From assembly GCA_963556145.1 (NCBI GenBank), contig OY744469.1:5428767-5492766 (forward strand): a stretch of 64,000 nt of DNA, in the 5' to 3' direction. This stretch comes from Hygrocybe punicea. Its lineage: Eukaryota; Basidiomycota; Agaricomycetes; Agaricales; Hygrophoraceae. The position numbers and the translations under genes are program-made. The notes under the pieces were generated by a model. It did not search any database, was not told the origin of the DNA, and was given only the letters and a program-made list of their open reading frames with translations. This document shows, one piece after another, positions 1-64,000 of the stretch (position 1 is its first letter; every line of letters begins with the position of its first letter).

Positions 1-24
1 TCCTCCTCAGACGATGTCTATTCG

Positions 25-1504
25 ATGTTGAGCCAGGTGTGGGAAACCAGCAAGTGGGACCCGGCACAACTCGCCCGCGAGGCCCAGAACCTCAGGGACA
101 AGACGTGTAAACTCCAAGGAACGATAGTTCACTTATGGGACGAGGTAGGCGACGACGGGCTCTTCGTTTCGGCATGGCTACTCTTGGAGGACAATGAGCG
201 CAAGCGCCATCTGTTCAACGGATTAAAGGGGGCGTGTGAGCAGGCGTCGTGGGGCGAGGACGCCCGTGCGATGTGCCCTGAGATTACTCAGACCCTCATG
301 TTGCAGCGAAGGGGCCAGGCATTCATCGATTTCATTGGTGATTACGCAAAGGGGATAAAGGGCGTGGACCCGACTGACACTGTGTATACCTTTCCGAGTG
401 AATGGTGGCAGAAGGCAGTGGATATATCTGCAGAACCACGTTCAGACCAGGTCGAGTCCACGTTCGTCCTCCTAACAGTCCAAAGGAATGAGTTCATTTG
501 TGAGCCCATTGATACTTGAGTGCATTTTTTTTCGGGTCTGACTAGAAGGTGTTTCGACGGACGGTCTTCTTGGCACAGCTCGATTTCTCATAGACGCCGT
601 AATGTCGGTTCTGCACGATTTGTCCCTCGGCAGCCCTGGTATGGATCCAGTTACCGATATCCTGAAAGCCGATTCAAATTTTGCGAGGAGCTGGGCTCAC
701 GCGATGTCTACCATGCGTGACAAACCTCTTATTCGCTGCGAGAACTGCGCCAAAAGCCCTGAGGAGATTGGGGGGAACGTAAAATTCATGGCGTGCAGCA
801 GCTGTAAGTCCAAGCTAGATTTTACCATGCATTATTGTTCACAGTGAGCGTTTATTCCTCATTGTCATCATTACTCTGATGGGTTCCTTCATAAATATAG
901 AGCGTGTCAGAAACAAGACTGGCGCCGCCACAAAAAGCACTGCGGTAAAATGAAAGTATCGAAGAAGCTCAGCGGCACTGCCGAGGACCCCTTTTGGGCG
1001 TTCCCTACACTCCCTGACCATATCAAACACTCCCCCTTACCGTCCGGTAATGTTCCCATTACTTCTATGGGTTTTGGGACCCCTCACCCCTCGCGCCCGC
1101 ACTCCCCGGCCCTCCAGAGGCAAGTCTCCCTCATCACCGGCGACAAGGATGCAGAGTACTTCCTCTTCGACGATACGGATCGTCCCATCCGCTTTACGGT
1201 TTACGATATGTGGACCAAGATGGCGTTTCGGCTGCTTCGCTCGGACGCCATGTTCAGTGCCGAACAGAGTGGTCTTGAGGCCATCGCGGAGTATTTGATC
1301 AAGTTCATGGGACAGAAGCCGGGATTGAGTCGGGAGAGGATTTTGGGGCAGTTCAGCCGAGAGTATGGTTGCGATGCTACGGAGAAGGTGACAGAGTTTG
1401 AAAGAATGGCGGTAGTGAATGGATATGAACCTGGAACTACCTTTTTGGAGACGATGAGCAAGAGCTTGGCATCTGCTGCGCCACTGTTGGCGAAGATGGG
1501 TTGA
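25..1504 (+). CDS. MYND-type zinc finger protein (5' end outside window)
   Basis: Three exons join in frame: up to 499, 579-843 and 901-1504. The introns are 500-578 (GTGAGC...CTGAC...GGCACAG) and 844-900 (GTGAGC...ATATAG). The second junction completes a MYND finger: C-x2-C (CENC), then ACSSCK, then HYCSQ joined to ACQKQDWRRHKKHCGK. This is the C-x2-C/C-x2-C/C-x3-C/H-x3-C layout of MYND domains, which usually mediate protein-protein contacts. The finger lies in the middle of the protein. About 190 residues follow with no domain I recognise. ATG at 25 is only the first Met in the window; the bases before it end in CAG and may be an intron acceptor, so the true start is probably upstream. Such proteins are common and mostly uncharacterised in mushroom genomes. 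The MYND call is firm; the biological role is unknown. Confidence 0.85.
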
Positions 1505-1728
1505 TAGGAAGTCTCTGTTTCGGTTGTGTAGGTTCATTGGGGTTTGATTTTCTTTTCGCTGTTCTGATCTATATGTTCAATCGCTGTGTCAAAGTCGGGA
1601 ATAATAACCGAGAATTGTTCATTCCACATGGTACTAGAAAAGGGCCATGAAAACCGGCTCGATGCTTTACGAGCCAAACTAGAGCCTACAGGCATTCTTG
1701 TGTACGGTTATACCCGTATTGCCACACC

Positions 1729-3752
1729 TTACGTATCTCTATGTTCAACAATCTTTCCTTCTTCAATTGAGAAACGTCGATTCTTCAGCCAATCCTTGCG
1801 TTGGCCTTCATGCATTCGTGAAAGCGGCCTCATAAGGGTATGCACAGGATCACTGGCAGCCGTAACATGATCCCCGATCGTGCTCTTGGACAGTTCCACC
1901 GCATCCCCATATAAGTGCGGTGTGGGTTGCTTGATTAGGGTTATGGCCATCAACAACGCCAAGAGGAGCAAGAGGATAACGAGTCCTATGGTGTTCAAGC
2001 GTGACATCATAGCTCGGGTCTGTGGAGCTGACATGTGTCCATCAATTATGGTCGTTGTCGTTGTGTTTGAATAATCATAGTAAACACTCCGTGAAAGTGT
2101 GGAGATATAGGCCTGGTAGAAATCGGAAACGATGTTACCCAGTCGGACTTGGTTCGACGCAGTGACTATGAGAGGGAGTTAACAAAAAGTACCCGGAAAC
2201 CAAAAGCATTCGAAATAGCTTACACCAATCGGTAGCGGTACCATTTTTGTCGTCAAACATGTGGTAACGCTGGGCACCATAAATGCCCTCATACAAAATA
2301 GATTGCACAACAAGCACACGACTGGTTCTGCTGTAGTTCTCCGTGCCCAATGGCTCTGGAATGTCATAGCCATTCAATGCATTTCCGTTCAATGGCGGCC
2401 CAAGCAAACGATTGACGCTTGGTTCGGAAGTAGTACTTCCAATGGGATACAACTCTAACACACGAGGCGGTGCTACCAGCGCTCCTATTTGGCCGTCGTG
2501 CGTTACAGCCAACGTCGCAGAGACCTTGGCAATGGTAATAGATGGCTGACAAAACATGAAGAGAAATTGACTCGGATCGCGCATTAAATAGCCCGATGGT
2601 CGGTATAAGGAATAAACGAAAGTCTTGAACCCATCATTCGTTCTGGAGGCATTGCTACAGGGTATGGAGGTAGCATTGTGCCAGCGGTGGAAGGTGGTGT
2701 CGGTGGACACAGGGAAATCAGCGGAACAGTGATCGACTGTTGCCGTAATCGTTGCGTTATCTCGGAACCCAATCGAGGCGGATTTGCAATTGACGTTCGA
2801 GTTGATCCCAAATGTCGTGACAGTGAGGTTGGCAACAATCGAGCTGTTGAATCCATGACCGAGTGCTGGCAGGTCATACGAAGGGAGTATGAGTGGAGTG
2901 ATGCTCCAATTTCCTTCCGGACCGGAATACGAATAAGGGATAGGAGAAGCTTGATATAATTGCTGACCACCGGCGAAAAGGACGGCCGCAAGACATTGGT
3001 CAGACGAAAGTAAGATGTCACTGCCGTCAGGACCTTGAGTGACTCGAGTGCCGTTTTGGAATTGCTCCACGTCTGGTGATGGTGCCATCCCCAGAGGTGC
3101 TGAGATTTGTACAGGAGAATACATGGTTATCTGAAACGAAAGGGCCGTCTGAATACAGTTGAATATTGTTTCATAATGGTGGGATGCATACGACAAGATT
3201 CCGTGACTCGATCAGCCCAGAGGCTGTGGTGTCCAACCACACTGCCAGGAAGGACGCAATGGCAAGTGTGACAAGTCCCCATTTACGATTATTCAGAGCT
3301 AGGCGAAACCGCTTGTACGGGTCTAGAACTACATAGTTGGCGAGGATGGACTCTTGAGCGGTGGCTCTCCCTCTCTCCAGCTCCGCGTAAGGAGCCACCA
3401 CGTACAGCTCGAACGCCAATGGGCCTAAGATACCACCAGCGAGGACAGTCATGAGGAACGTCGGCCCTGATGACCAGATAACCTGCAGGGCTTCATTTCG
3501 CAAACCTTGCGTGGGGTAGATGGTGAACAAACCGTCGTTCCTTTGGCTGAACACATACAACACGACGAGCGTGATCGACAAGATAATACAAAGAGCGACT
3601 AATCCCCAGCCAACGGTCGGATGAAGTATGAGGGGCCTCTTGCGTCGATGTGGATTGTCTGGAGGACCCGCCGCATCAAGGATGTGTTTGGGTTCGCACA
3701 CTTGACGACTTGCGCTGCAGGTGACGGCAACAGTAGCGTCCTGCTGGGCCAT
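1729..3752 (-). CDS. DUF3433-like multi-pass membrane protein
   Basis: Exons 3752-3192, 3148-2224 and 2165-1729 join in frame (introns GTATGC...TTCAG and GTAAGC...CATAG), giving about 640 residues. Two hydrophobic segments lie near the N-terminus (GWGLVALCIILSITLVVLY and the FLMTVLAGGILGPLAFELYV region). A third follows (WGLVTLAIASFLAVWL). Then comes a long, probably extracytoplasmic domain with several N-x-S/T sites (NGT, NWS, NSS, NLT, NAT), then NIVSDFYQAYIS, and a C-terminal segment TIGLVILLLLLALLMAITL. This order of membrane spans and the YAELERGRATAQESI stretch after the second span fit the fungal DUF3433 family, whose function is not known. No frame break is seen, so the gene looks intact. 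The family call is by memory of pattern, not by search. Confidence 0.7.
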
Positions 3753-4110
3753 AGATTTGCGACACGGTTGAACTATTCATGTTAAAATAGCTGTCTGAGG
3801 AAGGGTCCAATTGAGCAGGTATTCTAACACTGCCTTCTGGCTGTACGGTAGTACATCAAGGGTTGAAGAACACTGTGAAAGCATGATGTCCGATAATCAG
3901 TCATTGCCAGTGTAAAAGAGTAAAATCACCTTTTTACCTCCACCGTATAACAGTGGTCCTCGAGCATTGAAAGGATACAGGTAGCCTAGTAAAAAAGGGT
4001 GCTATGAGCTGGATCGGTGACCACTCCCTCTTATATGAGAAGTCAACCTCGATAGAGAGGGATCGATCATCGATCATGATGGAGTTTCTTCACCAACGGA
4101 AGATGCCAAG
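3753..4110. other. intergenic, no gene seen
   Basis: About 360 bp between the DUF3433-like gene and the MDR relic. I see no coding signal or repeat here; it should hold the promoter of the minus-strand gene. Confidence 0.5.
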
Positions 4111-4487
4111 ATGTCTTGGAATCTGTACGAATTCCGAGTCAGTGCACCGCGCGGGGATGTGGGTACGTGAACTCTACACTTGCAGTCATCTAGAGGTTTA
4201 AACGGGGTGAAGAAATCTGGCTCCTGGACTCAACTGTACCCAGCCATTCCAACGCAGAATATCTTCTCGCGGACTACCGCGTCGTTGCCCCAAAGCCAAA
4301 GACTCTCAGCTTCGAGGACGCGGCCGCTATGCCCGTCGTCGGGCTCACCGCATGGTCTTTGATCAGCTCAAAGTCGGCCAAGAACCAGGCGCAATCTTCA
4401 TCATAACATCGGAAGCATGGCCACCCAACTCGCACACAATGTTCTTAGCGTGCCCACCGTTATCGCAACTGCTTCTCGCGAAACACG
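4111..4487 (+). pseudogene. zinc-type alcohol dehydrogenase-like (MDR) relic, 5' part
   Basis: After a short possible exon (4111-4162, donor GTACGT), the reading from about 4193 gives FKRGEEIWLLDS, then HSNAEYLLADYRVVAPKPKT, then LSFEDAAAMPVVGLTAW. This is the end of the GroES-like domain and the start of the Rossmann domain of MDR quinone oxidoreductase/zinc-type ADH-like proteins. The frame then shifts inside LTAW to FDQLKVGQ. The glycine-rich cofactor loop expected after GAIFII is missing, and the frame resumes at GSMATQLAH and VPTVIATASRETR. The exon ends at 4487 with donor GTAGAT. The 3' part lies at 14419-14980, beyond the hAT insertion. Frameshift and loss of the nucleotide-binding loop make this a pseudogene. 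Confidence 0.8.
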
Positions 4488-4717
4488 GTAGATTTTTCTT
4501 TTATCATTCACTCTTCCTCCTCGATGTACTCTTTACACTGTCAGTGTTGTACAAGTCAGACCAACCCCGGGTCGCTGTAGTCAAGTCACGACAGTCACGT
4601 CAGGCTGACTGTCTGACTTCGACTAGTCAAGCCTTTTTGGGATGAGATAAGATTAGATATGCACCTTGTACACGACTTATACATGACGAACTTCATCGCT
4701 TTCCATGTCCATGTCGA

Positions 4718-5359
4718 ATGATTTTTGCCGCTTTGCTTCTCCTCTCAACCATGAGTCACTGGTCGTGGGTGCACTTCATCACAGATGGAACATTTTACAA
4801 GAACAACAACTCAAACAAGACTGCGTGGTGTATTCGATGCTTGGCATACCACCGTGACTTACTTCGGAATCCAGACATTGTTGCAGTTGCTTTGACTGAT
4901 ACGGTTCAAAGTCGAACACCAGCAGAGGTGGAAGCCCAAGGTATATTCCACAATTTATCAAAATTTATCAAAAGTGCCGAGCAACTCATTGAAGATGCAG
5001 TTGCTGATCTTGAAAGCGACTCAGAAATAGAAAATGACCCCGCTCCCCCCCCTCCTCCACCTCTGACAATCCGGCTCCCACTGCATGCCATTCAAGCTGC
5101 ATTGCCAGACAACACCCCACCACAATGAACCGCCGTGGTCCCAAAGATGGCCATCCCCTTGAAATCGCTTTTCATCTTCCCGGGTGATCGAAATTTGCCT
5201 TTGACAGGTATAGATTATTTCTGGCAGGGAGGTATCAAGAATTTGGATAAGGAAATGGAAACTTACGAGCTCTTGTGCTCCGAGTCAAGCAGTCAGGAGA
5301 ATGCTGAGGCCGGTACTACAGATGTCCCAATGGCGAGTACTAGCAGTGCATTAGCCTGA
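4718..5359 (+). pseudogene. internally deleted hAT transposase (BED-like finger plus C-terminus)
   Basis: The first part (stop at 5126-5128) contains SHWSWVHFITDG and NKTAWCIRCLAYHRDLL, a degenerate BED-like zinc finger start of fungal hAT transposases, followed by an acidic, proline-rich stretch. Directly after it (5135-5359, another frame) comes PLKSLFIFPGDRNLPLTGID and then YFWQGGIKNLDKEMETYELL, which resembles a transposase C-terminal tail. The catalytic core and dimerisation domain between them are absent, so this is a deletion derivative that cannot encode transposase. It lies just inside the left end of the hAT element and is probably its own original gene. Family assignment of the tail is less certain than that of the finger. 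Confidence 0.6.
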
Positions 5360-6039
5360 TTTTTTTGTGCTACACATCTCTACGTACGTGTTTGTAATTC
5401 CCCATCCATTTTCTTGACATTGCGTAGTAAAGTACACCGTATGCAAGTGTTTGCTACCGACCACGCATGAGTCTGCCTCTTTTGGTAGTTTCTCATAGAC
5501 CCTTGACTCTCAGTAAAAGTGAAAATTCGTGTGAATGTCTAGTGTTGGTCGTGTCATAGTTGAAATCGACTAAACTTTGACTAAAGGGCGTTTTAATTAA
5601 TTCTGCACGACTAACTATTGACTAGGTTAGTTGTGTGACAGTCATCTCAGTGGGCTACCATCGTCAACGGAATACATGTGAAAGTCATGTAATAGTCCGT
5701 TAATAGTCGTACTTTTAGAAGTCAGACAGCAGTCAGGAATCAGGTATATTGAAATCCCACAATACAATGTAAGTTATTGTTAAATGGGGAGGAGGATGAG
5801 GGGAGGGGGCAATGAGGAAAAGGGGAGGGGGAGGGGGCCAGGGAACACCAGAGCAAGGAAAGAACAAACTGAAATTAGGCTTTCAACGTCTTCCGGAGCG
5901 CTTTCCTGACTTTGCGCTAAAAAAGAACCTGTTAGAGACCTTTTTTTTAACAAAAGAAATAAAATACATTGTGAAAAATCTTACGATGATGAACATTGTG
6001 GTTCTGGACAAATAGAAGAGAACCCAGGGTTCTGTAGAG
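5360..6039. other. non-coding, GACTA/GTCA-rich subterminal sequence
   Basis: Many copies of GACTA, TAGTC and AGTCA in both orientations occur between 5500 and 5740, like those next to both ends of the enclosing hAT element. A purine-rich GGAGG stretch lies at 5785-5840. No gene is seen. Confidence 0.5.
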
Positions 6040-6330
6040 TCTACTGTACCCACTGCATAGCGGGCTATGCGTTTGAGAGTGTCGCCCGAGTGATAGGCGT
6101 CGATCTCGTCAGTCGCATCGCGGCCGACAAAATGGAGAGTTGTGAGAGAACCGCCTGGATGGGCGTCAAGCCAGGACTGGGGGACGCGAATGAGGGTATT
6201 CCTGTAGACGAAGAGTGTGTCGCCGTCGAGTCTGAGTAGGTGCCAGAGATGGGGTGCACTGAGGAGAAATCAGCATGTAGTAATGAAAGGATCATCGGAT
6301 AAAAATGAACTCACATTTGTCATCTCGAGT
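6040..6330 (-). pseudogene. cytochrome b5 exon of a sphingolipid/fatty acid desaturase, fragment
   Basis: Read on the minus strand from an intron acceptor (CTCCTCAG) near 6261, the frame gives APHLWHLLRLDGDTLFVYRN, then TLIRVPQSWLDAHPGGSLTT, then LHFVGRDATDEIDAYHSGDT. The HPGG haem-ligand motif and GRDATDEIDAYHS match the N-terminal cytochrome b5 domain of fungal delta-8 sphingolipid desaturases. A possible short upstream exon and intron (ATGACAAAT then GTGAGT) lie near 6300-6325, but the phases do not match, so the true start is not resolved. Downstream the similarity stops after LKRIARYAVGTVD, and no desaturase domain with its His boxes follows. The intron is retained, so this is a DNA-level fragment, not a processed copy. 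It lies inside the hAT element. Confidence 0.7.
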
Positions 6331-6498
6331 TGATGGCAACGTTGTAGAACTTAGTGAAAAATGGTCTGATGCTCGAGCATGCGGACACACGAATATAAGT
6401 TGCGTGTCGGACTAAAGTTGTACTTTACCTTGACTAATTTTGATGGGAAATAGTTGCGGTACCTGAATGTAACAAACTTTGACGTTTTGCAGACTACA

Positions 6499-7345
6499 CA
6501 CAGGGTGCACAGTAGCATACCATGTCACACAGTATCTTGAAAGTACTTGACAAGTATACTAAATATCATTACCATAACATTCAACATGGTATTGTAACAG
6601 TATTCAGACATAAACTACAATACTTGTGCTCAAATTCATCTGAAGGTATGAAGGCAAATGAGACTTATACCTTTTCAATAACATCAAGCCTTTTGTTTCA
6701 CTACTTTTACTGTATCTACAGCAAAGTACCGTATAGTTCGGATAGAATACTTGTAGCCTAAGATGAATAAAAGTATTAAACTAGTAAGGAAGTTGTGCCA
6801 CTTTCACTACTAGGATACCTTTTGAATCCTTTCAAGATACAGTGTGAAATAGTATAGTACTGTTGCCATATTGTAGATTTAAGATACTGTGTCAATACTT
6901 TTAAGATACTGTTTCAGTACTTTTATTATGATAAAAGTATCTTAAAAGTATTGACACAGTATCTTAAATCCACAATATGGCAACAGTACTATACTATTTC
7001 ACTGTATCTTGAAAGGATTCAAAAGGTATCCTAGTAGTGAAAGTGGCACAACTTCCTTACTAGTTTAATACTTTTATTCATCTTAGGCTGCAAGTATTCT
7101 ATCTGAACTATACAGTACTTTGCTGTAGATACAGTAAAAGTAGTGAAACAAAAGGCTTGATGTTATTGAAAGGGTATAAGTCTCATTTGCCTTCATACCT
7201 TCAGATGAATTGGAGCACAAGTATTGTAGTTTATGTCTGAATACTGTTACAATACCATGTTGAATGTTATGGTAATGATATTTAGTATACTTGTCAAGTA
7301 CTTTCAAGATACTGTGTGACATGGTATGCTACTGCACACCCTGTG
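6499..7345. repeat. 847-bp hairpin (near-perfect inverted repeat)
   Basis: The arms run inward from CACAGGGTG (6499) and CACCCTGTG (ending 7345) and meet near 6920-6938. They differ at only a few positions, so the same 79-codon reading frame appears at 6522-6761 (+) and 7083-7322 (-). AAGATACTGT-like words recur along the arms. No transposase is encoded. It is a fold-back or MITE-like element, and any read-through transcript would form a long double-stranded RNA. Confidence 0.9.
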
Positions 7346-7567
7346 ACAAGTTGACTATAATTGACCATGGGTTGGAAAAATTGGTCATTTGCAGGGTTTT
7401 CCGACGCTGTTTCCTTCATTCCGAGGCCCAGGGTTTTCCAAATTGGAAATGGGAAAGTTGAGGTAGCCGACTTTTCATATATAGGAGATATGACTATCAT
7501 ACATGGTTTTTTACTAACGCTACGCTACAGTTGGGAAAAAGAACAATAGTTCTTAGCATCAGACACG

Positions 7568-9644
7568 TCAATATCTATCATAGGTTGAAGGATACAGAGA
7601 ATATGACTCACAGTCCGAATCCATTGTGAGATCAATAATCTCCTGATTCTCCTCGCTGGTGAGATCAATGACTCGGATCTTGCTGTCAATCTCATCATTG
7701 ACCCCATCACAAAGGTCAATCACAGCTGCAAGTGGCAGTGGGCGAGTGGACTCCAGGACAGGTCCAGGGGTTGATGAAGTCAGCACAGGTCCGGACCGTC
7801 CAGTGGTTGGCGAAGTCTTCGGCTGGTCTTCCAATAGTGGGTAGGGTAAGATCTACAGCATAAAACATGGAGCGCACGGATGAAAGCATGAATTACTCAA
7901 GAAGGCAGCAAGGTTTCGATGACATACCTTCTCCGATCGCTTACAGCTGCGATGGCTGACTGGTCGGCAATGATGACCACGATACGTTGCAACCATTTCG
8001 GGCAGTGCATGTTCAAGTATTGATGACGGGATCCATGTGGATTGGCTGAGTTTGTGTTGCGTTTCATCAGCAGATCCATGCATTGTGTGGACGCCAGACT
8101 TTGCTTGTCGTATCAATGGGGTAGTGGAGAAGTCAACTCTATGAAGTTTGAGAGATGTTGCTGGAGTGGACTGCATTTTCGATAGACGGATGTGGCGGAT
8201 AGATGATGTTTCAAATCGATCTTTGTTGCTTGATGATTTTGAGCCATCAGGCTGTCCCATGAGATGTTTTATACATGAACGAAAACAATAGTGACACAAC
8301 TCACGCCGTAGCATAACATTCGGAGACAGGCTCCACCCCACAATGACTTGTGAAATCGCTGTACAACCCCACCTGGATTTCTTTCCCAGCTGAAACGCCG
8401 TTCACAAATTTGAGCCAGCTTGGATATGTCAGGCACAGAAGGTTGTAAACGTGGGATATCGTGTCCAGTTGCACCTGATGACCACGAAGTTAATGGCGTG
8501 ATGTAGTGAAATAAGTGATCAATGTCGGGGAAGCTCTCCGGAATTGTTTTTTCCAGCAATGGATGTTTTTGAGATAAACAGCCACTTGCATTTGATCCAA
8601 GCTCAGCGCAGAGCCTTTGGCGCCATATTGGAACAAATTTCTTGAGTTCTTGAAGCGGGAGTGCTGACGCAGCAGCCAGTAGGCAGTCTCCGAACCCCGC
8701 ATGTGCAAGGCCCTGTGAAATTGTAGTCCCACAACCAGATAGACCACCCTTGTCCAGATGTTATCAGATAGTCACAAGAGAGATACTGCGTATAGTACAT
8801 ACAGGATTTAAGTCACCACCACTTAATATCGCAATCAGGACCAAACCGCCCTGTGAGAGCCGTACACCATCTGTTGTTGCAATGTGATCTGATGAGTACA
8901 TCATGAATTTGTCTTGAGATGCCGTCCAGCTATACATAGTAAGGCCAGGGAATCAGAAGCGGGCGCAACATGCAATACCACCTTTTCTTACCTACATATT
9001 ACTTGTGTAGCACCAAATACAAGTGCGTCACTGTCCTCAGTAATCACAGCATCTATTACGCCAGTTTTGTTGAGATATGCAAGTTCAGCCTCGGCATCTC
9101 CTGGTGCCTGTCAAGACTTCCAAATCAATTGAGGAAATATTGATGGCATGGGTAGGATTGCTTGCAGTATAGTAACGGAAATTAAAGCCATCAAGGAGCT
9201 CTTGAAATGGCGTAGTAAGCCAGTGGGGTTTTGCAATGACATTCATGCCACGTTTGATATGGGCACGTTCAGGACCATCAAATATGAATAAAGGTGTAAC
9301 GGGGAATTGCAGCAGTTGAGCAAGTTTGTAAAAGATACTCCGTAATTCTGGGTTCTCGCCAGTTTGTGCACGGCCAGCAGAGAATGCGAATTGTGATTGA
9401 GCAATCCAGATGCTGTTTGGCATATCAATCCAGCCAGCATTTCAGATGAAAACATCTCGGCACCTTGCATCAACGCCAATGATTGTGGTTCGCATTCCAT
9501 GTAGATCACATTCAAAACCTTTTTTCACAGTAAATTCACCAAATGAAAGCTCCTGCGCCGCAGGCTGCAGAAGCTACAGGCCTTTCATCGTGTGTATGCT
9601 CTGAGAATGATGTTGCATACCTTCCACAAGCCTTTTACTCCCAT
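7568..9644 (-). CDS. XPG/Rad2-family (GEN1/FEN1-like) nuclease with C-terminal SUMO-interacting motifs
   Basis: Eight exons join in frame: 9644-9621, 9573-9464, 9412-9166, 9107-8992, 8929-8803, 8748-8305, 8251-7928 and 7852-7568, about 558 residues. The N-terminus MGVKGLWKLLQP is the XPG-N start. GVDASIWIAQSQ carries the first catalytic Asp, and FIFDGPERAHIKRG the second. APGDAEAELAYLNKTG with VITEDSDALVFGA gives the XPG-I acidic cluster, and LSGGDLNPGGLSGCGTTISQ the Asp-containing helix-hairpin-helix start. One intron (9165-9108) begins GCAAGC, a GC-AG intron. The last exon contains VIDLCD, RVIDLTSEE and EIIDLTMD, which look like acidic-flanked SUMO-interacting motifs. The family cuts branched DNA; here it probably serves the divergent transposase. 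All active-site acidic residues expected for the family appear present. Confidence 0.85.
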
Positions 9645-9865
9645 ATTGCGACGTAAAAAGAAATGTGAAACTACCCCTATTCATTCCAACTTCACAAATA
9701 AAGCATGCACGTCGAAACTGTACTTGAACTAAGGACATGAATGGGACATCACAACTATAAATGATATGGCGAAAGTGAATCTATTAGATCAATTCAATGT
9801 GCAATTGTGAAGAGTGAATTGACCTGAAGTGAGTTTGAAATTTCTTTCTGTTGACCCATTCACTC
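9645..9865. promoter_or_regulatory. shared divergent promoter region of the nuclease-transposase pair
   Basis: Only 221 bp separate the two start codons (9644 minus, 9866 plus). Both promoters must lie here or overlap the genes, so the pair is likely co-expressed. I could not identify individual core elements. Confidence 0.5.
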
Positions 9866-12800
9866 ATGTCAGCCTTTGAGCCAGAAATTGTGATCTCAAT
9901 CCTCAAAAACTCTTCGGTGATAAATCTCCAGCAAAAGAAAGATTTTACAGAGAAATGGAAGAAGGCTGTGAGTTTATTATGCAAGGGTTATTATGATTGG
10001 CATTGACGTACATTGCAAACAGGTCGATGACCGAGTCAATGCCTGGGTCAAACACCGGAGTTCTGTAACAAGACATCAGCCTTACACCATCGAACAGCTC
10101 AAATGGGAAGCAAACGTTGTGGAATATATCGCATTCATCTACAAACTGACAAAAACTCACGGAAATTCAAAAAAAGGGTCCTTGCCCCCCAGCCTACCCA
10201 AAGATATTCCGCTCTTTGGTCCACGGTTCATTCCACCGACATACCTGCACAATCGAAAACGTCATCCTTTTCCTGCCATTGAACCAGGCACAGCTTATCT
10301 CAAACCATTGAATGTTATCCACCCTTTTTACCACGACTTTTTGAGCAAATGTCCACAATGTTTGTCGAGTGATGTGCGTTGGGATGGATGGACAACAACA
10401 GGACATCGATTACTGCATGGAATCCGAGAAGAAGAAACAGCTTTGGGTTATCAGCTTGTATGCAAACCGTGTGAGACACGCTACTCCCATGCCAAGGGCA
10501 GCTCCGCAGAGGACACAGGGTCCTACTGTTTTGCGACAACAAATCCTGTGTTCTGGAAAAAGTGGGAGCATTGGTCTATCCCTCGTAAGCACGAAACATC
10601 CTGTATGAAAAGATGACTCACAGATCATAGGTGATATCCCATACTTTTTCAAACGATGTGCTGTTACTCATGAGCTATTCACCTTAATAATCGAGCTGCG
10701 GCCATCCCTGACATCAATGGGGTTAGCAGAACATATCAATCGTATGAGGCCATCATTGTCAAACTGTCCAGATGCTGACCACTGCTATAGAACTTCATTT
10801 GCTCGAGCATAGGCAGAAGGCACTGGAATACTTACAGAATTTTCAAAAACGACCAGCCTCTGTATTTGAACCAAACAAGTTGACGGAGTTCTCAGGCCCA
10901 GAGTGTGTGAACGGTTACGGCATAACACACGACTTAATTACAGATGTCTATCTGGAGTTCAGTGAGCGGACAAGGAAGACTGAGTCAGACGAGTACTTGA
11001 AGACACTCACTGGTAAGTTTTCTGCCTTGTAATGAAAGAAAACGAGTACTCAGCAAAATAAATCAACAGCTCAATGTATCTCACTTGATCATACATTCCG
11101 AGCAGCTGGCAAGGCATTAGTTGTTGACAAAGAAAAGAAACGTGTGAACGTCATGAATGGAGGTTTGCTCAGTATGCTGAATGAAAAGACAGAAACAATT
11201 AGCTGGGTGAGCGGTTTAGCCAATCTGCCATCAGACAGAAGGAAGCTTAAGTGATATGTTAGCGTTTGTGCGAAGATGCTGCAACAAATTCAATTACAGA
11301 GTCATTAGACGGTTATTCTCAACGATGCAAAATCTTAAAAGTCAAACCTGCAGATTTGATAGTCGTTGACAATTGTTGCCAGGTCCGAAATGCAATCCAG
11401 AAAGGTCTACCCGACTGCGTTGTCATCCTGGATGTCTATCATTTCTTGATGAGGTGCGTGAACAATGAGATAAAAGGAGATATCAAAAATTCTACGGCAC
11501 TGCTGTGTCTAGCCCACACATCAGTGCCGTAAATATTTTTGATCAATCCCTGCGAATACTGGACACGAATGAACTTACATGATGGTTCCCAGGTACATGA
11601 TTGTCATAGTCAAAGGCAAACAAAATCCATATAAACAGGAAGTTGCAAAGGATATAACTGAATCGATAATAAAAATACGTGCTGAAAAGGGAAAGCCAGC
11701 AGTTTATTGGAATAAAGACGAGCAAGAGACACGACTGACCACTGCATTTGGTAAATGGGCGAGGCGTGGGGGCGTCTGGACTGAAGCCGCTGTTATGGTG
11801 AGGTTGTTCCTGATGCCAAAAGCTAGCTGTTCAAGTTCAACTAGGTGCACAACAGTCAGTTACGGCATGTACAAAAAGGTTGTTTAGCAAGACCACGTCA
11901 CGATATTGCGTCCGATGGCAGCCGGATTGAGGCCTCCCACAAAGGATGGAATTCACTTCAGCGATCATTCACATGTGGTCTTGAGGTGTTCTCTGCATTA
12001 GCGCATGACCATGTACTTCGCAGGAACATTCGAATTGCCAACGCACAGTCTGAGGAAACCATGACGCCTTTCATCAAGTCAACAAATGGGTCCCATCACA
12101 CCCGGCTCATCAATCATTTTGCAAAACTATGGAACCTGTTATTGAAAAAAGAAAGGGACTCGACGAACCTTAAACCTCTCCCTGAATTATCATGCGTGCT
12201 GAGCAAAGAGATGTTTGGACTGGTCACATCGAAACATGCCGATAACTTCCAAGGAGTACTGGGTAAGCCTGAGGTCGACGAGGAAGAACTCGACCCACCG
12301 ACTGTTATCGATCCTGATGGTGTCCTAGAGGAATTCGGCATTGACCCTGCACTTTGCCTCGTGCCTCTGGCTACTGAGGTTGAGCCGTCCGTGTCAGGAC
12401 TCCGAATTCCGGCTTCCCATGCTGTATCAGAGACAAATTGGGTAAGTCACAATCCCTTATATACGACTGCAACATTAACGGCCCTCTCACTTGCAGGTCG
12501 GTGACCTGGGACTGGTTCCAGCAACACGCGATTCTGTGACTGCAGATGAGAGTCAAGCCATAATCGGTCACTCACAGCCTCACATTGTTGATCGTGGTCC
12601 CACCCCAAAGCGGAAGCTCACCCAGTCTGAGATCACGTCTGCCAAGAAACCTCGCATGGAAGTAGGTGACTCCTTCTTGAAACTGGGTTCTTGCGTGCTT
12701 ATTAGGATGTTGTAGACTTTGGACACAGCGACAAGTCTAGGTCTTGAGGCTTTTTTCAAAAATCAATGCCCCACGAATTCTCACCTCAAAGCAAAGGATT

Positions 12801-13839
12801 GCATGCCATCCTCCTCTGTGCCAGAAAAATGTGACGACTCCCAAACGATTTCTAAGCTCTCATCACCACTCGACTTGCCCAATCTACAAGGGTTGACACG
12901 ATCAGAACGCCTTTTCTCCATTGTGACACATGTAGATATACGATCCTTATCGATCAAGGGCAGCACCGAGTTCTATCTGTTTATGGACATGCGCGCTGAA
13001 AAAGGTTGGACGTCTTTTGGTATGGCATCACAGCATTGGGTTGCGGCAACTCAGGAATATAATGATCGACTCGAGGCCCTCAACAAGATGGACAATGTGC
13101 CGACTGTCCAAAAAAAGCCAATCGCCCTCGCCAACATGCTTGGACAGCTCGAACCAAAGATATTAAACCGTATTTTGACACGGAATTACCTCTGTGAGGC
13201 AGCATCTCATTTTGCCCATCATACAACTAATTTTCTTGCCCTGATAATAGCTCGTCAAAACAGTGAGACCTTCTGGAAAAAACACTGTGCCGCTGTGCCG
13301 TTGGTTAAGCCTGAGCATCAAGAGACCACCGTGACTTGTTCCGGCAAACCAGTGAGTCCTGTCCCCGGCACAAACCTCAACCAATCAAGCTGAAATTTGG
13401 TCAGCGCAAAGTCCCCAGGTGTGATCGTTGTCATACACTTATGTATCCTGGTCCTTCTGGCTCTCCGGAAAATCACAAGCGAGGCTACTGTTCTGACGGC
13501 GTCAAGAGGACAATGCAAGACGACACTGTTCCTGACTGGCCGCAGCCCCAAGGTATCTTCGAGCGTGGACTTTCCTTTCATCCTTTCAAATTCCTGTCTA
13601 CTCTCCGTGAGGTCTATGAAGAGTTGGTCATTCGCGGTGGCAATGGGGGCGATCAGGCAATGGAGTACCAAGCGTTTTTGAGCATGCTGAACAACCGCAT
13701 CAAGCTTACTCATGACGGACGATGTCTTTTCAAATTATTCAAGCTGAATCTCCCCTTTTCAATGCCTGAGGGTCTCGTTGTTGACTACGAAGGTTTGCAG
13801 CATCTTCGCGTGGACTGTCTCGGCTCATCCATCAGCTAG
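9866..13839 (+). CDS. DDE transposase with Cys-rich domain, Academ-like
   Basis: Exons join in frame from ATG 9866 (MSAFEPEIVISILKN) through about ten introns to the stop at 13839. In order: a domain with HPFYHDFLSKCPQCLSSDVRW and LGYQLVCKPCETRYSH (paired CxxC motifs, DUF6729-like); IPYFFKRCAVTHELFTLIIE; the probable RNase-H-fold core with CISLDHTFRAA (Asp 1), DLIVVDNCCQVR (Asp 2), VVILDVYHFLMR and ASDGSRIEASHKGWNSLQRS (Glu); a Lys/Arg-rich PKRKLTQ...KKPRME stretch that could be a nuclear signal; and a C-terminal CDRCHTLMYPGPSGSPENHK plus GYC finger. No stop or frameshift was found, including the 12716 exon (acceptor TTGTAG). It is probably the transposase of the element; catalytic residue assignment is by pattern. 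Confidence 0.75.
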
Positions 13840-14165
13840 TTTTCACTTTGGGTTTTCTTTTTTTCTTCAGTTGGATTACATTTTCATTCAGCCCATACAG
13901 CTTCATTGCCTTTTTTTTCAATTTGGCGCAGCCCGACAATGTTCCCATCCTTTCCATGCAGCGTTGTTCCCTTTTTCTCTTCAAAGTTGAAAAACTCTTT
14001 TCATTCATTCTGCACAGCTTCGTTGCCTTTCTCCTCCTGTTCCTTTTTTTTCTTTTAATTCAGTGCAGTTAAAACTCTTCTCCTCATTCAGCGTAGCTCC
14101 GTTTTAACTACTTGTCCTTCACCAACCACAATGAACTTTTGACATCGCTCCCATACCCAACGATT

Positions 14166-14194
14166 GCACGTGAGACCCACTTGGTCTCACGTGC
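14166..14194. repeat. 12-bp perfect palindrome with 5-bp loop near transposon right end
   Basis: GCACGTGAGACC, loop CACTT, GGTCTCACGTGC. It is followed at once by GACCAAATTGGTC, itself nearly palindromic. It lies about 55 bp inside the right end of the Academ-like unit, where a transposase binding site or cruciform could be expected; that role is inference. Confidence 0.7.
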
Positions 14195-14418
14195 GACCAA
14201 ATTGGTCGGGTTCGGTCCCAGCGGACTTAAGAGAAAACCCTTCAAATGGCGAAGTTACCATGGGTTGACTTTGACCTGATTTCACATGACTTCACTTGAA
14301 TATTCGTTTTTACTGAGCTTGACTAGTCACGACTAAAGTTAAGGGTTTTCGCAAGCGCGACTGCAGTCAGCGCATGACCCAGTCGGACTAGAGTCATGAC
14401 AACACTGTACACTGTTAG

Positions 14419-14980
14419 CATCAACCACACGAAATCACTTGACGCAACTCATGTCATCTCGCATCGTGAGCCCCTCAAGTCCCAGATTGACACCCTAAAC
14501 CTCAGCGTGCCCATCAAATACGTCGCCGTGTTCACTACCACCACTACTCAGATGTCCTCACCCAGGCTATCGAAATAGTTGCTCCGCGTGGTCAGATAGA
14601 CCTAACCGTGCGAGGCCTGCCAAGCTTGTACGACGGAATGGGAGCTGGCCAGAGGAAAGGTTTACCAATGGGGATTCATTTTCGCAAAAGTATGCATCAT
14701 ACTCCTGGCACGCTCACCCCAAAGCGACGAATTTTTCTCGAAACAGGATAATCAACAACTGGAATATCAACTCACACTGGAAGGCTTTCACCAAGATGGC
14801 TTCCCTTGGCGGCATGAGTAAAAGATCAAGTCTATCACCATCAAGTGCTGCGATCTCGCCCACACGTATACGTGTAAGCCCCGACATTATCCCCCCCCCC
14901 TTGAGATTGGTTACATTCAAATGCAGTGATGGAGAACGGTCAAACGGTCGCCAAATTCGTGCTCAAGGTTGCCTGCCCCA
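14419..14980 (+). pseudogene. zinc-type alcohol dehydrogenase-like (MDR) relic, 3' part
   Basis: The intron acceptor TGTTAG (ending 14418) is followed by INHTKSLDATHVISHREPLK and then VPIKYVAVFTTTTTQ. After a frame change come DVLTQAIEIVAPRGQIDL and, in other frames, GFIFAKV and KSMHHTPGTLTP. Near the end, VMENGQTVAKFVLKVA fits the C-terminal ESGKTIGKVVL-type end of MDR proteins. The exon phase fits the 5' part that ends at 4487. Several frame changes and degenerate stretches show it has been non-functional for some time. Confidence 0.75.
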
Positions 14981-15342
14981 AGTCGCGTTTCAGTGATTTT
15001 TTACTCACGAGTGGGGGAGGGGCGGTAGGCAACGGGAGGAGCCACTCATATGTGATTAGATGAGATGGTTTTCAATGGTACATGCATGCGATATTCGCCT
15101 TCAGTGCAACATTCAGGATATCCACGCTAACAACATCATCAATAATAAAATTGAGAAGCATTACTGTCCAGTAGTGGTATGTCGGGATTCAAACCCACGT
15201 TTTCCGTATCGAAATTATAATTATTACAGTAATAGCATATCGGCAATTTGCTCCATATGTCGCGATGCCTTTTCAACGTCTCTACAATTACAAAAACCTA
15301 AAACCTTTACTTTTTTGGGGCAAAGAATACAACCTCCAGGTA
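14981..15342. other. intergenic, no gene seen
   Basis: AT-rich sequence downstream of the P450 gene and of the MDR relic. A short B-box-like word on the minus strand near 15183 has no matching tRNA fold. Confidence 0.5.
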
Positions 15343-17474
15343 CTATGCAGTACGCTTTCGGAACAAAACGTGGGCATTCCTATTCGGAATGCAATGCGAC
15401 CCGTACCATTCGTTAGGCGGTCGCACACCCGCTTCCCGTAATTTGACGTCATACGAGATGACGACATGGGCTAGCATCACCTTGAGTTCGTTGGCCGCCA
15501 AGTGCCTGCCAGGGCTGTGGAAGCGCCGAAGCACCAAAAAGGCGTTTTGTGAATCATTTTGTGTTTTTGGAGGATGGTGATCTTAACAACAACGACGTAC
15601 CAGGCGTGCTTTCCGAGACCCCATGTGAGAAAAGACTGACTCGCGGTGACCAATTGGGCATTTGCACCATGCACGTTCGCGTTCATGAAGCGAAACGGGT
15701 CAAATACATCTGGGCGGCCGTAGATGTCCTCATCGTGATGCATAGCGTATAGCGGAGCGCAAAGCGTGGTCCTGGCAGGGATAACAGTACCGTCCGAGAA
15801 TGTGAAGTCTTTGAGGGATTTGCGCAATAGAACAACTGCAAGAAAAAGAAAAGAAAAAAAAAAGTAAGTCGGGGGAAATATTTGAATTCGGTGATGGGAA
15901 ATGTACCGCTCCCGGTCCCATTCAATCTTTGCGACTCCTTCAAGAAGCTGTCGATTTTGGGCATCCGATCCACGGCCGCCTTTGTCCAGCCATGCTCCTC
16001 CACGACGGACTCAACTTCCTCCCGCAATGACTGGGCATATTCCGGGCTGGCGGCTAGGTGGTACAATGCATGCGTAAAGGACTGATGGTGAAAAGTATTG
16101 TGAGCAGGATATAATAAATGAAAGTGAGTCTGGAAGTTTCGTACCATGGAGGTGGTATGGATGGCGGCAAAATTTACCGACAGAAGGCGCATGGCCATGT
16201 CGTGTAGTGTTCGCTGGTTGCCCGCAGTTGCATCCAGCATCCACATCAAAAAGTTATTCTGACAAATGCGTAACGCACACATCAGCGACGGAAGTGAGCA
16301 AAGCCCGCAGAATTTTTTTTTTACCGGTTTATTAGGCCAATCTTTACCGTACTCTGCCTCTTTCCGCAGGTACTCTTCAAAAATGGGGGCAAGATGCTTT
16401 GCCGTTCGCTTGATATACATAGGGAGCTTGGTAATATATGGGCCAACAAACCTATTGACAGGCGCAGATTAAACATGTGTTCTTGGCTGAACAAGATATG
16501 AAAATAGAAACGTACGGCCGTAAAAATTTAGGAAAGACGTCGAGAATAATTGCAGTTTTCAATACATCGATCGTGAATTGCGAATTTATAGCTAGATAAT
16601 CGGGATCCCGACCTATGGGATTCATATTAATTTAAATGGCCAGTCGAATCGTTGTTAGAAATCGTCTCACATAATGGAAGGCCTACGAAAAGCCTGTTGC
16701 TCGTGCGACATATAATCTCCAAGACCGCATTAGCCGCAGGTATAGCTTTCCAATCTGTTCCAATGATAATAAACGACGGTGATCAGACATTGGAAAGGAA
16801 ATAAAACAAAACAAAGATAACGCACCACAGCTGTCGAGAGAAAGAACACTGTCGAATGATTCCTTGACCTCGTCAAGAATGTCGGGGAAAAATTCTCCCA
16901 GATTTCGGGTGAGAGTGGTTCGAACAATGGAGACATGAAAAGGGTTGGCAAAGGACTCCTCGCCTAATGTGTATTTCGTATGTCCAATCTGCGGAAATCA
17001 AGAAATGAACAACTGCATGAAACAATATCTCTCAATTGAAGTCACCTCGTCAAGAGCTTCGAATAGGTTGAGATGATCGTTGCTAGCTTTACGAATATCT
17101 TCTACAGACTGGCGACCACAACAAAAGACCATCCAGCGATCTTTGAGTGCTACTTTGAAGAAGCCATTTTGGTACTGGCGGAGTCGTGAGCAATGATTAA
17201 CGTGACCAACGTTAATAAAATGCACCTTTTTACAACCTTCTATTGTCACTCTTCGGCTTTGAAGTAGATACCTTATTGCTCCTAGGTAGGATATCAGTGG
17301 TCCTGATGGACCAACGGTAGGGATGTGACCCAGCTGCAAATAAATAACACTCTCAGAAATATCGCGAGACAAGGATGTTGAGTGAAAACGCACATTTGGG
17401 GCCTTCGCCCAGACTCTAACAAGCAAGTAGAGGAGAAGGAAACCTGCAATTTCATAAACTAAAAGATGGGACAT
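15343..17474 (-). CDS. cytochrome P450 monooxygenase
   Basis: A multi-exon gene of roughly 11 exons and about 500 residues. The N-terminal anchor is LLVYEIAGFLLLYLLVRVW, followed by a proline-rich hinge (HIPTVGPSGPLISYLG). The I helix has FAAIHTTS, in the place of A/G-G-x-D/E-T-T/S. The K helix ExxR is KESQRLNG, the PERF-like region is FDPFRF, and the haem loop is FLTWGLGKHAC-PGR. The haem-ligand Cys codon is split by an intron: TG at the end of one exon (donor GTACGT), C at the start of the next (acceptor TTCCACAG), near 15600-15520. I see no frame break. The C-terminus resembles CYP68/gibberellin-type fungal P450s, but the CYP family is not assigned and the substrate is unknown. Confidence 0.85.
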
Positions 17475-17520
17475 GTCGAAAGCGCAACAAAATCAGTTTA
17501 CTGACTGCGATATTTATACT

Positions 17521-17652
17521 AGGTAGACGAACAGGGTCGTCTGCCCGTGTAGTCCCTGCCAAAGAGAAACATTGAACGGCCATCTGTGTAGAGGAACAGG
17601 GTCGTCTGCCAGTATAGTCCCTGCCAAAGAGAAACACTGAACGGCCATCCGT
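17521..17652. repeat. tandem duplication, two units of about 65 bp
   Basis: GTAGACGAACAGGGTCGTCT...AACGGCCATCTGTG is followed by a second copy starting GTAGAGGAACAGGGTCGTCT and ending AACGGCCATCCGTG. The copies differ at a few bases. The repeat lies directly upstream of the P450 start codon, so it may be in its promoter. Confidence 0.85.
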
Positions 17653-17813
17653 GCCATCCGTGCCATACGTGATTTGACAATTCAGAGCCTACGTTATCCG
17701 TGAGTGCGAAGGGTAGAATGCCGTAAGACTTGATACTCAACAGCAGAAGCCTCCGTCAAACCAGTGTTTGAATGTTGGGATAATGCCGCCGTTTTTGTTA
17801 GAACTCATGGCAG

Positions 17814-18149
17814 ATGGCAGAACATGTATGTTTTTTTACGATACAGGCCATGGGCATTGTGCCCATTCTGGATTCATCTCCGAGTGCATGGAAATGGGGT
17901 GACGTTGCAGATCTTCAGCCACGTTTCACCAACCAGCTCGAGGACACAAGAAAATACACACCTTTACTACATCAGGCCCGGGATTGCCTTATGACGGCAT
18001 ATTGCCCCCACATCAATGGTTTCATAGGTCAGGCCTACAGACACGAGTTCCGTCGAGTCCGAAGTATTCGTGTCAGTGCCTTCATTTTGGGAGTTGCCGA
18101 TCGATCAAAACTATCATATCAAAATTATCATATCAAAATTATCACATGA
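17814..18149 (+). CDS. hypothetical ORF, unrecognised
   Basis: An open frame of 111 codons reads plausibly as protein over its first two thirds (for example PSAWKWGDVADLQPRFTNQL, and HQARDCLMTAYCPHINGFIG). It ends in a low-complexity repeat of ATCATATCAAAATT. I do not recognise a family. It could be an exon of a larger damaged gene, perhaps linked to the HNH-domain relic downstream. Coding status is unproven. Confidence 0.25.
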   Translation: MAEHVCFFTIQAMGIVPILDSSPSAWKWGDVADLQPRFTNQLEDTRKYTPLLHQARDCLMTAYCPHINGFIGQAYRHEFRRVRSIRVSAFILGVADRSKLSYQNYHIKIIT

Positions 18150-18205
18150 CTTTCCCCAGATAGAACATCCGTCATGTCTAAACTCCTCTCGCTAAGCTGG
18201 CCCAT

Positions 18206-19165
18206 ATGGCACTCAGTGGATACAGGGTTTGCCTCGACTTCGAACAGCAAGCCACTGAAACACCTCTCATTCACGCACGAATCCTAGGCTACTTGATTCT
18301 CCAGCTCGGAGGTCCAGCTCCCTCCGAGAATGCGCGTCAATGATGAGATCGTCAAGTGTATTCACTCGAAATCACTCCTGCAATCATGATTACAATGTCT
18401 TGTCCGACCTTGGACACTCCATTCGTCAATGTAAGTGCTCCTTTAGGGTGAACCTCGCCCTCAGTCAAGAAGTTCAGGGCGGACACCAACCACCCGGATC
18501 TGGAGAGGGTGATTCAAGAGGCACCGAGGAGTCACGCGGAATGCGGAAGCAAAATTTCATTATGTTCCGCCTACGTCAATGTAAGTGCTCCTTTAGTATC
18601 AAAGAGATCTGGGGTGAACCTCGCCCTCAGTCAAGAAGTTCAGGGCGGACTCCGAGCGTGATTCAAGAGGCACCGAGGAGTCACGTGGAATGCGGAAGCA
18701 AAATTTCATACACCCACGAGCTCCTCCAAGAAGGTAAATTGCTATATATAGGTTTCTACTGCTACCACGGAGCTAATCCTTACCCAGGGAGCCTCGGTAT
18801 TGGCGGTCTTGAAACGTTTCGGTTACAATGTCGAAAGCCAGAATGGCCCTAAAGTGCATTCCCTTTATAATGTCTTGACAATGCAACGCGATGTACACGA
18901 CAGATTTGACCGGTTGGATATGTGGTTCGAGGGGACAGTGAGTGTTGTGCTCGTCACACATCTATGTCCCAATTGACTGCTCCGGCACCTAGGAAATCGC
19001 AATTTGCTACAACGTAAAGACCACCAGCAATGTGTTCCGGGTACCTTCCTACAAAATATCCTGACCTCCCCTCTCCGAAGCTTCTGGCCTTGCATGCGGC
19101 TTGTGCCAAGGTTGCACACCTCTCGGGTGCGGGCGAACATATAGACGAGCTTGATCGCGATGGAT
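18206..19165 (+). pseudogene. fungal HNH-domain protein relic
   Basis: The 5' part reads LIHARILGYLILQLGGPAPS. After a tandemly duplicated insert, the 3' part reads GASVLAVLKRFGYNVESQNG, then KVHSLYNVLTMQRDVHDRFD, then RLDMWFEGT, an intron (GTGAGT...CACCTAG), EIAICYNVKTTSNVFRVPSY, and after a one-base frameshift DLPSPKLLALHAACAKVAHL and SGAGEHIDELDRDG. This order (N..LTM..D.H..FD.L..WFE, then L..PSP..LALHA..A.VAHLSGA) is typical of a large fungal HNH-endonuclease-like family. The HNH core between the two parts is not recognisable. Frameshift plus missing core make it a pseudogene. Confidence 0.65.
18416..18715. repeat. direct duplication of about 150 bp inside the HNH relic
   Basis: TCAATGTAAGTGCTCCTTTAG followed by GGTGAACCTCGCCCTCAGTC and AGAGGCACCGAGGAGTCACG occurs twice (from about 18426 and 18575). 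The second copy has about 16 extra bases after CTTTAG and a small internal deletion. Each copy contains GTAAGT and TTTAG, so a duplicated intron-exon piece is possible. Confidence 0.8.
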
Positions 19166-19600
19166 AATTTGGGTGTATTAGCGTTCGATGGAGGTTCATC
19201 TGTTGTCCTAGCCCATACCCTTTTGAATAAATTGACTCATCCTATCGGAGTGGCGCATACATCTAGATATAGACCGGAGAAACGGGAGTCCTCTTGTTCA
19301 GTCTTTTCGTCACTTGAGTTGGAGGATAAATGGAAAGTGAAGTCGACATGTTCTTACTGCAATAACCAACGATCTCCAAGGGACCGCAGTCGACGAACAC
19401 CTCGTTATCGAACCCCGCATTCTTCAGCACCTCGACCTCCAGCACAGACCTCCCCGCATTCTTCCCACCATCTTGGCAGTTTAGAAATCTGATCGAATAA
19501 TAATTAGTCCAAGTGAGGGTGGAATTGAAAGCAGGGCTGACCGCAGCTCCTCATCAAGCAGTAGCCAAGTCCAACGACATCACGTGTTTGTTATGACGAA
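19166..19600. other. intergenic, no gene seen
   Basis: No convincing coding signal on either strand between the HNH relic and the next hairpin. Confidence 0.4.
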
Positions 19601-19607
19601 ATCGCGT

Positions 19608-20287
19608 GGTCGACATAAGTTTTGTCCATTTTAGTGTTACACCAGACTCAATTTGCCTGTAGCTTAAAATACACTACATTTCTGGGTATCTCATACAGAG
19701 AGAACTCGAAGAGAATGATATTTTATAAATTTCCTCCTCCTACACCCTAAGATTTGGAATACAATTGAAGGCAAGAGACAAGCCTCTCTAAATCATGGTA
19801 TTTTTCAAACTGGTATATGTCCAAGATTTTAAGGTATGGTCAATTAATAAAAGTTGGAGCTTGAAAGATTCTCTACAACTTTTCTTTTTACACTATGGAA
19901 AAATATCAAGTGGTTGCAAAGATATAAGATAAAGAAAATAGAAATTTTTGCAGGTAAGTGTAAGCTTGTTTGGCCATCAGCATAATCTGTTAAGATTTGC
20001 CTTGTATCTCAGCAACCACTTGATATTTTTCCATCATGTAAAAAGAAAAGTTGTAGAGAATCTTTCAAGCTCCAACTTTTATTAATTGACCATACCTTAA
20101 AATCTTGGACATATACCAGTTTGAAAAAATACCATGTTTTAGAGAATCTGGTCTTAGGAGGAAATGCATAAAATATCATTCTCTTCAAGTTCTCTTTATA
20201 TAAGATACTCAGAAATGTAGCATTTTTTAAGCTAAAGGAAAATTGAGTCTGGTGTGATTAACATGGACAAAACTTTTGTCAACCATC
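19608..20287. repeat. 680-bp hairpin (inverted repeat)
   Basis: Outer ends GGTCGACATAAGTTTTGTCC (19608 on) and the complementary GGACAAAACTTTTGTCAACC (to about 20284). Arms of about 300 bp share, for example, AAAGTTGGAGCTTGAAAGAT on the left with ATCTTTCAAGCTCCAACTTT on the right. No protein is encoded. It resembles the hairpins at 6499, 26219 and 27278 in form, though not in sequence. Confidence 0.85.
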
Positions 20288-20393
20288 TGTACAACCATTT
20301 TTGAAAACCTTGCTCACGGTTTCAATTTGTGTGCAAATAAAATAAAATAAATCAAAATAATCAGAAAAATACCAAAAATCCTCCCAGCACTTG

Positions 20394-20702
20394 TAGTGAA
20401 TGGCATGGGTAACCCATGGGCACAAATGGCTGTACCCGTACCCACACCCGGTGGACCTGTGGGTATAAACCCAGTGGGTTTACCCGTCATTATTTTGAGT
20501 CCTGGAACAGCCCAAACAGTCAAGAATTGGCTGAGATATTGTCAAAACAATCAAGGAGCATTGTTTTGACAATATCTCAGTCAATTCTTGACCGTTTTGG
20601 CTGTTCTAGGACTCATTTTAAAGCTGGCGGGTAGGAGAAACACTACCTGTACCCGTACCCGCACAAACCCGCATGGGTTACCCATACCTGTGCTATTCAC
20701 TA
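20394..20702. mobile_element. 309-bp hAT-type MITE rich in ACCCGTACCC words
   Basis: Ends TAGTGAATGG...ATTCACTA with identical 8-bp flanks AGCACTTG (20386-20393 and 20703-20710). Inside, GTACCCGTACCC-type words lie near both ends, and a central hairpin pairs CAAGAATTGGCTGAGATATT with TATCTCAGTCAATTCTTG. It belongs with the elements at 30467 and 59465 by layout. It lies within the left end of the Tc1/mariner relic. Confidence 0.9.
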
Positions 20703-20783
20703 AGCACTTGACAGCCATCCTCCTCAATTCATTTCATCCTCTGTAACATTCTTTCTTGACGCAGAACCTCTTAAAAGGCCATA

Positions 20784-22380
20784 ATGGCCATCCACTCGTT
20801 TGGGGAAACTCCACAAACATCAGGGAAGGATTGTGATCTAGATGGTGGAATCTGCCAAGAAGCCATCAATGCATCCACAAATCATGATGATTCTCCCTCT
20901 CAGACATCCATGAGTGATGAGGAATCACACGGAGAACAAGGTGCAATGATCTCACTGCTACATTGACTTGTCATCCACTGACAAAGTGTTTGCAGGAGAC
21001 AGACACAACCCGAGCCCGAGCCCTCTAAAAATCAAACTTAAATGGTGGCTTTTGTGTTCTGAGGAGGAGCAAGGCCCAAAGCATAAACGTGGCTGGCCCT
21101 GCAAAAGTGACCAGGCCAGTGGCAATGAGCCTGTCATTCAGGCTACCTTCAACATGTCGTATTACATTGAAGTCCCCATGGCGCCAGTTTTTCAGCAGGG
21201 AAAGTCATGAAAAGGAAACAAACTTGTCCCCCAGGAGCCATGCAAATTTGGTCCCCAATTTATCCATCAAGGCATGACTTGGGATCAATTGCACAGTGTG
21301 GTTGCAACTCTCTTGTCAGTTTCCCAAGAACAACTAGATTATACCTCATTGACTTGGTGCTGGAGTCAAGCGAAGGCTGGAGGGTTTCCTCTGACTGATG
21401 GAAACAGCTTTCAAACCATGCTTTAGCAAATCAAAGTATTAAAACTTGGCTTAGCAGGTATTATCTTGCTGACAGTGGCTCCACCAATGCAGCCCGCTGT
21501 GTCCATCCCTGTAAGCAACATTCATATGCATTGGTATATTGGTCATCTTTTGACATTGCTAAAATCAGCCGTGGGCCAGCACACCAATGCCCAGCTATGA
21601 TGACAATACTCTGCATACCGTTATATCATATTCAGATACAAAATTATCTCTTGATGTTCAGCTACAGCCTATTGTTGAGAGACAGGAAGAATTATATCCA
21701 GTGGGCCTTTGTGAAACACATCCAGAACTATGGTACTTCCATTTTATGAAGAATGATTGGCATTTTGAGCTCAATGTGAACCATCTGAATGTATGGGCTC
21801 GTGCAATAGTGAGTTTAGATTATTTCTTGATAGGAGTCACTCTCATGATGGCTTAGTTTCATAACAACACTGACTATGACTGTATTCTGCTTGCTTCAAA
21901 CTTTTTTCAGGAGAATCAAATGATTGGATACAAAAAGACATCAAAGCTAGTGGCTCCACCAGCACCTGCAGCTCTGCCTTCACCTGTCACCCAAGTGCTG
22001 ACATCACTGCCTGCGTGGATGGCTCAAAATCCCTATCAACAATTTCCTGCTATGTATCTGCCTGCATAGGGTTTTCCATTGCCTGGGCTCTTTGGCTTTC
22101 CCCCAAATGTGTCCATAATGAATCCATCTCATGGCACATATGCTGGATACGGCAATTCATCACAAAACCCTCCATCATCTCCACCACCTTCTTCTCGTGA
22201 TCTCCAGAGTTGGTGTACTGAAGTAGGCCTTGGTGATATCGAGCATGATGGCCTGGAGAATCTGGGATATCAGGTTGGAGACAAGATTACAGATCTTAAT
22301 GATGAGACAATCAAAGCGGCAGGCTCCAAGCCATTGGACTAGCAGTGTGTTCTCCGAGCTGAGAGTAAGTACAGGAAGTG
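20784..22380 (+). pseudogene. second gene of the Tc1/mariner element (SAM-like C-terminus), decayed
   Basis: The open pieces start MAIHSFGETPQTSGKDCDL (20784) and continue through KIKLKWWLLCSEEEQGPKHK with a basic KHKRGWPCK patch, ELYPVGLCETHPELWYFHFM, and a proline-rich linker. They end with SRDLQSWCTEVGLGDIEHDG and LENLGYQVGDKITDLNDETI. The last part resembles a small helical (SAM-like) fold seen at the C-terminus of many mushroom transposon-associated proteins. Stops and frame changes occur (for example before GFPLPGLFG at about 22070). Function is unknown. It lies within the element TIRs and converges on the transposase, so it probably belonged to the element. Confidence 0.45.
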
Positions 22381-22675
22381 CATAAAGGCAAGGTGTGCTC
22401 TTTAACTTTAATATACTGAATCATCTGCATTTTTTCCCCCTCCAAAACATTGTGTATATAATGATAATGACTGTGAGTCCTTTTATACATATCCACAGTC
22501 TTTAAACCAAGCTTCTGCTTTCTCTGGTGTGATGGCAGCCATGCAAGCTTCTAATAGTTCAAGTTCAGGAAACTCTGCATCTTCAAATCACTGCCAATGG
22601 TGTTTGAGATATTTTTTGACTTGAATATCAATATCAGTGTGGTGAAAATTCTCAAAATGACCAACCACACCTGTA

Positions 22676-23610
22676 TTAAAACACTCTTCTATCGGATTGA
22701 GGTCTGGGGAATATGGTGGGATAAATAACAGCCAACAGCCTGTAATCAGGTTTAGTATAGATTAAATCTATTTCAATAGACTTACCAGCTGCTTCAACAG
22801 CCACCCAAAGAGCCTCACTCTTGTGTATGCTACAATTATCCATGACTAAGATACTTTGAGGGTGAGGATAAGGCTGCATTTGAGGTAACTGAATCAGATT
22901 GTTAGCATGCATGTTAATGTGGCACTGGCAATAACAGACCACATCATCAACAACAAAATCAAAGAACACACCACCATCAATGGAGCCAGGAACAATGTGA
23001 ATGGCTATGTTGCCTGGCAGCGACAATGCAGGGAGAATACTCCACCGATCACCATGTTCAAATGGTGCCTCCTCGATAGCTCATTCCCCAGCTGGTGCAC
23101 ATCCATATTTTCGATGGAATGTCTGCCCATCCTTGCTGGATTCATCAAGAAATACAAATTGTTCTTGAGTTAAATGATGGTGTATGGTCCCATACCAGGC
23201 TGCTCATGCCTCCTCATGCCTCTGAGTTGTGTAACACTTTAAAACTTTATATGTCAACCCCACATTAATGAGGGTTTTGTGCAGTGCAGAAATCGAAATC
23301 GGAATGTCATGGTTGAGAGCAAGCCATTTGGCAATCTTGTCCAGATATAGAGAGGGTGTCTCGTTGATCAGCCCTGTATGTCCTCAATTACAGCGGTATT
23401 GAGAATATGAACATGTCCCTGATGTATAGGCTGCCGAGAAATCAGTCCTGTTTTCTCCAAGTTGTCTTTCCAATGTGCCAGGCTCCATTCTGACAAGCCA
23501 AGAACCTCTGCTACAGAGGCCATCTCCCACCCTTCCAGCAGGAGTTCCAGGGCCTGATATTTCATGTCAGCGCCAATCCTGCGATGAACTGAGAAGGAAG
23601 GGCCCTTCAT
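22676..23610 (-). pseudogene. Tc1/mariner-type transposase relic
   Basis: N-terminal helix-turn-helix: MKYQALELLLEGWEMASVAE, then VLGLSEWSLAHWKDNLEKTG. The core has FVFLDESSKDGQTFHRKYG (first catalytic Asp) and SILVMDNCSIHKSEALWVAV (second Asp). The expected [11 protein letters not shown] block is degraded by frame change to a [15 protein letters not shown] reading near 22700. Stops follow QRHEEA and APAGE. The family catalyses cut-and-paste transposition at TA; this copy is dead. Confidence 0.8.
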
Positions 23611-23734
23611 AAGCAGGAACTAGAGGCAGGAGGGTGAGTTTGAGGATTTTTAGTATTTTTCTGATTTTTCAATTTATTTTATTTTATTTGCACACAAATT
23701 GAAACTGTGAGTGAGGTCTTTGAAAATGGTTGTA

Positions 23735-25100
23735 TTGGTGCAAGGAACCTGTTTCCGGTCCCATGTTCTCGCTGTCCAGGAGCAAGACTTGGAAGACCTT
23801 CAATGAGTTGTTGATTAGTGTGGGATGAGGGTGAGGAGGCTGTAACTGACTTTTCCAGTAGTACAGCACGAGAGCTTCAATGGTATAATCATGCCACTTC
23901 AGTTGTTTTCTTGAAAACGGAGGAGTAAAGATGTCTGCAGCGCTGCTCTGTAAGTCAGAAGCAGGTGCCCAGGACTGATCATTATGAAGTACATGGCTGC
24001 GTAACCAGTAAGAACAAAGGGAAGTGGTAAAGGGTGGGAAGAATGAGAAGATACAACTAAAGAATGATAAGTTTAAAATGTGAGATGGGTAACCGCAAAA
24101 GATAGCTAAAAAACACTTACTCTCGAGGGAAGACTGCGGTCCTTGATGAGAGGACAGGAGTTCCCTCGAGGAATATAAAGGGTGGATAAAAAGGAGGAGA
24201 GTGAGACAGTGCGATAAGCATGATGGCAAGCGGTAGATAGCTGAAGTGGGAGTACACAAGGGACTCTAAGGATTAGCCAGTGAATGGCTGAGGAGTCAGC
24301 AGTGGTGACCCGACATTCTGCGGAGTTTCTTCAAGTGTGATTAGACTATAGTAAATATATTATTTAAACCCAACTAATCACGCCATTTTAGTTGTTTTCT
24401 TGAAAATGGAGGAGTAAAGATGTCTGCAGTGCTGCTCTGTAAGTCAGAAGCAGGTGACCAGGATTGATCATTATGAAGTACATGGCTGCATAACCGTAAA
24501 AAGGATATTGTGAAAGAATTTTTTTTTTTGTGGGGTGGTGTACCAAATGATGGGAAGAAAGTGAAGTGAAGTGATGGGAAGCAGCCAAAAGGAGAAATCA
24601 GCAATGAGCAAAAAGTAAAGTGGCCTGCAAAGTCAGGTGGTGGTGGACATAGGTCTGCAAGGCTCCAGAAGCCCAACAGCCAATGCTCTGAATGACTCAG
24701 AATGAGGTATGGCAGTACACCAGAGTTAGCAAGGTTGGTGGCACCTCTGGAACGAAGTGAGTGGCCACCAAGGGTAGGATCAGGGCAGAAATGGCACAGC
24801 AAAATCAGCTGAGGGCTGGCCTGGACTGGCCCATGGACAGTCTAAGCAAAACGCCAAACTTTGGCAATATCTCCGGGCACTCCATTTAGAAATGGAGGGC
24901 AGCTACATGTTAATTCAGAGACATGCTCTTGACAAGATAGATGAAGGGAAGCTTTTGAAGGATAGGTGGAACACTCTGGACAAAATGCATCATCAGTTGG
25001 CATAGGTCTGATCGGTGTTACACCATATGTCTGCCCTTTGTAGTATTTTTGCTGTATTATACATATTATATTCTTGACTGATTTCTGGTGATGTCCAATG
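23735..25100 (-). pseudogene. DIRS-type tyrosine recombinase tail and repeats, relic
   Basis: The reading near 24800-24720 gives GGHSLRSRGATNLANSGVLP, the H-x-x-R block of DIRS-type tyrosine recombinases, then a decayed HW...YVHHH-like nucleophile region. Downstream, a block of about 110 bp (AGTTGTTTTCTTGAAAA... to ...AAGTACATGGCTGCGTAACC) occurs at about 23898-24010 and again at 24393-24500 in direct orientation, perhaps part of the split terminal repeats of a DIRS-like element. A plus-strand piece at 24830-24995 (LWQYLRALHLEMEGSYMLIQ) belongs to another, unrecognised relic. All are non-functional. Confidence 0.5.
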
Positions 25101-25149
25101 GCATATAAGTAAATTTAACTAATTGGCTGATGTTGGCAAAACAGAGTCT

Positions 25150-27242
25150 TTATATGATCAACAGTCATCCATGATGCTGCCCGAACCCCCATCCTCTCAT
25201 GCACGTTATCTCTCATATAAAACACCAGACAAACACGATTACCTTTTGTCCGACAAATGCTGTACCGTAAAAGTCATCCTCCTAGATGGACAAGTGTCCC
25301 CGAATTGTACTGTAATCGAAGGCTGATATTCGACAAGTCCAGAAAGGCTTCCTTATATGGCCCAATTGTCACCAAAATGTCATACCACTCTGCCCATGAA
25401 TTGTTGTCCTGATGTGCTGGTTTTTCCCGATTGCTTATGACTGACATTCCATTGAACACCAAGGACCATTGGCTCAATACATTGAATAGATCGGCATTGG
25501 TTTCTAAACATTGCAATGTCTCTCAGCCACATTTGTACAACTCTGGTTGTGTGATGGAAAGGGTTGCTGATATGAGTGCAATGGATTCAGTTGCAGCATC
25601 CAGCCATGCCCTTCCACCTACTTTGGCATTCGAGTCATTCAATGCTGAGGACACCACAACAGGTTGATTATCCATCTACATTCATATCAACTCAGCTATG
25701 GCCATGTTTGCAATGATAATAATTTCATCATGTCCTTGTTGAAACCATGCCAGAGAGAGTTCCACTGTTCCTGGCTTTATCCAAGCACATTGATTGTCAG
25801 CCCAAAATAATGCCAGATTGGTCCTCCAGTTCCTCTTCGCCGCGCTTGACATGCTTAGAGACAATAATTTGTTCATATGTGTCAGTGATTCTGCAATGAT
25901 AACCTGGTGACCTGATTTCAATTTTGAGGTGTCATTCATATCGTGAACCACCACCTACTTGTTGAGTCAGTGTCAACAAATTGGGCAGGTACCAACAAAG
26001 GATTCGTCCATGGCAATCATGGACACTTAGTGGAGTGTTTACTGTTCTTGGGGGGATTCCAGAGCAAAGGATGACAGCACATCAGAGCAGCCTCCTTTGT
26101 CTTGTTGAAGCCCATCAGCTTTTGACTCAATCTTGATGAATATCGGTTGGCATCCCATTCCAGTGTAACTAAACTCAAGTTCAGTATGGTATTCATTATG
26201 GCAAGAAATGGCAATGACATTACAGCCGTTTTAGTAATTCATGGCAGTAACTGGATTTTTTTTCATCAATTGAGAAATTTGGACTTGATAAAATTTCCAG
26301 TGCTGAATCTTGTATCTCATGAAATACTGTATGGATTGAGATGGTTATAGAGGGAAAGTTGTACTATGTCTTAAGGGCTATCTACTCCTATCATTATATT
26401 TGGACAATATTTAGTGTTTGGTGACTTGTTGATGAAACAAAAGGTAAACCAGTACTTTTTGACACCCACAATGATATTGTCAAATTATGCCATCAAATGA
26501 GCTCATATGAAAAAGATTGTAGGGAGAAACTTCTTCAGTTTTTCAAGGGCTAGAAGTACAAATACCGTGTTTTCCTTCATTTTTGTCCTCGGAGCCAACA
26601 TTTAAAATTCATGTAATATTCCAAGCCTAATGCAGACAAACATAGTGCAGATGCAATGTTGGCTCCAAGGACAAAAATGAAGGAAAACACGATATTTGTA
26701 CTTCTAGCCCTTGAAAAACTGAAGAAGCTTCTCCCTACAATCTTTTTCATATGAGCTCATTTGATGGCATAATTTGACAATATCATTGTGGGTGTCAAAA
26801 AGTACTGGTTTACCTTTTGTTTCATCGACAAGTCACCAAACACTAAATATTGTCCAAATATAATGATAGGAGTAGATAGCCCTTAAGACATAGTACAACT
26901 TTCCCTCTATAACCATCTCAATCCATACAGTATTTCATGAGATACAAGATTCAGCACTGGAAATTTTATCAAGTCCAAATATCTCAATTGATGAAAAAAA
27001 ATCCAGTTACTGCCATGAATTACTAAAACGGCTGTAATATGTTGATTTTGGTATGCCAATACCAATCTATCAATCAACAGCTCACAGTCACAAATAAATT
27101 GGGTGCTGAATTCCAGCGGTGGTGAGATGCACCCAATCGATTCCATTTTTGGGCTAATAGATTGCTGAAATTTGTCTCTGAGGTACATGGATATTCTGTT
27201 GGTGAAGTTGGCAATGGATCCTGATTGAAAAGAGTGGCTCAT
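25150..27242 (-). pseudogene. TET/JBP-like 2-oxoglutarate/Fe(II) dioxygenase relic
   Basis: Pieces in order: MSHSFQSGSIANFTNRISMY; then, past a hairpin at 26219-27038, LPFLAIMNTILNLSLVTLEW, DANRYSSRLSQKLMGFNKTK and CCHPLLWNPP; then NWRTNLALF with LSLAWFQQGHD; then SLVFNGMSVISNREKPAHQD with WAEWYDILVTIGPYK, LRLQYNSGTLVHLGG, LRYSICRTKGNRVCLVFYMR and DNVHERMGV. HQD fits the H-x-D iron site. The second His is replaced by Tyr (LRYS where LRHS is usual), and R plus VCLVFYMRDNVHERMG fits the 2-oxoglutarate side. I know this pattern from agaricomycete TET/JBP-type proteins that oxidise 5-methylcytosine. Stops, frame changes and the inserted hairpin make it dead. Confidence 0.6.
26219..27038. repeat. 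820-bp hairpin inserted in the TET/JBP-like relic
   Basis: Ends ATTACAGCCGTTTTAGTAAT (26219) and the complementary ATTACTAAAACGGCTGTAAT (to 27038). The arms are near identical over about 370 bp, with the centre near 26630. The dioxygenase reading stops at one border and resumes at the other, so it is an insertion. No protein is encoded. Confidence 0.9.
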
Positions 27243-27277
27243 TGGTATAGGGAGAGATTGAAGGTTATGAATGAAGT

Positions 27278-28001
27278 TATTGCTATTTTCATATATAATG
27301 ACATTTTGAAAAACAAATCTTTTAAAGAAGGAGGTCCTAGTAAAATGATAACTTGTGAAATACTACACTAAATTACATAGTCTGAGAGGGACAGTCTGTC
27401 TATGTTCTGAGGGTCATCTTTCCCTCTATTTATAATTTCAAAATATGTGTTATATAAAATGTTATAGGTGAATTGTTGATTTGAGTCATTACAACTTGTA
27501 CAATAAATATCTTTACAAGAAATGCTTGGATTGACATGGTTGTAGAGAGAAAGTTGTTCTATTTTTCAAGGGCTACAAGGGCCCATACTGCGCTTTCTTG
27601 TATTTTGGACTTTAGCAGAGTAATGTTATTTATACAGAGGTTGTTTTTGTGTAATTATCCTTCAAAATTTCAAAGTACAGAAAAATGCAGTATGGGCTCT
27701 TGTAGCCCTTGAAAAATAGAACAACTTTCTCTCTACAACCATGTCAATCCAAGCATTTCTTGTAAAGATATTTATTGTACAAGTTGTAATGACTCAAATC
27801 AACAATTCACCTATAACATTTTATATAACACATATTTTAAAATTATAAATAGAGGGAAAGATGGCCCTCAGAACATAGACAGACTGTCCCTCTTAGACTA
27901 TGTAATTTAGTGCAGTATTTCACAAGTTATCATTTTACTAGGACCTCCTTCTTTAAAAGATTTGTTTTTCAAAATGTCATTATATATGAAAATAGCAATA
28001 A
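27278..28001. repeat. 724-bp hairpin (inverted repeat)
   Basis: Outer ends TTATTGCTATTTTCATATAT and the complementary ATATATGAAAATAGCAATAA. Arms of about 310 bp flank a 100-bp loop near 27600-27690. It lies 36 bp upstream of the first Met of the TET/JBP-like relic. Confidence 0.9.
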
Positions 28002-29123
28002 TATAAATATACCCATTTGTTGTGTTACGTTTTTCAACTCCGCAACTCCGATTCCAACTCTGGTACCCACCACAATGATTTCACTTTACCACACCTTCCT
28101 TTTTCATTCCCATTTTTCATTTGTCTTCTTTTGGACATTGTTGTTTATTCTTGTTCTTGTTCCCTTTTCTTCCTTTTTTCTAGAACAATCCAGACAGACC
28201 ATGGACACATCCCCATGTGACCTTGCTGCACCCAAATAGTCACCTTGCTAACGGACATCACTTTCATTGTCTTCACTGTACAAATGAACTGTGATGATCA
28301 TTGGTGCCATAGCAATCACCTTCCTGATTGATTTCTACATTGTCATGATTTGCCTCTGGAAAAGGCAACCTTCCTTAATTGATGAAACCAACATCCACCT
28401 TGACAGTATACCAACACGTAATTGACAATTTCCATTCCCGGATATATGGTTTCCACTTTCATATTCCGTGCCTACCGTTATCCTCCCTGATCATCTGATG
28501 ACATTCCTCACCTGCATGCATACTCTGAACAATCCTCAATCACAAGACATTTCACTGTTCTCTCCAATCCAACCATCGCCGAAGTACACATCTTCATACT
28601 TTGACCACAGACCATATGACTTCCCAATACAGTGAACTGACCCCTATTGTGTATTGTTCACATGTTATCACTTCAATGCAGTACCCGACTACTTGTTCCC
28701 ACAGCTTGTCACTTGTGCTATGACTCGAAACCTGGTCCCACATTCATTAATCCTTTTTCATCTGTAACCTTGATACCTCCCACACTCATTTACAACAATA
28801 CCCTTTCTTGGATGAATACTGACATCAGATGGACCTCATTGTTCCACACACAGGACAAGACATCACTCCATGATATGTCATCGACACAGACATCATCATC
28901 CAGTACAGCTTATGCTGTTCACATGTCTGACCTCGACTATCCCACCGTCCTAGACTCCTAGTTGGTTTTTCCCCAGCACATTCCTTTGTTTTCTTTCATA
29001 CCAACCTTGCCGCTATATCCACACTACCTCAAGATACTCCCTTCACCAATCCCACACTGGAAAATGCCTCTCTTCAACCTGACCATGCAATGCACTTGCC
29101 AGACTGCGCACTTGCCCATTACA
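28002..29123. other. no gene recognised
   Basis: Open stretches on the plus strand are low in complexity or show no protein-like pattern. I see pyrimidine-rich sequence but no domain, terminal repeat or RNA gene. Confidence 0.4.
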
Positions 29124-29131
29124 GTAAGTGT

Positions 29132-29197
29132 TAGTGTTGCCTAAAACCGGTTGACCAGGAAAAGCTGATCCTGGTCGACTGGTTTTAGGCAACACTA
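29132..29197. mobile_element. 66-bp palindromic MITE, TAGTGTTGCC family
   Basis: The element starts TAGTGTTGCCTAAAACCGGT and ends ACTGGTTTTAGGCAACACTA. It is almost entirely two inverted arms around AGGAAAAGCTGATCCT. The flanks are identical 8-mers GTAAGTGT (29124-29131 and 29198-29205). The ends match those of the elements at 33420 and 38939, so it is probably mobilised by the same hAT-type transposase. Confidence 0.9.
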
Positions 29198-29205
29198 GTA
29201 AGTGT

Positions 29206-29699
29206 AGACCCCAAATTGGCAATTCTGCATATCACATGATCCGATGTCAGATCATCTGAGTCATCCAGACCTCTTCCATCCCTCAATGACACCCGGGCCT
29301 CCAGTTGGATCATGAGAACATTGACATGAGGATGCCTCATGTCTGCCTCATGGTGAACACATGGTGTAGTTGGACTTGCTGTAGCTTCATGGTTGGACTT
29401 CTATTTACCTCCCCTCAAGACCAGTCACTATATCTACTGTTCTTGTAGTTGGTTCGGACTTTTTCTTCTTTTCCTTTCCTTACATTTAGTCTGGTTCTTG
29501 GGGCAGACCATCTTGTCTTGGGTAACCCCCATGGCTCGCAATGACATTAGACCTTGACCCTCTCCTCTTAGCAGTGTTGTCTTAGTTGTAAGCAACAATG
29601 AAACCTGCTGTTCTCTCCTCTGGAAACCCCCTCCCAGTTAAGTTGATTGTTGCTGGAGCCCACTGCAGAAGCTAGTGATGCTGTAGTTCAGTTCTGAAC
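29206..29699. other. no gene recognised
   Basis: Nothing with a clear coding or repeat pattern between the 66-bp MITE and the Ser/Pro repeat ORF. Confidence 0.4.
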
Positions 29700-31450
29700 C
29701 TAGCGCACGGCTTTGGACGGAGAGGGCATGTGACGGCTGGCCTCTGGGAACGGTGGCGAGGGCGTATGTGAAGACGGGGGGCCAAATGAAGGGGTTAACA
29801 GGTGTGATGTGTTGATACGTGTGTTTTTGACGCGTTGGGGCACATTGGTGCATTGTCCTGAGGCTGTGGGGGGCGCAGATGGTAGGGGCGCATTACGGTT
29901 GGTCTCCTGGGGCAACGGCGAGGCCATAGATCCAAACAGCGGGCGAGATGAGACAGAAATGGGGGCGAATGCGCTGAGACGTGTCGAGAACGGGTTTTGC
30001 TGGGCCTTGGTGTGGCTTTCTGGTGATGGCACTGGCGTAGACGGTGGGGCAGTGTCGCGGGTCACTTCTGGGGACGATGGCGAGGTCATAGACACGAACA
30101 AGGGGCGAAACCAGGGCGAAACGGAGGCAGACATGCTGGGACGTGTGGAAAACGGGCTTGGGCACGCATGGACGCATTTTCCTGGCGATGGCAAGCATTC
30201 AGACAGCAGGGCTGTGTCATGGCTTGCTTCCGGGGATGATGGAATGGGCATAGGTGAGGACGATGGACCAAATGGAGGGGAAACGGGGGCAGATGCGTTG
30301 GGTTGTTCTGGGGACGGCGCACGCTCAGACGGCGGGGTTTTGTGACTGATCACGTCTGGGGGTGATGGCGAGGGCGTAGACGTGGACGGCTGGCGAATTG
30401 AGGGTGAAATGGGCGTGGTTGTGTCGATACGCGTCTTCTCAACGCGTTGGGACACATGGGCGTGTTTAGGGAAATGCAGGGGTAATCCCAGGATACATTT
30501 GTCTGTATCCGTACTCGTACTCCCCACAGATACGGATGCAATATCCACGGATTTTACCCACGGATTCGCGATCAAAATGAGCCGGGGATCACCTGAAACG
30601 GTCAAGAATTGACTGAGATAGAGTCCAATCAATGTTTAGTCTCTATCTCAGTCAATTCTTGACCGTTTTGGATGATCTCCGGCTCATTTTGAAGCCCACG
30701 GATACGAGAATCTGTATCCGTACTCGTACTCTTAAGAGTACGGATACCTGCGGAAAAGGATTTACCCTTATCCCTGCATTTCCCTAGGTGTGTTGTTCTT
30801 GTGACGGCGCAGGCGCAGACGGCAGGGAGGCGTGAGGGTTCACCTCTGGGGATGACGGAGAGTGCGTAGGTGACGCTGGGGGGTGAAACGAGTGGGAAAT
30901 GGGCGTGGTCGCATCGATATGCATGTTCTCAATGTGTTGTTCTGGCGACGGCGAGGGCTTTGACAATGGGGAGAGGTCCGGGCTTGTATCAGGGGACAAC
31001 GGTGAGTGCGTAGATGACAATGGGGACCGAGACAAGGGCGAAATGAGGGCAGATGGGCTGGGATGTGTGGAAAACGGTGTTGGCTGGGTGCTGGCGCGGT
31101 CTTCTGGGGATGTCACGGGCTCAGACGATGGGGAGCGGACCGGACTTATATCTGGGCACGACAGTGAGGCTGTGGACGCGAAATGGGTGGCGAAACAGGG
31201 GCGAAACGGGGGCGAGTGTGCTGGGACACGTCGAAAATGGCATATGAGGCGTTGGGACGCGTTTTCCTGCTTGACAACCGTGGAAACGGCGAGAATTGGC
31301 GTACCTGGGGGTGCACATGCAACACCCATTGCATGCTGCATGTTTTCATGGTTCCGTTTGTCTGTCTTTCGTGAGTGACGCGCAAGTGGCGTTCCATGTT
31401 GGACGTGGCTGTTGGGGCCATTTTGGGGCTTTCCGGGTGCGGATTTTCGA
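29700..31450 (-). pseudogene. Ser/Pro-rich tandem-repeat ORF interrupted by a MITE
   Basis: The minus strand encodes a row of about 39-codon repeats with a core like PFSTRPSMSASVSPWFRPLF followed by SPSSPEVTRDTAPPS and PVPSPE. At least eight decayed copies run from about 31300 to 29700. The possible start is MAPTATSNMERHLRVTHERQ near 31418, followed by an intron with donor GTACGCC. The 30467-30786 MITE splits the row between SQEQHT and HVSQRVEKTRID. Repeats change frame in places (for example near 31200). No domain is recognised; the composition suggests a disordered protein or simply a decayed minisatellite. Confidence 0.4.
30467..30786. mobile_element. 320-bp hAT-type MITE
   Basis: Ends TAGGGAAATGCAGGGG and CCCTGCATTTCCCTA. 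The flanking 8-mers GGCGTGTT (30459-30466) and GGTGTGTT (30787-30794) differ at one base. The middle is a hairpin in which TCAAGAATTGACTGAGATAG pairs with CTATCTCAGTCAATTCTTGA. The same core is found in the MITE at 20394. GTATCCGTACTCGTACTC words lie near both ends. Confidence 0.85.
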
Positions 31451-32863
31451 CCGGATTCGGTGGGGCGTGGGTTTCCGAGTGCGTTGGGGTGTATAAACGA
31501 GTGAGGGGTGGTCGGAGTAGTGAAGTAAAACGGAGCCGTGAAGGGGTGGGGATGTTGATCCCCGTGTGACAGATGTGTGATAACGTGACAAAATGACAAA
31601 GCTGGCGAGTCTTGCGGCCTTGAAGGTGCAACTGGCACTAGACAATACAACTGACAGGTGGAAAACATCAGGGAGGACCTGGGAAATAGCTGGGAAGTGG
31701 AATATATGGGAAAATGCTGCCGATGGTGGCGCAATAGGCTGAGCCACTGAGTGAGAGTGGTAAAAGTACTGGAAAGGGAGCTGAAACCTGTTGAATCCCT
31801 CGCAGTGGGCTCCAAAATGATACACAGAGAGGTAGAGTGAGGGTCTCTGAGTGTGTGGTGCGAGTGCTGATCCAAGGGAGGCTCCGAGCTCTACTGTGAT
31901 GGGGGAAAAGGGGGAATCCAATCCTTTTTGTTTGTACTTGTTGTACTACAATAAGTACAAAAACTAACATGTAAAATATGTGAATCGGACCTCAGACACG
32001 CAGCATGTGTATCAGCGTCTGCTTATTGTTGCCATTGCGCTCATGTTCGTTTGGCGTGGGGGTGCGAAAAAAAAACCAGAAACTGTTTGATTACTTAGTA
32101 GAATAAATGAAAGGATATGGAAGACTTATCTGCACCCATTGTCGTGTCGTGTTGAGAACAATCTTGAACTCGCAGGTTGGCGGTGCGTGGACACAGGCGT
32201 GAGCGTGGGTGTGGAGGTGGGTGGTGAGGTGGCATTAGATGTGGGCATGGTTGATGGGTGGGCATCGGTGTGGTTGTGGGCATCAGTGTTGTCATGGGCA
32301 TGGAATATCTGTGAACGAGTAATCAACAATGTCACCTGATCAGACACGCTGACGTATGTGGACGTGTTTCGTTGATTATCGTCGCATTGTTGATGGTCTG
32401 TGCACTGAAATGCTGGTATAAAGACCGGGGTGACAGGCCATATTCCTTGGGTTTAACCCCAGGCAGCTCCTTAATTGGATGCCTAAGTCCCAAAATAGCT
32501 AAATAATATTAGTGCTTACATTATTAATAATATCTTTATTATAATAACTATTGTAGTCAGGTGAAATATCTGGGAAGCAGCAGGATTCCTGGAATCTAGC
32601 CATTTGGGCTAGACTCCGAGTAGATTCCCAGTAGATTCCAAGTTAATTCCAGTGAATTCCCGTGAGATTTCCACTGGAATCCCTAATTCTAAAAATTGAT
32701 TTTGGTGAGAAAGTGGGAATTTGGCTGTGGAATTCCACTGGGAATTCCTGGAATCCTGACTGGGAATCCAGTGGGATGTGTATGGAATCAGACAGTGCTT
32801 GGTTACTCAAACAGGGCACTTCAGTACAATGTCTGGATGAACGCAAGTGATGGAGAGCACCCA
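31451..32863. other. no confident gene; GGAATTCC-rich and CATGGGCAT-rich repeats
   Basis: 32570-32790 is dense in GATTCC/GGAATC and GGAATTCC words in both orientations, which suggests a short decayed inverted-repeat element. 32190-32310 is a GTGGGCAT/GTGGGTGTG simple repeat. Nothing else is recognised. Confidence 0.4.
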
Positions 32864-33419
32864 TTCACTGTACCCATCCCAGTAGTAGCACTGCTTGTAG
32901 TCCAGGGTGTTTGCGTATGTAGATGCGCCAAGCTTCGGAAGCCCAATGGCCGATCACTTGTATCAGGTGTGGTGGCACACCGCAAGCCGCAAGGTCGGTT
33001 GCCCCACCAGAATGGAGGGAGTGGCCACTGATTGAGTTGTCTGGAAAAGGTGTATGAAGTCGGCGAAGGAACCATGAGTGGGTCAGGATTGAGCCATCAG
33101 CCTGCAGCCACAGTTCTGGGTGGAAAGGGAAGTTGGCATCGCATGAACACAGATAGGGTATAACATGGGTTCAGGTTTACCTGAGGGTTCCCTATAACGG
33201 GTGCTGCGGTTCCGGGTATGGGTTGCCGATTTGGCACCCCAGGCAATACCGTACCCGAAATCGCGGTTCTCTGGGTTTCACGGGTTCCCACGCCTGACTT
33301 CGACAATTCCCCGTGTTTCATTGCTCTCCGTTGATGGGTCCAATTCATTCAGCATCATCGACCATGCTGCCCTCCCACTTCTCGAAATCCCGTCTGCAAA
33401 TCCCATTCAGTATTCGCTT

Positions 33420-34745
33420 TAGTGTTGCCGAAGTTCAGTTCGGTCCGGTTCCGACCCTTTTTGGCGGAACCGCGAACTGAACTTCGGGTCCGGTTTGGTG
33501 CATGGCCAAACCCGGACCCAGATGGCGTCGAACCGTCTCTTCGCGTTCAGTCTGGGTTCAGACGCGGTCTGAAACCCAGACCGAGGTGGGCTCACCCCGT
33601 CCGTTCTCCTCGCGAATGGCAGGCACGTATCAATAGATACGGTGCTGCACTTCGCGAGGTAGATGGGTGCGGGGGAGCCCTCCGGTGTCCCCAAGGGATG
33701 TGGAGGGACGGGGTCTTGTCCCGTGGTCCCTGCGTGGAATTGCCGGCGCTGCTGCTGCCAACCGTTGTCCTCGTCGGGGCGGTGGTATGGTTGTGGTGGT
33801 GTTGCTGCCACGGCTGCTGCTGCTGCTGCTGCTGCTGTCGCCGTTGCTGCTGCCACTGCTGCTGTTGTCGCCATTGCCGCTGCCGTTGCCGCTGCCGCTG
33901 TTGCTGCTGCTGCTGCCGCTGCTGCTGGCCGTCGCCGTCGTTGTTGCCATGCCGCCGCTGGTGGTGGTGGTGTTGTGGCTGTCTCATGTCCGTTGGCATT
34001 GGATGGCTTGGTGCAGCAGCAGCAGCAGCTGCTGCTGCCGGCACTGCTGCTGTTGTCCTCTTCGGGTGGTGGTATGGTCGCGGTGGTGTTGCTGCCACGG
34101 CTGCTGCTGCCGGCGTTGCTGCTGTTGCCGGCAATGCTGCTGTTGCCGGCAATGCTGCTGTTGCCGGCGTTGCTGCTGCTGTTGCAGGTGCTTCTGCTGC
34201 TGCCGGTGCTGCTGATGGCCGTTGCCGTCGTCGTTGATGCCATTGCCGTTGCCACCGCTGGTGGTGGTGGTGGTGGTGGTGGTGGTGTTGCGGCCATCCC
34301 GCGTCCGCGTTGGCGCTGGGATCCATGTTGTGCCGGGTCGTGTGCGTCGCGGTCAAGTTGCCTGTGGCAGATAATATTAGTAAAGTTAAGAAGTTTTATG
34401 AGACTTACCTGTGTTCATGAACGCGACAATGTGTCGCGTTCATTGGCCTTGCGTTGTTGCGGTGTTGGTGAAGAAAACCTACGTGTAATGGTCACATGAT
34501 ACTGTTTACCACGAAAAAGTAAGTAAAAGAAATACGAAAAACAAATGAAATAAATACCTTAGAAATATCCGCGTTCGCGGTTTGGACGCGGTTTGGAGCC
34601 GTTCAGGAAATCCGGCAGGCCTCGAAACCCGGAACTGAACCCGCGGTCCGGTTCAGCACTTGGCTGAACTTAGACTGAACCTAGGGTTCGGTTCGGGGTT
34701 TGAACTGGGTTTGGCCAGGTTCGGAACCGAACTACGGCAACACTA
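33420..34745. mobile_element. non-autonomous hAT-type element with triplet-repeat core, copy 1
   Basis: Ends TAGTGTTGCCGAAGTTCAGT and GTTCGGCAACACTA-like (GAACCGAACTACGGCAACACTA is the right border). The 8-bp target duplication is exact: ATTCGCTT at 33412-33419 and 34746-34753. It encodes no transposase. The middle (about 33790-34290) is a (GCT/TGC/GCC)n tract. It is a younger copy of the family also seen at 38939-40150, since it keeps many CpG sites lost there. Confidence 0.9.
33790..34290. repeat. GCT/TGC/GCC/GGT trinucleotide tract
   Basis: Mostly perfect and imperfect TGC repeats with runs of GGT at the right. All six frames are open for long stretches and read as poly-Leu, poly-Ala, poly-Cys, poly-Gln or poly-Ser, which is a property of the triplet and not evidence of a gene. 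Confidence 0.9.
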
Positions 34746-34885
34746 ATTCGCTTCGATGTTAGTCATTGCAACACACTCATGGATCCATCAGGCAGTATTT
34801 TTTTTTATCTGTGGATCAGTCCAATCTCTGTGCGTATAAAGTCTCCTTTTTCTCTATAACCTGTCTCTCATATCTCTTACCCACC

Positions 34886-37796
34886 ATGCCCACCGCCAAA
34901 AAGACCCCTTCCAAATCCACATCTGCTAAACACACTCAAAAGAGCGTTACTACTACTTCGCTTCACAAGACTCCCTCAACTCACTCAATCTTGTCTACCA
35001 CATCCCAGCCTCCCGATGATCCAATCGAGGTCAATTCCGATACTGAGAAGTCTGACAGTGAGAAGCCTGATAGCCCGGAAGAAGAACTCGGTAAGTGCTC
35101 ACCTTCTGCTGATTAGAGTCTTACAAGCTTCGGATTCAGCTAAAGCAAAACTAACATGGCGCTCGCCAATCTATCAATTCTTCAAAACCGATGTCACCAT
35201 CAAATACGACGACCAGAAACGTCTCTACCATTGGTTCCGCTGCACAGCCTGGGTCTGTAAAGGTGGTGGAGGCGTATGGCGTTATCAGGACAAGAAGGAC
35301 AAGTCCTCCACCGGAAACCTCAGACATCACGCCGAAAGGTGCTGGGGTCTAGAGGCTGTCCAGAATGTTTCCACTCGGGGTGCGAAGGAAACTTCCTCGA
35401 ACAGTTCCATCTTCGCCTCGTTTGCCAGACAAGGCCAGAAGCCTGTGAACATCTCTCATCGCTCTCACATGAATGCCGAAGCACGGTACGTTATATTTGT
35501 GGCATATGGGTATCTAACAATTTCCTCTTTAGTGCTCATCTCGTCAAGTGGGTCACGGAGAGCAGGCATCCTGCAAACATCGTGAACGACCCTGAACTCC
35601 AGGAACTCCTTATGGCTGGTCGACCCAAGCTCGAGCTTCCCTCACCAATCACTGTCGCATGCGATGTCAAGGCTGCTTTTGAGAGGTGCAAAGATTGCGT
35701 TGCCAAATTACTACAGGTAAAACATCCGTTCAGACATATCACAGCTCACGAATTTCTCAAACAGGACCACCCTGGACGCTTGCATTTTGCCACCGATGCC
35801 TGGATGTCACCGAATCACCGTGCTTTCATTGCGTGGACCGTCCACCTTGAGCATCAAGGCCACATGCTCGGATTTCTGTTGGACACCGTCGAGGTGCCTG
35901 AGTCTCACACTGGAGCGACATTGGCACAGGAATTCCACAATATGTTGGTTCGTTTTGGGTTGGAGAACAAAGTATGAGCAATATATGAACTTTCTGCTAA
36001 CCTGCTGATTTATCATTGCTAGATCCTGACATTCAACGGCGACAATGCCTCGTGCAATGACAAGCAGATGACCTGTCTTGCTGCCAAACCCAACTCTTTC
36101 GAGGAGTACAATGGAGTTCACTGTTTTAACCATACCGTGCAGATTTCAGCCAAAACACTCATCATACCTTTCAACGTGGGCCTGGGTGCCGCATCGCCTC
36201 TGGCTTCTGATGAGGAGGGTGAGATGTTGATGTTCTTGATGTCTACGCAGCCGTGAATGAGGACGAGGAAGGAGAATCTGATGAAATCCATGAAGACGAT
36301 GACGATGATGGGGTGGATGAGTTGCAGGAATTGACTGAGCACGAATGTGAACAGTTGTTGGAGGACACAGCTGCAGTCCGTGAAACCGTTACCAAGGTAT
36401 GTTACCTGCATTTCCAACAAGGACATCACTCATGCCCAGCAGATCTGGAACCTGTCCTTCGCTATCATTCATTCAACTACCATTGCTCTTCCGGCCTGGC
36501 GATCCATCTGCACTGCCAAAGGGCTCAAACCCAATCTCATTCCACGTGATGTCATCACACGCTGGAACTCGATGTATGATATGATGTGCTTTGCCCTGAG
36601 GTATCGCATTGCCATTGACGCTATCACTGCCGACAAGACACTTAAGCTGTGCAAATATGAGCTTGTGGATGATGATTGGGCAATCATTCAGGATCTCATG
36701 GCTGTCCTTGAGGTGAGGCATTTATCTTATCTATGTAGCAATGTACTCTAATGGTATACAGCTTTACAAAAAGGCGACAATATTCTTCTCAAGTGATGTA
36801 GCTAGCGTTGCTGCTGTGATTCCGGCCATAGACAAGCTCGAAAGTAATCTCAATGCACACACGGGGAAAACATACCATCCGGCAATCCTCGCTGCCATGA
36901 AGTTGGCTCGCAAGAAGATCAATTGGTACTACTCTCTCACAGATCTTTCCAGCATCTACAGGATCTCTATGGGTGAGTGTTTGGCCTGTTTCTTTACTGC
37001 TAACTACAATTTCCTTCTCAGTGCTTCATCCTGGTCTAAAGCTCGAGTATTTCTGTCAGCAAGAGTGGGAGGAGGAGTGGATCGAGACTGCCAAAAACTT
37101 AGTTTGAGACAAGTTCAACCACAATTATTTGAAGAACGTTGATGATCCCAACTCGGCATCCGAGACCGGTGATGTATGTTTGTCACCATTTTTATCGGTC
37201 AAGGCTAATGTGTGATGATGTCAGGGCTCTGGCGGTGGAGTGGTACCGAGGTACCACTCCGGGGGCTCACGCAGGACTCAAGAGGAAGTCGACTGGATGG
37301 ATAGGATGATGGACTGACTACTACATCGGGAAGGCTACTGACTAGGTCAACTGTGGGAGCCCAGTCACGTGACTGGCCAGGTCCCACTACTCCAGCGGTG
37401 ATAATGATTTCAGCAATATCTCTGTTAAGAATGTCACAAGGGCTCGGGATGAGTACGAGGAATACTTGCGTCATCCGGTTGAGAATGTCAAAGACCCACC
37501 TGCATGGTGGTATGACAATCGTTTCATTTACCCTAACTTATCTAGGACGGCTCTCGACTATCTCAGCACCCCTGCCACATCAACGGCGGTTGAGCGAGTT
37601 TTTTCACAGGGTCATGGTCTTCTCAATTTCATGCGAAACCGACTCACCCCTGCATCCATTCATGCTAACCTCTGCCTCGGCGACTGGTGCCGCAAAGGCC
37701 TTGTGGAGATGGTGGATCTACTGGCAGCAGTCAGGGAGAAGAAGAGGAAACGGGCTGAGTCTGATGTTGAAGAGACCGAAGAACCCCCCATAGCAT
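34886..37796 (+). pseudogene. BED-type hAT transposase, near full length but broken
   Basis: Exons read MPTAKKTPSKSTSAKHTQKS; a BED-like finger with HWFRCTAWVCKG...GNLRHHAERCW; AHLVKWVTESRHPANIVNDP; the catalytic start LHFATDAWMSPNHRAFIAWT (first Asp), LTFNGDNASCNDKQM (second Asp) and HCFNHTVQISAK; ITRWNSMYDMMCFALRYRI; and the C-terminal dimerisation block PPAWWYDNRFIYPNLSRTAL with DYLSTPATSTAVERVFSQGH. Splice junctions are mostly readable. A TGA stop interrupts AKNLV-DKFNHNY at about 37108, most simply a CGA to TGA change. A small insertion splits the frame at 37230-37395, so it no longer encodes a full transposase. Confidence 0.8.
37230..37395. mobile_element. small MITE-like insertion in the hAT B transposase
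   Basis: The reading GSGG before and GDNDFSNISVKN after are split by about 165 bp with inverted ends GGAGTGGTACC and GTCCCACTACTCC. The flanks CTGGCGGT and CCAGCGGT are similar but differ at two bases, so the target duplication is only tentative. It contains AGTGGTACCGAGGTACCACT, a perfect palindrome. Confidence 0.5.
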
Positions 37797-38938
37797 AGAT
37801 ATATTGTCCCGCCCCCCGTCTTGCAATGAAAACCTGCGGTAATGTCTGCGGTTACCGAGTTTGATACGGTTACCGAATTGGAACCAGTTACCTTGAGAAC
37901 CCATGCTAAACGGGTAAGGTTCGGGTTGAAACCTGTTCCGGGTGCAGTTTCAAAGGGTTCGGGTCCGGTGTTCTAAAAAGTGACCCGGGGGTTACCTGTG
38001 TTATACCCTAAACGCAGATAGGCTTGGAACATCTGGGGAGGCGACTGCATGAATAAGGATGTGGCTCCCTTCAAAGACACGGTCGGCTTTGTGTCCTGGC
38101 AGGAAAAAATCATAGCCATGGGGGTGGAGGTTGACAGAGTGGCATAGGGTAACCTTGTGGTAGTCTTGTAGTTGAAGAGTGTCAGGCCACACCAGTTCAC
38201 CCAAACGCATCAGGGCACGGAAAGCCGTGGTGAGGATGGCAGCAAAGAGTAATGAGTCATGTGTGGGGTCAACAACTAAGTGGGAGATGACAGCGCCAAG
38301 TTCCTCACAGGTAATAGGGTGCTTCCAGACTGTCCCCACTGCACACAATTTCTTACAACCGGCAAGAGTCTTGGTGACAAGGGGGTGGCAGTGGATGGTA
38401 TGTATATCAGGGTAGAATGGTTCCAATTGATGGCAGATGCCAGAGAGGTAATTGTCGACCGATTGTGGTTTAATGTGATGAGACATGTAGACAACATAAA
38501 GGCTAAGAGTGTCCAGGTTTGGGTCACGTGCAAGTTTGTGTGATGTGCAAAAAGTGATGTAAGACTCCAAAGCAGATGAGTAGGTGGCTGCTGTGCTCTG
38601 CTCAATAGCACAACCAATCACCACAGTGTGTTTGTGGTGTAGGCGATCAAGAGACCAGGGTGCATGGGTGCATTGCGTGGTCTTGCACATGGTCATTGTC
38701 ATTTCTGGCCTCCCCCCAGCATGACTTGAGGGGGTTCAAAGAGTGAGATAGACAGCAGGGATGCCATGGAAGCCACTAGATCAGTATCATCATGGGATAG
38801 GGCATCGGCCACAACATTGTCCACGCCAGGGATGTGGAAAACATGTAACTTGAGGTTGAAGTCGAGAAGCAAGTCAACAGCAGAAAGGAGGAGGGGGTTA
38901 TAGGGTGGCGAAGCACGAAGTGTGTTGAAGATAGCAAC

Positions 38939-39276
38939 TAGTGTTGCCGAAGTTCAGTTCGGTCTGGTTCCGACCCTTTTTGGCAGAACCGCGAACCAAA
39001 CTTTGGGTCTGGTTTGGCATAGGGCCAAACCTGGACCCAGATGGCATCAAACAGTCTCTCCGCATTTGGTCTGGGTTCAGACACAGTCTGAACCCCAGAC
39101 CGAGGTGGGCTCACCCCATGAGCTCTGTTCTCCTCGCGAATGGCAGGCACATATCAATTGATACGGTGCTGCACTTCACAAGGTAGTTGGGCTGCAGGGG
39201 AGCCGTGCGGCGCTGCTGCCGTTGCCATTGCCACTGTCACTGTTGCTGCTGCTGCAATGGCCATTGCTGCTGCAAC

Positions 39277-39308
<32 letters not shown>

Positions 39309-39365
39309 TTGTGGCCATTGCTGCTGCCATTGCCGTTGCCACTGCTGCTGCTGCTGCTGCCACCA

Positions 39366-39399
<34 letters not shown>

Positions 39400-39568
39400 C
39401 GCCATTGCTGTTGCTGTTGCTGCTGCCAGCATTGGATGAGCCGCTGTGGAAATGGCTCCCATTATCCTTCTTGGTGCCAAATACCTCACAAACGATGTCC
39501 ACACATCAGTTGACACATCAGCTCAGGTTCACAAGGTTCCTTGGCATTGGATGGCTTGATGCAGCATT

Positions 39569-39606
<38 letters not shown>

Positions 39607-40150
39607 GCCAATGCCGTTGCCATCGTCATTGTTGCCATTGCCATTGCTGTTGCCACCGCTGGTGGCAGTGGTGGTGGTGGTGGTGTTGCGGCTGTCCTGC
39701 GTCCGTTGGGGTTGGCATTTGGATCCATGTTGTGCCGGTGGTGTGCTTGCGATGTGGTCGCGGTCAAGTTTCCTGTGACAAATAATATTAGTAAAGTTAA
39801 GATAATTGCCGAGACTTACCTGTATTCATGAACGTGACATTGTGTCACATTCATTGGCCTTGTGTTGTTGCAGTGTTGGTGAAGAAAGCTGTAATGGTCA
39901 CATGATACCATTTAACATGAAAAAGTAAGTAAAGAAATCCAAAAAACAAATGAAATAAATATCTTAAAAATATCCACGTTCGTGGTTTGGACACGGTTTG
40001 GAGCCATTCAGGAAATCCAGCAGGCCTTGAAACCTGGAACTGAACCTGTGGTCCGGTTCAGCACTTGGCTGAACTTAGACTGAACCTAGGGTTCGGTTCA
40101 GGGTTTGAACCAGGTTCGGCTAGGTTCGGAACCGAACTATGGCAACACTA
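38939..40150. mobile_element. non-autonomous hAT-type element with triplet-repeat core, copy 2
   Basis: Ends TAGTGTTGCCGAAGTTCAGT and CCGAACTATGGCAACACTA with an exact 8-bp duplication ATAGCAAC (38931-38938 and 40151-40158). It aligns with copy 1 along both arms. Its (GCT)n core at 39215-39430 and 39565-39610 is shorter and arranged differently. It interrupts DIRS-like element B between RNase H and tyrosine recombinase. Many differences from copy 1 are CG to CA or TG. Confidence 0.9.
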
Positions 40151-41650
40151 ATAGCAACTGTGTTTGTGTTGTCTGTGAAGATCGCTAGGTGGCCTGGGAG
40201 GGGGCGAATGTGAAGTGCAACATAATGTAGGGTGGACAGGATGGTCAGAGCCTCCAGGTAGAAAATGGGCGTCTGGGATGGTTGCGGAAGGGAGTGCATC
40301 TGGCCAGTCATTTGTTGAGGGCACCAGAAGCCAAGGCCGGTGGGGCAAGCATCTGTAAAAATGGTCATGTCAGCATCCTGTGCATCCCAAGCATTGGACT
40401 CGAGGATGAGGATGTCGGTGGAACGTGTCATCCGGTCAGCAACCCAAGAAAGTTCTCGGACCATGGTGCTCTTGACCCAAATTGGTTGTAGTTGCTTAAC
40501 TTTGCTGGACATCTTCTGGTATGTCATGGAGAGGCCAGGACAAAGCATCGGGTAGACATTGAGACTCCAGTTAACCCAGCCCGCCATCTGCTGAAACATA
40601 CAAAGTGGGTGTCGATGGCCGAGTACTGCAAAGTCACGAATGGCCACTATGAGGTCATTGCGAGAATCGGTAGGCATCGTGATGGACATGGCATTCAGGT
40701 CAACCTGAAAACCTATGATCATGAGTGGCGAGCCCCATTCCTGTTTGCGTTCCTCATGCGGTATGCTGAGGTCATCCCACAATGTAAGGAGTTGTACTTG
40801 TTTATGTGGCATCAATTTTTTGTAGGGTGTGTACCATACCAAGTTGTCCTCAAAATCCCAAGAGAAATTGTCATCCACATGGGTCAGGAGGTCTGTGATG
40901 AGAACCACGAAGACTATGATCCAAGTGACAAGACCGGCAAAACTGGCCCATATGCATCCGCCTGCCCCGTTACCAAAGTGGTTGCAATGGTTGACATGAC
41001 GATGCCCATTGATGGTCATGACTTGACAAATTTGCCAGAGGGGGGCCATCAGCATCAGACAGTAAGCATTTTTTTTTGGATTTGAAAATGATGAGGCAGT
41101 GGTGTGAAAATTGCTTGTGAGTGCGTCGGAGTGCCATGCCGAGGTGGTACATGTTGTCCATTCACACGAAGCGGTTGGCCTTTGGGATGAGGGAGTTTTG
41201 GGAGAAGGGTTCTGTGCTCTGGTCAATGACCATGCACAGGTTTGTCAAGCGGGGTTTAGGTACAACACCCATGGGCATGTTATACATGCCTGGCAAAAGC
41301 TGGCCTCCAAAGGATTCTGAAAATTGTCCAAGCACCACCTCAGTGGCACATTGTTCATTGAGGAACTTGGCGTGGTCAGGATTTTTCAGAGGTCGGAATG
41401 AGTTGTCCCAGGTGATGAGATAGTCTATGTCATTTGTTATGGCCCAGGGCGAAAAGCCAACATGTAAGGCTTGACAGACAGAGCAGACAAAGGCACAGTT
41501 GGGGTGCAAATGGAGATAAGACTCAAAGAGGCCAACATTGATGGGGCAGGTGATGGAAAATAAATGGGGATTTTGCTGTATGGTTTGCATGGCAGCAGTG
41601 TTATGAAACTCATTCGCAGGTACATCAGGCACTGGTGGTTCATGCAATGT
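40151..41650 (-). pseudogene. reverse transcriptase and RNase H of DIRS-like element B
   Basis: Reading down the strand: LLPGMYNMPMGVVPKPRLTN with LCMVIDQSTEPFSQNSLIPK, LDNMYHLGMALRR-like (frame change), then CNHFGNGAGGCIWASFAGLV, LLTHVDDNFSWDFEDNLVWY with the catalytic VDD, SPLMIIGFQVDLNAMSITMP, and RNase H pieces MTIFTDACPTGLGFWCPQQM and LAIFTDNTNTVA. This is the DIRS-type RT layout. Frame changes near 41160 and 40970 break it, and its end is cut by the element at 38939. Confidence 0.8.
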
Positions 41651-41738
41651 AGCTAAAGCGGTCGTGAGGCATGATTCAGCAGAACCATCCCACATCAGAA
41701 TTTGGGCATATTTAGGCTGTCGGGCCCAACGTTCGGCC

Positions 41739-42923
41739 TTATTGGGTGCATTCAGGGGCCCAGTGAGCAGTGCTGCGGCATTTCGCACAGATGTGTTGGT
41801 AGGAGCATTTTCCGGCGGCATTAGGGCACTTGTTGTCATGCCATCTTCTGCAGGGATCTTTGTGTTTAGTGGGAGAGGAAGGTCCATTGTCTTGCCAACG
41901 TGAGTTCCTGTCCCAGGATTGTATCCAGTGGATCTGCAGTTCAGAGAATTCACCAAGATCGGTAAGGAACAGGTCCTTCCATTGCACAACTTTGATTCTG
42001 ATCCCTTTATCGAGGCTGATGATCCATTGATGCTGGTTGACAGGGATGGCTGTGAAGAACCCAGTGATATAGCATCGATATCGCTTGAGCTCTTGGTCTC
42101 AATGAGGGAACACGAATATAGTGGCTTCAGCAGTGGGGTCCCAGGCAGTGACACAGTCCCCGTGCGTTGTAACTGTCTTGGCAGGAGTTGTAGATCTGAT
42201 GGAGATTTTGAGACCGCCAAGATGCTCCTTTTTCTTGGGAGTTTGGACAATGCTGAAGAGGCTGGAGAGGACATGGTCGAGCTCAATGGCACGTCCAGAG
42301 ACAAGATTGGTCCATTCCAAATGTGGGAATTGTGGGCAGTTAGGTGAGTTGATGATTGTGGAGACTGTGAACTTAATGTCTCAACTGAAATTCTCAAGAG
42401 AAGTGAGCATCTTTTGGAGGGACTCAGGCAGGAACATCGGATTGACCAATTCATGGATGATCCACGGTAAAAGATCAATGTCAACCGTCCATTTAAGAGT
42501 GCGATTGGTGTCTTCATTGGATGAGATGCTGATGGAACATTTTTTGGTTGTTTTTCCTGTACCATCGTGGATTGCTCTGTCGTTGTCATTGGTTTCGAAG
42601 TCACCAAACTCAGACCTGGCATTTCCTCCATCATTTCCTTCATCCAGGGGGTTGGAAGCGTTCGCTCTCAAATGGCCTCCTGTTCTAAATCTGTCGAAGC
42701 TATCAAGCATGTTGAAATAGGCTGAGAATGCCATTTTCGACTGAGAGTTGTCATCTGGGTCAACAGGGATGGCTTGTGTGAGTTCCAAGATCGCTGTGGC
42801 TTTGTCTCTGTCTCCTGACCTATATGCTTCAACAATGTCGATGCATCGTTTTTGGACATTTGGGGTAATGGATGTGTCTTCTCCCATAACTGACAACGTG
42901 GCAGGGGTTTCATTGATATTCAT
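41739..42923 (-). pseudogene. gag-like protein of DIRS-like element B
   Basis: Starts MNINETPATLSVMGEDTSIT and continues through NRTLKWTVDIDLLPWIIHEL. After frame changes it reaches WKDLFLTDLGEFSELQIHWI and the finger CRRWHDNKCPNAAGKCSYQH followed by ICAKCRSTAHWAPEC, a Cys/His cluster typical of the gag-like ORF in mushroom DIRS elements. It would bind the element RNA. Frame changes near 42350 and 42120 show it is decayed. Confidence 0.65.
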
Positions 42924-43597
42924 AACCTAGCTTGATGATTGTGTCGATGGGAAGTATGTCTTTGTGGACGCAACAAAAGGTAAAAAACTATTGGTGAAAT
43001 AAGGAGTTTCATGAGGTGTAATGGAATATTGTAGAAAGAAATATAAGAAATAAACGCTTACTCAAGGAGATGGCAGAGCAAGACTATTTGTCTGCCAGCT
43101 CTTGAGTGATGTATATATAGGGTAAGGACAAGGTGAGACAGAAGTTTTGTGTCGGGCGATCGCGTAGTGTCAGGACACGGAGCGATGTGCTGAGACAAAG
43201 GGGCCTAGTGGCCGGGAGCGCTCGAGAGCGCGGCTAGGGGTCGTTGGGACTTCAAGCCGCTGTAGAGGAAATACGAGTATGGAGTTTTAATTAAAGCACA
43301 TGTTTTGGTGTCGCCTCTTAAATATATTCGCCTTACGGGGCCCTCTATGTCCGTGCAGGCAAAGTTTCTGGCAGAAGGAATTTGTTTCGGAAGTGGTTAC
43401 GAGAAACAAATCTGTGGTATAGCGAGAAACTCAGTTTTTTGGGGAAAAAACAGGAAGGGGTTTTTTCAAACTCGAAAACAGTGTCCAGTCCTAATCGAGA
43501 AGTCGAATGAGCTGCGACTCCCAGATGTTAGGAGCCCAGCGACGCGTTAAGCGAAGTGGACTCCCAATGATTAGGAGATGGGTGAGTTACTCACAGT
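42924..43597. other. inter-element sequence, no gene seen
   Basis: Lies between two DIRS-like elements and probably contains terminal repeats of one or both, but I could not pair them. TATATATAGGG at 43110 could be a promoter element of element B. Confidence 0.4.
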
Positions 43598-44800
43598 TTA
43601 GCGGGGAGGTGGCATTGCATAGCGGAGGAAGGGTTCCAGGATTGGCGTTCCCTGCATATATGGGGCCATGACTACTGCGTGTTGGCGTAGGTATGTTAGG
43701 AATGCGCCGGAGGTCCAGCGACCAATGGTTTTTACCACCTCGAAGGGAACGCCTCGTAGTAGGAGTTCAAGTGTGGCTCCAATACGGATCCCATGTCCCT
43801 GAAAGGGAGGTATTTTCAGTGCTTTGCTGATATCCTTCAGCCGTGATATGAAAGCTGATCGCGTGAGAGGTCGGAGTCCTTGAGGGTGGCGCCATGCGAA
43901 TAAAGGATCAGCTGGGGATGGGTTGTTGATGGCGAAGTGGTTATTGATGGCGGCCTCTGGATCCGATGGGCCTGGTTGTGTCGACCAGTATATATCCTCA
44001 CCTTCTCGTGAAGTCTTGGTGACTGGGATGTGGAAGACTGATACTTTGAGATTGTTGCGATCTTTCCGCCACGTCATGTCAGAGTGTTTGACATGTAGGT
44101 TAGGATTGAAGGCTTTTAAAGTGGGAACGGTAAGTTCACCAAGCCGAGATACGGAATAAAAGGCGGTCGTAAGGCAAGCATAGAAGGCGGCATCGAAAGG
44201 GAGCGTTAGGTCCAGTTTATCCTTGGCCATTGCTAGGATTTCGGTGGTGACGGGTTCTCTCTTCGCACGAATGGATGTGGGGGGAGTGAGGGAAATGGCG
44301 CCATCGAGGGCCGCTTTTATCTCTGGGTGATTGGCGGACCATGGCTGGCCATGGAGAATGTGCCATGCACGGACAGCGAAGACATAATTAGCCAGCGTCT
44401 TTCCGGAGTAAGCTCCGGCGCAGTTGGCGATGAAGGCGAGGACTAGGACAGGCCCGGCTGGACATCGTTGAGGTTCAGGGATGCTGCGGAGATCACAGAA
44501 CCGGTGAAATGCGAGAAGTCCTGCACCGTATCCAGCCCGAGTGCCTTGAGCCCAGGATACACCGATGACCTCTAGGATTCGGTCTAGGTCAGCGTCGGTG
44601 ATGTGGAGGGTGTGTCCGTTAGCATCATGTGCCGTACGTGTTCGAGCTGGTACCCATAGCCGCAGACGGTCGCGGGCAAGGCAGTGGGGACGAAGCGGTG
44701 AGTCAAGAGGGGCCAATCCGAGTCGATATGGTTGTGGCCTAGAAGGAACTGGGGCCGGGGGGGGATTGAAGGGTGGATCAACCAGACCATTGGCTTCGGA
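43598..44800 (-). CDS. tyrosine recombinase of DIRS-like element C
   Basis: The frame carries TRAGYGAGLLAFHRFCDLRS (N-terminal SAM-like domain), SVSRLGELTVP (catalytic Arg), VFHIPVTKTSREGEDIYWS, the block GHGIRIGATLELLLRGVPFE (H-x-x-R), and VVKTIGRWTSGAFLTYLRQH (Trp and Tyr nucleophile). All catalytic residues are present. The open frame extends far upstream (to 47083) over the RT region in another frame, so the true start is unclear; it may be made by frameshift or from an overlapping ORF after RNase H ends at 44778. It would integrate the circular DNA intermediate of the element. Confidence 0.85.
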   Translation of the reverse strand, partial: SEANGLVDPPFNPPPAPVPSRPQPYRLGLAPLDSPLRPHCLARDRLRLWVPARTRTAHDANGHTLHITDADLDRILEVIGVSWAQGTRAGYGAGLLAFHRFCDLRSIPEPQRCPAGPVLVLAFIANCAGAYSGKTLANYVFAVRAWHILHGQPWSANHPEIKAALDGAISLTPPTSIRAKREPVTTEILAMAKDKLDLTLPFDAAFYACLTTAFYSVSRLGELTVPTLKAFNPNLHVKHSDMTWRKDRNNLKVSVFHIPVTKTSREGEDIYWSTQPGPSDPEAAINNHFAINNPSPADPLFAWRHPQGLRPLTRSAFISRLKDISKALKIPPFQGHGIRIGATLELLLRGVPFEVVKTIGRWTSGAFLTYLRQHAVVMAPYMQGTPILEPFLRYAMPPPR

Positions 44801-47117
44801 GGGCTCGTATATCAGTCTCAAAGTCGGTGGGCTGTTTGTGTGGGGGACCAGGATTCCTGAGAGAATTTGCAATGAGTTTTGCGGTTGCTTTGGGGTATCG
44901 GCCCTCTCGGAGCAGCTTGAGCTCAGTGTCTGAATATGGTAGGGTCGCATCAATGATGAACCGGTCGAGACCAGCGGGTATTTCGACGGGGGGTAAGAGG
45001 AGGTGGTACGGAGGATATATGCCCCGGGAGGGGCCATCGGCTGGGTTGGATTTGCTGGGGATGTAGGTTGCATGGATCGAGATAATGGAGTCACAAGACT
45101 CGATGAAGTTGTGGATGCGTTTAAAGATGTCGTTGATGGCTGCATTCCTGCTGCGGCCATTTGGCCAGCCTTCAACGACTCCCATGTTGTCCCCGAATAA
45201 TTCAAAATGCTGGCCAGTTGTTGCAGACCGGGTGACTGATTGAATGAGGAGTTCGAATCCCAGGGCCTCTGCCCAGCCAATGTCGCGTTTACCATCAAGG
45301 GTCTTCCATCCTGGAATGAGGCACCAAGCGCGCCAGCGGCCAGCAACGACGATTCCGATGCCAATGCCCGAACTGGCATCTGAGAAGGCGTCGAGGTTTG
45401 TGAGGTGGACAGGGCTTGGGATTGTCCGGCCAAGGAAGGGTTGGGCCAGCTTGGCACGCCACCATTGCAGGTCTCCACGGATCGACTGGTCAGCATGGCG
45501 TGGCATGAGAGGACGGTCACCATAGATGCCAAGCATGTTCTCCAGGCCGGTGAGGTAGGCGCGGCCTGGAGGGACCACCAGGGATGCGTGAAGGAGCTTT
45601 CCGTAGATTTTTTGTACATCGCCGAGGATGTGGGTAGGCGAGCATTCCCATTCATGGATTGACGTGAGGTATTTGGCCTTCTTCTTTGGTGGAAGGGAGA
45701 CCATGAGTGTTTCCAGATTCCAATCCAGGCCAATGAATGTTGTGGTTGAAGCGAAGGGCAGGTCCTTGGATTTCTCCCAGGGGATACCCAGCTGGTCGGA
45801 TAGACGGTCAATGTCGTCGAAGTTGTAGGCGAAGCGTTGGTCCTCAGAGGAGTGGGGTGAGTGCGATGATAAGTCGAGGCAAGGGGAAGAGCAATCTTCG
45901 TCGAATTCTTCCAGCGTGCCATCGGGGAAAACTCTGCCACCAAACCAGAGGCGCCCACCATCGTGATGTCGGCCACGGGGGGCAATGTCGGCGTGCCAGT
46001 CTCTGCGGCGCGTGTTGTATTCGTGGAGGCGTTCTCGAAGGATCCGGAAGAAGATGTGGTCGTCGACCCATTTGGAGAGAGGTGCCATCCCATGGCAGCG
46101 GAATAGCTCGGTGCCTGCATCGCTGACGGAGCCATACACTCCGGCTGATGGTGCAACCCCGAAGCAGGTGGCGGTGTTGATGCAGAATTCGTCGGCAGCG
46201 AGTCAGACGACGGCACCTGGCCATTGGGAGGGGTGCAGGGGGATCGTCCGGTATGCCTCTGCCACGTCTCTCGTGGCTGCCTGAGAGCCGGGGGGAAGGC
46301 GTGAGATGAGTAAGGAGACGATTGAGAAAGTCCCCCAGGTGCTGGGGAAGCGGTCCGAGTCGATCTGGGAGTTGATGGAGGGACTCGGGAATTTTGGTGA
46401 GGTCTTATGAGGGAATGAATAGTTTTGTACATTGCGGAAGTGATTCGGTCGGCCTGGTTTGGGTATGATGCCAAAGGGGGCCGTCTGGAAGGGGCCGATG
46501 AGCGTCTCGAGAGTTGACTGAGAAAAGGGTCCCAGGTATCGGCCTTTGGACAGCTCTTTGGATATGATTTTTTGGAATTCGGAGCTATGTTCAATGATGG
46601 AGTCTTTGTTGGGTGGGGCTTGGGTGCGTGAAATGGTGGGTATCTCAAGATTGAAACCGTATCGCATACTTTGAGGGAGATGATCATAGCGAGGCCAGAT
46701 GCTATTTGAACGGAGTAGTGCTTCCCAAGCATCCGGTTTATAGGGAGTGAGGGCTTGATGCCTTCTGCGCTCGAGGACAGCCTTGTGCGCCGTGAGTGGT
46801 ATGACCACATCCGGAGCAGAGGTGACGATTGTCGTGGCGGGTGCTGGTGCAGCCGGCCACGCGTTGGAAGTCGACACAGATGGGGCGGCCATCGCGGAGT
46901 ACGAGGGACTTGTTGACGCGCTTTGCGAGCGCGAGGTGGAGCCCATCCCAGGTATGCGTTGCAGCGCATTCCACAATTCTGTGGGGGTTGCGACCCAGGC
47001 ATACGGCGCAGGCAGAGTAGCCCCCACTGCCTGCGCCTGCCCGAAAATCCGACTTCTTTTCCGGACATCCTCGGCTGTCGCAAGGCCGGGGTGGAGACCC
47101 AGACCTCCTGCGAGCAT
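44778..47117 (-). pseudogene. Cys-rich finger, reverse transcriptase and RNase H of element C, one nonsense change
   Basis: CAVCLGRNPHRIVECAATHT and RHLCSGCGHTTHGAQGCPRA (46990-46790, neighbouring frame) form the finger. The RT follows: LETLIGPFQTAPFGIIPKPG, RDVAEAYRTIPLHPSQWPGA, then a TGA at 46203-46205, after which the same frame continues LAADEFCINTATCFGVAPSA and SKWVDDHIFFRI with the catalytic VDD. RNase H follows (SDASSGIGIGIVVAGRWRAW, FGDNMGVVEGW), ending at 44778. The stop fits a CGA to TGA change in a VVRLAADEF context. Otherwise the region looks complete. Confidence 0.8.
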
Positions 47118-47234
47118 CGGTTAACCGCTTGTACTCTCGGCTCCGTCTGGAGGGGGAGGGGTTGGCAGCGGTGCTGTGGGCTGAACTAATGTCCTGGTCA
47201 GCCTGAGTGCGTGGATGCGTAGGGTGCGGGTGCG

Positions 47235-47360
47235 GAGAGCATGCATGGAGCAAGGGTGTGGCATGCGTGGAGCAAGTGTGTGGCATGCGTGGAGCAAATA
47301 AGGGGCATGCATATAGCAAAGAGAAGGCATGCATGGAGCAAAGAGGAGGCATGCGCGATG
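47235..47360. repeat. 22-bp minisatellite, about six units
   Basis: Units like GGCATGCGTGGAGCAAGTGT repeat with small changes (GGCATGCATGGAGCAAAGAG and similar). It lies between gag and pol of DIRS-like element C. Confidence 0.9.
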
Positions 47361-47384
47361 CAAAGGAAGGTGGAGGTTGTCGTT

Positions 47385-48083
47385 TTAGATGGATAATGGT
47401 AGAGGGAAATCGGGGGGGGCAACAGTCAGCAAGTGATCTATCATTGGATGGAAGGAGGGGGGACTCACGCGGAAGTCCCTGGTATTGTCTCTATGCTTCC
47501 GATCTTCCCAATAAACCTCCTCTTTCGTTTTATGCAAGACGGATTCATCTATTATTGAGATGTTGTAGGCGCCGCGGGGTGAGGGGATGGCAAGGTGCCA
47601 TAGCCGTCGTTGTCTAGCCTGGTATAAGAGCAGGGCCTTCTGGTCAAGGGGGTCGCGGGAGGACCGCATCTCATGGATCTGAAGCTTGCCCCAGAAGGAG
47701 GCAAGCATGGCCACGCGATCGGCTGGCCAGTCGGCCTCCTCCATGGCGAGGATCATCCGGGGGACGGCTTGACAGAAATCTTCCCATTTGATGTCCCTGT
47801 CGTCGAGGGCCTTGTTGGAGTCTCTGGCAGTGGCAGCGGGTACCCAGGATGTCGAGCCATCGGGTTTCCGGGCCATCACCATGGCATCGTCGTCGACTGT
47901 GGCGTGTGCTTGCATGGCCTCGTCTAGGCCCTCATTAGTGTAGTACCAGAGTTCGACGTATTGCCCTTTGTCCATCTTTTTAGTGGCGTAGTTGGACGCG
48001 AAGACGGGGGTGATGGAGGGCATCGGCCGATTCGGGATGGGGATGTACTTGGTCTTGTTCTTCTTCATCTCTTCCTTTCGCAC
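47385..48083 (-). CDS. gag-like ORF of DIRS-like element C
   Basis: An open frame of 232 codons, MRKEEMKKNKTKYIPIPNRP to the stop at 47385. The N-terminus is Lys-rich and the body includes DIKWEDFCQAVPRMILAMEE and RQRRLWHLAIPSPRGAYNIS. This body is typical of the first ORF of mushroom DIRS-like elements. No enzyme motif is present. A further upstream piece (to about 48190) may belong to it. The role is probably RNA packaging, by position. Confidence 0.6.
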   Translation of the reverse strand: MRKEEMKKNKTKYIPIPNRPMPSITPVFASNYATKKMDKGQYVELWYYTNEGLDEAMQAHATVDDDAMVMARKPDGSTSWVPAATARDSNKALDDRDIKWEDFCQAVPRMILAMEEADWPADRVAMLASFWGKLQIHEMRSSRDPLDQKALLLYQARQRRLWHLAIPSPRGAYNISIIDESVLHKTKEEVYWEDRKHRDNTRDFRVSPPSFHPMIDHLLTVAPPDFPLPLSI

Positions 48084-48622
48084 GTCCTCTCGTTCTTGGG
48101 CGGCTAGGAGAGCGTGTTGTTCCGCGGCTGCTTGGGCCTGTAAAAACTGTTCTGCTTGCTCCGCCGCGTCGTTGTGTAGCTGATCTTGCCATAATTGCTT
48201 TTCTAGGTCGTTACCTGCAGTCCAGACGTTGGTGAGCAGTTGTACCGCTTGGGCCTCTGTCGTGGCGGCATTGACAAAGGGTGCTCAGGTTGGGGCATAA
48301 AAGAGAGATGCATAGTCCGGGCACTGGAGTTGGGCAGGGTCGAAGAGAAGTCGAGGCATCAGAGAAGTTGGTGTGTGACTTTCGGAGAGAAATGAAAGAG
48401 ATAATCTGCTCTATTGAGCAGGGAAGATCTTTTGGAGTGGCAAGTGGGAGTGGCACGAGCTGAGAGGCAGACGTGCCACAACTTGCCAAATTCGTACATA
48501 GACTTAATTCTAATTTACACTCATTCTTTGTGTTTGTTAGAAGACAACCTCACCTCTCGGAAGTGGATTGGCAGGAGCCTGGGCTTTGGGCTACTTTATC
48601 GACATCATCCTTCAATTCAGTC
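48084..48622. promoter_or_regulatory. likely 5' region of the NACHT gene
   Basis: No protein domain is recognised. An intron-like stretch ends TTGTTAG near 48541. The region lies directly upstream of the first proposed exon of the NACHT gene and should contain its promoter and 5' UTR. Confidence 0.35.
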
Positions 48623-51600
48623 ATGCTCCGCGGCTCGAGCTTCCTAGAAAGGCCACCGACAGTGCGTGCATCAGCAAATCGGCAATTTGTCTGACAGGTC
48701 TTGGGTGGTCTGGGCCCGACCAGTCCAGACCATAAAACCTTCCGGACCGTGATGTTAGATTCTAATTTCTTCTGACCACTTCCAGATGGCATCGTCTGGA
48801 CCAGACCACTTCCAGATGGCGTCGTCTGGACCAGGCCACTTCCAGACCATCTCAAGACCATGTAGGTAGCATTCCGAATGACAGAAAAAATATTTATTTT
48901 GAGCTCGCAAAACAAATTCTGTACTTCAACCAACCCCAAAAGAGACCTGCCCTCACAATACTGCGACTCGCAATCCAATAGTGATTACTTTGATCCTTGA
49001 CCTAGGGGCGACGTCGGACATCAGCTGTTGTCAGGCAAGAAATTTGAAAAATACCTTTACTCCATCTCGGAGATCATCGCACGTTCATCATCCACATCAA
49101 CCATCATTGCATCCATGTTGGCGAGCTTAACATTTCCAATCATACGAGCACCATTGAGTATCCTTCCCCAAGTTATTGGACCAATCTTCGCCACAGAGAT
49201 GCCGTAGGCTTTCGTTTGCTTGTACCAGTTGCTCTCCGAGAACATATCAGCCGTCTTAGTACCTGGTATTTTTGTCCCGGTTACCCAGGGTGTCAAAGCA
49301 CGCTCAGCCTAAATACTTGTGCATTAAGCAGCAAACAAAACCACAGATGGAGTAATTACCGCTGCCATGGCCAATGACAGTGCACCGCAGGGTTTAGCAT
49401 CGATCAAAAATTCTGTTGGTGCCCCTACAGTGTCGGCAAGATGTGTGGAGAAGATTTTGAGGAGGAGCGGTGACAGATAAGCATCTGATTTAATCTGTGG
49501 GTCGCCTATCAGTGAGACGTACACGTGAATGGAATTTTCATACCTTTGGATCACCCTTCGCAAACATGAATGGTAGGCCTGGTCCGAGAGCATGTGTAGC
49601 ATATTTTGCACGCCACTGCGTGTCTTCGACACCTTTAGATGCAACATCTTGCTCCTCGAAATATGCAGCAACTGCGTTAACGCCTTTAACAGCGAATTTG
49701 CCCCTCCAGTCATAAAAACGTTGCATGGCCTACAAATTGTTAGCATTCGTGGCATGGCAACTTACATAGAAAAATCAGAGTTGATAACGCACCACAAAAT
49801 GGATGACGTCGTTTGGCTGGATCTTACCATGCGTACTGGCTGGATACACTGCATTGAAGCAGACTTGTAATTCTATTGCAATACTTGGGTTGTCAGTATC
49901 CCAGGGGTCATTGAGTGTGCCAAGATAGTTGCGCCAGAGCGGAACAAATTTGTCGGCCCAATGTGCTTTGATGTCGGCTGGAAGATGATTTGCAGAGAAT
50001 CGTGCGCGGCCCAGGGTGGATCAGACAAGACTGTCTTCTGCCTCGACCTTGATTGTAGGTGCATTCGGAGTAATTTTGGTGATGGACTGAGGTTGTGAAA
50101 TGGTATAATCAGAGCCACGAATCAGTGAAATGGCGTACCTGAATGATTTTAGATGCCTTTAGAAGGGGTTGTGCCGCAGCCTCTTTGCTCTCATCTTCAT
50201 CTGAAAGACCACCATACAGATCGGCAAATCTGGTGTCGGTTTGAATTGTGGGTTTGGTCTGCGCCATAGTCACGACTCCTTGGCCGTTGGAGAGTACTTT
50301 TTTCCACAGGGTCGGCGCCTCCACATCTGTTTTGAATCTAGGGAGAAGTCCTCCTGGATGCGCTGGCTTCAGTTGCTTCGCAGCACTAGTACTAGAAGAT
50401 TTAAAGATCACCGTCACATGGAATACTACAAAACATGAAGATGATGGGGAAACAACTTTTCAAGTTCGTTATCGACCTTCCTTTTGTGGACATGGCGAAC
50501 TCCGGTTTGGGCCGTGGTCACACGTTCGGCCTCAATTGCCAAACGGTCAACACCTCGTGTCACCTTCTTACCTTTCTCTCTCACGACGACCTCAACGTTC
50601 GGAGCAGTTGGTGCAGGGGGATTCGTGGGGTTGACCCTCGCAATGCCACGCTTGGCAGTTGGCTGGTAATCCAAAGTTTCTGCCGGTAGACATGATTAAT
50701 TGCAGTCTGCAACCACCCTTATAACGTACCATCATTTGATGCCACAGCGTCGTCAACCTGGTCGCTTTCCTCTTCTTCCTCTGGCCTGAAGCTTTTCGGC
50801 TTTGGCTTGTAGACTAAAAGTTGTGACTCTTCTTGGCTATCAAGCTCGAAACTGTATGTGCTGCCTTCAGTATCGCTATTGTTGAGAGGCATATTGATCT
50901 CTGACGATAATCCTCCCCTTTTGCCAGATCCTGCATGGTCCGCGTCTGCATTGGCGGCCGGCCCCATACGTTTCGCAAGATGGACTGTGATTTTCCCAGC
51001 CGGCGGCTGAGCTGCCTCGGCTTTGTTTTGCACTTCGGTGAGTAACATATTATCTTCAAGGTTAGCAATTCTTTTCATGCTGGCCTTCCTGGATGCGACA
51101 GCGTCCGCTGCCTTTTGAGCTTTCTTGGCGAGAGCGGCAGCTTTGTCTGCAGCAACCTGTGCCGAAGTTCTCCGTGGTTTGACTACCTTCACATCCAGCA
51201 GCCCTGGATGGAGATTTGCCTTGGTACGACGTGGACGGTTGGTAAGTGGCTCCACATTTTCATCTTTATCAGCACAAAACACGTCATTAATTTTTTTCCT
51301 CAGTCTGTTGGCGACCTTTGGGTGACCTACCTTCGGCTGAAGGCTCGAAATATTTTTTCCCTCGTCCTTTGGTTCCGTCAAGTTGATAGACATCCTGAGT
51401 AGTTGTAGTCATTGAAGCGATGAAAGAAATTGCTAGCTGGAATGGTGGGTTTTGTTTTGGTTTTTTTTCACCGCTTTTGACCCTCAAATTTCAAGATGCC
51501 AAACAATTGCAACTTCAACATTTCTGACTTCCTTCTCGGTCACCACTGTGACACCACGCTTCTCGAGCGAACGATGCGAAACTTTTCTTGCAACCTAGGG

Positions 51601-54600
51601 CTTTGCAAGGGCAAACATAAAACATTCAAAAATCGTTCTGGTTACACCCAGCACAAGAATTCTGCTCATCCCCCGTCGACCCGGTCTCATATACCTGTTC
51701 ATCCGAGCCGCATACCGGATAATTTCGTTGAACCTGATATTACTTTCAATTATGATACTGGGGATGATAATATGGCGAGTGGTCGTGAGCAAGGTGCTCA
51801 AATTAAACGGCATCTGATCCTCAATGGTGTGTTCCATGGCTTCGTGTATTAAAAAATAATTAAGTAATATTCAGGTGTTCCATGCGATGAAAATGGAAGA
51901 TACCTCGATCATGGTACACCTCCCACCACAGTTGAACAACGTCCGACCGATTTTTCACCGTATAAATCTCGGTCCGAGTTTGAGATCGCCGATTTTCTTT
52001 ATCGGCGAAACCAGATGCCTGGATCACAAATTGACGATCTTATGGAATTGTGGGCTGCTGAAAGTGGTGCAGCACCCTTTGAAAGTCACCAAGGTCTCTA
52101 TGATATCATTGACTCCACGACTCTGGGTGACGCACCATGGAATTCATTTTCTGTCTCGTACTCTGGTGACCTCCCTAACGGTGAAATTCCTACGTGGATG
52201 ACTTCCGAATATGAAGTGTGGCATCGCAACCCACATACTGTGATACGCAACCAACTGGCCAACCCAGACTTCAAGGATGACATTGACTACGCACCTCTTC
52301 AAGAATTCCAGGAAAATGGCAAACGGAGGTGGACCGATCTTATGACAGGCAACTGGGCTTGGAACCAGGCAGTATGTTGCCTCCCCATTCAACCAATCAT
52401 TGAGCACTAAAATCAATGGTTAGAATACAATTGCGGAAGAATCCGACGACACCCATGGTGGGATGTTTGTTCCGGTCATCTTGGGTAGCGATAAGACTAC
52501 AGTTTCAGTTGGCACTGGGAACAACGAGTTCTATCCATTATACGCTTCTGTTGGAAATGTCCATAACAATGTCCGTCGCTCTCATCGTAATGCCGTTGCC
52601 ATTATTGGATTTCTTGCTATCCCCAAAAGTTGGTGATCTATTCTCAGTATGGTACTGTTGCTGAATTAAGTATTTCATAGCTGACAGGAAACACGCAGAC
52701 GATCCAGATTTCCGGAAGTTCCGGCGTCAACTTTTTCACTCGTCCCTGGCGGCAATAATTGAACCATTTCGTGCGGGGATGACCACCCCGGAAATCACAC
52801 TCTGTCCTGATGGACATTTTCGACATGCGATATATGGGATAGGGCCATATATAGCTGATTATCCGGAGCAGGTGCTCCTATCATGTGTTGTTCAGGGCTG
52901 GTGTCCTCGGTATTTAGGTTCCTCATTAACAGTAAATTTCAGTACTTATCTTATCTCAAGGTGCACAGCAAAGCCCGAGAATCTGGATGGCCACACTGGT
53001 CCTCGATCCCAAGAGCACTCAGAGGCTCTCCTTGATGAGTTTAATCTAAAAATGTTGTGGGAGGATTACGGCATAGTTGGCGATGTTATAGTATGTTTTT
53101 GAGTATTCGAAGCTTCATATTTCCTTACTTATCATCATCAGCCGTTCACTTCAACCTTCCCACGTGCCGACATACATGAGCTCCTGACATCAGATCTTTT
53201 ACACCAATTAATAAAGGGCACATTTAAGGATCACCTCGTCACCTGGGTTGAACAATACCTACACAATGTGCATGGCAAGAGTGGTGCAGCGGCCATTTTG
53301 GCTGACATTGACCGACGGTGAGTATTTCACGATACTCTGTTGCATATATTCTAATATCGGCTCTGATTCAGGATTGCTGTTGTTCCATCATTCCCTGGCC
53401 TACGGCGCTTCCCAGAAGGTCGCGGCTTCAAGCAGTGGACTGGAGATGATTCGAAAGCGCTTATGAAGGTATGAAATCCCTGTTCTGTTGTCATAACTAC
53501 TTAACGCTTGTTCTTAGGTCTACCTACCTGCAATTGCCGGCCATGTACCTCCTCAAATGGTCCACGCTTTGGCGGCATTTCTGGACTTTTGCTACCTTGC
53601 ACGACGTTCCGTGCATACCGAATCTTCACTAGATGCTATGGATGATGCGCTCGCCCGATTCCACCGTGATCGGGTGATCTTTGAGCATGAGGGTGTTTGT
53701 GCCGAAAATATTTCCCTCCCACGGCAGCACTCATTGGTCCATTTCCGAAGAGTCATTGAGCTTTTTGGCTCACTAAATGGACTCTGTTCTTCAATAACAG
53801 AATGCAGGCACTGCTCAGCCGTCAAAAAACCATGGCGGCGCTCAAATCACTACAAGGCGCTTGGTCAAATGTTATTGACTAATCAACGGCTTGACAAATT
53901 GGCAGCATCTCGTGTTGACTTTGTGGCGCGAGGGATGCTCACTCAACCGTACCTTCCTGATCACCCAGTGGTCGAGCCTATCAATCCTGTGGATATTCAA
54001 CCCAATGAGCTAGATGCAGGTCCTGTTGATGGTCCACGAATTCTTGCTGTAGTAAGGTTAGCAGTACGTGCAGGTATATAGGTTCCATTGGTTTTTATGG
54101 TGTCATGACTAATAATGATTATTCTCCATAGCTGCTAAGTCCCAGTTTCCACGCCAGCTGCATGCCCTTGCAGAGCAACTCTCAGTTCCAGAGCTCCCTG
54201 AGCTCATGCGCCGTTTTCTCTATGACCAATTGCGACCTAACGCAATATTATCTGGGTCTGATGTTCACCTTGAACAATGCCCTCCTCTCCGTGGTCGTGT
54301 TTATGCTGTCCCTTCAGCTGTTGCCACTTTCTATGCACCCAGCGACCCATCTGGAATTGGCGGCATGTACTGTGAAAGAATCCGAGCCACACCATGCTGG
54401 CATGGGGGTCCACCGCGAAACGATTGTGTTTTTATCTCAAAGGAAGTAGAGGATGTAGGAATGCGGGGTTTGCACGTCGCACGTGTGCAATTCTTCTTCA
54501 GGTTCACATATGAAGGCAAACAATATCCATGCGCTTTAATCCAGTGGTTTTCGCCAGTCGGCGGTGCCCCATGTGAAGATACCGGGATGTGGATTGTCGA

Positions 54601-57600
54601 GCCTTGCCTTGATCCCAATGGCCAACCTGAGCAAGCTGTCATTCACGTAGATGCCATTGTTCGGGGAGCACACCTCATTCCTGTCTATGGTGAAGAGCTA
54701 CTCCCTCCCCATATCAACTTTGCGAACTCATTGGGATCATTCCGAGCATATTATGTTAATAAATATGCTGATCACCATGCAAATGAGATAGCATTTTGAT
54801 TCGACGTCTGCCTGCACCAGGATCTGGCCCTGGCACGCCAACTGCAACACCAACCCAGCCAGCTTACTGGCCACGACGACCCCCACTAGTGGTAGCGTGC
54901 GAAATTCCTTGCCCACACCCCATCTCTGCCCGCACCCAAATCTAGCACCGTCAGTGGCAATGCTAGTGCAGGCCCTCCCACCAGCTGCAACAGCTCCCAC
55001 TAACATGTTCAATTCTCCACCGGCACACCTATCTCTACCCACACCCGAATCTGGCACCCCGGCGCAACTCTCACCGGCTCCAACAACCCTGACTGGAACA
55101 TTCGGTTCTCAACCGACAAACCCATCTCCACCTGTGCCGAAATCGGGCACCGTCTCGCTGATTACAACGTCAGCACAGGTCCGTTTGCCAGCCGCAATGC
55201 CATCTTCCTGCTCTGGCACATCCGATACCATACCAACATTCCCTACATCTGAGACCGGCACGATCCCGCCAATTGCAATGACGGCCCTTTCGCCGTCGGC
55301 TACTCCTGGTCCATCTAGATCATCGGCCCTACAATGGCCTATCCTGACAGGCTACCGCCTCCTCGTCATCTTCGCTACGTTTGGGTATGGCACTGCCAAG
55401 GCCATCCTTGCCTCACACGGCAAGACACTTACGCCGCAGACCATGGAATGGGTGATTGGGATCATCGTTACCCTCGTGTGAGCAGGCCTTTTACCTTTTA
55501 CCTTTTCTAACTCATAAGCTCGCTCTTTCAGTTTATTATACTTGGGTTGGTTTGAAAACCTCCATAATTCCGGGGCATTTGGTCATTTTTTCTTCCAGAA
55601 AGACTACGTGCAGGACATTGGAAAGATCATTAGACATAGCCTCAATATGAGTACTATGGTTAATTAGTATCTACTAGTAGCATAGTACACAGTATCTTAG
55701 CCGTCAGTTATATATGGTCTGACGTGTCTGGAGGGTCTGGGATTGTTGGAAAATAACTTCAGAGTGAAATTGTTCTGGGCCAGACCTCTCCAGACCGGCC
55801 CAGACGAAAAAGTCTCTCAGGACCTTTTGTCGATTTGCTGATGTGGTCCAATTGATTCGCTACCAGTGTGAGGTAGTTCTGCTAATCATCTCCTGGATTG
55901 GCCACGCACACACACAGCCAGTGCGTTATCTCATTGATCCGCTGTAAGGTAGTCCGGCTGATTGTCGCTGATTGTCCACCCACATAGGTAGTATGTTGTC
56001 CCATTGATCCGCTGTGGGGTGGCCCCGCTGACCGTCTTTGGATGGCTCACTCATACAGTTAGTGCGTGATCCCATTGATCCGCTGTGAGGTAGCTCCGCT
56101 GATTATCTCCTTGACTCCACCCGCACAGAGTGTGCGCTATCCTATTGACCTACTGTGAGGTAATCCCTCTAACTGTCTCCCTGATTCCTCGCCCTCGCAG
56201 AGAGTACGTCAGCCCACTGATCCGCTACGAAGTATCCCCGCTGACCGCTCCTTGAATATCCACCCGCACAGGATGTGCGTTACCCATTCATCTTCTGTGA
56301 TGTCCCCGTTTACTGTTTCTTTGATTACCCACCCGTACAGGATGTGTGTTATTGACTCGCTGTGATGTTGTCCCACTGATCATCTCCTTGATTGCCCACC
56401 CACACAGGCAGTATGTTATTAGATCTGCTGTGGGGTTCCTCCGCTGAAAGTTTCCTTGATTTCCCACACATACAGATGGTACGTTATCCCATTGGCTTGC
56501 TGACGGTCTCCTTAATTGCTCACCCACACAGCGAGTTCGTGATTCTATTGATCCGCTGTAAAGGCCCACTTACAGTCTCCTTGATTGCCTACTCACACAG
56601 GAAGTGCGTCATTCTATTAACTCGCTGTGAGATAGTCCCGTTGACCATCTTCTTCTACACACACAGTGGGTGCGTTATACATTTATTCTCTGTGAGATAG
56701 CACTGTTGACTCTTTGATTGCCCACCAACCACACAGGAAGTGCGTGGTCTCATTAATGCACTATGAAGTTGTCCCGCTGACTGTCCCCTTGATTGACAGC
56801 GCGTGCGTTAACCCATTGACCCGCTGTGAAGTAGCTCCTCTAACTGTCTCTTTGATTCCCCGCCCACACAGAGAGTACGTTATACCATTGATGTACTGAA
56901 CTAGCCTCGCTGACTGCTTTAACTGTCATCCACATAGCTAGTGCATTATCCTATTTATCTGTGGGCTGGAATCGCTGACCGTTTGATTGCCTACCCATAC
57001 AGAAAGTGCATCTTTCAATTGATCCGCTGCTAGGTAGCCTAGCAGAAACTCTCTCGTTGGCCTGCCTTCACAGGGAATGTGTTAATTCGCTGACCTAGTT
57101 GAACTCTGCTCCTTTATTCATAGGATGTGAGTGGGTTATCATAGCGTGTATTAATTTATTGAGACTGTGCCTTAGCTGAAACCCGTTCAAGAAGCTTTCT
57201 ATGCATCCAACGACCGTAGCACCGGTACAAGTGCTTGTTTACCCAAGACCCAGGGCCTTGTACTCCAAATAATCCGCCAGTGGATAAAATCTGAACCTGG
57301 CTCACCGTTGTTCTGGCTATGTGGCTTCGCTGGTTCGGGAAAATCCACTATCGCTTATACTATAGCTCAGGAACAGAGTTCCGGTGCCTCATTCTTCTTC
57401 TCGAGAGCCCGGCTCACCCTCCGCGAAAGTCGATTAGTATTCCAAACCATTGCTTCTCAGCTCAGAATTGGTCACCCAATTCTTCGGGAGCAGATTGCCA
57501 GGGCCTTGCACGATCAATCCGTTCTCACTGCAGACAATGAAACACAGCTGCGAAAGTTCATTCTCAACCCCATTTCGCGGACCCAAGCCTATCTTCCAGA

Positions 57601-58890
57601 ACGTCTGGTCATCGTCGTCGATGCCCTTGATGAGTGTGGTGACGATATCATTGCGAATGTCATCAATGCCCTTGCAACGACCCTTGAAAAATATGATACA
57701 TCTCTTCGGATTCAATTGCGCTTCCTCGTTACGAGCCGACCTGAACCACATCTCCTCGAGTTCTTCGAAGAGCAACATATCCCATCCTTTAATCTGTCTG
57801 ACGTTAATCCCGTTGACAGGGAAAAGGACATTCGCATTTTCCTCCAAGACGAGTTACAAAAGCTTACTTCTGCGCCGAAGAAGGAGGATATCCGGCTTCT
57901 TGCCAAGATATCTGATGGGATTTTTGTTGCAGCACGTATAGTTGTCGATTTTGTTGCTTTCGGGGAATCACCAAAGTCTCAGCTTCAAAAACTGCACAAT
58001 GTTTGTGATATTTCAGGACTTGATGTCGTATATCAGCTAGTTCTGGATACTGCGGCCCGGGAGGAGCTTGGGTGGGACATCCTTCAGCCCATCGTTGGCA
58101 CCCTTATTCTTTCATTCACTCCACTCTCGAGACAGACATTAGCAGACCTTCTGCACATTACATTCAGGCGTCTTGTCCGTTTACTATACGCCCTTCGTGC
58201 AGTTATCCACGTACGAGATGGGGACGAGATCTACCCTATTCATGCTTCGCTTCGGGACTTTTTAACAGATCGAAATCATTGCACCGATCCCCGCATCTTT
58301 ATTCATCCCCTTCAGCATCATACTATGCTTGCTGGCGCTTGTTTCGATAGCATGGAAGTTCTGCTTCAGAAGCCCGATCTTCGTGACATCTGTCGGGATG
58401 GGAAGGCGTTACTTCCTGATGATTTGACCTATGCATGTCAATATTGGGCGCAACACCTGGCGGAATCAAATTTTGACCAGCCTTTACTCGATCTCCTCCG
58501 TGAATTTGCCTCTAAACGTCTTCTGTATTGGATAGAGGGATTGAGTCTTACCGATAATTTAGATCTGGGTCTCAGCGGCTTGGATGCTGTAATCAAAGTT
58601 TTGGTGGTATGTTCTTGCTTGCATGATTGTAAAGGCAAGCTAAATTTCTATCTTCCAGCCATCTAACAGCGTACCAGATCGGGTTACTGCACTGATATCT
58701 GATGCGCATTGGTTCTTGGGGCATTTCAGAGACCTGCTTTCAATAAGCGCGATGCACACCTATACTGCTGCACTACCACTGACACCTGCAACCACAAGAC
58801 TACATCAACAGTATGCATTGAAGTTCGAGGGCATGACGTTACACTCGACGTTGACGTGGGGTGCACCATTTCGAACACATAGAACCAGGT
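48623..58890 (+). CDS. NACHT (NLR-like) gene with a single-codon micro-exon array
   Basis: Exon 1 (48623-48661) reads MLRGSSFLERPPT and ends in phase 0 at donor GTGCGT. Nineteen three-base units follow (see 55846-57175), then the NACHT exon 57176-58606: LKPVQEAFYASNDRSTGTSA, P-loop LFWLCGFAGSGKSTIAYTIA, Walker B ERLVIVVDALDECGD, LRFLVTSRPEP (sensor-like), PIHASLRDFLTD. After an intron (GTATGT...TTCCAG), exon 58659-58890 reads PSNSVPDRVTALISDAHWFL and TYTAALPLTPATTRLHQQY. This last piece usually precedes WD40 repeats, which are absent here, so the 3' end is truncated or unresolved. NACHT proteins are signalling NTPases, in fungi linked to non-self recognition. A Plavaka transposon lies in intron 1. 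A G-to-A change in one donor (57077) may damage splicing. Confidence 0.65.
49057..51393 (-). CDS. companion protein of Plavaka, unknown function (possible nonsense change)
   Basis: Starts MSINLTEPKDEGKNISSLQP. It contains an Ala/Lys-rich coiled-coil-like stretch RRTSAQVAADKAAALAKKAQ and ASMKRIANLEDNMLLTEVQN, acidic linkers, and a conserved-looking C-terminal half: ADIKAHWADKFVPLWRNYLG, NAVYPASTHGKIQPNDVIHF, WRAKYATHALGPGLPFMFAK and ERALTPWVTGTKIPGTKTAD. Roughly seven exons read through. The exon near 50030 has an in-frame TGA (EDSLV-stop-STLGRARFSA) that would need an unrecognised intron, otherwise the copy is broken. I recall similar divergent partners beside Plavaka transposases in other mushrooms, but no domain is named. 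It may be a DNA-binding or assembly partner; that is inference. Confidence 0.6.
51394..51495. promoter_or_regulatory. 102-bp divergent promoter region of the Plavaka gene pair
   Basis: It separates the start codons of the companion gene (51393 minus) and the transposase (51496 plus, or 51571 if the second Met is used). Such close divergence suggests shared regulation. No individual site is assigned. Confidence 0.5.
51496..54799 (+). CDS. Plavaka transposase
   Basis: A C2H2-like finger comes first (CNLGLCKGKHKTFKNRSGYT then QHKNSAH). After an intron follow ADFLYRRNQMPGSQIDDLME, DAPWNSFSVSYSGDLPNGEI, HRNPHTVIRNQLANPDFKDD and DLMTGNWAWNQA. The core has FVPVILGSDKTTVSVGTGNN, NVHNNVRRSHRNAVAIIGFL, MTTPEITLCPDGHFRHAIYG, HELLTSDLLHQLIKGTFKDH, LRRFPEGRGFKQWTGDDSKA and LPRQHSLVHFRRVIELFGSL with NGLCSSITEC. 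The C-terminal part ends YYVNKYADHHANEIAF. This is the full Plavaka order, with the usual Asp-containing GSDKT and DLLHQ blocks and the Glu in SSITE. About eight short introns are readable and I see no stop. It probably encodes a functional transposase. Confidence 0.9.
54897..55667 (+). CDS. small membrane protein gene inside the Plavaka element
   Basis: Exons 54897-55477 and 55518-55667 join (GTGAGC...TTTCAG), giving about 243 residues. The first 150 are Pro/Ser/Thr-rich and low in complexity. Then come two hydrophobic segments, TGYRLLVIFATFGYGTAKAI and WVIGIIVTLVLLYLGWFENL, separated by LASHGKTLTPQTME. The tail FFFQKDYVQDIGKIIRHSL is soluble-looking. The exact acceptor is judged by frame. 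It lies 97 bp past the transposase stop and within the element ends. I have seen similar two-span proteins near such transposases but know no function. The start could be further upstream. Confidence 0.5.
55846..57175 (+). repeat. tandem array of about 20 intron-like units separated by single codons
   Basis: Each unit (49-72 bp) starts with a 5' splice site (GTGCGT, GTATGT, GTACGT, GTGTGT, GTGCAT), has CTGAC/CTAAC/CTGAT about 25-35 bp before its end, and ends ACAG, GCAG or ATAG. Three bases lie between each acceptor and the next donor, starting at 55918, 55988, 56059, 56129, 56201, 56272, 56341, 56408, 56476, 56532, 56601, 56667, 56737, 56800, 56872, 56938, 57003, 57074 and 57124. They read CCA GTA TTA AGT AGA GAT, then GAT GCA ATG CGA GAA TGG, then GAA CGC AGA CTA AAA GGA, then GAT. 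The peptide would be PVLSRDDAMREWERRLKGD. Unit consensus: GTGCGTTATCCCATTGATCC, then GCTGTGAGGTAGTCC, GCTGACTGTCTCCTTGATTG, CCCACCCACACAG. The donor after GGA (57077) is ATGTGT. Confidence 0.85.
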
Positions 58891-59464
58891 ATGTATAACT
58901 TCGGTAAATTACTATATGATTATTGAGACCTTTATCGGAAATTCCTGGATCAAGATATCGGAGAGAGGACGATCATGGAAGGAAGAAGAGATAGAGATGT
59001 TCATGAATATTGCGGATGTCGATTCAGAGAACCAAGTCACGATTGTGAATTGGATATTTTGGGGTGATACGCAGTTCTCCCGCTCTTTCTCGTGATACGT
59101 CGGTGGTTCCGAGTCCTGAATGTATATTTGGGGTTGGTGTTAATGTGGACCCAGTCCAATTTCGACCATTGGCAATTGCTGAGTTTGGTTTTGTTTACCC
59201 TGTGTTACATCATTGCCATGTCATGATATATAACTGAGTTTGAAAATATAATGAATGACAAACAAAACCAAACATTCAAATGTATCTCACTGGTGAGCCT
59301 CTAGTGGTTGTGTTTTCTGATAAATAAATATCAGAAAAATTATGATATACTCCTGCATCAAGAAAAACACTTTGGCTCTCATGTTATCCTGGGAATGTTG
59401 CATTTCCCCAGGGTGTCACAGGAGTGTTTGAGAGTGTCTGAGAGTGCTGCAGACTACCTCAGAG
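58891..59464. other. no gene recognised downstream of the NACHT gene
   Basis: A donor GTATGT at 58888 suggests a further exon, but I cannot place it. WD40-like readings are absent. The rest shows no pattern. Confidence 0.4.
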
Positions 59465-60404
59465 CAGTGTATTGCACGGGTAACCCCTGTGTACTTTTGG
59501 GGATACCCGTACCTGTACCCATGAATACCCATACCCGTCACCGTGGGTATGGGTTTTGTGCCGGGTCTTTTTTTTCCTACCCGTACCCGACCCATACCCA
59601 TACCCGTAGCGGATAACCCGCGGGTCTCACACTCGCGACACCGGACATGCAGCCCTTTGACCTCACAACACCGGACATGTGTCAATTGACACACGCCGTG
59701 TGAGCGTGAGGTGGGATGGGTGTGGGCCCGGTGCAGCGTAGTTGGTGGGTGGTGGGCGCAAAGCCGGGGTGATTGCGTCGTTGGACGCCTGGGCCAGTGG
59801 ACGCCTGGGCCGGTGGATGTGTGGGCTGGTGGACATGTGGGCTGGTGGAATTGCCAGTGAGAAACTCACCTGGTGACCGGGGAGTGGGTGCACTACACCC
59901 CCGGTCTTTCTTCGCTTGGTGTGGATGCAAGGTGAACGGGGGTGGATGTCTTCGGGTGCTCTGGCCCATTGCCGACCGGTATGCAGGGGCCTGGGATAAG
60001 TCTTGAGCCCCGTTGTCCTGCTTGGTGCCTGTTACCTCGCGAACGACATCGACGCGTCAGTTGACGCGTCAGGGCGTGTTTGCGAGGTATGGTGGGGCCT
60101 GGGATGAGTCTTGAGCCTCGTTGTCCTTCTTGGTGCCTGTTACATCGCGAACGACGATGACACGTCAGTCGACGTGGTCTTCGTCACCGTGGTCTTCTAT
60201 CATCTTGTTGTCATGCCCTGTTGGATTGTTGCGGTTGCAGTTGAACCCGACACGTCATTCGTGTGACTGAATGTCACGGGTACATGGGTTACCCGTCGCG
60301 GGTACGGGTAATCGCACGGGTACAAATTGCTGTACCCGTACCCGCACCTGTGGCTGTACCCACGGCAAAACCCGCGGGTTTACCCGTACCCATGCAATAC
60401 ACTA
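59465..60404. mobile_element. 940-bp non-autonomous hAT-type element rich in ACCCGTACCC
   Basis: Ends CAGTGTATTGCACGGGTAAC and TACCCATGCAATACACTA with exact 8-bp duplication CCTCAGAG (59457-59464 and 60405-60412). TACCCGTACCC and CCCATACCC words fill both subterminal regions. The middle has a partial tandem repeat (GTTGTCCTGCTTGGTGCCTG and GTTGTCCTTCTTGGTGCCTG, about 105 bp apart). No transposase is encoded. By layout it belongs with the MITE at 20394. Confidence 0.9.
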
Positions 60405-61240
60405 CCTCAGAGTCCCATAGACTTTACATGTTAGAGAATACATTCTGGACACTGCACCTGTACCCACAGTACCCATAGGGTTGACCATGTGTTCGTGACA
60501 TGGCCAACACCACACCTGTACCTGCTGAACCCACACATATAATAGGTATAACCCATACCCGTCCATTCTGAGCCGCGGTCCCCTGGTTACCCATACCTGG
60601 CATTCAGTTCAAACCCGTGGTCCCCTAGTTTGTCCGAGCCCAGGCATGCCCGATGTTGTTGCAAGCACCATTGTGGTGAGCACATTGTGGTTGTGGTTGA
60701 CCAAACAGCCTGGCTTGTCATTGTGTCATCATATCATCGTTGTGTAACAAAGAAAAGTATGAAATTAACAAGTATGACATCAACAATGATATAAATGACA
60801 GAGACATAGTACCTGACAGCCAGAGGATGGGCACACCACCTCTCTGGTTGGTTTCCTGGATACCTCACAGATACAGGGCCAGTGTCCATTGACATGACAG
60901 TGCAGGTCCATTAGGTGACATCAGCAAATTCATGGGTCCTTTTTGAGGCCCTTGGTGACCTTGCACTTTTTTCAGACACCTTGAACTTTTTCCACAGGTT
61001 TTTTGACGCCTTTTTTCATAACTTTTTCACCTTTAGCTATTTGGACTGGTTGAGAAAATTTATTGGCCAGGGTTTTTTTTTTTTTTTTTTTTTCTTCCCT
61101 TCTTTACTTTTCAGTTCTATATTTGATGTAGAGAGACTTAGAAGACTGGATAGAATGGTTTTTAATGACTGGTATAAATTGACCATCTTTTCATATCCTT
61201 GGAACCCTTTTCAACCTTGTGAGTCTTTTCTCTAGATTTC
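60405..61240. other. no gene; further ACCC-rich words and a 23-bp poly-T
   Basis: 60430-60640 repeats CCTGTACCC/CCCATACC words, likely a decayed copy of the preceding family. A pure T run lies at about 61072-61094. No coding signal is seen. Confidence 0.5.
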
Positions 61241-61254
61241 TAAGAATACTTTTT

Positions 61255-61535
61255 ATCACTTTTATCACCATTTGGTCACTTGACCACCTTGAGTCACTTG
61301 ACCACCTTGAGCCACTTGACCAACTTGGTAATTTTTGGCAGTTTTATCACTTTACCAACTTTGGAACCATTTTATCACTTTTATCACTTGACCAACTTGG
61401 TACTTTTATCACTTTACCAACTTTGGAACCATTTTATCACTTTTATCACTTGACCAACTTGGTAATTTTTGGCACTTTTATCACTTCACCAACTTTGGAA
61501 CCATTTTACCACTTTTATCACTTCATCAAATTTGC
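61255..61535. repeat. TTATCACTTGACCAACTTGG minisatellite
   Basis: Units built from TTTTATCACTT, GACCAACTTGG or ACCAACTTTGGAACCA and TTTTTGGCA alternate, with an about 72-bp higher-order period visible at least three times. The open frame through it is a consequence of the repeat. Confidence 0.85.
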
Positions 61536-61575
61536 TACTTTTCATACATCATCAAAACCTAGTTCTTCTACAGAG

Positions 61576-61625
61576 TAGTGTTGCTGAAGTTCAGTTTGGT
61601 TTGGTCTGGTCTGGTACTCTACAAT
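61576..61625. mobile_element. truncated end of a TAGTGTTGCC-family element
   Basis: TAGTGTTGCTGAAGTTCAGT matches the left end of the elements at 33420 and 38939 except for one C-to-T change. Similarity fades after about 50 bp and no right end follows. Confidence 0.6.
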
Positions 61626-61992
61626 ACTCAGAGTAGTGGTGTGCATGGCCTGGCCTGAGACCATGAACCAGGCCAAGCTGGGCCCAAATAGGCCAAGCCT
61701 AAGAGAGAAAGTGTAGCTGGAGATGTTAATGTTCTTGTCTGTTAAATGTGGTTGTGCAACAGGATGTAGCCCATTAGAAACATTGGTCTGTGGTCTCCTT
61801 CTAAAATTGCAATGGAAAAAGAAATCGGATGAGACTGACATGTGAAAGGGGCTGATAGTGTAAGATTCTTTGCCAATGAAATAGCAGAGCCTGTTTGTGG
61901 CTGTCATTTTGCTGTTTTCACACTGTAAATAAGTCAGCATGGTACAAGGAGAGTTTAGTGGGACAAACTTCTCAGTGAGCTATGTAATGAGA

Positions 61993-62526
61993 TCAAATAA
62001 ATGCCTCCTCAATGCCTCCATTTGTGATTTCCACATCTTCCTCCAACTTTGCATTGTAAGCATCCCTGTCAAAGCACAGCAAGTCCTCTGTGATGGCTAC
62101 CAATGACCCTGTTCCTGAACAGAACACAATCCCAGAACACAATGAATCCAGCATCATGTGCTCCAAGTAACATCTCTCCATGTAATGCATCCATGCTCCA
62201 GCTACCCACTCCTTTTACAGCACCTTCATGCTCTCAGAAGTTTGTATATGTTTTAGTTTGACATGACTCTCCAGGACAGTGTAGGTGTTGGAATCAGGTC
62301 CCCAAGTGAAATGAAATACTATTCCCAAATGAATTTTGCCATGCAAAACAGTTACAAAGCAGCCATTGGGCAAGTGGATAAGCGATGTCACAAAGGTATC
62401 AGTGGTTCCAATTTCTTTGATGGTGGCAGGAATTTGGGAACCTTCTGTAATAACATCTTCCTGGATCATCTGGAGATTGCCAGAGAACACTTGTTGGTTT
62501 TGGGTATAGGGATTCATGCTTCTCAA
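61993..62526 (-). pseudogene. unrecognised transposon-associated protein relic
   Basis: Two minus-strand open pieces read MRSMNPYTQNQQVFSGNLQM with PDSNTYTVLESHVKLKHIQT (62526-62215), and YMERCYLEHMMLDSLCSGIV with GSLVAITEDLLCFDRDAYNA (62190-61993). They look like the C-terminal part of one protein. The second piece resembles tails of repetitive hypothetical proteins in mushrooms, but I cannot name the family. A stop separates the two. No start or catalytic motif is seen. Confidence 0.3.
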
Positions 62527-62539
62527 TCCTAAGCTTTGA

Positions 62540-64000
62540 TAGTCATGTCATCACTTCTGGTGAGCATGATACTCACAGCAGGGTGCACAGTGGGACATCT
62601 GATATAGTCTGGATGGGCCTCAAATGTGGTCTCCTTCTTGTTGTAATGGCAATTGTCAGGTGGTTCTGGATGATGAAGAACCTAAGGGATCAGTATGGAA
62701 GTGAAAGTGGAATAGTCAGTATCTAGCTTCAGTAAGATGATGAATGGAGTAAAAGGGGAAGCTGCCAAGCAAGTACTACAAAAATCTAATTAAGCTGGTG
62801 TAGCCTGATGATACTGACGATGTTGGGTATGGTGGGTTGGGTGTCAGGTGATGAGTGGTATAGGAAGAAAGTCACAAGAAATGTGGAGAACAAGTAGTGA
62901 GTGCCAATGAGTCGTATGATAATATGATTGTACTATGAAGTGGCCTCCGAGTGAGGGGAAAAGGGGAACTGGACTTCTTATTTTGATATGGCAGTTACCG
63001 TTTTTATGGTACAAAAATCGTCTATCTACTTTCAGTCAAGAGTCCTTGGCCAACAAGGTGATACAAGGGGAAGTATAAATAGGGACATGAGGAAGGGGTT
63101 TTGAGGTGATGGTGACAGGAAAAATGGAGGGTAAAAATGAAGGCTTATTCTATTTGGCACCCCGGGGAGCCACTTAGTCATCCAGGCACAATCGGAGATT
63201 GGGGGCGCTTTTGATGTCATGGTGCCCCCACTGATCTCAATCTCATATCATATCTGGAATCTTATCACATGCAGCTGTACAAAAGGCTAGGCACGTTCAG
63301 GTTAATCCACAGTTTTGCCTAAAGGTCGGGTACGGGGTAGCGCATCAACGACGACAACGTCAACATGGTGCCCACCAAGGGGCTGGCTTGGCAACAGTGC
63401 TGGTGATGACGTATGGCTGCAAGGATACAAAACCAGGACGGTGATGGTGGCGACCCAGAAGCTGGCAACTGCTCCCAGTTCAACCCGTCAATTCTCACCT
63501 TGGCTTGTCCCTAAAACCCATCAGCTTTCTGATTCTGCAGCAAACCAACATCCACTCACTGTCCTGGGCCCACAAGGTCTTTTTCAAGTAAAGACTTTAT
63601 AAACCAGATCGTCCAAGTCATCTGACCTGGACTTCCACTGACTCCACAACTCACAATGAACCTTTTATGCATATCCCGCACCACCCAGCAAAACTCTCTC
63701 TCTTCTGAATCCCTGCTCTCTAGTTCACCCCTCCTCAAACCTGAAAATCTCTTTATTTTCACTCTGTCCATGATCGTTTGAAACTGATACAATCGCCTCA
63801 TTAATAACTCTCCTCTCAACCGTCTCTGCTCCCTCTCCCCAGCTCAATTTACTCTCTTCTGGTACATGCACGCATTCTCCCACTCTCTCGCACCACTCGC
63901 ACCAGGGTCCGCTGGCAACCCTATAGTGCTCTGCCTGCTTCTCTCCCCTCTCGCTCACCTCCTGTGTCTTACTTGAATACCCCAGCATCTTCTGCCTCCT
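62540..64000. other. no gene recognised at the window end
   Basis: Open stretches on both strands lack protein-like patterns or are Ser/Pro/Cys-rich by composition. No repeats with readable ends were found. Confidence 0.4.

Follow-up and report, generated by a model that had tools for sequence, protein, structure and literature searches.

A predicted row of single-codon exons in an NLR-type gene of Hygrocybe punicea and similar arrays in other genes of the genome

Rows of codon-sized exons are known from a truffle. In Tuber melanosporum, the nank (NACHT-ANK) genes are reported to contain tens of codon-sized (3-bp) microexons that are alternatively spliced (Iotti et al. 2012, Fungal Biol 116:261-275, as cited in PMC3689799, PMC4986451, and PMC10197012). 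The proposed role of these microexons, according to the same citing papers, is receptor diversification (PMC3689799, PMC4986451, PMC10197012). Cytochrome P450 genes of the basidiomycete Phanerochaete chrysosporium contain microexons of 2 to 10 residues, the shortest of 6 bp, and introns of 45 to 55 bp (PMC1184071). Isolated 3-bp microexons are present in Drosophila homothorax (PMC7392893) and human RPS24 (PMC12686416). They show that splicing can include an exon of only 3 nt, and long rows are not described in the available portions of the two papers. Among the matches listed from the open-licence PMC literature, no other described a row of codon-sized exons, and none described such a row in a basidiomycete.

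We analyzed a 64,000-nt stretch of the Hygrocybe punicea genome (the window) and searched other loci of the genome (92 Mb in 42 contigs). By RPB2 similarity the genome is probably that of an Agaricales mushroom. One RPB2 exon is 95% identical to Marasmius sp. AFHP31 and Agrocybe pediades and 94% to Mycena chlorophos, and no named non-basidiomycete among the 120 matches listed exceeds 82%; the best matches listed reach 96 to 97%. The window contains an array of 19 triplets, most likely short spliceosomal introns separated by predicted one-codon exons. Arrays of 34, 37, and 25 triplets were found on contigs C3, C6, and C36, and a stub of three triplets on contig C8. They resemble the nank genes, as described in the citing papers, in having rows of 3-nt exons (here predicted, of 19, 34, 37, and 25 triplets) and in lying in NACHT genes (the window and C6 by Pfam NACHT matches above cut-off, C36 by identity to the C6 gene, and C8 by NPHP3_N; not C3). 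They differ in several ways. The truffle family has ankyrin repeats, whereas a Pfam scan of the window, C6, and C8 exons gave no ankyrin match. The truffle is an ascomycete; the arrays here are in the Agaricales (Basidiomycota). Alternative splicing of the microexons is cited for the truffle, whereas here it is a possibility. Unlike the nank genes as cited, the H. punicea arrays are found both before and after NACHT, one is in a gene in which no NACHT was found, and their codons diverge between near-identical introns. The P. chrysosporium P450 genes share very short exons and short introns in a basidiomycete, but rows of 3-bp exons are not described in the available portion of that paper (PMC1184071). 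Codon-sized microexon arrays in fungal NACHT genes are not a first, given the truffle precedent, and the view of the earlier note that a row of such exons would be new does not stand. New here are another phylum, several genes, and codons that vary between near-identical introns. The presence of the design in both Agaricales and truffles suggests multiple origins or widespread annotation misses.

The window array contains 19 triplets at 55918 to 57126, each preceded by an AG acceptor and, with one exception, followed by a GT donor. The 18 inter-triplet introns are 47 to 69 nt long (median, 66 nt). This bears out the earlier description of about 20 tandem introns with exactly three bases between them. 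The boundaries had been given as 19 in a row of the form ACAG-NNN-GTGCGT or close variants of it. A GT donor directly follows 18 of the 19 triplets; the exception, at 57074 to 57076, is followed by ATGTGT. The triplets are preceded by CAG (n = 16) or TAG (n = 3). The array had been placed at 55846 to 57175; its first intron in fact begins at 48662 and has a transposon inserted in it. The features are as follows.

48623..48661, +, proposed first coding exon (ATG exon), MLRGSSFLERPPT, ending in phase 0 and followed by GTGCGT (sequence, frame)
48662..55917, +, first array intron, enlarged by the transposon (joined flanks align to array intron 3)
48669..55843, no strand, Plavaka-type transposon in the first array intron (inverted repeat, Pfam)
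55918..55920, +, triplet 1, CCA (P) (this and the other triplets by pattern match and frame, except triplet 18)
55988..55990, +, triplet 2, GTA (V)
56059..56061, +, triplet 3, TTA (L)
56129..56131, +, triplet 4, AGT (S)
56201..56203, +, triplet 5, AGA (R)
56272..56274, +, triplet 6, GAT (D)
56341..56343, +, triplet 7, GAT (D)
56408..56410, +, triplet 8, GCA (A)
56476..56478, +, triplet 9, ATG (M)
56532..56534, +, triplet 10, CGA (R)
56601..56603, +, triplet 11, GAA (E)
56667..56669, +, triplet 12, TGG (W)
56737..56739, +, triplet 13, GAA (E)
56800..56802, +, triplet 14, CGC (R)
56872..56874, +, triplet 15, AGA (R)
56938..56940, +, triplet 16, CTA (L)
57003..57005, +, triplet 17, AAA (K)
57074..57076, +, triplet 18, GGA (G), with the non-canonical donor ATGTGT (picked by eye)
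57124..57126, +, triplet 19, GAT (D)
57127..57175, +, last array intron (read from sequence)
57176..58606, +, NACHT-domain exon, beginning LKPVQEAFY in phase 0 (Pfam; end from comparison with the related protein P0002)

Joined in phase 0, the triplets encode 19 residues, PVLSRDDAMREWERRLKGD. Phases 1 and 2 contain stops, and phase 0 alone is open. It is continuous from the ATG exon through the triplets to the NACHT exon. The NACHT exon has a frame open as far as 58663 (496 residues) and matches the Pfam families NPHP3_N (1.8e-23) and NACHT (1.4e-6). The next exon begins at 58659, by comparison with P0002. Removal of all array introns would join 19 codons between the short ATG exon and the NACHT exon. 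The count excludes shifted overlapping matches and a CGT at 57145, 18 nt past the last triplet. Elsewhere in the window, a cytochrome P450 fragment is present at 15686 to 16468 on the minus strand (Pfam, 1.6e-9). A long open frame at 44781 to 46202, also on the minus strand, has a weak, below-cut-off match to a viral DNA polymerase C-terminal family and is perhaps part of a retroelement.

Most of the 7.3 kb that separate the ATG exon from triplet 1 belong to the transposon. It is of the Plavaka type and 7.2 kb long, with imperfect inverted repeats at its termini (16 of 17 bases matching) and two Pfam Plavaka matches (5.3e-32 and 1.5e-34). When its flanks were joined, within 3 bp of the element ends, they aligned to array intron 3 with a score of 35. 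Other array introns had a mean best score of 30, and shuffles reached at most 7. Since the joined flanks align like another array intron, the ATG exon at 48623 to 48661 is probably the natural upstream neighbor of the array.

The row is far longer than chance would give. A strict AG-NNN-GT rule with intron spacing yielded a chain of 15 in the window, and the longest chain in 60 dinucleotide shuffles was 3. For exon sizes of 0 to 12 nt and a minimum chain of 5, at the loci examined at that stage, arrays appeared at 3 nt only, except for a 7-nt sub-repeat within the C6 unit. In 28 NACHT loci besides the window and C6, scanned for sizes of 0 to 30 nt on both strands, the sole chain of at least 3 was of 3-nt exons on the sense strand, in C8. 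A looser donor rule at nine further loci gave chains of 4 at exon sizes of 12, 14, and 23 in two of the nine. Size-0 exons (AG directly followed by GT, as in recursive splicing) formed no chains under the strict scan. The scan took in 41 NACHT loci, fewer than half of the 96 NACHT matches in the genome; 30 were read with 1.5-kb flanks and 11 in their downstream part. Arrays of at least three triplets were present in 4 of the 41 loci (window, C6, C8, and C36). Another NACHT match locus (L063, position 1226) has a weak three-step 3-nt chain downstream (ACT, ATC, ACA); its donors are poor, and it was not counted.

The arrays outside the window are as follows.

C3:1044711-1046964, array of 34 triplets, KEEDLSEFIFTLDLEFFDLLEDERLRILDDIEDS (pattern, frame)
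C3:724947-728196, minus strand, a second, partial copy of the C3 array, split into two pieces, 95 to 96% identical (DNA search)
C6:6654344-6656855, array of 37 triplets, NFVDWTPSPGLPYYGRSRYSYRPGLYQLVASDITQFF, downstream of the NACHT exon (pattern, frame)
C36:3836601-3838355, minus strand, array of 25 triplets, LDKDWNIYLRIHHHYLRRVHLIQNR (pattern, frame)
Contig C8, stub of three triplets, E-Q-L (pattern scan)

Some triplets were chosen by eye and not by pattern (one in the window, four in C3, two in C6, and one in C36). Dropped pattern matches were shifted overlaps, those 18 to 29 nt after another match (57145 in the window, 1046287 and 1046916 in C3, and two in C36), and the last match in C6, AAG.

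The same design appears to be used in all five genes. The C6 gene has a Pfam NACHT match above cut-off. The C36 gene, examined as a C6 paralog, is 37% identical to it. The C8 gene is another C6 paralog, with NPHP3_N above and NACHT below cut-off. A third paralog, on C1, carries stops, and no array was found in the 3.5 kb read there. The array comes before the NACHT exon in the window and after it in C6, C36, and C8. In these last three, the triplets apparently start at the same junction (the exon end, judged by eye). Consecutive GAT-TGG codons are common to C6 and C36. In the C3 gene, two exons scanned gave no Pfam match and no NACHT was found; a search with the predicted C3 protein returned no relatives. 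A search with its upstream exons found the first copy alone and not the partial second copy. Phase 0 agrees with the end of the upstream exon in four arrays (window, C3, C6, and C36) and, in the window, also with the start of the downstream NACHT exon. The joined C3 triplets are open in phase 1 too. All 37 C6 and 25 C36 triplets are flanked by AG and GT. Used as DNA queries, the window, C6, and C36 arrays each retrieved only themselves, and C3 retrieved itself and its partial copy. The arrays therefore show no detectable relationship in unit sequence and have the 3-nt geometry in common; the search skips very common words, so it does not prove that copies are absent.

The window copy may be decaying, given its ATGTGT donor and the 7.2-kb transposon in intron 1. 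That donor means either that the codon of triplet 18 may be skipped or that the copy may be in decay. A version in which the design is real and the window copy is now a pseudogene is compatible with single-codon exons, and we consider it possible but rather doubtful. It fits the existence of a partial second C3 copy and the stops in the C1 paralog of C6. It sits poorly with the open 496-residue NACHT frame in the window. The C6 and C36 arrays also speak against it; they look young, since AG and GT are intact at all triplets and their introns are near-identical.

Several observations suggest that the triplets are codons. None of the 19 window triplets is a stop, as the earlier note had stated, and there are no stops among all 118 triplets of the five arrays (window, C3, C6, C36, and C8). 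With columns shuffled, the chance of zero stops was 0.28 for the window, 0.32 for C3, 0.012 for C6, 0.45 for C36, and 0.33 for C8. The joint outcome occurred in 0 of 20,000 shuffle rounds, which overstates the case because copied units are not independent. In the homogeneous block of C6, all five triplets that start with TA end in T, and all 16 others end in A. With third bases dealt randomly this pattern would arise 1 time in 20,349, again for copied units that are not independent.

The introns look like introns. CTRAY branch words, counted in the window, C3, and C6 arrays (8 to 50 nt from the intron 3' end in the window), are present in 12 of 18, 20 of 33, and 22 of 36 introns, respectively. 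The shuffle maxima were 8 (mean, 3.3), 11, and 13. A good branch word 25 to 35 bp upstream had been claimed for every intron; the enrichment is real, but only 12 of the 18 window introns have one, at 8 to 50 nt. Retention of an intron would break the frame or add a stop in 105 of 111 array introns. This weighs heavily against the array being read through unspliced as coding sequence. Some frames are open for up to 124 residues, but each sense frame contains 20 to 62 stops, and this reading is contradicted by the sequence and has next to no chance of being right. The best-supported reading remains single-codon exons.

The partial copy of C3 allowed 24 of its 34 triplets to be compared. There were no changes in 72 triplet sites and 49 in 1,327 intron-body sites (3.7%). 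Splice sites were no more conserved than intron bodies (3 of 72 acceptor and 5 of 144 donor sites changed). The comparison is only suggestive, as it would arise by chance about 7% of the time. The base composition of the triplets is unusual. Of the 115 triplets in the four long arrays, 98 have A or T as their third base and 13 have G. Exons usually end in G at donors, and third positions of three NACHT exons of this genome are 47 to 55% A or T. Coding demand alone does not explain these A/T-rich, G-poor ends. Hydrophobic-moment and helix periodicity tests of the array peptides were not significant (lowest P, 0.11).

The earlier note held that the triplets vary freely and that the splice signals and intron bodies are conserved. 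This is sharply so in C6. In the window, triplet diversity by position is 0.75, 0.75, and 0.54; the triplets rank with some other columns as the most variable, and the contrast is weak. C6 contains 18 units of exactly 71 bp (68-bp introns), with a per-site diversity of 0.60 in triplets and 0.061 in introns. In C36, nine homogeneous units have a triplet diversity of 0.50 against 0.088 for introns, or 0.47 against 0.153 with a tenth unit added. In C6, all three AGA and one of three GGA triplets precede a GTCAGT donor; the other 71-bp units have GTGAGT.

A non-coding minisatellite, in which units with splice-like words were amplified by chance and the array is removed as one large intron or is extragenic, would account for some of this. 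In C6 and C36 the blocks consist of 71-bp tandem repeats that are near-perfect, TRF identifies a stretch of the window array as 2.8 copies of a 71-bp repeat, and the splicing of the triplets is predicted from sequence. We consider it unlikely. Variation is concentrated in the triplets of C6 and C36, which is not minisatellite-like (0.60 against 0.061 in C6; weak in the window). The triplets lack stops, and phase 0 fits the flanking exons. Arrays of unrelated unit sequence have the same 3-nt geometry, and the strict rule yields such arrays at no other exon size. One-codon exons, with predicted splicing, are thus preferred. The claim that an NLR-like gene builds a peptide codon by codon is partly supported, by phase 0, the branch words, the lack of stops, and the further arrays of like geometry in related genes.

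Six pairs of C6 units have at most one intron difference in 68 bp, and their triplets differ in all six (0.72 per triplet site against 0.007 per intron site). C6 units that share a triplet are not clearly more alike in their introns (permutation P, 0.14). Near-identical introns around different codons are hard to derive from ordinary point mutation in duplicated units. The options are intron copying, intron conversion with codons kept by selection, and very strong codon selection. One version has an intron repeatedly inserted between codons of an existing stretch, or intron bodies homogenized with codons kept, as opposed to duplication of a codon plus its intron followed by mutation. It is compatible with single-codon exons, and we give it a real but minority share of the probability. 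The six C6 pairs and the same-triplet units favor it. Against it, the sole C36 pair with at most one intron difference shares the triplet CAT, so plain unit duplication also occurs, and the block GGA-CTA occurs more than once in C6. The size scans revealed no exons of 6 or 9 nt, and no contiguous peptide ancestor was found. Introner-type proliferation produces many near-identical introns. Here, unlike introners, the copies are confined to one array; DNA searches with four arrays found none elsewhere except the C3 partial copy. This divergence of codons between similar introns is the most novel aspect of the arrays.

Relatives of the window gene were examined for the leader before NACHT. At least 30 proteins among the 120 matches listed are 65 to 71% identical to the window NACHT exon. 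Among the best 37 of the matches listed, six were comparable across the intron that follows this exon. Four of the six have 30 to 32 residues at that intron, as if it were read through; P0002 and P0034 have 13 residues there and, since the intron is absent, probably derive from spliced RNA. In P0002, a leader of 19 residues immediately precedes the NACHT exon. P0001, P0005, P0009, and P0030 have other residues than this leader before the NACHT exon, and their genes may therefore have an intron at this position. Homology of the window codons to the P0002 leader was not significant (local P, 0.59 and 0.63; anchored P, 0.66 and 0.11). A contiguous (intronless) ancestor of the array peptide was not found in these proteins.

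Single-codon exons would have consequences for the protein. Skipping, gain, or loss of any unit would add or remove one residue and keep the frame, since every predicted exon has a length of 3 nt and lies in phase 0. The array units probably provide skippable, in-frame variation in NLR-type proteins. Gain, loss, or exchange of a unit had been proposed to add, drop, or swap one residue; this holds in part, but C6 codons differ between units with near-identical introns. The array may diversify a recognition or linker segment through evolutionary codon turnover, and alternative splicing perhaps adds isoform diversity, as cited for the truffle. We tentatively suggest, as a less than even possibility, that introns and not codon-intron units were copied or homogenized, so that near-identical introns were placed around single codons in these NLR genes. 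The result would be a peptide of replaceable, skippable codons and codon-level diversification of fungal immune receptors. Near-identical introns around different codons offer a direct handle on intron origin. Exons of 3 nt probe how short an exon can be and still be recognized, and an array of 37 would do so 37 times per transcript. If spliced, each unit would be an in-frame skippable residue, which would give a simple means of NLR diversification by unit turnover and possibly by alternative splicing.
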